Assembly (NCBI GenBank): GCA_034231615.1
Contig: CM067306.1
Coordinates: 43,530,094 to 43,594,093, forward strand
From: Meghimatium bilineatum
Taxonomy: Eukaryota > Mollusca > Gastropoda > Stylommatophora > Philomycidae
Reading direction: 5' to 3'
Length of the DNA: 64,000 nucleotides
In this document: piece by piece, positions 1 to 64,000 of the stretch
How the letters are laid out: the number at the start of each line of letters is the position of its first letter
Position numbering within the stretch: position 1 is the stretch's first letter
Translations under genes and position numbers: made by a program
The notes under the pieces: model-generated
What the model was told of the DNA's origin: nothing
What the model saw: the letters and a program-made list of their open reading frames with translations, nothing else
Database searches by the model: none

Positions 1-735
1 AGGCATCCTCAATCTCTTGGGAGAGGTAGGTTGCCTGATCTTCAGTAGAGTAGCACTGTCTGAAACCTGCTTGCTGTGATACCAGAAGGTTTTCACTTTC
101 AAGGTACCACTGCATCCTAAGATTGATAATGCGTTCCATTGTTTTACATAGACAGCTTGTGAGGCTGATGGGCCTGTAGTTGGAGACTATGTTGCTATCT
201 TTTCCTGATTTGAGGAGTGGTATCATTATTGCTTCTCTCCACGCCTGTGGTACATTACCTGTGGACCAGCTTGTGTTAAAGATCTGCAGTAGCTTTGCTC
301 TTGCTGCAATTCCCAGGTTTCTAATCATTTCATTGGACACTCCATCAGCTCCAGGGGACTTTTTCATTTTCAATTTGGATATTGCATGCTCCAGTTCTCT
401 CATTGTGATTGATGCCTCCATGACTTCAGGTATAGGTTCACCTTGTCCAATGTTTTGCTGGTTCTCTCGAACCTCCTGTTGTTTGTCTGGGCTGACTTTG
501 ACGTTATTGTCTTCTGCAAAAGAATCTGCAAAGTAATCAGCTGCATGTTTACCTGTTAAAATGTCTCTATCTTTATAAAGTGTGATCCTGGTATTTCTCC
601 CTGTACCTTCATCATTTAGTTGTTTTACAAGTTTCCATAATTTCCTAGTATCTCATTCTAGGTTCAGCGACTCTGTTTTTTCTTTCCAGCTGGCTTTTGA
701 TATCTCCCTGCAGGTGTCCAGTTCTACTAACATCG
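1..735 (-). pseudogene. LINE-A reverse transcriptase, N-terminal part
   Basis: On the minus strand, bases 735 down to 1 read as linker and RT fingers/palm start: WKEKTESLNLE, then LWKLVKQLNDEGTG, then LKMKKSPGADGVSNEM, W..G..P.AWREAIMIPLLKSGKD, NYRPISLTSCLCKTMERI and QAGFRQCYSTEDQATY. These are RT motifs 0 to 2a of non-LTR elements; the YADD catalytic box would lie beyond the window edge. One stop is seen after NLE. It is separated from its endonuclease by the inserted segment at 720-1128. Coding potential on the opposite strand here is a shadow. Confidence 0.85.
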
Positions 736-1128
736 TACTTAATACCGAATTCTTACAATATGATCATAGATGTGCGATGAATACAACCAGGGGCCCACAT
801 GAAGCAGTTTCAGCACATAACGCTTACCCATTATCTACTCATTACCAAGCATAACCCGTAACATTTTACTAATACTGAAAATCGAATAAGTGTAAATCAT
901 AAATGTAAATGATAACAATTATTACATTTTATTTGTAAGAAATAATAACTCTTGTTATGTGTCTGGAGGTACAGAGCGCGTTTCTGACGGTCAAAAACTG
1001 ATAGGTCTATGTGCAGAAAATAAACAAGCCTTCATTCATGAGATATTTTAGTATTGTCTAGCCATTCGTTGGTCGGTTTCCTCTTTAACGCAATGAAAAA
1101 CTACAGGAGAAATGTGCTTAGTAAATTT
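720..1128. mobile_element. unidentified ~410-bp insertion inside LINE-A
   Basis: The LINE-A protein breaks off at ARRTQ on one side and resumes at the linker (DTCREISKASWKEK) on the other. The AT-rich DNA between has no LINE coding. The 6-mer GTGTCC stands at both edges (714-719 and 1129-1134), as a short target duplication would. The ends share a weak inverted TACTAA motif, but no convincing long terminal inverted repeats are visible. A small DNA element (MITE) or a repair insertion are both possible. Confidence 0.5.
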
Positions 1129-2341
1129 GTGTCCGTCTGGCTTGTAACTTGGCTCTTTGAAATTTAGCCTTTGTTTGCTGATATTTGTTGTGATGTTCTT
1201 GGCTAGGTCTGTTCTCAGCCTGCTGTCTAGATGTTTCCATCTCATTTTGTAGCTTTTCCAGTTCATCATTCCAGTAGGGTTTGTAGTTTTTGCGTGCCCC
1301 CCTGGGTATGGTTTTACTAGCAGCATGTAGTATACATCTATTAAACTCACTCACTGCTCTATTGATGTCTTTGTCCAAGTTCAAGTCCTTAGCTAGAACA
1401 CTGGTTAAATGCTGGTACATTTTCCAGTCTGCCCTTTTATAATTCCACCTAGTGAGCGTGCTGCTGTCCTTGGTAAATTCATTGTGGATTTCCAGAAATA
1501 CTGGTCTGTGGTCACTACCTCCAAGCTGCTTTCTAACAACACGTGTGATGTTCCATTCCAAGCCTGGTGAGTGGAATGCCAGATCTGGTGTAGAGGTGGT
1601 GTGCCATGCTCTCGAGTAGAAGGTTGGCGAGTCTGCTGGCTGGTTAATAAGAATGAGATTATTTTCATCCTGCCAGCTCTCAAGTTCCTCACCTCTCTTG
1701 TCGATATGATCGTAGCCCCAGCTCTGAGAGTGGCTGTTGAAGTCACCACAAACCATAAGTCTCTCTTTGTCTGGAATTGTGTCTAGTGCCAATGGTTTAT
1801 CATTTGGGCAGTAGTAGTTCAGGAGATGGAATTCTGCACTGTCTGTTTTTAGGTGGAGCATCTGGTATTCTGCCCCTTCCATATATACTTCCAGCTGACA
1901 TGCGCTGATATTGTTTTTAACAAGTGTCAGAATTCCACCCTTTCGCCTGTCCTTTCTGTCAGATCGGTAGCATTGGTAGCCTCTGATTTTGAAGGCTATG
2001 TCGCTGCTGAGGTGTGTTTCTTGGATACAGCATATACTAACTTGTTCTTCACTGAGGACATTTTCAATTTCCAATTTTTTGCTGTATCCATCTCTTTTAC
2101 TGTTGACACCCTCAGCATTCCAGTGCATTATTTTTATTGGTCGTTTGTTTGTTTGGCCAGTAGCTCTATTCCCTTGCCTCCTGGCTCCTCGGGGCAATTG
2201 AGAAGGACTTCCAGTAACTGAGGTTGGGCCCTTTCGAGGTATAGTGCCCGGCACCTTCCCTGCCTGAACGTCCGCCACAGGGCAGGCACCATAACTATTT
2301 ATAGATGAAGACATGTTTCCATTGTGTTTTGTGCGTGGCAT
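1118..2341 (-). CDS. LINE-A endonuclease (EEP/APE-like) reading frame, 407 codons
   Basis: The ORF opens at an ATG (2341) and encodes a ~68-residue basic, low-complexity N-terminus followed by an exonuclease-endonuclease-phosphatase domain (about residues 69-300). Family landmarks are visible: MHWNAEGVNSKR at the domain start, the catalytic glutamate in CIQETHL, CGDFNSHSQSWG with its Asp and Asn, and GGSDHRP near the end. In LINEs this domain nicks the target DNA to prime reverse transcription. Residues ~310-407 are the linker before the RT, including YWNDELEKLQNEM. The frame ends where foreign DNA begins, so the stop is not the element's own; the native protein would continue into the RT. 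There are no internal stops, which suggests a fairly young copy. Confidence 0.85.
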   Translation of the reverse strand: MPRTKHNGNMSSSINSYGACPVADVQAGKVPGTIPRKGPTSVTGSPSQLPRGARRQGNRATGQTNKRPIKIMHWNAEGVNSKRDGYSKKLEIENVLSEEQVSICCIQETHLSSDIAFKIRGYQCYRSDRKDRRKGGILTLVKNNISACQLEVYMEGAEYQMLHLKTDSAEFHLLNYYCPNDKPLALDTIPDKERLMVCGDFNSHSQSWGYDHIDKRGEELESWQDENNLILINQPADSPTFYSRAWHTTSTPDLAFHSPGLEWNITRVVRKQLGGSDHRPVFLEIHNEFTKDSSTLTRWNYKRADWKMYQHLTSVLAKDLNLDKDINRAVSEFNRCILHAASKTIPRGARKNYKPYWNDELEKLQNEMETSRQQAENRPSQEHHNKYQQTKAKFQRAKLQARRTQIY

Positions 2342-2508
2342 CCTGATTATCTGTGCGCCTTTTGGCTGGATGCCTCCGTCTTCAGCACTCTGCTTACTTG
2401 GGCAGGACTATGGTCCTGCTCGAATGGGACTGCCCGACCAGTCTTAGTTTCAGCCCCTGATGGCTGAACTAAGCCCCATCACCTCTGCACGGTGCTGGTC
2501 TCGATGGG
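2342..2508 (-). other. LINE-A 5' leader
   Basis: These ~167 GC-rich bases upstream of the endonuclease ATG differ in composition from the AT-rich surroundings. They end sharply where a plus-strand LINE-B tail begins. By position this is the element's 5' UTR and would be expected to hold its internal promoter; no specific promoter motif was identified. Confidence 0.55.
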
Positions 2509-2705
2509 GGACACTTAAAGCGACATGAAAGTATTGAAAAACTGTTTTTAAAGTGCAGAGTGCAATGACTCGAAAAGAAGAGGAAGACCAAGAAGACGAT
2601 ATACCAACGACATGGAGGAATGTATGCACATGTCTCTGGTCAATGCAGGCCTACTTGTCTGGAACACAGAGGCAAGGTGTGACATTAACACTATACTGAC
2701 CTTTT
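2509..2705 (+). pseudogene. LINE-B C-terminal tail
   Basis: The plus strand reads GTLKRHESIEKL, then, after a disturbed stretch, KKRGRPRRRYTNDMEE and MSLVNAGLLVWNTEARCD. This matches the LINE-B end at 48440-48830 (FGHLKRQDDIERLILDG and CPCL..IQD). Such GRPRRRW segments form the C-terminal end of RT proteins in CR1/RTE-like LINEs. Upstream coding is cut off by the LINE-A insertion. Confidence 0.7.
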
Positions 2706-2749
2706 CAATCCCAAACTTCAGCAGATTAGCAGAATCAAATTCAGATAAT

Positions 2750-2825
2750 GAAATACGGTGTATTGTTTGAGGCGATATCTACACATTTCGGCATAAAACA
2801 TCCGACTTCAGCATGACTGTATTAA
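2750..2825 (-). repeat. SINE-X fragment
   Basis: About 70 bases match the middle of the SINE-X repeat best seen at 33745-34026: GCGATATCTAC, then CATCCGACTTCAGCATGAC. Both ends are lost. Confidence 0.6.
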
Positions 2826-2924
2826 TCAATTTGCAGCGTTATAGTTTTCTCTGTGATCTTATAAGCTCTTGGGGTAACTTCTATTGATTGCACTAGTCAG
2901 CGAATATACCTATCATTAAAGGTT

Positions 2925-3120
2925 GTGTCTAAACCCGACAGTGATATTCTCACAGAACATAACTATCATTCCTATTTCTGTCTAAATCTTACAATGCCAA
3001 TCTCCCAGGACATAACTATCATTACTATTTCTGTCTAAAGCTGGCACAGCCAATCTCACAGAACATAATTATCATTAATATTTATGTCTAAAGCTTACAG
3101 TACCAATCTCCAGAACATAA
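2925..3120. repeat. ~57-bp minisatellite, about 3.5 units
   Basis: Degenerate units share ACATAACTATCATT, TATTTCTGTCTAAA and GCCAATCTC.. in that order. Confidence 0.85.
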
Positions 3121-3149
3121 CAACTGTCTCCAATCCTGAAAGGAACAAT

Positions 3150-3425
3150 AACACATTTTTGAATTACATTCATTTTCATTTAATTTCCTTTGGCGTTGAA
3201 GTTAGTTTAATTTCTCTAAATATTGTTCTTCTGAGTGTTTCCTTTGGTCTACCCCTGGCTCTTCAACCTGTTGGTATCCATGCGAAAGATTGGTGGTGTA
3301 TTTTGTTATTGTCTGAGCGTAGGACATGTCCGATGTAGGACCAACGGCATTTTCTAATAATATCTGTGATGTAGTTATGATATGTTTCTTCTCTGATGTT
3401 TTCGTTGAATTATATGGTGTATAGC
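3150..3425 (-). pseudogene. LINE-C (RTE-like) C-terminal tail
   Basis: The minus strand reads WSYIGHVLRSDNNKIHHQS, then AWIPTG, RARGRPKETLRRTI and a short decayed end. This is the C-terminal RT tail also found at 27860-28250. Basic GRPK segments of this type end many RTE-like proteins. Only the 3' end is present, which is typical of 5'-truncated insertions. Confidence 0.75.
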
Positions 3426-3719
3426 AAATACATTTCGAACTATTGCTGAATTATCTTTAGACGCTACTGAAACATCGAATCATATCGCCAGTGCCGTGTA
3501 CACGACTGACTTTCGAACCTCGATCAAGTTTTATTTGTAAAAAGGGTTGTCAGAATTGTACAAAACCAACCATATAAAATATAATCAGTGCTAACAGAGA
3601 TGTTTTGAATGACCCGTCGCTGGTTCTACGGGTGTTTCTCAACTGTTCTCTGAATGAATGAGAAAACTAGCAGAGAAGACGTTCAATGGGAGTGTACTGA
3701 CACTGCATAGTATTCCAAT
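3426..3719. other. no recognised feature
   Basis: AT-rich sequence with no coding, array or SINE similarity that I can defend. Confidence 0.5.
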
Positions 3720-3985
3720 TGGTACAGCGGTTGCAGAATGTTAAGTCATTTATCTGTCGCCTAACAGACTCGGGTGTCGAGTCCACTTGTTATTAGAAGT
3801 TTGAAATACAAATTACTTCCGTGGTTCACAGACACTAGAAAGTACAGCACTTACCTAAGCCCATGCTCTGGGGATGCCGAGGAATGGCGTCTTCGCTACT
3901 GAGCAAGTGATGTAGGAGTCACTAGTTAGGACTTTCTACCTCACCCCTGACTGGGTAGCATACCTCGACCTCTACCTTAAGCATG
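3720..3985 (+). repeat. tRNA-derived SINE with TA-rich tail
   Basis: Starts with an A-box-like TGGTACAGCGGTT (3720-3732) and a B-box-like GGGTGTCGAGTCC (3772-3784) 40 bases later, the spacing of an internal Pol III promoter. A ~190-bp body unrelated to tRNA follows and runs straight into the (TA)n block, which may be its expanded tail. Confidence 0.65.
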
Positions 3986-4755
<770 letters not shown>

Positions 4756-5285
4756 CCTCTACTTGTTCTGGGTGAGTTCTCACAAACCTCCTACTTGTTC
4801 TAGGTTAGTTCTCACAAACCTCCTACTTGTTCTAGGTTAGTTCTCACAAACCTCCTACTGTTCTGGGTTAGTTCTCAGACACCTGCTACTTGTTGTGGGT
4901 TAGTTCTCATACACCTCTTACTTGTTCTGGGTTATTTCTCACACACTATCTGCTTGTTCTAGGTTACTTCTCACACGTCTATTACTTGTTCTGGGTTAGT
5001 TCTCCCGCACCTGCTATTTCTTCTGGGTTAGTTCTTACACGATTACTTTTTCTGTGTTAGTTCTCATACACTTTCTGTTTGTTCTAGGTTAGTTGTCACA
5101 TATTTGCTAATTGTCCTGGGTTAGTTCTCACACGCCTGTTACGTGCTCTAGGTTAGTTCTCACAAACCTACAACTTGTTCTGGATTAGTTCTTACACACC
5201 TGTTACTTGTTGTGGATTATTTCTCACACACCTCTTACACGCCTGTTACTTGTTCTGGGTTAGTACTCAAACGTCTGCTACGTAA
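4756..5285. repeat. ~31-36-bp minisatellite, about 16 units
   Basis: The core CTTGTTCTGGGTTAGTTCTC is repeated with drift; units vary in length and in the CACAAACCTCC part. The degeneracy suggests an old array. Confidence 0.92.
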
Positions 5286-5584
5286 CCAGATGCAGTTATG
5301 ATAGCAGAATGCGATGTGTTCTTCTTCACCTTTTCGCTGCGATATATGCATCACTAAACCACATCCGATATCACTATGATTTATTGGTAAGACTTGGATC
5401 CTCGGCGGCACTTTTTTCAATGTTAATGAGACAACGACCCCGTAAAAAAAATAATTTATATGTCGAGGGCCCGGTCCAAATAAATGCTGTATAGTCATAA
5501 ATACTCTTTCAAATTTTCCAAATAAACTTTAAGCATTCACTTTAAGATTTCCATTTTGAGTATTTAATTTTCATCTTCTTCAGC
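5286..5584. other. no recognised feature
   Basis: Unique sequence between an array and SINE-X; nothing recognisable. Confidence 0.45.
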
Positions 5585-5745
5585 GTTCATTCTCAAACTC
5601 CCGCTGGATCTCTCTTATAGCAGGACCATTGTTCTACTAGGATTCCAGCAGGATGCAGTCCAGAGAATGGAAATGTGTTGTGTCGCCGTTTTATTTGCGC
5701 TAATGGCTCGACACATCCGTCTTCGACGGTTGCATTTAGTTTAAG
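5585..5745 (-). repeat. SINE-X, partial, variant subfamily
   Basis: Starts after CTTCTTCAGCG (complement of the GAA-type tail), then TCTCAAACTCCC, GGATCTCTCTTATAG and CGCCGTTTTATTTGCGC. The same variant is seen at 37915-38047 and 46140-46265, so it is a distinct subfamily from the 33745 and 46812 copies. Confidence 0.75.
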
Positions 5746-5883
5746 CATTACTAGAAAAATTGTAGTAATAAACTGCAAGAAATAATGAAGATTGTTTGTG
5801 AGTACCTCAATGCCTATAGTCATATTGATTTAGATTAGCAACTGAAAAGAAAAATTGTAATTCACCATAAAAATCAAACTTAG

Positions 5884-6066
5884 CTTGGGAATAAGTCAGC
5901 TAAGCAGGGACAGCAGTCAGCTAAACAGGGGAAACAGTCAGCTAAACAGAGGAAACAGTCAGCTAAACAGAGGAAACAGTCAGCTAAACAGGGGAAACAG
6001 TCAGCTAAACAGAGGAAACAGTCAGCTAAACAGGGGAAACAGTCAGCTAAACAGATGAAGCAGCCT
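5884..6066. repeat. 21-bp minisatellite, about 8.5 units
   Basis: Unit core CAGCTAAACAGGGGAAACAGT. Period divisible by three, so the minus strand stays open as a LADCFPC heptapeptide; this is a by-product of the array, not a gene. Confidence 0.95.
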
Positions 6067-6444
6067 AGGATGTCAACTTGTCGTGGAAACAAGTATTATC
6101 ATATTGACTTCGCTATTTACATATGCGAACTATTTAGTTTAATAAACAAAATGATCGAGTATGGATCCGTCAGCTCCGAACACTAGTTCTATGACAAATT
6201 AAATACTTTGACATTTTTTAATGCAGTAATTAGCACAGCCAGCATAATTTATTGCAATATTTAAACTAAGTTTGTTCTCTTAATTACGTCTAAATCTGTG
6301 ATACAATCAGTGAAACTTGTAATATTTTGTGTGATGTTTTCTGTATATAAGCTTATTATTCTGGGATGTACTGAAGTGAAGAGAAAACATGATAGAAAGA
6401 ACATTGAACGGTATTTCCCTGTTTTAAGCAACGTCTGTGAAGAA
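6067..6444. other. no recognised feature
   Basis: AT-rich unique sequence. Confidence 0.4.
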
Positions 6445-6640
6445 AAGCAGTTTACGTAAATATGTGGTAGAATAACACAGTTTCACATAAATATGTGGCA
6501 GAAAAACACAGTTTCACATAAATATGTGGCAGAATAGCACAGTTTCACATAAATATGTGGCAGAATAACACAGTTTCAAATACATATGCGGCAGAGTAAC
6601 ACAGTTTCACATAAATATGTGGAAATTAACACAGAATAAA
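6445..6640. repeat. ~31-33-bp minisatellite, about 6 units
   Basis: Core ACAGTTTCACATAAATATGT followed by GGCAGAATA. Unit length and sequence are well conserved apart from the last two units. Confidence 0.93.
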
Positions 6641-6796
6641 TCAATGTGCGTGTTATTTAACATATACTTGAATATAATTTTTTTAAATATTTATCATGCA
6701 TTTCTAATTACTAAATGAATAAAAATTAATGCCCAGTATATTTTTATTCTGCGTGACCGTAACTTCACTGTGAACTGTGATTTCTAACTAAATGTT

Positions 6797-7012
6797 AATT
6801 AGTTATTCCACGAGGACCAATGATGGCACATAGGACGGATGTCATAAATTTCCATTTCACTCGTTTCATTGCAATTTGCTTTAGATCATTATTGTTTCTG
6901 ATACCTATGGTGGCACGTACTCTTGTAATAGTTCTACGTAAAGTCTCTTTTGGTCTTTCTGGTTTTCTCTTGCCCCTTGGTGACCACATCAAAGCTTGAC
7001 AAGGATCCAAAT
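6797..7012 (-). pseudogene. LINE-C (RTE-like) C-terminal tail
   Basis: The minus strand has an open frame with PCQALMWSPRGKRKPERPKE, LRRTITRV and KWKFMTSVLCAIIGPRGITN before the stop. It is the very end of the RT protein; the same end occurs at 34907-35014 and 54535-54830. The frame is intact over 70 codons, but the upstream RT is absent. Confidence 0.78.
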
Positions 7013-7014
7013 AT

Positions 7015-7240
7015 GACTAAATGTGATTTCTGGTAAATGTTAATTCTGGATGATTGTCACATCTGGACGATTGTCACTACTTGGTGATTGTGACATCTGG
7101 ATGATCGTGACTTCTGGACGATTGTCACTTCTGAGTAATTATGACGTCTGGATGATCAAGACTTCTGTGTGATCGTGATTTCTGGTGATTGTCACTTCTG
7201 GGTGGATGTGACTTCTGGGTATGTGTGACTTTTGTGACTA
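7015..7240. repeat. ~19-20-bp degenerate minisatellite
   Basis: Alternating GATTGTCAC/GATCGTGAC and TTCTGGATG/TTCTGGGTG blocks, about 11 units, abutting the LINE-C tail at 7012. Confidence 0.85.
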
Positions 7241-8061
7241 CATGGTGCTTATCCATTACATTAGTCCATATGTAATATGCAGTTGTATGACGTTCACGTA
7301 GTGTTCCAAATAAATTGCGAGCAACATTTGCTTTAGTGTTATTTTGTGCAATTACTGAGTTTATCCAGAGTTTATTCCAGACTATTACAGCTCTCTGAAT
7401 TGTATAATGCTTTGAGAATAATCCCCATTCGCACGGGAAATAAAAGCATAATTGCACATAATTAAGTGATGTTAAGCTTCAACAACAAGAACGTTTTACT
7501 GTAAGAGATATGGCATCTGCCAGTTATGTGCTGTTTCGCGGTCCTTAATCTGTGATCCTACCCCTGTAACCTGCAGGCATTCAATGTGTATCATATTGGA
7601 AGACATGAACAGGCATCTTGATATTGTCCAAATAATATAGCATATAATAATAGAGCCAGTTGAAGATAACACGGATAATAAGTATACTTTTAGTTAGCAA
7701 TGACTATATATATATCATTTGTTTCCACTCTACACGATGTAAATGTTCCAATAGTTTAGTAATCTCCCTTTGATTGTAGTATATTACGGCGCTAATGACG
7801 CGGCATATTGCGAAAAAAATGTAACATATTTATATGGCTTTATATAACAAGGAAACATGTTGACGATAACATACAAATGAAACGTACACTAAATAAAAAA
7901 GATAGTATTATCAAATAACATAGGTTTACCTCCCTATCTTGTTTTTTTTTAAAATGTCTACTGGATCATGGTCATATGAAAAACAATTATTTCATTGCTG
8001 TGGTCTCACAAAGGTTGATAATACCTTGAGCAGACGACACTAATGATGTTTTAGAACTGAT
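7241..8061. other. no recognised feature
   Basis: About 820 bases of AT-rich unique sequence. A minus-strand ORF near 7125-7457 is partly array and has no family motif. Confidence 0.45.
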
Positions 8062-8303
8062 GTAGTAGTCAACAATATGCTTAAACATCATATTCTTGTC
8101 AAATACGTTATAGTAGTCAACAATATGCTTAAACATCATATTCTTGTCAAATACGTTATAGTAGTCAACAATATGCTTAAACATCATATTCTTGTCAAAT
8201 ACGTTATAGTAGTCAACAATATGCTTAAACATCATATTCTTGTCAAATACGTTATAGTAGTCAACAATATGCTTAAACATCATATTCTTGTCAAATACGT
8301 TAT
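8062..8303. repeat. 48-bp tandem array, 5 almost perfect units
   Basis: Unit contains TAGTAGTCAACAATATGC, then TTAAACATCATATTC. Copies look identical, so the array is young or recently homogenised. Period 48 keeps frames open on both strands. Confidence 0.98.
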
Positions 8304-8439
8304 GCATGTATATAGTGATGCATTTTATTTATTGACGTAACCAGCATGAAGTCTGTACGAGTTGTGAAAAAAAGAACATTACGTGAATTTGGCAATACTT
8401 TCCTAACTTGGCAATATGTATCGTAATATAATATTCAGA

Positions 8440-8545
8440 ATAGAGTATTGTGAGGAGTTTTTGTAGAGAGTTTTGTGACGAGTTTATGTAAAGAGTATTG
8501 TGAGGAGTTTCTGTAAAGAGTAGTGAGATGAGTTTCTAGTTAGTG
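8440..8545. repeat. ~31-bp degenerate array, 3-4 units
   Basis: Units carry AAAGAGTATTGTGAGGAGTT with variants. Confidence 0.85.
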
Positions 8546-8872
8546 ATACATTTCATGTATTCTCTTTCGTTGACTGTTCCCTGCCGTATTGGTGCATGTT
8601 CAAGTGAACAAAATGTACATTTAATAATTCATTAAAATTTAATAACCATACCTCATTGAGAGAGAATTTTAATGAGTCAGCGAACCACAGGAACTATCAG
8701 CCTACATACACTTTGATATTTTCTTGGTGAAACTGATCACCTCATGGGTTTGCCAGGAGTTCAGTGACGTCGACTCATGCATAAACAATCTGTTTATATA
8801 ATTAATGTTGAAGTTACCCAGTTTCAACAGTGTAGTACATAAATATTCAGTAAACTAGAAATATGATGGGAA
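8546..8872. other. no recognised feature
   Basis: AT-rich unique sequence. Confidence 0.4.
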
Positions 8873-8913
<41 letters not shown>

Positions 8914-8942
8914 CTCTGTACAAGTGCATATATATATATATC
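8873..8942. repeat. (TA)n microsatellite in two blocks
   Basis: Two TA runs separated by about 20 non-repeat bases. Confidence 0.95.
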
Positions 8943-9447
8943 TTTATATCACAGGATACAGTATCTAAATAAATATAGATGCAATGACTTCAACAGCTAA
9001 ATGTAGATACAACAACAATTAAAATGGTTAACTAAACCTCATGACAGTTTTATACGTCCCGAATGTGCTATAAAAAAGCAAGCATTGTTGTCTTAAGGAT
9101 GTAATGTTGATTCTGGTTCTGCAATGGTTACTGGTTCAAACGATGGGTATGTACTGTTTCAATTCTCTGTTTTATAAACTGTCTTATATGTCTTGTATGT
9201 TCATTTTTGGAATTTATAAAAAGACATGCCAAGTACAATTAGTTATTTCCTTAAGTATGGCATATCAACGTTTGAAACTGGACTCAGTTGACCAATTGAA
9301 ACATTCTCAATTTCACAAACATTTGCTCCGTATGCAATCATAGAATGCACATGTATATGTGCACATCTCCTATGTAGAAACACTTGAAACATATGAACAA
9401 CTAAATCACACATTATGTATGTGAATTCAATTTTAAAAACACATTCG
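8943..9447. other. no recognised feature
   Basis: A 79-codon plus-strand ORF at 9104-9343 has no recognisable motif. Otherwise unique AT-rich sequence. Confidence 0.4.
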
Positions 9448-9572
9448 AGATCTCGTAACTAGTTATTCATCTCATCTACGGTCTTGTCACCATTCGAGTT
9501 CTCGTAACTATCTTAGAAATCTCATCTACGGTCTTGTCACCATTCGAGTTCTCGTAACTATCTTAGAAATCG
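9448..9572. repeat. ~53-bp array, about 2.5 units
   Basis: Units share ATTCGAGTTCTCGTAACTAT, then CATCTACGGTCTTGTCACC; the first unit is divergent. Confidence 0.9.
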
Positions 9573-9929
9573 CATAATTGGGGAGAATACTGTGGTGGTT
9601 CCCCGCCGCTTACCACATTCTTATTGGGAACATTTATATGAGGAACATCCATATGGGGAATATCCACGTTTATATCTTGTGCATTTGGCAACAATTTATA
9701 GCAGAAAAAGTGAGTTCCCAGAACTACACAGTTGAGCAGCTACCAGATATACTGGTGCCTACAAGTCTCGTCAATTTTTTTAAGATTAAAGGCAATAGAG
9801 ATGTGGGTCTATAGTAGAATGATCATTATATAATGAATTGCAGGAAAATCTATTGAGGACGTGCTACAACTGTCATCATTCGAGACGGTAGTTACTTAAT
9901 AATATCATAAAGTGTGTATTTTTATGATA
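9573..9929. other. no recognised feature
   Basis: Unique sequence. A 78-codon ORF without motifs starts at 9578. Confidence 0.4.
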
Positions 9930-10115
9930 TGTTTTGAGACAGGTCTGGAGATCATAGTTACAACAGGCAAGACAGAAGGCTACAGAAGTCTACACCTCAA
10001 AATATGTTTTGAGATAGGGATGTCTGGTGAACATAGTTAATCAATATAAGCTAAACTCACATGAGAACATAGTTATAACAAGCAAGATAGAAGGCTATAG
10101 AAATCTAAGACAATA
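9930..10115. repeat. imperfect duplication of a ~70-90-bp segment
   Basis: ATAGTTACAACAGGCAAGAC and AGAAGGCTACAGAA at ~9950 recur as ATAGTTATAACAAGCAAGAT and AGAAGGCTATAGAA at ~10070. Confidence 0.75.
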
Positions 10116-10291
10116 GTGTTTTTCTAATATGTTAGAAAATATTAGATGGCTTAACATTATAGTACGGCACAGAATCTACGAAGGACGTGATGAAAGATAC
10201 TTGATTTGTGGAGATATATGCTAGTCAATATGGAACATGGCGATAAAGATACCGTCATGTAATTATGTTCTTCAAATCAATATGTTCCTTA

Positions 10292-10681
10292 TACCACTAT
10301 TATGCTCCACACATCTCTATTATGTGCCACACATCACTATTATGTGCCACACATCACTATTATGCTCCACACATCACTATTATGTGCCACACATCAATAT
10401 TATGTGCCACACATCACTATTATGTGCCACACATCACTATTATGCCCCACACATCACTATTATGCCCCACACATCACTATTATGTGCCACACATCACTAT
10501 TATGTGCCGCACATCACTATTATGTGCCACACACCACTATTATGTGCCACACATCAATATTATGTGCCACACATCACTATTATGTGCCACACATCACTAT
10601 TATGCCCCACACATCACTATTATGTGCCACACACCACTATTATGCCCCACACATCACTATTATGTTCCACACATCATTATT
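10292..10681. repeat. 20-bp tandem array, about 19.5 units
   Basis: Unit CACTATTATGTGCCACACAT, with TGCCCC, TGCTCC and TGTTCC variants. The period is not a multiple of three and the unit has no plus-strand stop in any frame, so all three plus frames stay open for ~140 codons with the same 20-residue cycle. I read these as array artefacts. Confidence 0.98.
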
Positions 10682-11762
10682 AATGTTATTTTGTACTGAG
10701 TCATCTGTATATGCATGTGTCCATATATCCTATATGTATGCTTTCTTTATGTGATTCCTAACTGCCTCTTTTAGCACTTGTATATTAGTTTCTGGTTTCC
10801 AAATAATGCTTGGTAAGTGTTCATATTCTTGGGAGTGCTTTCCTGTCCCATGTTGGGTATGTGCTAATGGTGTTTAGTTATTTTAGGTTTTGTAGATCTA
10901 TATCTGTGAGTGATTTCTGAAGCTGTTTAGTGGAGTGCTGGAAGCAACCTCTTTTGAGTCGCTCTTTTGTAGGTCTTCTTAGACTTTGGTTTATTTGACG
11001 ATTCTCCGAACATTTGAACTTTGCATACTGTGTGAGGGTATTTTTAATTTTTTTATTTTTCACGGAAGGAAAACCTGTGAATGTTTTCATTTTGTAATTG
11101 GTGTAGTATTCATACCTCCTGTTATAATTCTGAGATTACAGTTTTCTATCCTTGAGATCATTTGAGTGTTACTCTTGACTTAAATTTTATTTTGGAAAAC
11201 CGACTGTTTGTGTAGCGCAGTAAAATGTCCCTTTCTATCTAGATGTTTGTGGTACACAGTCTCAGACACAGGTATACTGATTCCTGCCAATAACTTAAAT
11301 TTAGCTGTCTTTGGTATTTGCAATCAACAGTAGACTCCCTACTTATAAATTACTAACAAGAAACATTGCAGCGGTACACCACACAATTAATAACTTGTCC
11401 AACCAATGTCGCGTCATCCACTACAGATTTATCCTCACGTTTCCATTTTGAGAAAGGGACTGTTTGGTTTCCCGGTTAATGTTTAGTGGTTTACGAAACG
11501 AAGTAATATCCCACAGATGTTCAGTCGTGTACCCAGTGGAATGATTTCCTCACTCGTATTCCAGAAAGGTCATCAGTCGCATTGTCCACTCTCAATATCC
11601 GATCTTATTGAACATCAGCATCTCATTCTATTATTTCTATCTCCACTAATTTCTAGTTAAACGTCTTTGAAAATATCTGTAGAAATGGTAAATCGCTTTG
11701 AATTGCAAGCTAAAAATAGCGTCGCCATATCTGAGTCTAAAGTGAAGATTAAATTCTTGTGA
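10682..11762. other. no secure feature; possible LINE tail on minus strand
   Basis: Unique sequence. A minus-strand frame at 10878-11090 contains RRPTKERLKRGCFQHSTKQL, loosely like the basic C-terminal end of RT proteins (GRPK.R.KD), but the match is too weak to call. Confidence 0.3.
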
Positions 11763-12165
11763 ACAATCCACCCTCTGCGTAACGTGTCTTCAACATACTA
11801 ACAATCCACCCTCTGTGGAACATGTCTTCAACATACTGACAATCCACCCTCTGTGGAACATGTCTTCAAACAGTCTGACAATCCACCCTCTGTGGAACAT
11901 GTCTTCAACAGTCTGACAATCCACCCTCTGTGGAACATGTCTTCAACATACTGACAATCCACCCTCTGTGGAACATGTCTTCAAACAGTCTGACAATCCA
12001 CCCTCTGTGGAACATGTCTTCAACAGTCTGACAATCCACCCTCTGTGGAACATGTCTTCAACAGTCTGACAATCCACCCTCTGTGGAACATGTCTTCAAC
12101 ATACTAACAATCCACCCTCTGTGAAACATGTCTTCAACATACTGACAATCCACCCTTTGAGTAGA
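11763..12165. repeat. ~37-38-bp tandem array, about 10.5 units
   Basis: Core CAATCCACCCTCTGTGGAAC then ATGTCTTCAACA; the spacer alternates between TACTGA and GTCTGA types, giving two unit classes. Confidence 0.97.
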
Positions 12166-13299
12166 ATACTTTCACAACATTGCGTAATCTGAGAGTTGGT
12201 GTCACGTGGGTTTGAAAGAAAGCACTGGAGGAACTCTTATCCAACATGCCCCTAGAAAACATTATTCTAGAAATTCCTGGGGATTTAAACAAATAAATAA
12301 ACTATGGCCAGTGACATTTCAAAACAGCCAATATTGATAAATTCTCCTTATTGCAATCTTGGTATGATGACATAAGTGGACACAATATTACCCAGAAAAG
12401 AGCATTCTCAGTTTGAATTATAATCAATTATTACAATATCATGCCTTTATTTGGAATTTTATTGCCATTAATTGAGAATTATTCAGTGTAGAGAAACACT
12501 GCAACACAGACATGGCAAATTAGTTATGCCGACTGTTATTTTTACCGATGTCATTTGCAGTTAAAGGTCACATTCTGTATCGCTTACGCTAGACCTGCTT
12601 TCTCAAGAACTGTAACGAATAATGCATACATGAGTGCTTCAAGTCGTTGAAGATCGATTTCTGATCATTGCTTCGATTAGAGCTTTGATCTGTTCGCTTT
12701 AGGTGTTGCTTATTTCATCCTTTATCTTTGCAATTTCGTAATTTAAAAAAATCACTTTTACTCGAGTTATCAATGATTAAGCAATAAGCAATAGTTTTTG
12801 TTCAGGTTTCTTTTTATCCAATTTTGGAAAGGACTTTTTGAGCATAGACCATTGCTGGCACAATTATTTCATGTATGGGTTTCTCCAAAGCTCTGTTTTA
12901 TACATATAATAATCAACACTCAGTGGTTTGCAATGCGCTGAGAAATCTCTCTCAGAGCGGTTAAAATCTATGGGTTTTGTGACTAGGTGACGTCTACTAA
13001 AGGTGACTGAGGGCAAGTGAAACGATTCAGCATGTGATTTTGAAACAGATAATTGAGACTGGAGGGAGGCGAAGTAGGTAATGAAGATTGGAAAGATTTT
13101 TTTGGAAAAAGCAAGGAAGAACATACTTGTATATTAAATGATCATTTGAAGGCAAAGCTAGTGAAACGTGCTATAACAATAAAAGATGATAGTGGCATTT
13201 CCACTTCTGCTTCGATTAATATATATATATATATTTCATAGAATATATTTCAGGGCAATATATTTTATAGAGTTGATACATGAGTGCCAGTGCATACCT
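12166..13299. other. no recognised feature
   Basis: About 1.1 kb of unique AT-rich sequence with a short TA run near 13217. Short ORFs lack motifs. Confidence 0.45.
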
Positions 13300-14125
13300 T
13301 TTTAGAGTGAGTTCTGACATAGACCACCCACTACACACCTAGCTCCCTCTTGTGTAGGGAATCAGGCTCAAGAGAGGCAAATCGTGGATGGGTCGGGCCG
13401 AGGATACCGTTAAACACATCTGCTCCCCACAAGACGCTCCTGGCGAGGAATGGATACCAAATCTACGTTCTTTCAAGAGGCAGTCAAGACCGTTATTACA
13501 CTAAACAGAGAGTGCAGGAAACACAGTGACGTAAGCGTGGATGCTGAGGTCAAGGCACTAATATGAGAGAATGCCGATGATTCAGATGTTGTGATTTACA
13601 CGGACGGGTCGGTCATTCTTCACCAGCGATTCACATGGGCCTATACTGTCAGATCAAAAGGGAAAACAGTACATGGAGCCAGTGGTGCCTTTACCGCAAT
13701 AACGAGCAGTCTAAATATGGAAGTGTTCGCCGTAACGCAGGCAATTTATCGGCTGAAATCGCACACCTATTCCCATGCATGTATACTAAGTGATTCACTG
13801 AATATGATTCAGAAAGTCAAAACAGGTGATGTACGTAGGGAATGGGCGAAGTCATTGGAGAGAGCTCAAATGCGGGCATCACTACGAAAAGTCCTCGAAA
13901 AGTCCTCACGATCAGAGGATTTTGAGATGAATAAGCATGAGTCAAAATCAAGAATTCAAGAATTGGGAGAGAGGTTGAATTTGACCCGATGACAAAGTAT
14001 TCAAAAAGAGTAGTAAACCAACAAATAACCGGAACAATCAGCCGTTTTACCCTAAGAGATTTATGAAGCGGAGATCGGAGCACCAATGGACGTTTCAGGT
14101 GTGCGAAGATGATAATCAACATACC
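13300..14125 (+). pseudogene. LINE-D RNase H region, frameshifted
   Basis: The plus strand, over several frames, reads EWIPNLRSFKR..KTVITLNRECRKHSD, a stop, then the clear RNase H start IYTDGSV (first catalytic Asp), SGAFTAITSSLNMEVFAV (Glu) and ACILSDSLNMI (second Asp) with REWAKSLE. After a rearranged stretch, VVNQQITGTISRFTLRDL marks the C-terminal end. This is the RNase H plus C-terminus of an I-group-like LINE widespread in molluscs. The endonuclease and RT are missing, and at least two frameshifts and one internal loss make it non-functional. The 133-codon ORF at 13591-13992 is its longest open part. Confidence 0.8.
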
Positions 14126-14214
14126 TAATACCTATCACCTAATTATCATAACTTTAGCGTCATTCGTTCACTTGGAATCTGATATTTCTGTTCAATAAAC
14201 ATAGACAATAAACA

Positions 14215-14400
14215 TTTTTACAACGTAATGAACACACATACACAAGCCTACGCACACGAACACTAACCAATACAACTGTGTACACATAGACAAGGTACAT
14301 CAGACTACCTGCATACACAGGTTACATCAGACGTCATACACGAACAAGTCACATCAGATATCACACATACACACACAAGCTACATCAGACTTCATATATG
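14215..14400. repeat. degenerate CA-rich minisatellite
   Basis: Repeats of ACATCAGAC with CACACATACAC or CATACAC spacers, roughly 30 bases apart. Confidence 0.6.
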
Positions 14401-15039
14401 TTCTGTAGAGCCCTCTCCCATATATTTCATCAAAGGAGAATGTAGTTTTAGGATGTCCGCAGAACATAAAATCACGACTTCATACAATACATGTAACATT
14501 GACCTGCCGATATAACAAAGACTACATAAAAACAGCCTGAAAAAGAGTCCATGAAAAAAACAATACACATTAGACGAACTGCCAGGAAATTCATATTACC
14601 AAAACAATATTGCCAATGTGCTATCGAATGACAAATCAGGAATAATTCCACTGAAGCCAAATGAACCGTTTCGTCATTCTGATAATCTACAAGATCGATG
14701 CCATATCGTCTGACCATATTGCACCACGTCATGTGTCCTGTTTGATTGAAAATTATTCATGATGTTGTTTCAGCCAATCAAATGATTTGCTTGTCTCCAC
14801 GTGACCGTACTGATTGTGAGCTACATTATACTTCAATGTTGCATTCTGCATTTATCAACATAATATAAATTTGCTATGTGAAAACAATATACATTATGTT
14901 AAAGCAGGACAAGAACCTCTAGAAAGGAACAGAAGAACGGTGAAAACAATCTTGAAACTTATTTATTGAGGAAGCACACCCGTATATCCAGGTGGAGGAG
15001 ATTGTTGTAGGTCTGATATCATCAATCCACAGGAAAACA
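14401..15039. other. no recognised feature
   Basis: Unique sequence leading into the 34-bp array. Confidence 0.4.
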
Positions 15040-15704
15040 AAAGATATCACTTAGCAGTGCACAACTGGTACACTCAGATATCACTTAATAGTGCACAACT
15101 GGTACACTCAGATATCATTTAATAGTGCACAACTGGTACACTCAGATATCACTTAATAGTGCACAACTGGTACACTCAGATATCATTTAACAGTGCACAA
15201 CTGGTACACTCAGATATCACTTAATAGTGCACAACTGGTACACTCAGATATCATTTAACAGTGCACAACTGGTACACTCAGATATCACTTAATAGTGCAC
15301 AACTGGTACGCTCAGATATCATTTAATAGTGCACAACTGGTACACTCAGATATCACTTAATAGTGCACAACTGGTACACTCAGATATCATTTAATAGTGC
15401 ACAACTGGTACACTCAGATATCACTTAATAGTGCACAACTGGTACACTCAGATATCATTTAACAGTGCACAACTGGTACACTCAGATATCACTTAATAGT
15501 GTACAACTGGTACACTCAGATATCATTTAATAGTGCACAACTGGTACACTCAGATATCATTTAATAGTGCACAACTGGTACACTCAGATATCATTTAATA
15601 GTGCACAACTGGTACACTCAGATATCATTTAATAGTGCACAACTGGTACACTCAGATATCATTTAATAGTGCACAACTGGTACACTCAGATATCACTTAA
15701 AAGT
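15040..15704 (+). repeat. 34-bp satellite array with alternating unit types, about 19.5 units
   Basis: Unit contains AGATATCACTTAATAGTGCA then CAACTGGTACACTC. Units alternate between a CACTTAA and a CATTTAA version through most of the array (a 68-bp dimer); near the 3' end five CATTTAA units follow each other. The same satellite occurs inverted at 16483-16640. Confidence 0.98.
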
Positions 15705-16142
15705 GTAGTCATAGTTATCTATCACGGCAACTCAAAGTTATCTATTACGTTAATGCATAGCTATCTATTACCTCAACTCATAGCTCTCTATTACGTTTAC
15801 TCATAGCTATATGTCAACTTATAGCTATCTATTACGTCAACTCATAGTTATCTATTACGTCACTCATAGCTCTCAATTACGTCAACTTATAGCTATTTAT
15901 TACGTCAACTTATAGTTGTCTATTACGTCATCTCATAGTTATCTATTACGTCAACTCATAGCTATCTGTCAATTCATAGCTATCTATTAAGTCAACTCAA
16001 AGTTATCTATTACGTCAACTCATAGTTATCTATTACGTCAACTTAAACTTATAGTTATCTATTACGTCAATTGATATTTATCTATTACGTCAACTGATAG
16101 TTAACTATTACGTAAGCTCATAGTTGTCTATTACGTCAGCTA
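15705..16142 (+). repeat. ~23-bp satellite array, about 18 units
   Basis: Core ATAGTTATCTATTACGTCAA with variable TCATAGC/TTATAGC spacers and some short units. It abuts the 34-bp array directly. Inverted copies lie at 16650-16745. Confidence 0.95.
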
Positions 16143-16482
16143 ATGTTATTTTTGTGTGTAATAAATATAATGAATAGTTCTCGGCAGACATTTGCGCAGA
16201 AAATTATTTCAGTTTAATTTTCTTCGGTCAAATCACTAAGTAGATGGCATTCGTTAGTCTATGTTATCTTCGTGCTCTGTCCTTGGTTTTAAATGACACA
16301 TAGAGGATCTGCCATGACATTAAGTTGATATTGTTGTAAGGAAGTTGGTTCTTAGTGCTTGATATTGGGGGGGGGGGGTGGGGGGCAGTGACTACTTGAA
16401 TAAACTTCTTTCTTCAGTTGTTGGGGAGTTTTTGATTACCTTATGTCGAGCTATTCATACAGAGGAATGAGGTGAGCACTTT
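16143..16482. other. spacer between satellites and their inverted copies; poly-G run
   Basis: Unique sequence containing a G-rich run at ~16368-16386 broken by one T. No coding similarity seen. Confidence 0.5.
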
Positions 16483-16640
16483 TAAGTACAAGTTGTACAC
16501 TGTTAAGTAATATCTGTGTGTACAAGTTGTACACTGTTAAGTAATATCTGTGTGTACAAGTTGTACACTGTTAAGTAATATCTGTGTGTACTAATTGTAC
16601 ACTGTTAAGTGATATCTGTGTGTACTAATTGTACACTACT
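16483..16640 (-). repeat. 34-bp satellite, inverted copy, ~4.5 units
   Basis: Units read TACAAGTTGTACACTGTTAA then GTAATATCTGTGTG, the reverse complement of the array at 15040-15704 with drift. Confidence 0.9.
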
Positions 16641-16649
16641 AAATAATAG

Positions 16650-16745
16650 ATAACATTTCCTAATAGATAGCTATTCTTTGACGTAATAGATAACTATGAG
16701 TTGACGTAAGAGATATCTATTAGTTGACGTAATATATATGACTAC
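16650..16745 (-). repeat. 23-bp satellite, inverted copy, ~3-4 units
   Basis: TAATAGATAACTATGAGTTG then ACGTAA is the reverse complement of the 15705-16142 unit. It follows, rather than precedes, the inverted 34-bp block. Confidence 0.88.
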
Positions 16746-16835
16746 AATGTCGTATAATACACGATTCTTGTGCGTATATTCTCGAACTCTTGCATATTTC
16801 ATGATATAGTTCAGCAAGCGTATTGCTGCATTTGA

Positions 16836-16985
16836 TTTTGAATTGACACATCCGACTTAAGTATGGGTTATGGATCACTATTATCATCTCTATGGTGGTA
16901 CTGCAAATTATCCCAGTAAAACCTCCTTAGTCACCACTTACGATATGCATGCCAGGACACAGTATCACTATTATTTGCCCCAATT
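16836..16985 (-). repeat. SINE-X, old divergent copy
   Basis: ACACATCCGACTTAAGTATG, then GGTTATGGATCACTA, then TTAGTCACCACTTACGAT and ATGCATG follow the order of the 33745-34026 copy. The ORFs across it have no meaning. Confidence 0.6.
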
Positions 16986-17600
16986 CACTGCCCACCATAA
17001 CTCGATCTACGACTGGTACCCACACAGAGATTACTTTTATAACATATATGACACTGTTCTCATATTACATACATTACATGACATATTGTAGATGTCCTTC
17101 AATCATAGAAATTCTATTTCCTTACAAATGCCAGTCTACGTTTTTGTACAAAATAAGCAAAAACTGCCATCATTATTCTCTCACATTTTATTGCAACATA
17201 TTCTGAATGGCTAGTGTATTAGCAAATGAAAGTACACCTACTTGAGCTATTGGCATATTTATGCCTTGCTCTCTAAAATCACCCTCACAGCTATAACTGA
17301 GGCACAGCACATGTGAACATTCTCTTCCCATATCTGCCTTTACATTTTTATACACTTTTCTTTTCGTCAGGGAATCTCTGTTTTATTTGCATCAATTATC
17401 AAAATGGCTTTTAAGCAAACCGGTTTCTCTGTTGCATTTAGAGTTAATACCATCAGATCAACTATTGGTATCTCTCACATACAGCCATCTATAGGATCGA
17501 TGCGTTCATCGTTGAAATATCATTGGCTTTCAACACTGTCTCAAGTGTAATGGACAATTGATTTTGTTTATCCTTAATGGCCGCTACAATTTAGCAGAAC
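16986..17600. other. no recognised feature
   Basis: Unique, non-repetitive sequence upstream of the island described next. Confidence 0.4.
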
Positions 17601-18139
17601 ATTGGGCAGTTTCTCGTGCGAACTCCCATTCTGAATCGCTCGCACCTCAAAACCAGTTACGTGTCCATTTTCCCTCAACTGGCAGCGTTACGTTAATTAG
17701 GTAGAGGGGAGAGATGCACGTGAAACGGTCTTGCTTCAACCGTCCACGCTGGTCTGAAATCTGGGACATGGAGGCAGTTGCTATCTAAGCTCGCGCGCGG
17801 TTTCATTGCTACTAAAACACTTAGTTGTTAGCAACAGGACTGAGAAGAATACACAATAATTGATACAATTGTCATTAATATGTGTGTAGAAGTGCATCTG
17901 TTACATGAGAATTCATTGTGTGGACACGTTCTGTGTGAAATTAATTGACATAGTTTCTTGTACTTGTTAAATCCGAGGGACAGATAACATTAGTTTATGT
18001 AAGTCTATATGTTGTTTATATGAGTTCTGTATGGGTTGTGTGCGTGATCTGTGTGGACTAGAGTGCACATGTAGCCTCTTGCTGTCCGGCTGTGTGTAGT
18101 GGAATAGTGTTTAAGTTTTTACGAAGATAGAGAGGGGGG
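17600..18139 (+). promoter_or_regulatory. possible promoter / 5' UTR of a host gene
   Basis: A repeat-free stretch with more GC and CpG than its neighbours (for example CTCGCGCGCGG at ~17791), directly upstream of a candidate first coding exon. No TATA box or initiator is claimed. This is inferred from composition and position only. Confidence 0.25.
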
Positions 18140-18198
18140 ATGCATGTGTTTTCATGGATACCTAGACGATTTAACCTTGAACCTGAAAAACATTACAG
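18140..18198 (+). CDS. candidate first coding exon (19 codons + 2 nt)
   Basis: ATG at 18140 is preceded in frame by TAG 9 bases upstream, and the frame runs MHVFSWIPRRFNLEPEKHY up to CAG|GTAAGAAT at 18198/18199, a near-perfect splice donor. The segment lies in a repeat-poor island. No continuation exon was found in the window, and the peptide matches no family I can name, so it may be chance. If real, the phase-2 junction leaves two bases of the next codon. Confidence 0.3.
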
Positions 18199-18291
18199 GT
18201 AAGAATAGTTCAAGAAAATATGGAACAACAATTTTAAAAATATGGTCATGATACAATTTTTTTTAAACTGTCGCTAAAGAAGTTATCGACA

Positions 18292-18463
18292 CACAGAAAT
18301 AATGAAAATAAAGTAAATCAAAAGAAGTTATCAACACAGGAAAATATGAAAAAAGTTAATACAAGGGTAATATGAACATTAGAAAATCAGTACGTATTCT
18401 AATTTCATAGATTAATCAATATCAAACAGTAATAATCTGTGGAATTAAAGGTAGACTTTACAC
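18292..18463 (+). repeat. 172-bp segment, source copy of a near-identical duplicate
   Basis: ACACAGAAATAATGAAAATA through AATTAAAGGTAGACTTT recurs at 20431-20602 with only a few mismatches. Here the segment continues upstream into a small tandem of AAGAAGTTATC-type units (from ~18276), which the other copy lacks; this suggests 18292 is the donor. Confidence 0.92.
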
Positions 18464-18830
18464 ATCAGCATAGCGCTGCAGGTGTGTAAGGAATATCATA
18501 CCTCACACAAAACCTTTGTGGAATATACAGCCAGGTTCATTTTCATTGGAATTAATCTTTCAAAAGTGAAACTGCATTACTTTCTTGTTTTCATTGGTCA
18601 CTTTTTGTATACCTTGTGTAGGCGATCAAAATCACTGGTAAGTCCAACAGCATCGCTTTTGAAGGGTTAAACCCAAATAGTCCATAGGACTATATGATTC
18701 CGAGAATCTCGCCCGATGTTATGAACATTCAGCTTTCTATATGATACCGATGGTTTCGTCTGATTTTTTGAGCGCCTAAGCCCTTTATGAGGTGAGGAGG
18801 ACCATCGCTCATTTTAGCTGTGTAATATAT
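18464..18830. other. no recognised feature
   Basis: Unique sequence. The short ORF at 18482-18670 has no motif. Confidence 0.4.
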
Positions 18831-19045
18831 GTTTTCCAACCCTTGTGAGGGGATGCCCACATGTGCTGATGTGTAGACAACCCTTGCAGGGGGTACCAAC
18901 TTCTGCTGATGTATAAGCAACACTTACGAGTTTTTATCCACATGTACTGATCTATAGACAACACTTACGAGGGGTGTCCACATGCGATGATGTGTAGACA
19001 ACCCTTTCCAAAGGGTGTCCACTCGAGCTGGTGTGTGTACTCCGA
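18831..19045. repeat. ~43-bp degenerate minisatellite, about 5 units
   Basis: GTGTAGACAACCCTT, then GAGGGG, then TGTCCACATG and CTGATGTGTA recur in order with strong drift. Confidence 0.85.
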
Positions 19046-19075
19046 AAATGGTTGTTTCTATATTTAAAATCACAA

Positions 19076-19818
19076 CCATTGTACGGCACGCCAACTCGCT
19101 ATCAGAACCATTGTACGGCACGCCAACTCGCTATCAGAACCATTGTAAGGCAAGCCATCTCGCTATTAGAACCATTGTACGGCACGCCAACTCGCTATCG
19201 GAACCATTGCAAGACAGGCCAACACGCTATCAGACCAATTGTATGGCAAGCCAACTCGCTATCAGACCAATTCTACGACAAGCGAGCTCGCTAACAGAAT
19301 CATTGTAAGACAAGCCAACTCGCTATCAGACCAATTGTACGGCAAGCCAACTTGCTATCAGAGCAATTCTACGATAAGCCAACTCGCTATCAGACCAATT
19401 GTACGGCAAGCCAACTCGCTATCAGACCAATTGTACGGCAAGCCAACTCGCTATCAGACCAATTGTACGGAAAGCCAACTCGCTATCAGACCAATTGTAC
19501 GGCAAGCAAACTCGCTATCAGAACCATTGTAAGAGAAGCCAACTCGCTATCAGAACCATTCTACTGCACGCCAACTCGCTATCAGAACCATTGTACTGCA
19601 CGCCAACTCGCTATCAGAACCATTGTACTGCACGCCAACTCGCTATCAGAACCATTGTACGGCACGCCAACTCGCTATCAGAACCATTGTACGGCACGCC
19701 AACTCGCTATCAGAACCATTGCACGGCACGCCAACTCGCTATCAGAACCATTGTAAGGCAAGCCATCTCGCTATTAGAACCATTGTACGGCAAGTCAACT
19801 CGCTATCAATATTATTCA
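19076..19818. repeat. 32-bp tandem array, about 23 units
   Basis: Core CCAACTCGCTATCAGAACCA then TTGTACGGCACG. Two main unit types occur in blocks: GAACCATT..CACG at both ends and GACCAATT..CAAG in the middle (~19225-19500). Long plus-strand frames in all three registers are array artefacts because the unit lacks stops. Confidence 0.98.
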
Positions 19819-20334
19819 TGATCGCCCGTGTGTGACCTGTATGAAATAATACAGTGAACATGTAATCTAAACTATAGGTTTAGAATTCATTATCTATGTT
19901 ATTTATCGGGTCGGATTAGTTTTGCTGTCGTGTGATATTTGGCCAAAACAATGTGTAGTCCTTTGGAGTTACAGGTTTTCTGGGGCCCTTGCATATTTTA
20001 CTATTATCTCAAACTTATGGACAAAAAGACATGGATCGGCGGCCCAAGTTTGGCCCATCTGCTATATTTTTTTTCCTCCGCTGGTCATATTCGAAGAATG
20101 GACATTGGTGTTACTTGACGCACATAAGAAAAATGTTAATCGTGAACCTGACTATTCAAACAATGCAGTCTTATGGATTGTGTAAAACTCGCAAACGTAG
20201 CACATCAAATATTTGCTGTCTTTATGTGATTGGGTACACAATACCTGATCATACCATCTATACCCACATATATATGCCAAGTCCGAATACCAGGTGTTTT
20301 CTTTGTATATTACTGCGAATCGACAAAGTCTCCA
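19819..20334. other. no recognised feature
   Basis: About 500 bases of mixed composition with a few GC-rich patches (GGATCGGCGGCCC); no motif that I can assign. An ancient element is possible. Confidence 0.35.
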
Positions 20335-20945
20335 AGTGATGTTACTGAGATTTGACAACTTCACCAAGCATTGCATATTGCTGAGAGTTGACAACTACTC
20401 CAGGCATTGAATATTACTGCGGATTGACTACACAGAAATAATGAAAATAAAGTAAATCAAAAGAAGTTATCAACACAGGAAAATATGAACAAAGTGAATA
20501 CAAGGGTAATATGAACATTAGAAAATCAGTACGTATTCTAATTTCATAGATTAATCAATATCAAACAGTAATAATCTGTGGAATTAAAGGTAGACTTTGT
20601 TTCATACTAGTTCGAGTTGACAACGTCGCATGTGCTTTGCATACTATTGCGAGTAGACAACTTCTCCAAGAGTTGCACACTACCGTGTGTAGCCAACTTC
20701 ACCAAGCATTGCATATCACTGAAGGTTGAAAATTTCTCCACGAGGTGCATATGTCTGAGATGTGATAACTACAGTTGAGAACTTCTACTAGTAGTGGCTA
20801 TTACTGTGGGTTGACACATTCTTCAAGTATTATATATTACAGTAAGTTAACAACTTATCCAAGCGTTGCATATTACTGAGAGTTGACAACCGCTCCTACC
20901 ATTGCATATTACTGAAAGTTCACAATTTCTCTAAATGTTGCATAT
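20335..20945. repeat. ~37-bp minisatellite, left part
   Basis: Core GTTGACAACTTCTCCAAG then TTGCATATTACTG, degenerate. It is interrupted at 20431-20602 by the copied 172-bp segment, ends at the LINE-D insertion (20946), and resumes at 22435-22640. Confidence 0.9.
20431..20602 (+). repeat. 172-bp segment copied from 18292-18463
   Basis: Near-identical to 18292-18463, same orientation, inside the 37-bp minisatellite. Its edges show no target duplication or tail, only short shared bases (GAC..ACACAG), so a templated repair insertion fits better than transposition. Confidence 0.9.
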
Positions 20946-22432
20946 TATGTTGACAACTTTTCCATTAAGAAGAAAGGAATTCATAAAGAAAACCGATAGA
21001 ATACTGAAACATAACACAAACATTGGATATTGGAACTACAATAGCGCTAATCAGCGCGGCCCAGTTCTTGAACGATTCCTGTATGACTTACACATCATGT
21101 TATTACAGGAGACACAGGATGAACAGTTGAAATTAATGGACTTCGTGTGTCACGTCAATCCTGTAAGCCCAACACACCACAGGAAAGCCATTCTCGTTAG
21201 GCAAGGAATAGCACACACACACTATTGAATTTATCAGCGTGGGATAGAGAGAACAGAGAGCTGCAGGGTGTGCAGATAACATTCCAGGGTAGAAGGTTGA
21301 ATATCATCAACGTCTACATGGGAAATTGCTCCCATATTAAGCCTGACGACTGGGTGTTCATCAGCGAACTTGAGCATCTTCCTGGAGAAATGCTACTGGT
21401 TTGTGGAGATTTCAATGCACGAAATGTCTCCTGGGGAAACCCAAACAACAACCCTCAAGGACTGGCTTTAAATCAAGCGCTACTCGAGACTGACATAACT
21501 CTTCTGAACTGCATGAGCATGATTAGATTAGCAACCACAGAAACAGACTCCGATTCCAACATTAACCTCGCACTGATCTCAGGTCATGGAGCGACAGATG
21601 CGAGATGGACAGCTCTCAAATATCATGGAAGCGACCATTTGCCATGCGCTATAAGTGTCTCGAAAGGGCGTCTTGACAGATTGATCAAGCTTGACCACCC
21701 TTCACCCTTTCAGATATGCGCGCACGAAAGAATCAGTACTTAGCAGCTTGAGGAAGAAGGCCTGGGAACGCAAGTGGGTGAGACCTAAAATCCAACAGCC
21801 CCCATGGTGGAATAAAGAGACATAGGCAATATGGCTACTAAAAAAGCAAGCGATAAAGGATTGGCAACGCATTAGGAAACAGGCAAACATTACACTCAGT
21901 AAGAGACTGAAGGCACAGAGTACAATGAAGAAGACAATAGAGTCTTTTAAACAAGTTGCCGAAGTAGCAAAGAAGATATGTTGAAAACAAATTTACTGAG
22001 TAGGTCACGGCGGACAAAGTATTACACAAGTTTTGGAAACTACATATGTCAATGAAGCGGAGAACAGAATCGAAACCCAGTACAAGCGTGAGGGATGACA
22101 CAGGGCAGACATTGATATCAGATGATATGAAAGGCAGAGCTTTCTTTGATAGATATCTTTAACAAACTAATCAGGGTGACTTAGATCAGCGCAAAGATGC
22201 AGATGATGTCAATGATGTTGAGAACGTACACATACAGAGAATGTTAGAAATTGGAGTATCTGGAGGTGAGGGAAGGAAAAGTAATTTTTTTGGAAAGTCC
22301 CGAAGATCACACAATCAACATCTGACCGGAACTCTGAGTCTACATACACTGGGATGGCTGCTGGAGCGGAGGGCGGAACACTTATGGGCATGTTACGCGT
22401 GCTGTGAAGCCAGTTTCTAATCAAGAATCAAG
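20946..22432 (+). mobile_element. LINE-D copy with internal deletion of RT and most of RNase H
   Basis: The element begins with an endonuclease domain, continues into the linker, and then jumps straight to the extreme C-terminus of the same family. Reading: NIGYWNYNSANQRGPVLERF and MLLQETQDE (catalytic Glu), a one-base frameshift near 21220, LLVCGDFNARNVSWGN and HGSDHLPC, linker QQPPWWNKE, TMKKTIESFKQVAEVAKK, ADKVLHKFWK. After about 22240 it reads MLEIGVSGGEGRKSN and SLHTLGWLLERRAEHLWACY, ending CCEASF-stop at 22420 and a TCAAGAATCAAGAA tail. No RT palm is present. The 37-bp minisatellite flanks both sides, so the already-deleted element probably inserted as a unit. Confidence 0.82.
21225..21743 (+). 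pseudogene. LINE-D endonuclease, main open part
   Basis: A 172-codon frame holding most of an EEP endonuclease: VQITFQGRRLNIINVYMG, then LLVCGDFNARNVSWGN with catalytic Asp/Asn, and YHGSDHLPC at the C-terminal catalytic histidine. The first quarter (20935-21224, with LLQETQ) is in another frame. The family role is target-DNA nicking for retrotransposition; the frameshift makes this copy inactive. Confidence 0.8.
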
Positions 22433-22434
22433 AA

Positions 22435-22640
22435 CCATTTGTTGATACTGAAAGTCAATAAATTATGCAAGTGTTGCATATTACTGTGAGTTGACAACTT
22501 CTCCAAGTGCTGTATATAACTGTGGGTTGAGAATCTCTCCAAGTGTTGCATATTACTTAGCGTTGACAGCTTCTCCAAGTGTTGTATATTACTGAGAATT
22601 GACAACTTCTCCAAGTGTTGCATACTACTTCTGAGTATGA
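22435..22640. repeat. ~37-bp minisatellite, right part
   Basis: Continuation of the 20335-20945 array: CAAGTGTTGCATATTACTG, GAGTTGACAACTTCTC, about 5 units. Confidence 0.92.
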
Positions 22641-23423
22641 AAGAAAGTTTAACGAAACAACTGCAATGCTCATATGAAACCAGATCGTCTACCTTGTATT
22701 TCATGAGGATATTAGGAAAGAACATGTGACAGACAAGAACATATATAGATATTTTTATAGAGTATTCTTCTTCATTTGTTTCGTTCGCCTGGAACATGAC
22801 TAAATCTGAAGTTATGTTTCTTCTATAAGCTTGACTGTGTTTTGTAACTCATACAGAGGTCCTTAGAGTTTTTCTTTCACAGCTGTTTCTCTGGTTCAGT
22901 GTATTTACCTCAGCATTTCATATTCCTGGTAGTGCTAAAGAATGTTCTCTGCTGTCTGTGGTAACTGTCCACACGCGCACATGACTGTGGTTCCAAATTT
23001 GAACTTTGTATACATGTGGTTGTGGAGTCAGTTGAGTATTGTTCTGAGGCGCAGAAAGATAAATTATTCTGATCTGTTCACAATTTGGCAGTCATCTTAT
23101 TTTTTGTCTTTCTTATTGCATTGACCATCTTTTTAAAAAAAATATTAGTTACTGGAACACCTGAGTTATGCCACTGAGGATAATTTAATGCCATAAAAGT
23201 AACATTAATTGACACGCAATAACATTGTTTTAGAAATGATAATATTTATCTCATATTAAACGTCGTAGTAGGAACAATTTAGTCAGAAAGATAAAAAGAA
23301 GATGAAAACGACAGACACAGTTTATTAATGAAAGCATTACCGTGAATAATGCGAGTCTAATGAGAAAGTCTACAAATAAAATAATCTTCATTCAGGATGT
23401 GAAGATAAAGTTGTGTAAATGTT
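22641..23423. other. no recognised feature
   Basis: About 780 bases of unique AT-rich sequence; short ORFs without motifs. Confidence 0.45.
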
Positions 23424-23560
23424 ATACAAATAAATTCAAGTAGAAGGCAGAATAATAAATTAAAAATTCTTGAGGCTAACAGGAATTGAACCAAGTCCGT
23501 TCTAACGGCACCGAATCGCCTGGCAACTAGAGTAAACTGGTTTTTCCGTACTAGAGTAAC
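23424..23560 (-). repeat. tRNA-related SINE, copy 1
   Basis: On the minus strand a B-box-like TTGGTTCAATTCCTG (23480-23494) is followed by a tail region, GTTAGCCTCAAGAATTTTTA and onward, that recurs in copy 2. The A-box side is weak. Confidence 0.6.
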
Positions 23561-23807
23561 CGCATCTCCAAAATAGACAAAGACTTTCAAAGACATTCAA
23601 GACATTTAAACTGCTACTCAAATCACTGAGAACGAACCAGTCGAGACAAGGACCATTGCAACAGCAACGAACATCCTGTAGAAGTATTGAAGTATCCTCA
23701 GTAACACAAACATATTACATTCGTATTCGTACTATAACGACCAATAGGTCTTCTTGTAAACATAAATAACATAGAGACAGTACAATGTTGTTTCAAATAA
23801 TAAAGTA

Positions 23808-23936
23808 TACAAGTAAAGTCAAGTAAAAAGCAAGAGGATAAATTAAACATTCTTGAGACTAACGGGAATTGAACCATACGGTTTCCCACAGCGTTATGTG
23901 AAAATGTGGATTTTCTTAACGCAGGACCACACAAAT
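23808..23936 (-). repeat. tRNA-related SINE, copy 2
   Basis: Same family as 23424-23560: B-box ATGGTTCAATTCCCG (23863-23877, minus strand), then GTTAGTCTCAAGAATGTTTA. Two related copies 380 bp apart in the same direction suggest a local duplication or two insertions. Confidence 0.62.
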
Positions 23937-23939
23937 AAA

Positions 23940-24070
23940 CGGTATTGCACAGATGAAATGTTGGGTTCTATGAACATAATGCTTCACAAAATCAACTTTA
24001 ATGTTCTGACGAAATGTTGGATTCAATGAACGTGGCACCGCACACAATAAATGTTATTGTACAGCTGAAT
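23940..24070. repeat. imperfect ~63-bp duplication
   Basis: GAAATGTTGGGTTCTATGAAC and GAAATGTTGGATTCAATGAAC (starts ~23956 and ~24013), each preceded and followed by related sequence. Confidence 0.7.
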
Positions 24071-24074
24071 TGTA

Positions 24075-24365
24075 GCTACGATAACACTGCGTGATGGTCG
24101 ATGCCTAAACGTGGCAACACCGCCCAACGATCAATATCTAATTGTTTGTGGTGACACTGTCCAACGGTCGATGAGAAAACTATGGCAACACTGCCAAACA
24201 GTCGATGTATAACTGACGGTGGTGACACTGCCCGATGATTAATGACTAACTGTAGTGACACTGCCTAACGATCCATGACTAACTGTAACAGCACTGCCCA
24301 ACAGTCGACGTATAACTGTGGTGACACTGCCAGATGGTCGATGACTAACCTTGATGACATTTGAC
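24075..24365. repeat. ~32-bp degenerate minisatellite, about 9 units
   Basis: Core GGTGACACTGCCCAAC then GGTCGATGACTAACTG, with drift. Confidence 0.92.
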
Positions 24366-24699
24366 CTAATGTTGTTGTCGGTAATGGACATTATTTTAAA
24401 CAAATAATAAAACTATTCACAGTTGCTTGTTAATTAAAACTGTTTAAAAACCACATTTCAAATTAAATAAGTTTGTACAACACTTTGTTCAATTTGTAAT
24501 TTGTGTACAATAACTACTACAAAAATAATGAAATGTTCTTGATGTCAGTGAAATGAACAATTGTCAATATAACTGCGCCTAGTAGATTCATATATCTTTG
24601 GTTTCAATGTTTATAGAGCACTTAATGAAATAAACAGTCCAACCTACAAAGATTCAACAAATCAAACAACAACACATCATCAACAATTCAACAAAAACA
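24366..24699. other. no recognised feature
   Basis: AT-rich unique sequence. Confidence 0.4.
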
Positions 24700-24875
24700 C
24701 ATTTTCTTGTTGTAACCATAAGTTCCATATATTTCTTCTGATTCACTTTGATCCTAGATGATATGAACAGCCAACTCCACTCCATAACCTCCATAGTCGC
24801 ATCTTACAGCATGCATAGAAGGTAGACAGTTCTGCTATTCTATACTCCACTTTCTGACCCCAGCAACATGCGCAC
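24700..24875 (-). repeat. SINE-X, old partial copy
   Basis: ACAGCCAACTCCACTCCATA, CATAGTCGCATCTTACAGCA, then GGTAGACAGTTCTGCTATTC and CTCCACTTTC follow the 33900-34026 part of the full copy, with many changes. Confidence 0.7.
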
Positions 24876-24904
24876 GAGATATCAAAATAGCAAATGTTTC
24901 AAAA

Positions 24905-25685
24905 TTGGTAACGAAAGAGCGAAACGTCAACTTTGTAGAAAATGTCATAAGACAATGTTGGATTGTTCGTAAAATACAACTTTACAATATTACAAAACAC
25001 TCTCACAAAATAATAGCAATATCAAAGAAAGAAAGAATTAGAACTATCTCCAACGATGTTAAACACCTTAAACAAGTAAATGAGTTCACTTACTTAAGAA
25101 GCATTATATCGAGTGAAGTGATAACCAGTACAGAGATACAAAATAGAGGCAACACAACGTACCAGATCCTAGGACAGATGACACGTATTTTCAAGAACAA
25201 AAATGTAAACATATATAGACACTGAAGTTGCATTATACAAGACTATTATTATTCCATCACTGTGTGTCCAGAGCCAAACCTGGACAATGACAGCACTAAA
25301 CAAAAGAAAAATAGTGACAGCAGAAATTACGTCTACGAAGAATACTCGGAATGCCATTAAGAAATAGAATTAGAAACGATAACATCAGACAGACAACGAA
25401 AACAATACTATTATTATAACACACCAAAAGACAACAGATAAATGGTTTTGTCACACTTCCAGAGACTGCCAACAGATAGCATGTCACAAATGGACATGAC
25501 ACATAGACATAACGGTTATAAAGCCAGAGGAAGACCATGTAAAAGATAGAGCACAGAAATCAAAGAAACCACAGGAACAAGCTTGCAAACAGCAAATAGG
25601 AAGGCCATCTCCAGAGAACTCGTCCACCCCTTACGCCGCAAGGCAAACACGGTTCGCAGCGTATAGATAGATATATAGATAGACT
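24905..25685 (+). pseudogene. LINE-E C-terminal region with GATA-rich tail
   Basis: The plus strand reads VKHLKQVNEFTYLRSIIS, then YQILGQMTRIFKNKNVNI, LRRILGMPLRNRIRNDNI and, after several stops, GYKARGRPCKR with TSLQTANRKAISRELV near the end. This is the thumb/C-terminal part of an RT protein of the family whose RT core lies at 48947-50169. The stop codon merges with a TAGATAGATATATAGATAGA tail (25665-25683). It is a 5'-truncated, decayed copy with multiple stops and shifts. Confidence 0.78.
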
Positions 25686-25775
25686 CTCACCAAAAGAACT
25701 TATTAAGCAAATGACACGAGACACATTTATAGTTAAAACACTGATAATTCTGGCATGATTAAAGCTAGCGAGTCT

Positions 25776-26237
25776 CTACAATTCAGGAGATGATATGCAC
25801 CTAGCAAGTCTGTACACTTCTGGAGATGATATGCACCTAGCAAGTCTGTACAATTCTGGAGATGATATGCACCTAGCAAGTCTGTACAATTCTGGAGATG
25901 ATATGCACCTAGCAAGTCTGTACACTTCTGGAGATGATATGCACCTAGCAAGTCTGTACACTTCTGGAGATGATATGCACCTAGCAAGTCTGTACACTTC
26001 TGGAGATGATATGCACCTAGCAAGTCTGTACGCTTCTGGAGATGATATGCACCTAGCAAGTCTGTATACTTCTGGAGATGATATGCACCTAGCAAGTCTG
26101 TACACTTCTGGAGATGATATGCACCTAGCAAGTCTGTACAATTCTGGAGATGATATGCACCTAGCAAGTCTGTACACTTCTGGAGATGATATGCACCTAG
26201 CAAGTCTGTACAATTCTGGAGATGATATGCAGAATTG
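25776..26237. repeat. 36-bp tandem array, about 12.5 units
   Basis: Unit contains CTAGCAAGTCTGTACACTTC then TGGAGATGATATGCAC; units differ mainly at ACACTTC/ACAATTC. The period is a multiple of three, so a 12-residue repeat frame (MHLASLYTSGDD) stays open on the plus strand and others on the minus. Variant units continue after the insertion, at 26501-26560. Confidence 0.98.
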
Positions 26238-26500
26238 TCGTAGTCGTAACCTTTGATAACAGTTACCATGTTGTTCTGACAGGTCGACGTTGTGCTTGAA
26301 ATAGTATGGGTACGGGGTGGGTGGGCTGAACAACAAAGAAACCTGTTGCAAGGGCCAAAGTTGTTCCCTGATGTTGACGTCTGTTTAGGCGGCATTAGAC
26401 GTGAAACACCATCGAGTCGGATGGCTGCTGGAGGAGAGGGCGGATCACTTATGGGAATGCCCCACGTGCTGTGAGGCCAGTTTCTAATCAAGAATCAATA
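26238..26500 (+). mobile_element. mini-retroposon (263 bp) with LINE-D 3' end
   Basis: Discrete insertion flanked by an 11-bp direct repeat ATGCAGAATTG (26227-26237 and 26501-26511). The first ~150 bases (TCGTAGTCGTAACC... to ...GTTGTTCCCTGATG) resemble no LINE coding region that I recognise. The last ~100 read in one frame as VGWLLEERADHLWECPTCCE, ending ASF-stop with AATCAAGAATCAA, which is the C-terminus and tail of LINE-D at 22360-22432. The same element, same 5' start, is at 50984-51253. It is therefore a non-autonomous element likely mobilised by LINE-D, either a SINE with a LINE-derived tail or an extreme internal-deletion LINE. Confidence 0.82.
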
Positions 26501-26565
26501 ATGCAGAATTGCTGCTAATAAGTCTGTACAATTCTGGAGATGATATGCAGAATTGATGCTAGTAA
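26501..26565. repeat. 36-bp array, right-hand variant units
   Basis: About 1.5 units of the 25776 array with AGAATTG in place of ACCTAG. The second unit, GATATGCAGAATTGATGCT, preserves the sequence of the mini-retroposon's uninterrupted target site. Confidence 0.88.
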
Positions 26566-26619
26566 GCCTGAAAAAAAAAATTGTGAGAGCGTTCTAGTGT
26601 AGATATTACCGTTTACTTT

Positions 26620-27243
26620 TTGTTTATTGGTTTCTTGATAAAGGTCCATGCTGAACCACAACATAGAAATGACCGTACTCCTTTTTTTGTGTTGTTGTTT
26701 TTCATTTACATTATTTTACATTCAGTATTTTTTCAATTTATTAGCTTCGGTGTATTAGTGCCGGGGAACACTTCTCCATTATCCTTAGTGTTACCACTTG
26801 TTATTGTGTTGCTGATGTACTCTGTGCTTTGTAGTATATTCTCTGACACTTCCGTTATTATTCACACATGTTCCACATATAGACGATCGAGTGCCGTGTC
26901 TGCATGTTCTCTTTTTAACTGTGCTGTGTTATACCTTTTAGTGTGCTACATTCATATGTCTTTGTTTAAACGTCGATTTACGTCTGCCATTGCACTGAAT
27001 ATAACACGTGTATTTTTAAAATATGTATTCATCGGATATATAGAGAATATTAGAACAATTGAGATGAGATTCGTGATAAATCGAATAGTACCATATATGG
27101 TGAACACTCACAAATATCTGTACATCTTTGGAAAGATATTGATTAGGTACATTCTGTCAGAAGTGTATCAAAGTCGACCAACATCAACAACACAACACGT
27201 TTTCGTGCTTTTTCTCAGTACATTTATCTTGTACTTATTCTGA
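26620..27243 (+). CDS. 207-codon ORF of unknown nature
   Basis: Open from a TTG near 26620 to 27243. The predicted protein is very hydrophobic, rich in Phe, Ile, Leu and Val, with several possible membrane segments in the first 120 residues. No conserved motif is recognised. T-rich DNA favours such spurious hydrophobic frames, so this could be chance; it could also be part of an unrecognised element. Confidence 0.15.
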   Translation: MFIGFLIKVHAEPQHRNDRTPFFVLLFFIYIILHSVFFQFISFGVLVPGNTSPLSLVLPLVIVLLMYSVLCSIFSDTSVIIHTCSTYRRSSAVSACSLFNCAVLYLLVCYIHMSLFKRRFTSAIALNITRVFLKYVFIGYIENIRTIEMRFVINRIVPYMVNTHKYLYIFGKILIRYILSEVYQSRPTSTTQHVFVLFLSTFILYLF

Positions 27244-27639
27244 TGTTTATGTGTCTAACATGTTCCTTCCGTTTGTACAATCACGCTTACAGTGTTGACA
27301 AAATGAAACAAGACACCACATCAATAGAACAGATCTTGCAAAGAGGACACATGAGAAAATGAGTAGGACATTACAAGCGCAGTCAAAGAAGATTAATTTG
27401 GTGTAAAATGTCTGATTGAAGAATTCATGTTGAATAGCGAAAATAAAAATATCCGTTTACATCAATCTGAAATATTGACTAGCATAAAACCACACATGCA
27501 TCTATTCACAGGCTGGCACATTCAATGTCAAAACAGCAATCACGTGTATATACATACCACATACCCTTAAGTAGTGTTTTCTTGCGGGAGGCGGGGGGGG
27601 GGAATCGAAACACTGTCCGATACCCAACTCTATAATAAA
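27244..27639. other. no recognised feature; poly-G at ~27592
   Basis: Unique sequence with a GGAGGCGGGGGGGGGG run. Confidence 0.4.
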
Positions 27640-27855
27640 TCATCATCATCAAATGCCGTCTCCGCAACGAAGGTTGGTTGCAACGGATCTCCAACATCCC
27701 CTGTCTCTTGTCTTGGTGGTGCACTCTGCTAGACTGCAACCTGTCCATCGTGTTATGTTACTCTCCCACTTGTATCTCTGCCTACCTCTTCCTCGCTTCC
27801 CTTTGACTTTACCCTCAAGTAAGGTCTTCAATAAGGTTAGTGTGCCCAACATAAT
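27640..27855 (-). pseudogene. LINE-F C-terminal end (3' part of an interrupted element)
   Basis: The minus strand reads NYVGHTNLIEDLT, then in another frame LEGKVKGKRGRGRQRYKW, ITRWTGCSLAE and GCWRSVATNLRCGDGI, followed by a (CAT)n-like tail on the minus strand (ATGATGATG). This is the conserved end of a common LINE group. Its upstream half lies at 28300-28655, separated by a LINE-C fragment. Further copies of the tail are at 34815-34905 and 63107-63163. Confidence 0.8.
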
Positions 27856-27857
27856 TT

Positions 27858-28250
27858 ATTTTCATTAATTCATTAATTTTCCTTTTGCGCTGAAGTTAGC
27901 GCATAGGGCAGAGGTCAGATCTCTCCAATTCTGTCTGTTCAAAGCTATTCTGTGCAGTTCTTGAATAGTATGAATAATGGCTGTTTTACTTTCTCTAAGT
28001 ATTGTTCTTCTGAGTGTTTCTTTTGGTCTGCCCCTTGCTCTTTGGCCTGTATGTATCCATTAAAGAGACTGGTGGTGTATTCTGTTGGTGTCTGCGCGTA
28101 GGACATGCCGGATGTAGGACCAACAGCGTTTTCTAATAACATATGTGATGAAATTTATGCTGTTTTTCAATATCCGATATTGTAATACACAGTTTGTCAC
28201 AAAATAATTCGTTGGAATGAAAAAAGAATAATGAACTGACTTGTGTAACA
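27858..28250 (-). pseudogene. LINE-C tail inserted in LINE-F
   Basis: The minus strand reads MLLENAVGPTSGMSYAQTP in the main frame and RCWSYIRHVLRADTNRIHHQ in another, then KEQGADQKKHSEEQYLEKV and WRDLTSALCANFSAKGKL. It is the same C-terminal end as at 3150-3425. It splits LINE-F between RQIK and NYVGHT, implying that LINE-C landed after LINE-F. Confidence 0.75.
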
Positions 28251-28299
28251 CAAATCGGTATGGACTTTACGATGTTAGTTGATTAATCCAACCATCGAA

Positions 28300-28655
28300 G
28301 GAGTGACACATACTATATTTTATTTGCCTGATCTTTATTTCTCTTAGTAGTTCTTTCCTCATATTAAGTGTTTTTAGCACCTCTTTATTTGTTTTCTTCT
28401 CTTTCCATGCTGTTCTCCCTATTCTTATATATACCCACATCTCAAAGACATTAATTCTGTCTTATAATTATTTATTTAGTGTCCATGTTTCTGAGCCATA
28501 CATTAATATAGAATAGATTTTATAATTCTCATTTTTAACTTGTTTGTAATTTGTTTAGAAGTATCTATTTTCCTCATGTCATTGAAGGTACTTTTAGCCA
28601 TTCTTATTCTCCTTTTAACTTCTGTTATGTTTGATTGTTTGTTTTGCGTTCGCTC
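28300..28655 (-). pseudogene. LINE-F RT thumb / C-terminal domain (5' part of an interrupted element)
   Basis: The minus strand reads EVKRRIRMAKSTFNDMRKI, ITNKLKMRIIKSILYSMYGS, ETWTLNK, INVFEMWVYIRIGRTAWKEK, TNKEVLKTLNMRKELLREIK and RQIKY. This is a textbook RT C-terminal region (EI..RI..A...F, LYG.ETWTL, R..AFE.W..RR). It resumes at 27855. Confidence 0.82.
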
Positions 28656-29880
28656 CATTGTAACCATCACGGATATCCGTGCGATTTCCGCCGGGAGCGT
28701 GATTACGTTGAGCCACCGTTATGCGCCGTGTAGGCCTAGCACATCCGATTTCGGCATGCCTTGACAATTCGGGTGGGCTACCCTTAGCCTGTGACAGCCT
28801 CTATATCTGTCTCCAGGCACGCGTAGTGGCGACTCTTCGCCCAGACGAATTTTGCTCTCGTTTGACTCGCACAAGGTGTTCCACTGTCTATGAACTTGCC
28901 TCGTGTAATTGGACGTGCTGTGCCTGTGCTCATTGGGCACTGAACCGTTTCTCATCCGTGAGCCTGGTTCCTTAATGGGAAGAACTCAACAGAGGAGTTG
29001 GATCCTGGCTCCTTCGCCCTCTTAGCAGAGGTGTCATTCACCGACATCGTGTACCCCTTGTCCAAGTTCGAGTCTCACACCACGCGTTTGAGAGCAAGGC
29101 GTTCTCGAGATGAGCGTCCTTGCCCCAATAGCGCCTGAGCCCATCAGGTACTGAACCCTTTCTCTCTTCAAGTGTATTTCCGGTGTAGGAAAACCTGACA
29201 GTAGAGTTGGGCCAGGACTACCATCGTTGTCCCTTTCTTGCCTAAGCTCATCGGCTACAGAACCCTTTCTCTTCGCGAGCATATTTCCGGTTTAGGAAGG
29301 CTCGACATCAGAGTTGGATTAGGTCTTCTTGCTTTACCAAACGCCAATGAATGGGTCTGGGTCTCTGTCTGTAAGGAACACAGGTAACTAGAAGCTCGCC
29401 TCGAGCTGACGGAGCTAGTAGTTCCCCTTTCCTAGGGACGTTTCACTTTCTATTTGCAGTTCGCGCTGCCCTCTAGCGCTGTTCTGCCCTTTCATTGTTT
29501 CATTGTACTCGGTATGAAATCTTTTTGTCTCTCGCCATGCATCTACCTTTACGTGCATTTTACATTGGCCGCCCCTCCAATGTTCGGACTGGGACTGACT
29601 AGCTTCACTGTATGTCGACAGTGTCGCTATATGTGGTGATGCTGGTGGTGTCGGAGATATTGTCTGTCTCTTGTGCAGTCAAATCTCTTTCTATCTGCTG
29701 CCTACACATTCTCAGACACGATCCCCAAATGGTTTGGCAGAATCAGCTCGAGCTGCTGTATTTCTGTTTCCAGGGTGCACCGCGTGGAGGTACATTTGGA
29801 ATCTTGGTTATCTGCTAACCCTGGGTCTGCCTAGAGCAATGCGTTCCCTTTGCACCCCAACTTCTGTTATATAATATAAA
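28656..29880. other. GC-rich island with three repeated ~120-150-bp monomers
   Basis: This ~1.2-kb stretch is clearly richer in GC and CpG than the rest of the window. Between 28925 and 29335 three related monomers carry (G)CTCAT..GGC.ACTGAACC, TTTCTC, then AACTCAACA or AACCTGACA and GAGTTGG. Short ORFs run on both strands, none with a known motif. It could be the promoter-bearing 5' region of a retroelement or a fragment of an unidentified element. Confidence 0.5.
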
Positions 29881-29929
29881 GAAATTGTAGAAAAGTGGGA
29901 TTCCTAACAAATAATTCCATGTTTTTCCT

Positions 29930-30145
29930 TCACCATTCGTTCTCAAATTCCTGATAATTTACGATGCAGCCCAGAGAACGGAATGGGTGTGGGTAGCTTA
30001 CACTTAGACTGCGATGTCTCCGTCTGCAACATGCATGACACATCCAACTTCATCATAACTTTGGATCACTATAATCTATGCGATAAGATTGCCAACTTCA
30101 CTTGTATAATGCTCGTCTCTTACTACATGCGTGGTAGATGACATG
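29930..30145 (-). repeat. SINE-X, divergent, nearly full length
   Basis: CATTCGTTCTCAAATTCCTG, then CAGCCCAGAGAACGGAATG, TGACACATCCAACTTCATC, GGATCACTATAATC, ACTACATGCGTGGTAGATGA. This follows the order of the 33745 copy. Confidence 0.78.
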
Positions 30146-30234
30146 TTCTCTGGAATGCAAATCCTACGAAATAACCATTAAAAAAGAGGCGTGTTTATAA
30201 TGGAATTGTCAATAATGAATATAAGTTTTGCGCA

Positions 30235-30655
30235 TCTTCTGTTACATCATGCCGTCCCAAACGTATGTGTACATATCCTCTGTGTCAGCATGCCATCTCA
30301 AACGTGTGTATAAATATCTTCTGTGTCATCAAGCCGTTCCAAACGTATGCGTACATATCTTCTGTGTCATCAAGCCGTTCCAAACGTATGCGTACATATC
30401 TTCTGTGACATCATGCCGTCCCAAACTTATGTGTACATATCTTCTGTGTCATCAAGCCGTTCCAAACGTATGCGTACATATCTTCTGTGTCATCAAGCCG
30501 TTCCAAACGTATGCGTACATATCTTCTGTGTCATCATGCCGTCCCAAACTTAAGTGTACATATCTTCTGTGACATCATGCCGTCTCAAACATATGCGTAC
30601 ATATCTTGTGTGCTATTATAACGTCTCAAGCGTATGTATGCATATTTTATGAATC
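30235..30655. repeat. 41-bp tandem array, about 10 units, with a 123-bp trimer
   Basis: Unit classes differ at CAAGCCGTTCCAAACGTATG versus CATGCCGTCCCAAACTTATG. The order (two of the first, one of the second) occurs twice in a row from ~30330 to ~30576, forming a three-unit higher-order repeat with only a few differences. Confidence 0.95.
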
Positions 30656-30717
30656 ATCATACCGTCAATTGAATATTGCAACAGGTCACGGTTGTGAAAC
30701 TGGGCCGTCACATTCAC

Positions 30718-30842
30718 ACTATCCTACTATCAGATATTTCATAGACTCTATTTTAATATCAGCCATGTCATAGACGCTGTCATAATATCAGAAATTTCAT
30801 ACACGCTGTTCTAATATCAGATATTTCATAGACGCTCTCCGT
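30718..30842. repeat. ~34-bp array, about 3.5 units
   Basis: AATATCAGATATTTCATAGA then CGCTGT, with drift. Confidence 0.88.
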
Positions 30843-30865
30843 CCAAAATTTGTAGACAATTAACT

Positions 30866-31085
30866 TCGTAGTCCTCGGGTTACCTCACAAGTACGTCGTC
30901 CCGCTCAACGAAGCAGCACACCACCTACCGAGACTGCCTCACACGTAACTCTGTAACTTCAAGTGATAATGCCTCTGGGTCTCCGAGAAAAGCCGCTTGT
31001 AAACCAAACGTCGAAATCAGGATTCGAACGGATGACCCTTGAACATAAAGCGAACAGCTTGATCACTACGCCACTGATATCCGGG
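30866..31085 (-). repeat. tRNA-derived SINE
   Basis: On the minus strand an A box TGGCGTAGTGATC (31060-31074 region) and a very good B box CCGTTCGAATCCT (31019-31032) form a Pol III promoter. A ~130-bp body follows, containing GAGACCCAGAGGCATTATCA and GAGGTAACCCGAGG. The B-box match is the best of all SINEs here, so this may be the youngest. Confidence 0.78.
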
Positions 31086-33169
31086 CATATCATAGTGCCC
31101 ATGTTTTAGGTAGACATGCCCTGTAGTAAACTCCAGGCCTCACCTCGAATACCCACACAAGCCTCAACATAGCTCTTACCGAGGTGTGCTTACTGTGTCG
31201 TCTGCTGGCAGCTATGTACACGTTCTACCAAATAATGTATATGAAATGTTACTTCGAGACTCAATATAGATTTAATAAACCTATCTAAGCGTCTACCAAC
31301 TATGAGATGTTACTTCGAGATTCGCTCAATGTTGATTTCTTTTGGAAATTGTGGGAAATATTATTTTGTAAAAATCAAATTAATTACAGCACATATGTTC
31401 AAGGACACACGACTATACATTCAGCAGGAAACCGGTTACATTCATCTTAATTGCATGTATCAATATATAGACTTAATCTGAAGTCTATCATACGCTGAAG
31501 ATGTATTTCTTGGAACATTTTTTTGCAATTATTGGCATATTTTTGGTTGAGTGTTTTTTGTGAGACCGTATGATTTCCAAGTCAAATTTTGAGAGCAAAA
31601 ATAACAGCACACTACCGAATATCATGAATTGATTTTTCTAGAGATCCCATTCTCCCATCTCTGATTGGAGAACGTGCTTCCTGTAGGAGGGTCGTTTCAG
31701 GCCACTCCATATCCCCGAATTCATTCTTTTTTTCCCCGCGAGTGAAATGAGCATACGAAAGCCCTGGCCGTCTTTTGTTAACGAGGTTAGCCGTCCAGAA
31801 TTTTCGATGTGTGCGAAATTTAAATGAAATAGCTCAGCATTTTAGTAGGCCTTGATCTGTGCAGTATTGAGGCAATTTCTAGTGTGCTCTTATCGCACTT
31901 CCAGAGATCACACCAAGACGCACACTTCTCTGAAAACTTCTTCACCTGAAGCTTAAGCAAGTATCTTCAGTAAATGATTAAAAAAAATAATAAACACACA
32001 CACTCGCGCAACCACACACACACACATATAAATAAGATTAAAATGCACAGCGATCAATATTTTCTCAATTTTCATGTACACATTCACTTGTATCATTAAT
32101 CGTGTCTGCTATTTCAGATAAATGGTGCATTGATAATACTGGGACATGCGTGAATATGTCTACCTATCTGCCGACCCATCTACATATCTATGTATCTTAT
32201 CTTTTATTGTCACTAAACAGGGAAGACACCAGTGTCTTCCAGTATGAGCGATGTGATGAACAGTCTGTAGTTTTTGCTCAATGTAGACACTCGTATGTTA
32301 TACCCTCCCTCCCTGATGATTTATTTAAGAAATATTTCTCTTGGTCGACCTCTTTCGTTTGTCCCACATTACCAATTGTAATGATTGTAGTGACAGTCTA
32401 TTTTCATTCATTCATTTACATGTCCAATATAAAGTATATTATTGTTATATACAAATATTGCTATTTGGTGTCCTCTTTTATTTGCTTGTTGGGCTTGGAT
32501 TATTCTCAGTTTTATTATTAAACACAGGACGACATTGAGACCATCGACAGAAAATTGGATTATTCCGAGGAAAGGTGAATCACCCAATGTATATGCATTT
32601 ATTTTAAAACAAATGTGTGACCAGAATTGAGTAAACACCCCTTTGTCAATAAAGTGAGCAATTTGCAACTATTTCTGCATTTATGTGCTAAATCTGTTTT
32701 AGCAGATTGAGAATGTGCAGATTTAGCCATTTGCATAAAAATGGATGAAATGATATTCATATTTTAGTTCATTGTCAGTTTTACATAACAAGACAGTAGG
32801 CCAACGTGAAAATTATAATTATCACCAAGTGCCATCAAACGACAACATCTTGCATGACAAGCATGACAATTCTTTATTAAAATCAGTAATGAAATACCTT
32901 TAATTATAAAGTAAGCTCACTCAACAGTTGATTGTAAAGAGAGCGTATTCAACATTTGATAGTAAGGTGAGGTCATGCATGATAAAAGACTGAAATGTGG
33001 ACAGAAGAAACGCTTCAAGAACTTACTAAATCCACCACCTTAGAGTCAGCTCGCTCATAATCACATAATATGGCAAAGCAGCACCAGCATAGATGATGTC
33101 ATTATTGAGAAACATCTAAACAGTACTTCCCTAAAGATCGAACATGCACACACATATATGTTCATCTCC
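31086..33169. other. no recognised feature (about 2.1 kb)
   Basis: Mostly unique AT-rich sequence. A CA-rich stretch lies at ~31994-32022. The 139-codon ORF at 32102-32521 is hydrophobic and has no motif. A GC-richer patch at ~31640-31940 is not assignable. Weak repeats of AACA(G/T)TTGATTGTAA occur near 32920-33000. Confidence 0.4.
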
Positions 33170-33356
33170 GACCATAGGTATCCCACATATGGCATAGGAT
33201 TCTATAGGTATCCCAAATATGGCATGGGATTCTATAGGTATCCCAAATATGGCATGGGATTCTATAGGTATCCCAAATATGGCATGGGATTCTATAGGTA
33301 TCCCAAATATGGCATGGGATTCTATAGGTATCCCAAATATGGCATGGGATTCTATA
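33170..33356. repeat. 30-bp tandem array, about 6 units, nearly perfect
   Basis: Unit TATAGGTATCCCAAATATGG then CATGGGATTC; only the first unit differs. Period 30 gives a 10-residue repeat frame on both strands. Confidence 0.98.
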
Positions 33357-33496
33357 TCAGAATATGTCTGTTCAGCAATCTCCTCACGCAATAAGAAATT
33401 TCAACAACATACTTAAGAAACTCTTGCCATGATCATCTGCGATACAGATTTATTATTATATATGGTCTTACAGAGAGGTAGATATACACATACAAA

Positions 33497-33550
33497 GAGT
33501 GTGAGAGAGAGAGAGAGAGAGACGGAGAGTGAGACAGAGAGTGAGAGAAA
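33497..33550. repeat. (GA)n microsatellite, imperfect
   Basis: GAGAGAGAGAGAGAGA run with a CGGAGAGTGAGAC interruption. Confidence 0.95.
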
Positions 33551-33744
33551 TGATTTGTCCGTGCTTTTCAATAATTACTCTCACAATCTCAGTTGAGAAA
33601 TCTTGAAGAACCATGTTAGATTATCACATAGATTTACTCTCATCTAATCAGAAGATTTCGTCGATAATTATCTTCAGTATTGATGCTCTCATTAGCAGTG
33701 TTTCCAATTTGCAGTTATACAAGGAAGCCCTGTTGTATCACAAT

Positions 33745-34028
33745 ACTTCTTCTTCTTCTGCGTTCGTTCTCAAACTCCTGTATATTATCAGGATGTAGTC
33801 CGGAGAACGGAATGCGTTGTTTCATGGTTTACACCATTGCTGCGATATCTACGCCTTTCGGCCTGACACATCCGACTTCAGCATGACCTTGGGTCACTGA
33901 CTCTATATGGGATGGGGCAGCCAACTCCATCCCATATTCTCTTTGGTCGCCTTTTACGACATGCGCGGACGGTAAATAGTGTTGCTATTCTTTGCTCCCC
34001 TTTCGGGCCTCGGCACCACACCGGGGTA
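33745..34028 (-). repeat. SINE-X, full-length reference copy
   Basis: Minus-strand order: CCCGGTGTGGTGCCGAGGC, CCGAAAGGGGAGCAAAGAAT, GCATGTCGTAAAAGGCGACC, GAAGTCGGATGTGTCAGGC, TTCCGTTCTCCGGACTACAT, GAACGCAG and a GAAGAAGAAG tail (33745-33760 on the plus strand as CTTCTTC). Length ~280 bp. No convincing A/B-box promoter is visible, so it may not be tRNA-derived. At least nine more full or partial copies lie in this window. Confidence 0.88.
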
Positions 34029-34574
34029 TTACAATACTAAAGATAAATTAACATTATGCTAAATGTTATGCAGAAAGAAGAGGTGGTTCGAAGAAGACAT
34101 GGCTGGACAATATAAAAAAGTGGACAGAGGTGTAGTTCCCGAATTAGGATGGTAGAGTATATATATATGTTTGTAATCTTCGGGCACAAATTATCTCAAT
34201 GTGACACCCGTACGAGGCTGACAAATTATGGAGTGTAGTATTATTATTACTATTATTATGCTAAATTCGTATTGATGAACATCGACGTAGATGGAATGAT
34301 TATCTCATCCTGATTGTCAGACTAAACGTTTGGACGTGTGATATGAGAGGATGAACGTTGAGGTGATATGGGAATGTCATTTAGACATTGTTTCCAACGA
34401 CTTTATGACGATCCATCCTCAATTGCACAGTCATGTGGAATAAGCATTAGTATACTTATTCATCTTTCGAAAGTAACTCGATTTAACTTGTCCTGTGATT
34501 CTGTTTGGCTGTGTATACAAATTATACACGCAGAAACCAGTTAATATCGTGGGAAAAGTCGCATAGCGTCAATG
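34029..34574. other. no recognised feature
   Basis: Unique sequence. A short stretch at ~34075-34130 (GAAGAAGACATGGCTGGACAA) hints at a LINE basic tail, but is too brief to call. Confidence 0.35.
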
Positions 34575-34768
34575 AAAAGATAGTCAAGAGGGATGTATTG
34601 TCGATGGTCTATGGAAAGATAATCAAGAGGAATGTATTGTCGATGGTCTATGGAAAGATAATCAAGAGGAATGTATTGTCGATGGTCTATGGAAAGATAG
34701 TCAAGAGGGATGTATTGACGATGGTCTATGGAAAGATAATCAAGAGGAATGTATTGTCGACAGGCTTT
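34575..34768. repeat. 39-bp tandem array, about 5 units
   Basis: AAGATAATCAAGAGGAATGT then ATTGTCGATGGTCTATGG. Period 39 yields a 13-residue repeat frame on both strands. Confidence 0.97.
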
Positions 34769-34814
34769 CTGTATGATGTCTATTGAAAATTTTTCTACAT
34801 TAAATCGTGACCTT

Positions 34815-34905
34815 GTAATCATCATTATTAAGTGCCGTCTCCGCAACAAAGGCTGGTTGCAACATACCTACAACATCCTCTGTCTCTTGTCTTGGTGGTG
34901 CACTC
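34815..34905 (-). pseudogene. LINE-F tail fragment
   Basis: Near match to 27645-27730: AAGTGCCGTCTCCGCAACAA, then GGCTGGTTGCAACATACC and TCTTGTCTTGGTGGTGCACT. Cut off at 34905 by a LINE-C tail. Confidence 0.8.
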
Positions 34906-34906
34906 T

Positions 34907-35014
34907 TAGTTAGTTATTCCTCTAGGGCCAATGACGGCATATAGGGCGGATGTTATAGATATCCATATCTCTCGTTTCATTGCAATTTACTTTAGATCTT
35001 CACTATGGAAATTC
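34907..35014 (-). pseudogene. LINE-C tail fragment
   Basis: TTAGTTATTCCTCTAGGGCC, then GGATGTTATAGATATCCAT and TTTAGATCTTCA match the 6797 and 54535 LINE-C ends. The match stops abruptly at ~35014, where an RT fragment starts. Confidence 0.78.
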
Positions 35015-35015
35015 T

Positions 35016-36000
35016 TGAATCCGTTTCAGTAACTTTTACTATACTGTAATAGCTTCTCTGGTTTGTTTCTTTTTCATAAGATCGAATTGCTCTTCATGGA
35101 CTTCAATGTCTATCGTGTTTTTAATTCTTTCATGTATTATCTTGAGTAGTATTTTGGTTATGTGACTCATCGAACTTCTTGTTCTGTATTCTGTAAACAT
35201 CCACAGCTTTAGGTTCCTTACGTAGTTGTATGAATATTTATTATTTTAGGTCTTTATGTTGCCTGGTTCATATATGCCATTGCAAAGTTCTGTGAAAGTT
35301 CCCACACTAGAGTTCTTATTATATGTGCTTCTATGCTGTCTGGGCCTGCGGCCTCTCCACATTTTATTTATGTTATTGCGTTTTCTACATCTGCTTCAGT
35401 ATTGCTGGTCCATTATTGATGTGGTTGTGTATTGTATGATTTTTGCTCCGTTATTCATCAAACAGGCCTGTCATAGAATCTGCTCATCTTGTAAGTACTT
35501 CAATTTTATTAAAATAATTCTCCACTTTAATCTCGAATGCAGCAACCTCCATTTCTATGCATTTTCTTATTTGTGATGTCTAATCTTCATATGTCTTTGT
35601 TTTTCTTCTTTTGTAGTGAGATCTCTATTTCTCTGCATTTTGTTTCTAGCGATTGTTCTTTCGTTGTTCTGCACGTTATGTATCTCATCGTCTATAAGTG
35701 AATATTTTTAGTAAATTTGGCTCTCTTTTTGAAATTTTCTCTATGTCATATGTCATCCATGTTTGTTTGCATTTGGCAATTTTTTTCCGGATACATTTTC
35801 ATTTGATGTTGGAAATTTTTCTGTAGGCTATCCCATTTATTGTTTATTTTCTCTTTTGGATTATCCCTTCTGTATTGTTTCATGCATTCTATAATGAGAT
35901 TTTCATATAAGTTCCTTACACTGCAATACAACGTAACTATTAATATGTGTGAGGCCAACGGTTTGATAAGAGATGCATTCATCACGAGTGCGACCTTCAA
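35016..36000 (-). pseudogene. LINE RT N-terminal half and linker (probably LINE-C)
   Basis: The minus strand reads, in order: INNKWDSLQKNFQHQMK, WMTYDIEKISKREPNL (linker), then decayed fingers, and finally YRTRSSMSHITKILLKIIHE, RIKNTIDIEVHEEQFDLMKK and TREAIT. This is the RT block usually written as RTISL.SH..KILLRII and QFGFRKG.GTREA in RTE-like LINEs. Many stops. It joins the LINE-C C-terminus at 35014 with everything between missing, as in an internally deleted copy. Confidence 0.7.
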
Positions 36001-36011
36001 CTTTATTTATG

Positions 36012-36114
36012 ATATCTTATGCAGGATATGCTATACAGGATATGCTATACAGGATATGCTATACAGGATATGCTATACAGGATATGCTATACAGGATATG
36101 ATATACAGGATATG
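36012..36114. repeat. 14-bp array, about 7 units
   Basis: Unit GGATATGCTATACA; the last units carry GATATGATATACA. Confidence 0.97.
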
Positions 36115-36225
36115 CTTCAATTATTATTACCAGGGCTGTTCAATACGTTCCGAGGCTGATTATTTTTTCGCAAAAACTATACACTAGCAGATGTGGTTGG
36201 ATGTATCTCATTAACATAGTCCACA

Positions 36226-36320
36226 TGTGATTGTATACACTGTGATTGTATACACTGTGATTGTATACACTGTGATTGTATACACTGTGATTGTATACAC
36301 TGTGATTGTATACACTGATT
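36226..36320. repeat. 15-bp array, about 6 units
   Basis: Unit GTGATTGTATACACT, almost perfect. Confidence 0.98.
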
Positions 36321-36359
36321 TCAGAGCTACTACTTATTGGAAGACACTTTTAGGAATAT

Positions 36360-36680
36360 CCATCGTTTTTCTAGTGAAAAATAAATCATTAATCTCATCA
36401 GCGATATCGAATCACTGTAACGAATCTTTTCATCATTATCGAATCGAAGTCATGAATCTCCTTTGTATTATTGAATCATTGTCATGAAACTCCTCCGCTT
36501 AATCGAAACATTGTCATCAATCTTCTCAGCTTTTTAGAATCACTGTCGTAAATCACCTCAGCTACATCAAATCGTTGACATCAATCTCCTAAGCTTCACC
36601 GAATTATTAATATGAATCTCCTCAACTTCATCGAACCGTTGACATATATTTCCTCAGTTTCATCGAATTAGCAAACTATC
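36360..36680. repeat. ~60-bp degenerate repeat region
   Basis: ATCGAATCATTGTCATGAA and CTCCTCAGCTTCATCGAA-type blocks recur with heavy drift. Confidence 0.7.
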
Positions 36681-36767
36681 ACTGTTCTTTTAAATTGTAG
36701 AAACGAGAAAAAAACGTGATGCGTAGTACGAAGAAATAATGAGCATGAAGAATGAGGGAGTAATGGA

Positions 36768-36965
36768 ATGATGTGTTTCATCAAATTATTTCGTTGTAAC
36801 AGTCTTGAGTTCAAGGGGAATTGTTATGGTGGACAATAATGGAATGATGTGTTTCATCAAATTATTTGGTAGCAACAGTCCTGAGTTCAAGGGGTATTGT
36901 CATGGTAACAGTCTGAGTTCAAGGGGTATTGTCATGGTCTGAGTTCAAGGGGTATTGTCTTGGTT
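36768..36965. repeat. ~73-bp duplication followed by short partial units
   Basis: AATGGAATGATGTGTTTCAT occurs at ~36762 and ~36838; TGAGTTCAAGGGGTATTGTC recurs four times with the spacing collapsing towards the end. Confidence 0.88.
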
Positions 36966-37914
36966 GATAATCCAATTGCCAATGCCCTTTTATTAGGTCG
37001 GTGGTTCTAATACTGGATGGCGTGTAGTGATGTCAAGAGTATTGGGGGGGGGGGAAGGGGGGGGGGGGTTGAAGAGATTTTGGAATATAGTACATTAAAG
37101 ACACGTTTCTTTATAGTGAAAAAATTTAAGTACGTTATATTTAAAAAAAAACGAAGCAAATAAATACTACTGTTCCAAATACAAATAATTATTCTATCAA
37201 CAGGTAATTTGATGAAAATCACGTACCAACGAAAAAGCGAATATTTCTTTGCAAACGCTATGCCTACTCAGAGTTTTATATATAGTTACCAGGAATTATG
37301 ACATGGCTGAAGAAGTTGGGATAGGATTAATTAGGCGGTCTAAATGTGGGGGTTGGATGTAAAGCATTTTCCAATTTTTTTTTAGAGGGGCGTCAGATAG
37401 AAAATTTAGGGAACCCCTGTTTTGGGGTAATGTCTTCATATATCGTCGTAGAAACATCGTAGAACTGGTTTGTAGAGCACTACATTGACATTCTGTCCAC
37501 TAGAGACGTATTCATTAAGACCAGCCCATCAATGTCCAAGAACACAATAAACTTAATCTTGACATTGGGCCTAACCTGTTGTCTCGGTACGTGGGTCAAC
37601 TTCAAACCATTTGCCTCCACTTGTAATACTGGAAAAATCACTCGCATGCTGTAGATATCTAATTAGAATGATTCTGCTAATGCTGACTTGCAGTATTTCC
37701 ATTTCGAAAGTTGTGGAACCAGTTTATCTAAGCACAAAGCAAAAATTAACGCACATACGTTATTTAAGATTAACGTCCTGGTTTGATATGCTACGAGACA
37801 AGCTATGTAACTTTCACTTATAAGATCTCACCAACTCATGCTCGAAGTAACATGCTTTTGATTTCATACATATGTTAGCACATGGTTATCATATTCAACT
37901 GGTAAATACTGCTC
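36966..37914. other. no recognised feature; poly-G at ~37044-37068
   Basis: Unique sequence containing a long interrupted G run. Short ORFs without motifs. Confidence 0.4.
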
Positions 37915-38047
37915 AAGACGGATGTGCCGGACGATTGGCGCAAATATAACGGCGGACAACGCTTTTACACTTTACGGGACTACCTCCTGTGGAAATTAGC
38001 AGGATCATTGTTCTCCAATAAGAGAGATTCAGTGGCAGTTTGAGAAT
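37915..38047 (+). repeat. SINE-X variant subfamily, partial
   Basis: Reverse complement matches 5585-5745: ACGGATGTGCCGGACGATTG, GCGCAAATATAACGGCGGAC, CAATAAGAGAGATTCAGTGG, TTTGAGAATTAGTG. Confidence 0.75.
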
Positions 38048-38499
38048 TAGTGCAAACAAACAAGCAACAACTGGCAGACAGCCATGTTTTACAACATGTA
38101 CGATTCCTTCAATCGGAAATGTGAGTTAAATATAGAAATGTCAGAGTTTATTATATCACAATCTCCAAACATAAACACATTTACACGCAACACGTAATGT
38201 AATACTGAAATCGGATGGTATAGACCACATTACGCACATAAAACAATAAAAAAAAGTTATGTATTTCATTCGTGAAATAAGTTTCTGCCATCCAGTAGGC
38301 AAATAAGAAGCTTAAGTCTTATCTCTTTATGGTCGTTAGTTTATAGTAAAAATAATAATAATAATAATAATAATAATATAAAACAGAAAACCTGTCAGGG
38401 TCGTAGGATTGACACAAGGGAGAAATGAACACTAAAGAACTCTATCGTCAGCCATTCGGGGGGGGGGGGGGGGGAGAGCAGAAAGATAATTAACAGTTT
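38048..38499. repeat. unique sequence with (AAT)n and poly-G runs
   Basis: AATAATAATAATAATAATAA at ~38350-38378 and a ~17-base G run at 38458-38474; otherwise nothing seen. Confidence 0.8.
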
Positions 38500-38865
38500 G
38501 TTTCTTGATGATATCAAAAAAGGATTTTCTGGATCGGCTCGACCCCCTCCACCCTAGACTGCTTCTTACAAAATAATTTTAGAAAGTGAGCTGTGTCTCG
38601 TTACATGTTCAAACCAAATAAGTTTAGGTCGTTTCACCGCTTCCAAATGTGGTTCTTGATAAGCGTTCAGTTTATTTATTTTCTGCCAGTAGTCCACAGG
38701 GATCGTTCTTATAAATGTAGTTGTCTGCCTATCATCTACAATGCCGCCGTCCTTTTTTTTCTTCCAGCAAGACATCTCTGCACTTTCATTTTCATAAAGT
38801 TGAAAGTCTTGCAGCTCACGGTCCAATGTATGCTTCCCTTCTCCATATGAACACATATCTGTCAA
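38500..38865 (-). pseudogene. LINE C-terminal tail (group not assigned)
   Basis: The minus strand reads LDRELQDFQLYENE, SCWKKKKDGG, TTTFIRTIPVDYWQKINKLN, YQEPHLEAVKRPKLIWFEHV, TRHSSLSKIIL, a stop, and a frame with EAV..GGGG. The series matches RT ends of the form LEAVKRRKL.WFGHV.RH.SL.KTIL. It is open for 99 codons and degenerate at the end. Confidence 0.7.
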
Positions 38866-41184
38866 CCAATGTGAGAAATACGGTTTCGTTTCTGTGGTAG
38901 AGTTTTAGTATGGTTAATTTCAGCTGGTTGCAGTAGCAATGTCGAGTTATTTTACAGTGTATTACATTCAAATACAGTACACTAACTAGCTATACTAAGC
39001 TCTTCCATGTGTACACGATCGAGCGTTGCTAAATAATGAACAAAATATATTTTATTTTAATTATAACTTTTTCATGTTATAGAGCATTAGGTGATAATGT
39101 AATAGGCATCATTATTATTAACATTTGTATTAATATTATATATACGATTAATTGTCACTACAGAAAATCAAATTGACCTGCAATGATTTTTTAAAGAAAT
39201 ATGACAGACGAAAAATGTACATGAAAAAAAATAAAACAAAATTTTAATTTATCGTTAAGAAATATTAATATATTGACCAAATAATACACAAGCATATTTT
39301 AATATGTTTACGGGAAATTGACAGGCATATTCAAATTGTGATAAATTCTACATGCAAAGAGGTCAATCGAAGCAAAGTAGCACCAGATACATGTTATTAT
39401 AGACATTGAATACAGCCAACCATCAGTGTAAATGTAACACTGAATTTTATTTGATGCATCTTGTACTATAAACTATTATATCTAATTAAGTGCTTGTGGC
39501 ATTTCGATCGATATCCAGAAATCAATGACTATCATGTGTGACCAAGATCTATTACTGTCATCCAACAAAATCAGTCATTCATGTTACGCCTCTTGTGTTG
39601 TATGCCACACACATCGTCTTATTCCCGTAGCCTATGCCTAGGCTAAACGTGCTGCTAGAAATGTCCGCTAGGAAGCAGACAGACGGCCTGCTACCCTCAT
39701 ACAGCCTTGGACCAGAGAGGAGCTTTGACAGTCGGTCGCTGACAGAAATAGGTGTTTGTGTGGCATCGATGTCGCGTTCTCAACTTTCATACATCGATTT
39801 TACAATTTTTCACGTGTAACATTAAATGTTGATAATTCGTGTTAAGCATGCGTTTTAATTTTCCTATAACGTTATTTATAAATATTTGTTCCATTATTGA
39901 CAATTCCAATGCTGGTCCAGTAAACACTCAATGCTGCTGATAACAGTGATGCTTGTAGACAAGGAAATATTCTATAATCGCATACATTGATATCGTAGCC
40001 ATACTTAAAGTTATATTGATATACGGATTTTGCTGATTCTATCTTGTGTATACGAGAAAAAAAACATGACTAGAAAGTGAAGAAAGTTACAAAATATAGA
40101 ATCTATCACGATGGCATATATTAAAATTTGTGAATATTCACTATTAACGGTATGATCACTTCTTTACAACTCAGGCATATCATACTATTTTTAAATATGG
40201 ATCCTATACAGGAGATTGTAGTGATGTAAAATGTATTCCGTATAAACCGACAGTAGGTTTCAATAAAACGTTGATCTTAAGATTAATGCTATTTCAGGAC
40301 ATTAGACGGCCAAACCAGCGTCAAGACTAGAAAGAGTTGTGAGTCGGATGCGAAAGTGAAGGGGCGCTACAACAGAAATGAGTTTGTTTATGTTAAGGAA
40401 AGTGTCGAAATTTGCACATGGCGTCAAAATGAATAGTTTTGGCGCTTGTCCGAACGATAATTTTACGAAAATAATTTCAGTAGGACATTATGCTAGTTTC
40501 AGTAGGACAGTATGCCAGTTTGTAATGAAGCAATATGCTATATAATGTAAATATGTATGTCAGTTCTGTAGCATCATAAAGCGTGTGATCATATTATAAT
40601 GAACGCGCTGTAGTCACAAAATGGAAAACTTGAACAATATATTCCGATGTTGTTACTCTATATAAAAAATAATTATAATTATTTGATAGATATACAAAAT
40701 ATTTACACATTGCAGAAAACACTACTGAACATAAACTGAAAGAATATACCACTGTACACACTTCTAGAATACCGAGAGAAAAACACGATATCACTAGGAC
40801 TTCTAGACACAAGTTGAGAGGTTAACAATAGGACGCTTCTCTGCTCCTTCTTTGGGTCTTAATTGTAATACTTGTTACTTTATGTCCGCTAACTTGTAGC
40901 ATCAAACTGAGGTCGAGACGTCTTTTCAACAATAATTATTCTGCGGAAGCTCATTGAGATCATTGCGTGAGCGATGGAATTACGTGCTTCGAGCGATACT
41001 ATCCACAAATATAATTCACTTCTATTGAGATAGACGTATTGAATATTATTTAATGTTCTATTCACTCTGGGACCAGCTTTAGAAATGTGTCTATAGAGTG
41101 TTCCACTAGCAAGTTGAAAGACATAATTTCTTTATATTTCTAGAACAAATGACCACGTTTGAAATCATTGCTGCTAGTGTCTGT
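38866..41184. other. no recognised feature (about 2.3 kb)
   Basis: AT-rich unique DNA. A GC-richer patch at ~39590-39780 has a 61-codon ORF without motif. No arrays, LINE or SINE similarity found. This is one of the least repeat-laden parts of the window. Confidence 0.45.
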
Positions 41185-41600
41185 AATATATATCGTTGCT
41201 TCCGAAATGAGATGCTACAGAAGAATTTTATTTTACGTATACCAGGAACAACTAAAAAGACAAATCAAGAATTGCTAAGATCAATAAACTTCAAAGAGGA
41301 CTGTCTGCTTAACAACATCTTAACAACATCTTAACAAGAAAGCTGCTTTTTTGTCACATAAGGAGACGCAGTAGCATGCAAAGATGAATACCAGAAGGCA
41401 GAGCCAGCGGCAACAGGGGGAAAAGGGGCACCCAAGACAATGATTGTGCATTGATATATCAGAATGTTTGAATATGCCTCCAGCTGCGGCAGGTCCATTT
41501 GCCAAGAATCGTGTTCAGAAAAACCATAAGGAAGACCACATTCTGGAAAGAATATGTCACATGATGATGAGAGCATATAACTACCACACTCAACACACAA
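41185..41600 (+). pseudogene. LINE C-terminal tail (LINE-H)
   Basis: The plus strand reads RNEMLQKNFILRIPGTTKKT, QELLRSINFKEDCLLNNIL, then a frameshift, FCHIRRRSSMQR, EGRASGNRGKRGTQDN, and MPPAAAGPFAKN in another frame. It follows the usual RT end order: KML.IPWT.K.TNEEVL, GHI.RR, EGR..G.RGRGRPR.TW, W. Two or more shifts. Confidence 0.75.
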
Positions 41601-41839
41601 ACACTAGTGGAACGAGAATCGAAGATATCTACACATCAATACAGGTCGAATTCGTGCACCAAAATACAAACTGTAAGTGATATGGGAAATAACAAGATGA
41701 CATATTAGAACATGAAAAGTAACCAACATGGCCAAAGTCACTAAATTCGAGTCGGATGCAGGACACTCATTACAAATAAAAGTAAACAACGTGAAGGAAT
41801 CATATAGCTCTATGCACATCTATACACAGAAGACATAAA

Positions 41840-42130
41840 GTCAGACATAATTCTATACCAGATATTCAACACTTCGTAATGATAGGACTTGATGATGAAC
41901 AACCAGTTAATGACATCATCGAGCTAATGACAGCGTTTGTAAACTTCAGATCAACAGAAAAAAACATCCCCGTTGAGATCCTTACAGAAAACATAGGTGT
42001 TTCTCTCCCCCCCCCCCTCCATCTATACAATCTTCTCGTTACATGCTGGAGAGAAGATGACATTCTCCAGGATATGCTGGATGGAATTTTAACAAAAATA
42101 ATATATGTGACGAATGAGAATGTAACACAT
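41840..42130 (+). pseudogene. LINE-G RT N-terminal fragment
   Basis: The frame at 41879 reads MIGLDDEQPVNDIIELMTAF, NIPVEILTENIGVSLPPP, LHLYNLLVTCWREDDILQDM and DGILTKIIYVTNEN. The block IP.EI......LH.LL...W.....PQDM.D..I..IYK.K is RT motif 1 of the zinc-finger LINE whose middle and end are at 58745-60330. The C8-plus run (42010-42019) interrupts it. The rest of the element is absent. Confidence 0.72.
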
Positions 42131-42214
42131 AGGATTCTCCCTTCTCAGTATCATCGATATAGCTTGCCAGTATATTCTTCTTAAGCGACTAGTTACTTGC
42201 GGATCCAAAATCAT

Positions 42215-42350
42215 CCAACATATTTAGTAGTAAAATAAAGGTACATCATCTGACATATTTAGTAGTAACATAATGGTATATCATCTGACATATTTAGTAG
42301 TAACATAATGGTATATCATATCATCTGACATATTTAGTAGTAAAATATAA
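42215..42350. repeat. ~36-bp array, about 3.5 units
   Basis: ATCATCTGACATATTTAGTA then GTAACATAATGGTAT. Confidence 0.92.
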
Positions 42351-42589
42351 TCCAATTATTTAGAATCGGTAGTAAAATATGACCTTCCTGTATACTTAGA
42401 TTCCTACCATAGAAACACATCATCTTACAATTATAAAAACCATATTGTCTTGTCCATGGTAGCATTGAGTGTACGCCATGAATACTAATATGCACATAAA
42501 TTATCAAGTACAGATAGTTCTCGAATTTATTTGACAAGCCATGATGACTTGATGAGACTAGAATAGCAAGTAGTTGTGGATAAAGCGAC
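42351..42589. other. no recognised feature
   Basis: Unique sequence between two arrays. Confidence 0.4.
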
Positions 42590-43150
42590 ATAGGATGATG
42601 TGTGATACTGCCAACAGCCATCTGTGCTTAACAGGACATGACACAATGTTTGATACTGCCAGCAACTATCTCTCCATAACATGACATGGGCCGATGTGTG
42701 ATACAGCATCTACTGCTAGTTGCTGAATATATGTACATAACACGACATTGGACGATGTTTGATAGTGTCAGCAACTATCTGTACATAACACGACATGGGA
42801 CGATGTTTGATAGTGTCAGAAACTATCTGTACATAACACGACAAGGGACAATGTTTGATAGTGTCAGCAACTATCTGTACAAAACACGACATGGGACGAT
42901 GTTTGATAGTGTCAGCAACTATCTGTACATAACACGACATGGGACGATGTTTGATAGTGTCAGCATCTATCTGTACATAACACGACATGGGACGATGTTT
43001 GATAGTGTCAGCAACTATCTGTACATAACACGACATGGGACGATGTTTGATAGTGTCAGCAACTATCTGTACATAACACAATGTACAACGTTGTTTGATA
43101 CTGCATCACCGGTAGCTGTTGAATATCTGTACATACTACTACATATGACT
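42590..43150. repeat. 48-bp tandem array, about 11 units
   Basis: Core ACGACATGGGACGATGTTTG then ATAGTGTCAGCAACTATC; inner units are almost identical and outer ones degenerate on both sides. Period 48 keeps a 16-residue repeat frame open on both strands. Confidence 0.98.
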
Positions 43151-43359
43151 TTGTTTGTTACTTTACATTGCACTACTCTGGACGAGAAGAAAACAAAATA
43201 CTGATTGCATTTACGCTGGAAATTCTTCTCTTCCCTTAAAACTTGCTGGAAATGCAGCTTCTTAGTGGAATATAGTTAGGAGAATAACATGTGGTGTGTT
43301 ATCTATTACAGCTTGGTTATGATTGCGTACCATTTACCCAACACATGCTCCTTCGACCT

Positions 43360-43510
43360 AATTTTTGGGATGTTTTGCCTGTGAGGTGTGACAAATCACT
43401 CCACCCCTAAACATATTAGTCACTTTATGCGACATGCATGGTGATCACATTATTGTTATTCATGTCCCCGCTTTTAGGACAAGGGGTGTTGTTGAGCTTG
43501 AAATAGTTTT
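43360..43510 (-). repeat. possible SINE-X remnant
   Basis: AGTCACTTTATGCGACATGC, ATTATTGTTATTCATG and TCCCCGCTTTTAGGAC resemble the GTCGCCTTTTACGACATGC to CTCCCCTTTCGGGCC region of SINE-X, with many changes. Confidence 0.45.
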
Positions 43511-43877
43511 ACGATATTGAGTCACAATCCACTAGACTCGGCACTTGAACATTATAATTTAGAACATTCATTGTATGTTGATATACATGCATGCTGTTTA
43601 AAACATCTAGTCAGTGGTGGGCATACATGCTGTTTGAATATTCATTGCCAACAAGAACCCAAGAAACAATTATGATCAAATGTGGAACAAACATTTTGTG
43701 GTAATGCGGAAGTTTATAGGCAGTGAAGATGAGCAAAACTCTGGTGTAGGTAAAACATAAACATCGAGATGTTAATACAACTCAGGATTTAGATAAAAAC
43801 TGTGTGCTGAAAGTTTGTCTAGTTCTTACAAAGTATGACTTGTGTACGTGTAATTGTATGATGAATTTCGATAGTCT
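43511..43877. other. no recognised feature
   Basis: Unique AT-rich sequence. Confidence 0.4.
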
Positions 43878-44232
43878 ACACACATATCGACATGGTTATC
43901 GGACATATCGACATGGTTACGAACATATCGACATGGTTATCAAACATATCGACATGGTTATCACACATATCGACATGGTTATCGAACATATCAACATGGT
44001 TATCAAACATATCGGCATGGTTATCGAAAATACCGACATGGTTATCAAACCTATCGACATGGTTATCGAACATATCGACATGGTTATCGAACATATCGAC
44101 ATGGTTATCCAACATATCGACATGGTTATCGAACATATCGACATGTTTATCAAACATATCGACATGGTTATCAAATATATCGACATGGTTATCAAATATA
44201 TCGACATAGTTATCAAATATACCGTTATGGTT
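43878..44232. repeat. 21-bp tandem array, about 17 units
   Basis: Unit core ACATATCGACATGGTTATC with GAA/AA spacers. Period 21 leaves several frames open on both strands; heptapeptide repeats such as HIDMVIK are not a gene. Confidence 0.98.
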
Positions 44233-44641
44233 ACACTGGTCAACATCAAATTTGCTGTCTATGGCTTTTTTTTTTACAGATTTAGGATAATTTTATTGTG
44301 CTGAATCCAAAAATCACATTGGTTTTGCTCAATCAGGTCAGGTTTTTATCTAGCACAACATGATGTTTTTTTTTATAGGTGGGTCATATTCCATGTCTAA
44401 TCAATCAATAAAACGACAATTGAGTTCCACACATTTGATCAAAAGTGGTTTTTTTCCTATTTAAAAGGACAAATGATATTGAAAGCAAGTATTTTATTGT
44501 CAAATGTATGGATATTTTCACGCCATATGTTGCAAAATTTCTTAATCTATCTTGGAATATACAAATTATGGAGATTTCACATGTTTAAACTTACTAGTAT
44601 TGCCAATTTTTTGGGGTATTTTTTAAAGATTTCAAGTGATT

Positions 44642-45739
44642 CAAATGGCTTTAACTAGAAGATTTTGCTGAAATACACGCATCACTTTTTATCGCAACAG
44701 CCATTAAGAGTTCCTCCATTTGTTCTTTGAAGAGAAGGACCTGGTGTACTGTACATATGTTGTTCACCTTCTGCAGAAGCTTGGAGTGCAACATTATGAA
44801 CCCAGAGATTGGAGACTGTTCATTGACAGCTGCAAGAAATCACTAAAATGTGTTCCGCTTCACAATGGCAATCAGTTTGCTTCTGTCCCCCTTGCTCACT
44901 CGACTACATTGAAGTAGAAGTATGAAGCGGTGAAGTATGTGCTGGATAAAGTTTCTTATTATCAGCACGAGTGGTATATTTTCGTTGACTTGAAGATTGT
45001 GAATTTCCTATTGGGACAACAGTCTGGCTTTACAAAGTTTCCCTGCTTTCTGTGCATGTGGGATAGTAGGGAAAGGTTTCAACACTATACCAAGAAGGAC
45101 TGGCCTGCACGAGAAGAATTGGTGCCGGGTAGATCAAAGTACATTGTCCAGAATCCCCTAGTAGACAGAAACAAGATACTATTGCCACCGCTGCATATCA
45201 AGCTTGGCTTGATTAAACAGTTCACCACAGCCCTGGACAAGGATGGTGGCTGCTTCAGTTACTTGTGCCGAGCTTTTCCAGGATTAGTCATAGAGTTGTT
45301 GAAAGGTGGCATTTTTTATGGTTCTCAAGTTCGTCAGCTTATCAGAGATTCTGAGTTTGAAATATCAATGAACAAATTGGAATTGGAAGCATGGAAGGCC
45401 TTTGTTCTTATGGTGAAGAATGTTTTGGGCAACACCAGAGCCAGTAACTATGAAGAAGCTGTCAACAATATGCTGACTGCTTTCAAAAACCTTGGATGCA
45501 ACATGAGCATAAACATGTATTATTTATTTTCACATATGGATCAGTTTCCCGAGAATCTTGGCTCAATGAGTGACGAGCAGGGAGAGATGTTCCATCAGGA
45601 CATAAAAGAGATCGAGATCAGGTATCAAGGACATTGGGATGCAGTAATGATGGCTGATTACCGTTGGACTTCGATTACGTTGAGACATCACTGCTGCTGA
45701 GCACTCGAGAAAGTCGAAGAAATTGAAGTTTATGTCTTG
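44642..45739 (+). pseudogene. decayed ORF of a widespread, probably transposon-derived protein family
   Basis: One frame runs from ~44642 to ~45690 with three stops: TGA at 44669, TAA at 44705 and TAG at 44915. Conserved blocks: YRNSH.EFLHLFFEEKDLVY, WRLFIDSCKKSLKCV, HNGNQFASVPLAHS, FTKFPCFLCMWDSR, PLHIKLGLIKQF, MSDEQGEMFHQDI and YQGHWDAVMMADYRW. The frame is then lost; a HSRKSKKLKFMS end appears one frame over (45703-45739). I recall near-identical blocks in many arthropod, cnidarian and mollusc 'uncharacterized' proteins present in several copies per genome, which suggests a DNA-transposon origin, but the family function is unknown to me. The 256-codon piece at 44930-45700 is the longest open part. 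No terminal repeats were seen. Confidence 0.72.
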
Positions 45740-46139
45740 AATTTTGCTCAGTGATGACATAATTTACATGTCCTTACATTGTTCAATGTCTTCTCTTCAT
45801 TTATATAATTCTATGTTTGTAACATTTAATAAATACATTCTGTTAAATACTTTTTATGTGAGAAATGTAACACATAAATCAGCTACTAATATCACCAAAA
45901 TGTAGTTATGAATTGAAGGCTATAGTCAGAGAATATAATTTTTTAAAATAAATTTAGAAAAAAACCCAGACCTTATTGATAAAAAATTGATGTCATTTTT
46001 GGCTTCAGTGGCACACAATGCTCGTAATTCAGTATAAAAATTATAGACAACTTTCAACTTCATGTTATGTTGTAAACCAGTGTTATCTAAAGAGTATGCA
46101 GCTCTCAGTTGTTACAAGAACCCGTATTACGAAATGCAA
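45740..46139. other. no recognised feature
   Basis: AT-rich unique sequence downstream of the pseudogene. AATAAA-like signals are frequent but not informative here. Confidence 0.4.
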
Positions 46140-46265
46140 GTATTCTTCGTCGCTCATTCTCGAACTCCCTAGATTTCCAGCAGAATGTAGCCGAGGGAAT
46201 GCACATGCTGTTTGTTGCCGTTTTATTTGCACAAATGATGAGACATATCCATGTTCGATGGAAAT
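46140..46265 (-). repeat. SINE-X variant subfamily, partial
   Basis: TATTCTTCGTCGCTCATTCT, CGAACTCCCTAGATTTCCAG, TTGCCGTTTTATTTGCACAA: same variant as at 5585 and 37915. Confidence 0.75.
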
Positions 46266-46809
46266 GTATGTATTCAGTCATCAATGTTGCAGTAAACGTT
46301 TCGTGCAATTGGCTTTATTGCATGCATCGCGCAGGATGATGGTGTGATTACTATTATTATTATCATTGGTTAGAATACCCTGATAGGAAACAGGCGGCAT
46401 GATACATTCTGTGTAGAATCGCTCACCTTTCGACAGTTTGTCCACCGGCAGACAAACAGACTAGCGAACAGATCGACAGATAGAGAGTTAGCGGTATGTA
46501 TGTACATGTTCCAACTCACATACACATACACTCAGACACACACTAACTCAACTGCATGTAAGTGTGCTGATCTGGGTCGGCAGGTGAGCAATGGATAGAG
46601 ACACCTGACATACAGATCGTAACACCAACTGAGAAGGTTTAATGGGGGGGGGGGGATTGGGGGTAGGGTAGGCGCATACATTTTCTGCACAATTAAATAC
46701 AAGATCACACTGATCAAGATGACCTACAGATGTCGGATATGTCAGTTGGGAAGGCTAGAAGAATACTGCATGCAGTTCTTGCATAACACATGATAGTTAT
46801 TCTGCGAAA
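46266..46809. other. no recognised feature; poly-G at ~46645
   Basis: Unique sequence with a GGGGGGGGGG run near 46645-46655. Confidence 0.4.
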
Positions 46810-47093
46810 AATTCGCCCGTGTTAAGCCGGGGCCCGAAAGGGGAGCAAAGAATAGCAACACTGTTTAACCTTCCACGCATGTCGTAAAAGGCGACTAAGT
46901 AGGTTATGGGATGGAGTTGGTTGTTCCATCCCGAATAGGGTCAGTGACCCAAAGCCATGCTGAAGTCGGATGTGTCAGACCGAAAGGTGCAGATATCGCA
47001 GCAATGCTGTAAACCATGACACAACGCATTCCGTTCTCTGGACTACATCCTGCTAATCTGCAGGAGTTTAAGAACGAATGCAGAAGAATAATT
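46810..47093 (+). repeat. SINE-X, full length
   Basis: Plus-strand order GTTAAGCCGGGGC, CCGAAAGGGGAGCAAAGAAT, GCATGTCGTAAAAGGCGACT, GAAGTCGGATGTGTCAGAC, CCGTTCTCTGGACTACATCC and a GCAGAAGAATAATT tail. Collinear with the reverse complement of 33745-34028. Confidence 0.88.
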
Positions 47094-48009
47094 CTGCGAA
47101 CACTTTTTCTTCTATTTATTTTTCATTTTGTGTGGGCACCTTTTTTTAATGTAGCGGCAGTGTATTTTTATTTGTTATAAGTTATAAGTATATATATATA
47201 TATACATGCCCATCGTTCACTTCTTATTTTTGTAGAAAGATGCTACCGCTTGGTTTTCCTCTATTATTTTCTTGTTTGACTTGAATTATTCCCAGATATT
47301 TACATGCCATTAAAGTAAGTTATACTTGAAAATATGTCAAAATGTGAATTCTACTACGAAACTTGATAGAAATTTGTGAGATGGAATATATCACATATAA
47401 AATGTATGAAAAACTAACTTGTACAAGACTAACATACTGTAAAAAATGAAGAACGAGCGATAGAGAACTAGGAACAGAACGAGAGAAAAAGAAGGAAAAG
47501 AGAAAAAGAGTGTGTGAGAAAACTGAATATAGCACATGCTGTGTGTTATTTGGACAATAAATATAACGTAGTTTGTTATAACTCAATCAATATAATTCTT
47601 CAGGGACATTTTCAGATAAAAAAAATTAATAGTTCCTGCGTGATCTTGCTTATTGAGGTCTTTGATCACATGTGGGTCAGGTCAGGGTCCTTTACTTCAT
47701 TACACGACACCACGTCCACAAGTAACCTTTATTATTTAAGCTGAGTGTTAGGAGGTCATAGTCGAAACGTCGTATCTACTTTGATAACATATTTCTCTTC
47801 GTAAATATAACGATTATTTATGAACAAATCTATCACTGAGGTAATGGAAGCAAGCTATTATCAAATAAAACATGACAGTTATGTAATTATGAAGATCATA
47901 CGTTTAGATTTGCAGATACAAATACAGCTAAAACAGGCATGCACACATAACACATATTTGTGAAAGTAATATATATATATAATGTAATGATGTGATAAGT
48001 GAAAAAGAA
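47094..48009. other. no recognised feature
   Basis: Unique AT-rich sequence with a short (TA)n at ~47190. Confidence 0.4.
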
Positions 48010-48290
48010 AACAGCATTTGAAACAAAATGTTACAGAAAAATCATCAGAATGCCATGGATCAAACAGATCACCTCTTTCAAGATAACTATACTATTTTGG
48101 CCATATCAAACGCCATGACAGCCTAGAGAAGACCATAATGGAGGGGATGATGCCAAGAGGACGAACAAGAGACAGACCAAGAAGATGGACGCAAAATATT
48201 AAACACCACTTCAACATGACAGTAACAGATATATACAGACTGACTCACGATAGACATAAGTTTTGAAAGACTGTGATGACATAAACATAT
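48010..48290 (+). pseudogene. LINE C-terminal tail (group not assigned)
   Basis: The plus strand reads KCYRKIIRMPWIKQI, then FGHIKRHDSLEKTIMEGMMP (over one frame change), RGRTRDRPRRWTQNIK and FNMTVTDIYRLTHDRHKF. Typical RT end: GHI.R.DSL.K..MEG...G.R.RGRPRRRW...I. Confidence 0.72.
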
Positions 48291-48339
48291 TTTAAGTGCC
48301 ATAGATGTACATTTTAATCGTATAAATGACATCGTTGTT

Positions 48340-48439
48340 TATATATGACATTCAATACTAATGATATGGTGGCATATTTGACATCTAAAACATTATTCTG
48401 TCATATATGGCATATATGAACAATAATTGGTAAGGCAAT
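48340..48439. repeat. ~30-bp minisatellite, block 1
   Basis: GGTGGCATATTTGACATCTA then AAACATTA. Further blocks at 48840-48946 and 50165-50340 show that the array was split by LINE-B and LINE-E insertions. Confidence 0.8.
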
Positions 48440-48830
48440 TATTCCAATTATGGCAGACAGTAATCAATATCCAAAAGAATAAATTAATTTGGAATGAATT
48501 TCTACAGAAAGATCCTACGAATATCATGGACAGAGAAAGAGAAGATAATTGAAGTTTTAAAATTACTGAAACTAAATAAATGATGGCTTCTAAATACCAA
48601 TATAAGAAGGAAGCTACATAAGTTTGGACACTTAAAGCGACAGGATGATATCGAAAGGCTCATTCTAGATGGCAGAGTGTCAGGCAAGGTGAAGAAGAGG
48701 GAGACTTGAGAAGACGATGGACTAGCGACATCGAAGAATGTGTGCCCATGTCTCTGACCAATACAGGACTGTTTGCCCTGAACAGAGAGGCGTTCAGAGT
48801 ATCCACGACGAAGACATCGTTCTGAAAAGA
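48440..48830 (+). pseudogene. LINE-B C-terminal region
   Basis: The plus strand reads RKILRISWTEKEKIIEVL, LLNTNIRRKLHKFGHLKRQD, IERLILDGRVSGKVKKRE, a stop, then in the next frame RRRWTSDIEECVPMSLTN-like and FRVSTTKTSF-like ends. Same family as 2509-2705. Two to three stops or frame changes. Confidence 0.75.
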
Positions 48831-48839
48831 ATATATCAC

Positions 48840-48946
48840 TAGATATATAATTGCTATGGTGGTATATTTAACATTTAAAACATTATAGTGGCATATTTGA
48901 CACCCAAGACATTATGGTGGCATATTTTACATCTAACACATTATGA
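48840..48946. repeat. ~30-bp minisatellite, block 2
   Basis: GGTGGCATATTTGACACCCA and CATTATGGTGG units between LINE-B and LINE-E. Confidence 0.82.
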
Positions 48947-50169
48947 TTTGGCTTCAGAAGAGGGGTTAGCTGCACAGACGCCTTGTTCACGCTGAGAACA
49001 ATGAGTGAGAGAGTGATCGAATTTAACAAAGAACTAAACGCAATATTTATAGATCAGGAGAAGGTGTTTGATAGAGTCAACAGGGACGTACTATGGGAAA
49101 CTCTGGAAATATATTGTATCAAAGACAACTGCTAGAAAGTATATGATCATTGTATAAAAACGGCAAATGTGTAGTAAGAACATCAGATGGTATAACAGAA
49201 GCTTTCGATACAAAAACAGGAGTGCGTCAAGGTTGCGTGCTCTCACCTTTGCTATTCAATATATACATAGACAGAATAATAGAAAAGACAAAAAGTACAG
49301 AGGGCAACATCACCCATTCAGAGCAAGACACCTCAGAGCAACTAAACAATGAAATAAATGAACTACTTTTCGCAGACGATAAGAGCCTCATATACGAAAA
49401 CGAAGAACAACTACAAAATCACGTTAGCTCACTATCTGCAACATGTAGAAAATACAAGATGAAGATCAATACACAAAAGACGGAAACTATGAAAATATAC
49501 AGAACACTAAGTCCACTAAACATACAGATAGACAATATAGGAGTAAAACAAGCAACAGAGTTCAAATATCTCGGTAGTATTTTTACAGAAAATGGAAGCC
49601 TCGATAGAGAAATAGAGATGAGATGTAAAAAGGCAAATTCAGTAAAATACCAACTGTCACCACTTCTTCTTCATCCCAAGATCGAGATGGAAATTAAGAG
49701 ACAAATGATCTACAGTATATTCCTACCAACAATGTGCTACCACTGTCAAACCTGGTCTCTCTCATCTTCACATTACAGAAAGATAGTGATATGTGAGATG
49801 AAATGCTTGATGAAAGCTGCCGGGGTCACCAGGCTTGACAGATTGCGAAATGAATATATCAGAGAAAGAATAGGTATAATATCTTGTACATATTACATAG
49901 AGAGAGAACAGATCAAGTGGTTTGGCCACATTATGAGAATGCATCACGAAAAGTTGCCCGTACAAGCATATAACTAAATGAGATCAGGGTACAAAGCCAG
50001 AGGAAGACCACGGAAAAGATGGATAGAAAACGTCAGGGACATCCTGTGCAGAAACGGTCATAGCACAGCCGAGGCTACACTTCTGGCGATAGAACGCAAG
50101 CTCGAGCTCCAATCACCCCTACGCTTAACGGCAAAAGTGGATCACAAACCACTAGGGGAAAGACAATAA
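48947..50169 (+). pseudogene. LINE-E reverse transcriptase with catalytic FADD, C-terminal two thirds
   Basis: Starts at RT block FGFRRGVSCTDALFTLRTM, NAIFIDQEKVFDRVNRDVLW (first catalytic Asp region); one frameshift near 49125, TGA near 49144, then a 275-codon open frame at 49150-49977 holding GVRQGCVLSPLLFNIYID and LLFADDKSLIYE (FADD catalytic pair), thumb EFKYLGSIFTENGSLDREIE, IFLPTMCYHCQTWSL and IKWFGHIMRMHHEKLPVQ. One TAA (49975) precedes an in-frame end, SGYKARGRPRKRWIENVRD to 50169. The endonuclease and N-terminal RT are missing (5' truncation). With only two stops and one shift it is among the least decayed RTs here. Bordered by minisatellite on both sides. Confidence 0.85.
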
Positions 50170-50345
50170 ACACTAGACACATTATGATGGCATGTTTGAC
50201 ATCCAAGACATAATGAAGGCATATTTAACATATAAAAACATTATGGTAGCATATTTAACATCGCTGCTATCAATGATACGGTGGGATATTTAACATCTAC
50301 GAACACTGATATGGTGGTATGTTTGACATTCAGAAATGCGACACT
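50165..50345. repeat. ~30-bp minisatellite, block 3
   Basis: CATTATGATGGCATGTTTGA and CATCCAAGACAT units continue directly after the LINE-E end. Confidence 0.85.
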
Positions 50346-50983
50346 ACAACATATAAACCACTCTATACGTAATCGCTACTTTACAGCATAAATACAACAT
50401 ATACTATACAATATAAATGTCACACTACCATACACTTGTTGCACTGCAACATACTTACCACACTTAAAATAGAAGTATCTCTGTGTAGCATATATTATGC
50501 AGTACAAAACAAAAATGTTACAAATTAAATACTTTCTGTACAACATACATGTTTCTATACACAATAAAAGCTACAGTTTAACATAGATGTTACTGTACAG
50601 CTTAAATAATACTGTACAACAAATGCCACACCACAAATTAATTGACTTCTTACAATAGAAATGCTAACTTATAACTTAAATGCTGTCTTGCAACAGAAAC
50701 GTCACACTGCAATTTAAATTCTTTGTTACAACATAAATGTCGATGTACAACTTACAAGCAACCATACAACATTAATATCGAGGTACAAAGTAAACGCTAC
50801 CATACAACATAAATATTAACGTACAATGCAAACGCTACCATACAACATAAATATTAACGTACAATGCAAACGCTACCATACAACATAAATATTAACGTAC
50901 AATGCAAACGCTACCATACAACATAAATATTAACGTACAATGCAAACGCTACCATACAACATAAATATCGATGTATTTATGTA
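50346..50983. repeat. ~38-bp array, degenerate then homogeneous
   Basis: Old units (ACAACATAAATGTTACTGTA types) lead into four near-identical 38-bp units (CGCTACCATACAACATAAAT then ATTAACGTACAATGCAAA) at ~50790-50960. Interrupted by a mini-retroposon at 50984; continues to ~51320. Confidence 0.92.
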
Positions 50984-51253
50984 CGTAGTCGTAATCTTCG
51001 ATAACAGTTACCATTATGATCGGACAGACCGACGTTGCGCTTGAACTAGTTACGGGAACGGCGTGGGGGGGAACAACAAAGTAACCTGTCGCAAGGGCCA
51101 GAGTTGTGCCCTGATGTCGCCATCAGTTCCGGTGACATTAGACTCGAAACACCATCGAGTCGGATGGCTGCTGGGACAGAGGGCGGTGCACTTATGGGAA
51201 TGCCCACGTTTTTTGTGGCCAGTTTCTAATCACGAATAAAGAGGATCACGAAT
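50984..51253 (+). mobile_element. mini-retroposon, copy 2
   Basis: Collinear with 26239-26500 from CGTAGTCGTAATCTTCGATA through ACAGTTACCATTATGAT, CGCAAGGGCCAGAGTTGTG and TCGAGTCGGATGGCTGCTGG to TTTCTAATCACGAATAAA. The tail unit is repeated (GATCACGAATAAA twice). It starts at the same 5' base as copy 1, so the 5' end is a real element boundary. Target duplication is not clear here because the flanks are themselves repeats. A small loss and a TTTTTT run replace part of the CCCACGTGCTGTGAG segment. Confidence 0.8.
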
Positions 51254-51330
51254 AAACATCAATGTACAACATCAAAGCTACCATACAACATAAATATCGA
51301 TGTACAATGTAAAAGCTACTAAACATATCA
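51254..51330. repeat. 38-bp array, right part
   Basis: CAATGTACAACATCAAAGCT and ACCATACAACATAAATATCG resume after the insertion. Confidence 0.88.
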
Positions 51331-51399
51331 GAAGGTTTATCGTATATAACAGCAAATTCACCACACAAATAATATCAGCGGAATATATCATTATCAGAA

Positions 51400-51465
51400 C
51401 GATCGACACACACACACACACACCCACACACCCCCACCCACACACGCACACACTCACACACACTG
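51400..51465. repeat. (CA)n microsatellite, imperfect
   Basis: CACACACACACACACCCACA and similar. Confidence 0.95.
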
Positions 51466-52110
51466 AATACCTGGAATTCACTACATAATGAAATCAAAGC
51501 CAACGTTTCTTACAAATAGTCTAATAACACAGAACAGATAATACACATATATACTTATGACCAAGAAAACATTGTCAATCAACTTCAATTGTTTCTCCAA
51601 TTTTCTGATTTGATTTTCCCCGAGTACTGTTGACGATGACCTAATATACAAACTGTAGAAGGCTTATGTCCAAACAACGGCTAGAATTTTCTGAACGGAA
51701 ATTGCGACCACTCTTAAATCATTATTCCCAATTTGCACGCGCACATTAAATGTGTCACACGCGATATTTATTGCGGTTAGGATGATGCACATTCTTGTTG
51801 ACCAACTATTTATTTCCCATTGTGTTGCGGTCCGTTTATGAAGACTACCAGCTCTTGGATATGTATACAAGCAATACATTTTGTTGTGATAACGTTAATG
51901 CTCTCTAGATTTCTAAGTGTATGTTTATTTATTGATCTATTTATCTCTGTGTCTATCTGTCTTATCAATCTATTGATCTCTGTCTAAATATACATAGATT
52001 TATATCTCTATCTATTGTTATTTTTTTCTGTATCTGAGTATCTATCAATCGATTTATCTCTCAGCATTTCTATTTTTTCGTCGCTTTCGTTTTCCGTCCC
52101 TGTGTTCGTT
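51466..52110. other. no recognised feature; degenerate tetranucleotide lead-in
   Basis: Unique sequence; from ~51920 scattered TCTATCTGT/TCTGTCT motifs precede the large array. Confidence 0.5.
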
Positions 52111-53110
<1,000 letters not shown>

Positions 53111-53500
53111 CCCGTCTATCTGTCTTTCTATCTATATATGTATATATCTATGTAGTTGTTTGTGTGTATCTCTGGAAGCGTATGTGTTAATCAAACGATA
53201 ACTCAAATCTCTATTTATAACCTAATGTAGAAACAGTGTTACAGCCGTATATTTCATTAAAAGCGACACACTAGAAATGTGGTTATAGCGAACCCATTTC
53301 CTAAACATTATGTGCCGCTGTCGATAGTATTCACACATAATTTTTGTTATAGATTCTTGAAATTCTGGTTTTACAACTTGACATTTATCTTCTACTTGCT
53401 GATTCTAGAGTCCGAGTCATACACTGATATGAAATACATCAATGAACTGTACTGTTGTCATCCGTCACTTGATACAGTCGCATTGCTTGTCCGTCAGAAC
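53111..53500. other. no recognised feature
   Basis: Unique sequence after the microsatellite. Confidence 0.4.
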
Positions 53501-53606
53501 TGTTTCAGATCGCTATAGTTTTCTTCTTTTGGAGTGGTACAGTGGGCAACTCTGTTTCAGATCGCTATAGTTTTCTTCTTTTGGAGTATTACAGTGGGCA
53601 ACTCTG
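53501..53606. repeat. ~51-52-bp tandem duplication
   Basis: CTGTTTCAGATCGCTATAGT to ACAGTGGGCAACTC occurs twice in a row. It lies within the LINE RNase H end described next. Confidence 0.95.
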
Positions 53607-53775
53607 TTAATTATGCTCTGTGTTATCTGGAGACTGTCGACAGATGAAAAATCATTGTCACCAACTCTAAACTTCCCGCACATGTTTTGTTTGAGCCTGT
53701 TGTGGCCTGTTAATCTAAAAATGATTGCTTGTTCCTTTATTTCATGTCTGTAAAAATTATTGTGCTTTTGGTTGA
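53580..53775 (-). pseudogene. LINE C-terminal end of the RNase H-type
   Basis: The minus strand reads HNNFYRHEIKEQAIIFRLTG, HNRLKQNMCGKFRVGDND, then DSLQITQSIINRVAHC. The block RLRTGHNRL..HM..KF..G....C.C....Q...HIL..C is the standard post-RNase H end of Jockey/I-type LINEs. The cysteines of the C.C pair are lost. Oriented opposite to the LINE-D end at 54060. Confidence 0.75.
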
Positions 53776-54059
53776 CTGGGTGAGTTAAGTTATTATGTCA
53801 TTCATTGCTCAGCTATTTGTTATGCCATTAATTTTTCAGATATCAGTTATTTCATTCATTTTTCATGTTATGTATGTCAAATTACCAACTTTGAAATTAA
53901 TCCATTGTGTCTGCCTGTGCCATGACTTCCACATTTTCGCATTAGAAAGATTATACGCAAGTAGAATTTCGCGAAAGAGGCTGGGCAGCTTGTACAGAAC
54001 CAAGGGGCTTACCGAGTTCAGCGAGACAACCGTTCCATAAAAGACATTGATCTACCTAT

Positions 54060-54474
54060 TGACATTATGACTAATATGGATGCGGTGAATAATTCCTGTG
54101 TGCTGAAAGTGACTTTTATTTTTGTGCCGGAACATGCGGAAATCCTGGGTAATGAGAGAGCAGATAGTGTGACACGCAGCTACTACGGATGTTTGCGGAC
54201 CAATGGATCGTGCAGACATTTTGAACGTCCTACGGCAAACGCACGAACAAATGACTGTATAAGGGACGATTACTTTTGTTCCGTAACTAGAATAACGGAT
54301 CTTGGTTTAAAATGTAGTGGTGCTAGAAAGGAACGGTGTCGTGGATGCGGAAGAATGATGGTCAATCAACGGCGCACTGGGACAGTCAGTCAACTTGTAA
54401 CGCCGGATATACTCAGGGAGAGATCTTGTCAGGAGTGCAGTGACAATGATCCAACGACTAACTCACATAAATAA
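54060..54474 (+). pseudogene. LINE-D RNase H end and C-terminus
   Basis: A 135-codon open frame reads LKVTFIFVPEHAEILGNERA, DSVTRSYYG (last RNase H block, usually W.PGH.G..GNERAD), then ITDLGLKCSGARKERCRG, VNQRRTGTVSQLVTPDIL and CQECSDNDPTTN. This matches the C-terminal layout of the 13300 and 22250 LINE-D copies. RNase H removes RNA from the RNA-DNA hybrid during retrotransposition. No upstream RT remains; PEHAE for PGHAG is a likely decay change. The frame end TNSHK-stop is probably native. Confidence 0.8.
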
Positions 54475-54534
54475 TTGTGGCATGTACTGAAATAATAGTG
54501 TCATATACTAAAGTAATATTCTCATATACTGAAA

Positions 54535-55250
54535 TAGTTAGTTATTCCTTTAGGGCCAAAAACGACACATAGGGCGGATGTCATAGATTCCCATGTCTTG
54601 TTTCATTACAATTTCTTTTAGATCTTCATTGTTTCTGATACCAATGGTGAAACGTTCTCTTATAATAGTTTTACATAAAGTTTATTTTGGTCTTCCTCGT
54701 TTCCTCTTGCCCTTTGTTGACCACACCAAAGCTTGACAGGGAGTATTTCAGTATCCATTCGTAGCGCGTGTCCGATGTAATTCCAGCGACGCTTTCTAAT
54801 ATAGGTGGATACATATTCTTATTTTGATTCTTGTCTGACAACTGTGTTTGATTTGATGTCTGACCAAAGTATGTTCAGTAGCCTTCTAAGACATTTATTT
54901 TCAAAGATGTTTAGTCTTTGTTCTAAGTTTGATGTTGCTTTCCAAGTTTCGCATCCATATGTTAATGTTGGAATTATGCAGAAGTTGAAGATTTTGAGTT
55001 TTGTGTTATTTCTTAATGTTTTTGTATGCCAGATATTTGATAGTTTATTGAATAAGTTAGCAGCCAGTGCAATAAGGTTTGATATTTCTGTTGATGAATA
55101 TCCTGTTGTTGATAGCTTGCTGCCAAGGTATGTGAAGTTGTTGACTTTTTCAAGGGTGTTGTCGTTTAGTTTTATGTCCGTTGGTTTGTTGGTACGGTCA
55201 AATATTTTTGTGTTGGATGTGTTGATTTCAAGCCCAAGTTGTGCAGAGAA
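54535..55250 (-). pseudogene. LINE-C RT thumb and C-terminus
   Basis: The minus strand reads FSAQLGLEINTSNTKIF, LEKVNNFTYLGSKLSTTGYS, EISNLIALAANLFNKLSNIW, NTKLKIFNFCIIPTLTYGCE, TWKATSNLEQRLNIFENKC, LRRLLNILWSDIKSNTVV, and after a stop RKRRWNYIGHALRMDTEILP and the LINE-C end also at 6797. Several stops occur only in the last quarter, so most of the frame is readable. The 150-codon plus-strand ORF over it is a shadow. Confidence 0.82.
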
Positions 55251-55257
55251 TAAATGA

Positions 55258-55392
55258 AGGATGTTTCAAATTGACAGTAATACGTGTGTTTCAAATTGAC
55301 AGTAATACGTGTGTTTCAAACTGAGAGTAATACGCGTGTTTCAAATTGACAGTAATACGCGTGTTTCAAATTGACAGTAATACGTGTTTAAC
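55258..55392. repeat. ~27-bp array, about 5 units
   Basis: GTGTTTCAAATTGACAGTAA then TACGT or TACGCGT. Directly adjoins the LINE-C fragment. Confidence 0.97.
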
Positions 55393-55449
55393 ATCACAGC
55401 TCAAAGATGAGCATGCAATAAAGATGTATAACGTATTAACATCTCATTG

Positions 55450-55540
55450 ATATGGAATAGTTGGTAGCGTGACAGTCGCTGGTTTAACGTACTCCTCGAA
55501 GTTGTGGGTTCATATTTCACCGCTGCCATTTTTGTGGTTA
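55450..55540 (+). repeat. tRNA-derived SINE head
   Basis: A-box-like TAGTTGGTAGCGTGAC (55458-55473) and B-box-like GGGTTCATATTTCACC (55506-55521), followed by a (TGGTTAAGTTGTTAAC) segment. Body beyond ~55600 not delimited. Confidence 0.6.
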
Positions 55541-55617
55541 AGTTGTTAACGTTATACTAAGGAAGTCACGGGGTCGAACTCAACTCGTTAAGTTTTGTTT
55601 ACAATCCCGAGTATAAT

Positions 55618-55722
55618 AAAGTTAATACTCTACCCTATTTGAGGCCTGTTTAAGTTAATACTCTACACTATTTGAGGCCTGTTTAAGTTAATACTCTACA
55701 CTATTTGAGGCCTGTTTAAGAA
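55618..55722. repeat. ~37-bp array, about 3 units, nearly perfect
   Basis: AGTTAATACTCTACACTATT then TGAGGCCTGTTTA. Confidence 0.97.
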
Positions 55723-56925
55723 TTTAAAGTTGAAGAAGATATTGGCAATTCCAAATTGGAATTTGCCTTTTGTAGATAATAATGCAAATTTCAAATTGTA
55801 GAAGAAAATTGTAGAATATATAAAATATTAAAAGTTGTGAGAAATTAAATATTCCAAAATTTATATCATATTGAACATTTAAATTTCTAAGTTATTAAAA
55901 TGCAAATATTATCGAATAATTTTTTATATGAACATCTTATAGAAATAATGCAAACCAGAACATAAAATGTGCTTGCGAGCAAGCTGTACTGTAACTATAA
56001 TACTTTAACATCATAAACAAGCCTCCATGTAGTCCTTCACAGGAAAACATGCAGCAACGAAAGATAAATAAGTGTATTCCTGTATGTTCATGCAGTAACA
56101 TTATAAGACAAGCAGTATATGAACAGTAACATTTAGGCCATTTATTTATTTCAAAATAAACATTGATAGTGAAAACATTGTTGGGGAAAGTTAAGACAAG
56201 AACCAAAATACACATTTTTGTTCAGGAAAAGAAACCACTGAAGGAAATACACGATTCTTACATTTAAAAATATCAGAAGGCGATATTACTGACCTGTGAA
56301 TATATTGGCCATCATATCTTATAAAAGAGAATCAATGAGATCGATAACCAATTTGCACTGATTGAAAGAACTACCAGCCCGGTGTTCTTTCTGACCGTGC
56401 AAAGCTCGTGCATGTAGTTAATGCAATGACGTACCAATGATCAGAAACACGGGAATTGTCATTTCCAGTGCACTGGAAAACACGATTTCGATATCATATT
56501 TTATGTTGCTTTTTTTTTGTTTAGTGAATCAATAAATGTTTCAGAACTTTGACATTTATTAATAAAATGTTGCACGCTATGCCACTTATATGTACCTGTG
56601 TAATTGTACTTTGTGTGGGAAGGTCATCTTGCGTTTTCGAACTTAAATGAAAATTAGCAACCAAATTGTAGTGAGTGTTGTCTTAGTGGAAACAATGATA
56701 TGTCAACAACTGTGCATCTAGTTGTTTGTCCTATTAGATGTGTATCCAATGGAAATTCGTAACTATTAGACTAATCAGCAAAAGTTCGTATTTATTATGT
56801 GACTGTCCAATGTGTTATCGCTTATACATCACGTGTTCTGGTATCAGCCAATCAGCACTGAACCACGTCTACATCTACCAGCCAATCTGAATTAAGGATT
56901 TTCTTTCAAGCAGATAGACAGGTTA
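55723..56925. other. no recognised feature; possible upstream region of the next exon
   Basis: About 1.2 kb with no arrays or LINE fragments, one of the cleanest stretches here. Its last 550 bases could be a promoter/5' UTR for the exon at 56926, but no core-promoter motif is claimed. Confidence 0.3.
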
Positions 56926-57006
56926 ATGGAATTGGATGAAAATATATCCAAAGATCGTGAAACTAAAAGTGCGACTGAGAGGGGCGGATATGCATCATTT
57001 GACGGA
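56926..57006 (+). CDS. candidate first coding exon (27 codons, phase 0)
   Basis: ATG at 56926 opens a frame MELDENISKD...ERGGYASFDG that ends exactly at GGA|GTAAGTAAC (57006/57007), a strong splice donor. The peptide is charged, with composition unlike the hydrophobic chance ORFs elsewhere. It could be the cytoplasmic N-terminus of a membrane protein, but there is no evidence beyond its style. No second exon is seen in the window, so an intron would exceed ~7 kb or the gene is not real. Confidence 0.35.
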
Positions 57007-58134
57007 GTAAGTAACATTGTCTTATTTCTGCTGTTTTGTCACGTTCACGTTTGCTAAAGAGTAAACTAAATGTTCACTAAATCGTGTTGTTAATTGTTGG
57101 TCTATGTTTTACATGAGAGGAAACGGTATTTGATCCTCAGGAATATGAACCACAGTGCTCGTATATTTTTGTGTTAAATATGGAGGTTCCTCGAAATCTC
57201 TATATGGTGCATGATAATGTTTCAACTCACAGCGGTGTACCCAAAAGTAACCTTCTGCCCTGAGGGATAAATAAAGAACTTTATCATTAACAAATATTAT
57301 GGACACTTCCAAGAGATGAATGTTTTCCTATATAGGCAATATTTACCAGATGTATACTGTTTCATATTGGTTGGTTTTTATATAACTGTTGCCCGATCAA
57401 AGAAACTAGCCTATACATTCAGTAATAGTATACATATTTAACAACAGAAACGATATTTTTTTTATATACCTCATATTGGGGATAAGAAGACTAGAAAATA
57501 AAAGAGAACTAGAGGCCTTAAAAGGAAAACATGCAGTAACGAAAGAAAGTTTTTATATAGGGTACCCATAATTTTACAGCGAAAACAGGAACATCATATT
57601 TATACTTTAAGGTAACGCCTAATTCAAAAATTACGGGTACGCACACCCAAAAGACGCACCACGGGTGTGGAACAGTGTAGGATATAAAATTATAACTGAT
57701 TATTGCTTGTAATTGTGTGCGTTCGTATAGTATTTGAGGATAACCTACATGTATTAGTTATAACAATCAGTGACGCTGTCAGTACATTATGATCACCGTG
57801 ATAAAAAAAATGGCGCCTCTGTCTCACAAGTGGAAAACGTTATACAATTTTAGCCCCCCCCCCCCCCCCCCAGCCTAAACAAGATCTCTAGCAGTATCAC
57901 CGGAGTGTAAGCCTCGCCGCACTTCTTCTCCGGAGGAGGCAAGAGGGCTACATCTACCCACAAGACAACACAATGTACGAGGTGGTGTAGTGTCAAACTG
58001 ACAATGTTGACTAGCGGCTACATCAAATCAAAGAACTGGTTTACTTGACTAGAAATATCAGAGATACTAGGAACATTGTGTGACATTTGTCTTAAAAATT
58101 AACATTTTAACTCTATGTGAATACATCGGTGATT
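57007..58134. other. no recognised feature; poly-C at ~57854-57872
   Basis: Intron candidate downstream of 57006. Contains a ~18-base C run. No LINE, SINE or array found. Confidence 0.4.
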
Positions 58135-58600
58135 AAGATTGTTAAATATGTAAGAATGAACACCAAAACTTCATTATGTAAAGCGATCATCATACAATCA
58201 CTATGCTACCAATGTTAAACATGGACACTAACAAAAAAATCCAACATAAAATTTGTTACAACGTTGTCTACATCCAGTCCTCTGAGTAACAATAAGAGAC
58301 AATCAGAAACGAAAACATCAGAATAACAACAAACAAAATGACAATTCCGGATTAAATCAGAAGACAACAGATTAACTGTTTGTTTTCCGCATGCTCCCAG
58401 ACTACCATAAAACAGTGTCCCTCAAAAAGCATTACTTTACAGATACGATGGAGACAGAGCAAGGGTCAGACCTTGCAAGCGAAGGATAACAGTGATAAAT
58501 AAGTCAACGAAAACAAACATGTATGAATCAAACAAAAAACACTATCGCCATAGAACCTTCTACTCATGTCGCTGCAATGCATAAAGGGATATAAGGCGAA
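58135..58600 (+). pseudogene. LINE-E C-terminal region, heavily decayed
   Basis: The plus strand reads MNTKTSLCKAIIIQSLCYQC, a stop, TWTLTKKSN, then stops, and later YRYDGDRARVRPCKRR with TNMYESNKKHYRHRT. The sequence LFK.II.PS.CYQCQTWTLT is the LINE-E thumb signature (compare 59014-59436). Many stops. Confidence 0.65.
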
Positions 58601-58744
58601 AGGAAGAGAAGAAAAAGAAGATGATGGTTAAGAATGTCAAAATAGCATTGCTACTGCATAGCCAAAACTCCGTGATCTTCTTTCTTCTTTACAAAACACC
58701 GTTTTGCACTGCCAGACAACAACAGGAGAAGTGTTGTGAATAGG

Positions 58745-60330
58745 ACATTGGTCTGTACACCACCTTGTCGACCTAACTAAGACATTCGACACTATAGATC
58801 GCGAAGGACTATGGATCATGACCAAATTTGGATGTCCCGAAAAAAGTTCACCAGCATGGATCACCAGTATCTATCTATTCGCTGAAACCATTTTTTGCCT
58901 TTCGGCTTCAGAGGTAGAAGAGTTTTCTGAAGACCGCCTTCTTGTGTGCTGAATACATTGTGGAATTTGTCGCCTCTTTTATTTCAGTGGTCCATCGTTT
59001 CCGTAGTCAGGCTCTAGGCCTGCCGTCGCTGCAACTGTGTAGCATAGCTTGCTGCGGTATGCTGTCTGATGGTAGTCTTCTGATGTGTGTATACCATTTT
59101 TATCTGATGTTTCTTGATGTATTCTAAGATTGGGTTGTGCCGGTTTTTTTGTAGGATGTCCTCATTCCTTATCCTGTCTCTTAGCGATATTCTTCTGATT
59201 CTGCGTAAGCATGCCATTTCAGCTGTCATACGTTTACGTTTGTCTTGTGCTGTTGTTGTCCATGTTTGGCATTGGTAGCACATCGGTGGCCTAATAATCG
59301 TTTTGAATAGTGTTATTTTGGTGTTTAAATCTACGTTTTTGTTTCTGAAGATCGGTGTCATTTGTCCTAGGGCTTGGTATGCTTTACTACGCTTTACTAC
59401 ATCTTTTGTGTATTTCACTGCTGCTCTTGCCATCATTTGTTATATTGTCGTCTTTCGGCGACGATTGTGCATTAAACGCTACCAGTCTGCAAGATATGCA
59501 GGACAGCATGGACATCTTTTATGTGGCCTGAAATACGTTCGGTCTCACCATCATCACCGCGAAGATATTAGTAATGTATCAACCAGCTGTAGGTGTCCCC
59601 TACACAGAACCAGTAATCACAGTAAAGTGACAAAACTCAATACTGCCAATACGTTTGTATATCTCGACAGCACCCTATAGAAAAGTGTGATAATTGACGA
59701 GGGTGTTGCCCTTCGTATTGCTTGTACCAGTACGGCATTCGTGAGCCTGCGTCTGGATCAGGCGCGGTCTCAATTTGACAACTAAGTTGGACGTGTACCG
59801 CGCAGTGGTTCTACTAGCACTGCTGTATACTGCATCATCGTGGACTGTCTATGAGAGACACGCACGACAGCTTAACTCTTTCCACCATCGCTGCCTAAGA
59901 AACCTCATGTGAGCACGTTGGCAGAATTGAATACTAGGTACGAAAATCCTTCAAGAGTCCCGTATGCATAGCATTCATGCCCTGCTGACTAGGTCCCATC
60001 TCCGATGGACTGGCCACATCGTCCGCATGCCAGAAAAGTGCCTTCTAAAAAGAATATTCTAAGTGGAGCTGTGCGATGGTAAACGTTCAAGCAAAGGACA
60101 GAAAAAGCGCCTCAAAGATCACGTAAATAAATATCAAGAACTGCAGCAGTGATCTTAGCTCCTGTGAGACTACATCCCTTGATCTATCAGCTTGACATAC
60201 CTAGATCATTGCTCTCATCACTAAATTTGAAAAAGAAAGAGAACTGCGAGAAATTTACAAGCGATGAAATCTGACAAATCATGCATGTACTGCAACAGAA
60301 CTTTCCTGGCACAAATCGGACGAAGCCATA
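58745..60330 (+). mobile_element. LINE-G (zinc-finger-tailed LINE), interrupted by LINE-E
   Basis: Left part (58745-58870): VDLTKTFDTIDREGLWIMTK, FGCPEKSSPAWI, the first catalytic RT block. Right part from ~59440: SSFGDDCALNATSLQDMQDS (a GDD version of the catalytic pair), NTANTFVYLDSTL thumb, then decayed LRRTHARQ-like, HIVRMP.KCLLKRIF, and a C2H2-like zinc-finger remnant CMYCNRTFLAQIGRSH at ~60271-60318 before a stop. The residues between motif A and GDD are lost at the insertion. Many frameshifts. The family, with a terminal zinc finger, is abundant in molluscs and other invertebrates. Confidence 0.78.
58872..59440 (-). pseudogene. LINE-E C-terminal region inserted in LINE-G
   Basis: The minus-strand open frame at 59014-59436 reads VVKRSKAYQALGQMTPIFRN, KNVDLNTKITLFKTIIRPPM, CYQCQTWTTT, AEMACLRRIRRISLRDRI and HQIKMVYTHQKTTIRQHT. 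Then, frame-shifted, GRPRA, LRKRWTTEIKEATNSTMY and AHKKAVFRKL to a stop, and a GATAGATAGATAC tail at ~58870-58880. Same end as 25640-25685. 5'-truncated, 140 codons intact. Confidence 0.8.
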
Positions 60331-60839
60331 AACCAAATTAGACAATCACAAATGTTTTTCATTTTTTTCTACTTTTTCATCACATTTATTGTTTATCGCG
60401 CAATGCTCATCTTCGCGTGCGAGGCATCATCATCACCACAAAACACCGGGATTATGCAAGAAAAGCGGCACTTCTGGGACACCTAATACAGGAACAAAAT
60501 GCGCCGGTGTCAAACAATTTAATGCCATGTAATTTTATTGGACTATCTGGGTTACGAAGATTAAAATGACAAAATACACTGACCCTGAGCTCAAAATATA
60601 TCAAATCACAAGCTTCTTCAACTAAACTATAACTAAACATGCTAAAATGTCTTATAAAGGAATATATTATGTTAAAGATTTTTTGTTGCTAACTGAAAGC
60701 AATTTTGCACTCCGCCAGCCATTGAAACTGAAGACTTCAAACAATATGACAATAGTGATCCACGGATGGCAACAACTGCGTCGAAGTCTTTAAGAACTTA
60801 AAAACATTGTTCGCTATCCCATTTCGTAATCGGAAAGTT
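60331..60839. other. no recognised feature
   Basis: Unique AT-rich sequence following the LINE-G end. Confidence 0.4.
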
Positions 60840-61035
60840 GAGTTTGAACAGAGGGAAATATACAAATTTTGAAATTGACCAGCAGAAAACACAAAAATGT
60901 TGATTGTGACCAGATAAAGCACAAAAATGTAATTTTAACCAGCAAGAAACTCAAAAATGTAGAATTTGAGCATCGGAAAAAACCCATTGAAATTGACCCA
61001 CGGGAAACATACACATTCTGAATTTTACCAGCTGT
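60840..61035. repeat. ~31-37-bp degenerate minisatellite, block 1
   Basis: ACCAGCAGAAAACACAAAAA then TGTTGATTTTGACC-type units; related units recur at 61250-61365. Confidence 0.8.
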
Positions 61036-61249
61036 CAAAATTAATTGTCAATACTGCATTTTTCCAGTTAATGAGTTGCAGGGAGGGGATTGAATAGCTG
61101 TGTCACAAAGGCCGCATGCTTTTGTTGTCGCCACGTCATATACAGAGTGATATTTAAAAAATTTACCCTCCGAAGAAAAACCCAGACCTTACCGGCAATC
61201 GAATGCCATATCTCACTAGTGTGAGACCAACGTTCAAATTCAACGTGAA

Positions 61250-61365
61250 ATTTACCAGCGATAACATAAAAATTCTGAATTTGACCCGAGAGAACATAAA
61301 AATCCTGAATTTGACCCCCGAGAACACAAACATGCTGAATGTGTCCAGCTGGAACATACACATGT
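61250..61365. repeat. ~32-bp degenerate minisatellite, block 2
   Basis: GAATTTGACCCGAGAGAACA then TAAAAATCCT, about 3.5 units, related to 60840-61035. The ~200 bases between the blocks look unrelated. Confidence 0.85.
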
Positions 61366-61462
61366 CGATGATAGCTGCCCTAAACTCAAGACATAAGTAA
61401 TTGAAAATCATCAATTGTAAAAATACGACAATCAATATAAGGAAACTGCGTGAAACGTAACA

Positions 61463-61600
61463 ACAATTGTACTTACGTAAACACAGGTTAATATAATCGC
61501 TTCACTCAGACACGGCGGACTATAACTAAAACTAGCATGATTACCCACTAGTAGTGAAGCGATTATATTAACCTGTGTTTTACGTAAGTACAATAATTGT
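61463..61600. repeat. long inverted repeat (hairpin), ~40-bp arms, 46-bp loop
   Basis: Left arm 61468-61506 (TTGTACTTACGTAAACACAG then GTTAATATAATCGCTTCACT) is complementary to 61553-61592, with a single inserted base, and imperfect pairing extends a few bases outward. The loop is ~46 bp. No target duplication is evident. It could be a small foldback element or part of a longer, decayed one. Confidence 0.93.
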
Positions 61601-62799
61601 AAACATATGATAATTATATTAAACAGTTTACCTGTGTCACAAAAATGCGCGTTTTCCAATTGTTGCACACAATTATGGTTTATGCCATGTTGTTTTTAGT
61701 GTAAGACAATGCTGCATTACACAAAACCAGTTACAGTGAACAAGTCACTCGCCAACATGGATGGATATCCACTGAAAGCCGTGATTCAGGTTTCAAATAC
61801 AACAACATTTATCAAGAAAACCGGGCACGCTGTGTAGACATGTTAAACTGTGAACAAGAAGAGAAAAATATGACATATACTACTGACTGAGTACATCATA
61901 TTTTTTGGACACAGATATGGACACTGAAACAGTCACACAATATATAGGTTCTTTTTCACATACACAATGTATGTGGGTCCCACCAAGGGTCCACAACATC
62001 AAACGCCCATCTAACATAAAACCTTACTATATGCCTATAGAAGGCATTCTTTTTCTGAAACTTTTTCAGTAAGTAATGTATACAATTATTTGTCTCATGT
62101 TTTTGTGTCTTTATTCTGTGTCATTTACGTATATAAGACATTTAATATTATAGGCAACTGTCGATGGAAAAATTGTAGTTCTAAATATTGTCAATAAATG
62201 CACACAGAAGCACTGTAGAACAAATCTTCCTCATTAGAACTTTAAGAGAGAAATGAATTGAGGATCAGCATTATCCATGCTTCAATCTCATCGACTTTAC
62301 GAAGTCTGTGTCTGGTATGATGGTCTCTGTTATATACTTAGACAATAAAATATTTACATAAGCAGAATATATATTGTCGAATCATTATACAATAGCGACA
62401 ATGTCTTATCAAAGGATACGATAGAGCAGATTATTTAGAACAAATGTGGAAGTCCTGCAGGGATGGATCATATTTTCAATTCCTTTCAATACATAAATGG
62501 AATATATAAAACCAGACACTTAAAATTTTGTTTCTATCGACTGGCGGTCGCAATATCTTCAATTGTCGTTTCTCGGAAGATATTACCTCTTATATCTGGA
62601 ACAGAACAAGAACTATAAGGGCTAAAAGTAAAATTGAGAAAGTTACCTCAAAATGAACACATAAAAGATCAAATATTTTTCTAACAACAGAGACATAGAG
62701 ACAAGGACCAGCATTATACTGAATAGGTATAAACTTAAACAAGTAAATACTTTTAAATACTGCACTTAGGATCCTGCATATACAGTGATGGAAATTCCA
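61601..62799. other. no recognised feature (about 1.2 kb)
   Basis: Unique AT-rich sequence; no arrays or coding signals recognised. Confidence 0.45.
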
Positions 62800-63163
62800 C
62801 ACTTGAATTAAAGATACGGTTGGAGGAGACTTTAGCTGTCATGTAAACACTAAATCTAATATGGACAGCATAATCAGTGTTCGGAGTGAAGAGAATAATT
62901 TATAACTCGCTAGTGCTATCTATTATATTTTCATGGCTGTGAGAGTTGGACATTCACTGTATACACGGAGATAAGGATGCATACCTTCGAGTATAAGTGC
63001 TAGGACGAATTTTGCTCATTCTCTATATAGAACATACAACAAATATGTACGTTAGAAAAAAATGTCGGTCAGAATGCACTCCCAATTCAATAAGGTATAT
63101 GATGTTAGAGATTCGTTCCAACCAACGATTGCTTCAAAGACATCACTTGATGATGATCACCAC
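62800..63163 (+). pseudogene. LINE-F C-terminal region
   Basis: In scattered frames the plus strand reads LYNSLVLSII..W..ESWTF-like (from YNSLVLSIIFSWL), LYIEHTTNMYVRKK and, after a gap, MLEIRSNQRLLQRHHLMMI. The last block equals LINE-F's end at 27645-27700 (LEIRCNQPSLRRRHLMMM in the alternative frame), on the opposite strand of the window. Confidence 0.65.
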
Positions 63164-63169
63164 TCATTT

Positions 63170-63345
63170 TCTTCCGATTTTCACTGGTCTATTGACAACT
63201 TGTTCATGTCATGGTGTGTCAAAAGAACGTATAATTTATTCTCTTCTCATGATGTGTCCAAAGATCGTTTTGTTTGTTCTCTTTTCATGATGTGTCCAAA
63301 GAACATAGACTGTGTTATGACTTCAGGTGCACAATGGACATATCC
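63170..63345. repeat. ~46-bp array, about 3 units
   Basis: TTCATGTCATGGTGTGTCAA, TCTCATGATGTGTCCAAAGA, TTTCATGATGTGTCCAAAGA recur at ~46-47-bp intervals. Confidence 0.85.
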
Positions 63346-63426
63346 ATAGGCACCCTTATCCATGTCTCAATAAAAATATCAGAATGGCTGTGGCTGACAG
63401 TTCTAGATTGGTATTGATTGAATAGT

Positions 63427-64000
63427 CAAATGATAAACCATTGGCACTAAACACAATTCCAGACAAAGAGAGACTTATGGTGTGTGGTGACTTCAACAGC
63501 CACTCTCAGAGCTGGGGCTATGATCATATCGACAAGAGAGGCGAGGAACTTGAGAGCTGGCAGGATGAAAATAATCTCATCCTTATTAACAAGCCAGCAG
63601 ACTCACCAACCTTCTACTCGAGAGCATGGCACACCACCTCTACACCAGACCTGGCATTCCACTCACCAGGCTTGGAATGGAACATCACACGTGGCATTGG
63701 AAAGCTGCTTGGAGGTAGTGACCACAGACCAATATTTCTGGCAATCCACAATGAATTTACCAAGGACAGCAGCACGCTCACTAGGTGGAGCTATAAAAGG
63801 GCAGACTGGAAAATGTACCAGCATTTAACCAGTGTTCTAGCTAAGGACATGAACTTGGACATCAATAGAGCAGTGAGAGAATTTAATAGATGTATACTAC
63901 ATGCTGCTAGTAAAACCATACCCAGGGGGGGCACGCAAAAACTACAAACCCTACTGGAATGATGAACTGGAAAAGCTGCAAACGGAGATGGAAACATCTA
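63427..64000 (+). mobile_element. LINE-A copy 2, 5'-truncated, runs off the window
   Basis: Homology to LINE-A begins abruptly at CAAATGATAAACCATTGGCA (minus strand of 1785-1805 in copy 1), inside the endonuclease domain, so this is a 5'-truncated insertion. The frame reads KERLMVCGDFNSHSQSWGYD, WHTTSTPDLAFHSPGL and LGGSDHRPIFLAIHNEF, keeping the later catalytic residues. Compared with copy 1 it lacks two codons near NLDINRAV. It has seven instead of six Gs in the CCAGGGGGGG tract (~63923), which shifts the frame. RT would follow beyond 64000. Confidence 0.88.

Follow-up and report, generated by a model that had tools for sequence, protein, structure and literature searches.

A 263-bp insert stands inside a minisatellite array in a stretch of 64,000 nucleotides of the Meghimatium bilineatum genome (contig CM067306.1; hereafter the window). 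It raises the question of what kind of element it is and where its parts come from. A first-pass annotation described it as a complete mini-retroposon whose 5' part of about 150 bp is foreign and whose 3' end is borrowed from an RNase H LINE, here called LINE-D. The explanation that we prefer, with a probability of about 80%, is that the insert is a cut copy of a LINE-D-dependent, snoRNA-headed and internally deleted retroposon of ~406 nt.

Two insertions in minisatellite arrays and their family

The insert (copy 1) occupies positions 26238-26500 on the forward strand and corresponds to nucleotides ~145-406 of the consensus model of the family, being cut at the joint between the snoRNA-like and the LINE parts. 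The 11-bp perfect target duplication claimed for it was confirmed: ATGCAGAATTG abuts both ends (26227-26237 and 26501-26511). Once the flanks are joined, the array units measure 36, 36, 36, 44 and 44 bp, and excision of the insert with one duplication restores the 44-bp register. As a control for chance duplication, abutting 11-bp repeats were counted at random placements in the window. Arrays can mimic a target duplication, because 666 of 20000 placements starting in arrays had such a repeat (319/20000 anywhere in the window). When the start lay in an array and the right flank outside, which is the situation of copy 1, the count was 0/20000.

The second copy proposed at 50984 exists (50984-51251, forward strand) and has the same 5' class, but it starts one base later, with CGTAG instead of TCGTAG. 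The two copies are 83.1% identical over 261 columns. The left target duplication of copy 2 (50961-50975, 15 bp) has 2 mismatches to the right one (51252-51266), and an 8-nt filler, TTTATGTA (50976-50983, forward strand), lies between it and the first base of the element. Its empty site restores array units of 38 bp. The minisatellite arrays touched by the LINE-D relic and by both copies are found at 20342-22629, 25765-26580 and 50727-51330, and arrays with a period of at least 10 make up 15% of the window. These contacts hint at a possible preference for tandem arrays. The window also harbors a TATC tetranucleotide repeat of ~1 kb (52117-53151) and an open frame of 260 codons (44918-45700), for which no Pfam match was found at E up to 0.001.

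When the 263-bp insert was used as query against the species' own genome, 5203 first-look candidates were obtained, of which 40 were scored; these 40 matches all start at query base 1-4 and end at 252-263. The thirty loci that were read are the top matches to copy 1, a selection that leaves out copies cut further in. In most of them the same sequence is present upstream of CGTAG, and a consensus of 406 nt was built from 15 full copies. Copy 1 has 91.3% identity to this consensus and copy 2 has 87.6%, against 94.3-97.7% for the other 29. The chimeric structure is uniform in the dispersed copies: 15 of the 30 loci are full and run to the snoRNA 5' end, and 22 of the 30 extend, wholly or partly, over an additional ~143 nt. 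The 263 bp are thus not the whole element, and the 5' base shared by copies 1 and 2 is a recurrent break and not the element's own end.

Direct repeats of at least 9 bp were detected near the inferred ends at 20 of the 30 loci. The 11-bp repeat of copy 1 was established separately, the longer match that the script gave there being the array. Two duplications are less sure: one repeat of L020 stands 37 nt beyond the 3' end, and that of L018 stops ~9 nt short of the aligned start. Repeats of 8 bp were found near the ends of L008, L009 and L016, the repeat of L015 is ambiguous, and no fitting duplication was found at 6 of the 30 loci (L011, L012, L019, L022, L029 and L030). The 40 scored matches and the repeats at 20 loci support the earlier claim of a repeated, non-autonomous retroposon that ends in a LINE coding end and tail. 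With the patterns and queries used, no relatives were found in viral contigs, bacterial genome contigs, plasmids or phages.

LINE-D and its three pieces in the element

The LINE-D relic in the window (20946-22431, forward strand; left limit judged from the array flank) is composed of an endonuclease, a linker and then the C-terminus and tail. Reverse transcriptase (RT) and RNase H are missing between the endonuclease and the C-terminus. An endonuclease query against the 1.6-Gb genome gave 150 scored LINE relatives of 7742 candidates, and seven LINE loci were fetched for comparison with the element consensus. Pfam detected endonuclease (EN), RT and RNase H domains in the fetched loci; RNase H lies above the cut-off of 25.8 bits in L067 (28.1) and below it in L061 (25.0). 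An RNase H LINE as the source, which had been proposed from the window, is therefore upheld by the fetched loci and not by the relic itself. Another RNase H LINE relic is present in the window at 13567-14104, where an RNase H domain (Pfam) is followed by a frameshifted LINE-D-like C-terminus.

The last codons of LINE-D are NQHLTGTLSLHTLGWLLERRAEHLWACYACCEASF-stop. Here, as in copy 1, the tail AATCAAGAATCAA follows the stop codon directly, and the 3' UTR of LINE-D is nearly absent. The fetched LINE-D copies end like the one in the window. Copy 1 contains the frame VGWLLEERADHLWECPTCCEASF-stop, and its end is identical to LINE-D 22352-22431 at 71 of 80 positions, in agreement with the likeness of frame, stop and tail noted before for LINE-D 22360-22432. 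Eight of 24 codons differ between copy 1 and the LINE-D C-terminus and 6 of these 8 change the residue, so there is no sign of protein-level selection. A third-position excess was not seen in codon-position counts between copy 1 and copy 2.

Possible relatives of the LINE-D C-terminus were found elsewhere in the window, in LINE relics. The one at 8675-8725 scores 23.9 bits; 14001-14054 and 14063-14104, which directly follow an RNase H domain, score 22.7 and 20.8 bits; and 54343-54444, with 17.7 bits, is by score no better than chance. The best scores of shuffled C-terminus queries (n=200) had a median of 20.0, a 95% point of 23.5 and a maximum of 24.6. Only 8675-8725 exceeds the 95% point; the case is made by the location of these relatives behind LINE domains and by the shared ending of the fetched LINE-D copies.

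Since LINE-D is almost without a 3' UTR, we infer that recognition by its RT must lie at least partly in coding sequence, and hence that a parasite has to carry the LINE-D coding end. Among RTE elements, a 3' UTR of 14 bp has been described (PMC2887409). No conserved RNA fold was found in the tail: the three tails were matched by 184, 19 and 155 of 200 shuffles that were at least as stable. The readable C-terminus, regarded earlier as an unusual feature, is indeed present in copy 1, but it needs no coding role, being simply how LINE-D normally ends, with the stop running straight into the tail; in copy 2 a 1-nt deletion breaks the frame.

The full-length element contains, besides a snoRNA-like part of ~143 nt, three LINE-D pieces: about nt 75-143 (69 nt), nt 570-677 (107 nt) and the last 78 nt. 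The piece from the LINE-D 5' region (model 142-210) was found by BLAST on the LINE strand in 3 of the 7 fetched loci, at 94-96% identity; it is inverted in L065 and missing from the fetched stretch of L061, L064 and L067. The next piece (model 215-321) is present in all seven at 85-88% (from 241 in L067), as is the last one (model 329-406), at 86-93% (to 404 in L061). In copy 1 they lie on the forward strand at 26238-26303 (model ~145-210), 26306-26412 and 26420-26498, coordinates that were obtained by alignment and are approximate. The middle piece is N-terminal coding sequence of the LINE ORF, in the same frame and with the same residues (GRNNKETCRKDQRCVLLSTSVSVALDS in L062, GRNNKETCRKGQSCALMSTSVSAALDS in the consensus). 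It is joined in frame to the C-terminus, an outcome expected by chance one time in three. At least 59 open codons precede the stop motif in 12 of the 28 copies with the motif, and in the other 16 they do not. The supposedly foreign 5' ~150 bp thus consist of two LINE-D pieces, one of them coding, and the suggested comparison with the LINE-D 5' region gave a match. Plain divergent C-terminal LINE coding was rejected as an account of the insert, since the codons that immediately precede the joint position in LINE-D are different ones, which LINE-D shares with the second LINE relic at 8675.

The snoRNA-like head and the break at its edge

Seven LINE-D 5' ends were read (L033, L038, L044, L046, L051, L052 and L056), four of which are the same places as fetched LINE loci. 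They have ~75 nt in common upstream of ATCCCGTAG, starting near TTTCCGGTTAAAGATGGCG. L046 and L056 (which is also L065) resemble twin-primed insertions in that their LINE 5' piece runs opposite to the remainder of the LINE. The LINE-D 5' end includes AAGATGGCG, which we take to resemble a YY1 site, and this is a possible candidate for a Pol II promoter of LINE-D that is missing from the parasite. The first ~75 nt of LINE-D are absent from the element, and the snoRNA-like part stands there instead.

This head (model 1 to ~144) folds into a hairpin, a hinge, a second hairpin and a short ACA tail in all five copies folded, out of 15 full ones. The z scores of the folds range from -2.7 to -4.9; no shuffle was as stable in four of the five copies, and 2/200 were in the fifth. 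ANANNA (H box) is present in the printed hinge of 15/15 full copies, and ACA plus AUC precedes the joint in 14/15, L024 having AGA. With the 3' end inferred from the joint with the LINE piece, the architecture is that of a box H/ACA snoRNA: two hairpins, an ANANNA hinge and an ACA 3 nt before the end. The predicted guide pockets are small. SNORA35 (RF00566) was the best Rfam family at 3 of the 4 loci searched, with 21.9-24.9 bits against a gathering score of 39, and L005 alone (161 nt) matched it with E 0.0041 in an alignment that stops short of the real ACA box. Because the scores are below threshold and the alignment misses the ACA end, the class (H/ACA) is claimed here and identity with SNORA35 is not. 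Two diverged solitary relatives of the head, both without LINE pieces, were detected. One lies in the window at 61969-62086 (forward strand; model 18-143, nhmmer E 5.9e-8), where no Rfam match was found at E up to 1, and the other is at 3303-3437 of L048. They are possibly paralogues of a snoRNA gene or old retrocopies. A source snoRNA gene for the head was not found among the loci and the window read.

Other origins of the 5' part were considered. A conventional SINE, in which a Pol III head derived from tRNA, 5S or 7SL is joined to a LINE-D tail, would also be short, repeated, LINE-tailed and flanked by target duplications, and a weak A-box-like string does occur in the snoRNA-like part, with 13 of 20 for the box pair. 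However, the Pol III box pairs were matched by 300/300, 284/300, 72/200 and 46/200 shuffles. Rfam detected neither tRNA nor 5S nor 7SL in copies 1 and 2 at E up to 10, and ARAGORN gave nothing at default, 90 or 80 and only poor matches when lowered further. The tRNA, 5S or 7SL origin that had been suggested for the 5' 150 bp thus failed, these bases being LINE-D in copy 1, and we reject a Pol III head as very improbable. A self-cleaving head of the HDV or another type was likewise rejected, with no such Rfam match at E up to 10 in the two copies. It is also unlikely, to a lesser degree, that the first ~143 nt only resemble H/ACA, being another kind of structured repeat or the start of a LINE-D subfamily not seen here. 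Such an origin would agree with the sub-threshold Rfam score, the alignment ending before the ACA box, the source gene not found and the divergence of both solitary relatives. It agrees poorly with the two stable hairpins, the H-box hinge and the ACA placed exactly 3 nt before the joint, and the seven LINE-D 5' ends have a different ~75 nt there.

In local alignment to the consensus, 15 of the 30 loci start at model 1-6, seven inside the head (at 19, 19, 40, 85, 86, 117 and 128) and eight, including copy 1, at 142-146, the snoRNA 3' edge. When copy 2 is added, 9 of 16 cut copies start at 142-146. If cuts fell evenly over model 7-146, the chance of this would be about 9e-10, or 1.2e-7 once the choice of window is corrected for; leaving out copies 1 and 2 gives 2e-7 (uncorrected). 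Since the loci are the top matches to copy 1, copies cut further in are missing, yet this should not favor 142-146 over 7-141. The copies that start at CGTAG, copies 1 and 2 among them, could descend from a head-less deleted LINE-D template and not from stops or cuts at the edge. The sharp start class (8/30 loci plus copy 2) and the position of copies 1 and 2 as the most diverged from the consensus would suit this descent, which we regard as possible but not as the better account. LINE-D itself starts elsewhere, and the nine boundary copies do not cluster on the tree: their distribution takes 9 changes, not fewer than with shuffled labels, which average 8.0. This scatter, on a weakly resolved tree without a strongly supported branch, makes repeated stops at the snoRNA edge more likely than a single head-less lineage, though it is not proof. 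By our reading of the folds and the start positions, the stops come a few nt short of the 3' hairpin's base, which would fit a protein edge or 3' processing better than a bare stem. The recurrent break at the ACA edge suggests an RT stop or RNA processing at the snoRNP border.

Origin of the element and related systems

What was observed directly is the anatomy, the derivation of all three LINE pieces, the target duplications in most loci read and the repeated copies; from these we infer how the element arose and moves. LINE-D, with its endonuclease, RT and RNase H, would supply the enzymes. At the joint most of the LINE-D 5' ends read have GTGG-ATCCCGTAG, against ACA-ATCCCGTAG in the element. 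ATCC is common to both, at the point where the end of a mature H/ACA RNA is expected, that is, at the ACA plus three nucleotides. Most likely, the LINE-D RT, while copying a deleted LINE RNA, switched at this ATCC microhomology to a mature snoRNA, entering it at the 3' end (ACA plus AUC); RNA ligation is an alternative route to the chimera. Both routes are discussed for LINE-1 chimeras in the consulted part of PMC13174262. Copies that start right after ACA+3 may have formed where the RT halts, or the RNA is cut, at the edge of the folded, protein-bound snoRNA. In its working the element resembles a SINE fed by a LINE, and in its construction a deleted LINE that has received an H/ACA snoRNA head. 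A further proposal, which we consider doubtful, is that the snoRNA replaces the LINE promoter region and both makes and guards the RNA 5' end. The element would ride in host transcripts, protected from 5' exonucleases by the snoRNP, and would recruit the RT through the LINE-D coding end and tail. The starts at the snoRNA 5' end (15/30) and at the ACA edge (8/30) would then be a footprint, left in the genome, of the snoRNP on the template of retroposition.

The original description of snoRTE is reportedly that of Schmitz et al. in 2008. In snoRTE / PlatSINE1 of platypus an H/ACA snoRNA stands 5' of RTE LINE sequence (PMC7245038, PMC4233971; this and the following comparisons rest on the consulted parts of the papers cited). 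As there, an H/ACA 5' part, here recognized by architecture only, is joined to non-LTR sequence and amplified as a family. By description, however, the platypus partner is an RTE, while the present one encodes RNase H besides EN and RT, and the LINE part here is made of three pieces, the last one coding. Among snoRNA-headed elements snoRTE / PlatSINE1 is the known case; in the portions of the literature consulted, no such element was found with an RNase H LINE as its partner, nor any from an invertebrate.

Short internally deleted elements (SIDEs) include the R2 SIDEs (PMC3414825), Persaeus/Zenon (PMC6740152) and TbRIME/ingi (PMC2323293). As in these, a non-autonomous derivative arose here from a LINE by internal deletion and kept the LINE 3' end (model 329-406, 7/7 LINE loci). 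SIDEs keep the LINE's own 5' end, a ribozyme or, in RIME, a 79-bp signature, whereas our element keeps the LINE-D 5' region but not its first ~75 nt, LINE-D beginning ~75 nt upstream. It also differs in having two deletions instead of one. RIME, R2 SIDEs and Persaeus appear in these sources as deletion derivatives, with no added snoRNA described. A small structured RNA 5' of a deleted or truncated LINE is also found in SINE1-1_EBu of hagfish (PMC7245038), where it is 7SL RNA, and in the small-RNA/LINE-1 chimeras (U6, U3, 5S and others; PMC13174262). The explanations given for these cases are chimera formation, RNA ligation or template switching (PMC7245038, PMC13174262). The U6 chimeras usually spread no further (PMC13174262), unlike the element described here, which is repeated. 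Finally, truncated RTE copies mistaken for SINEs (PMC2887409) share the LINE coding end, a very short 3' UTR of simple repeats and target duplications. They are simple 5'-truncated copies, whereas this element fuses 5' and 3' LINE pieces and has a head added.

Joining an H/ACA-like sequence to LINE pieces is an uncommon way to build a genetic parasite, and this snoRNA-headed retroposon, whose LINE partner bears an RNase H, is apparently separate from the platypus family. The element suggests that coding sequence can contain what a LINE RT recognizes, in which case parasites of the LINE need part of its protein-coding end. Should an unbiased sample confirm the break at the ACA edge, genomes would keep a countable record of RNA-protein particles that halt retrotransposon RT, and a promoterless, processing-based route to parasite RNA would become testable.
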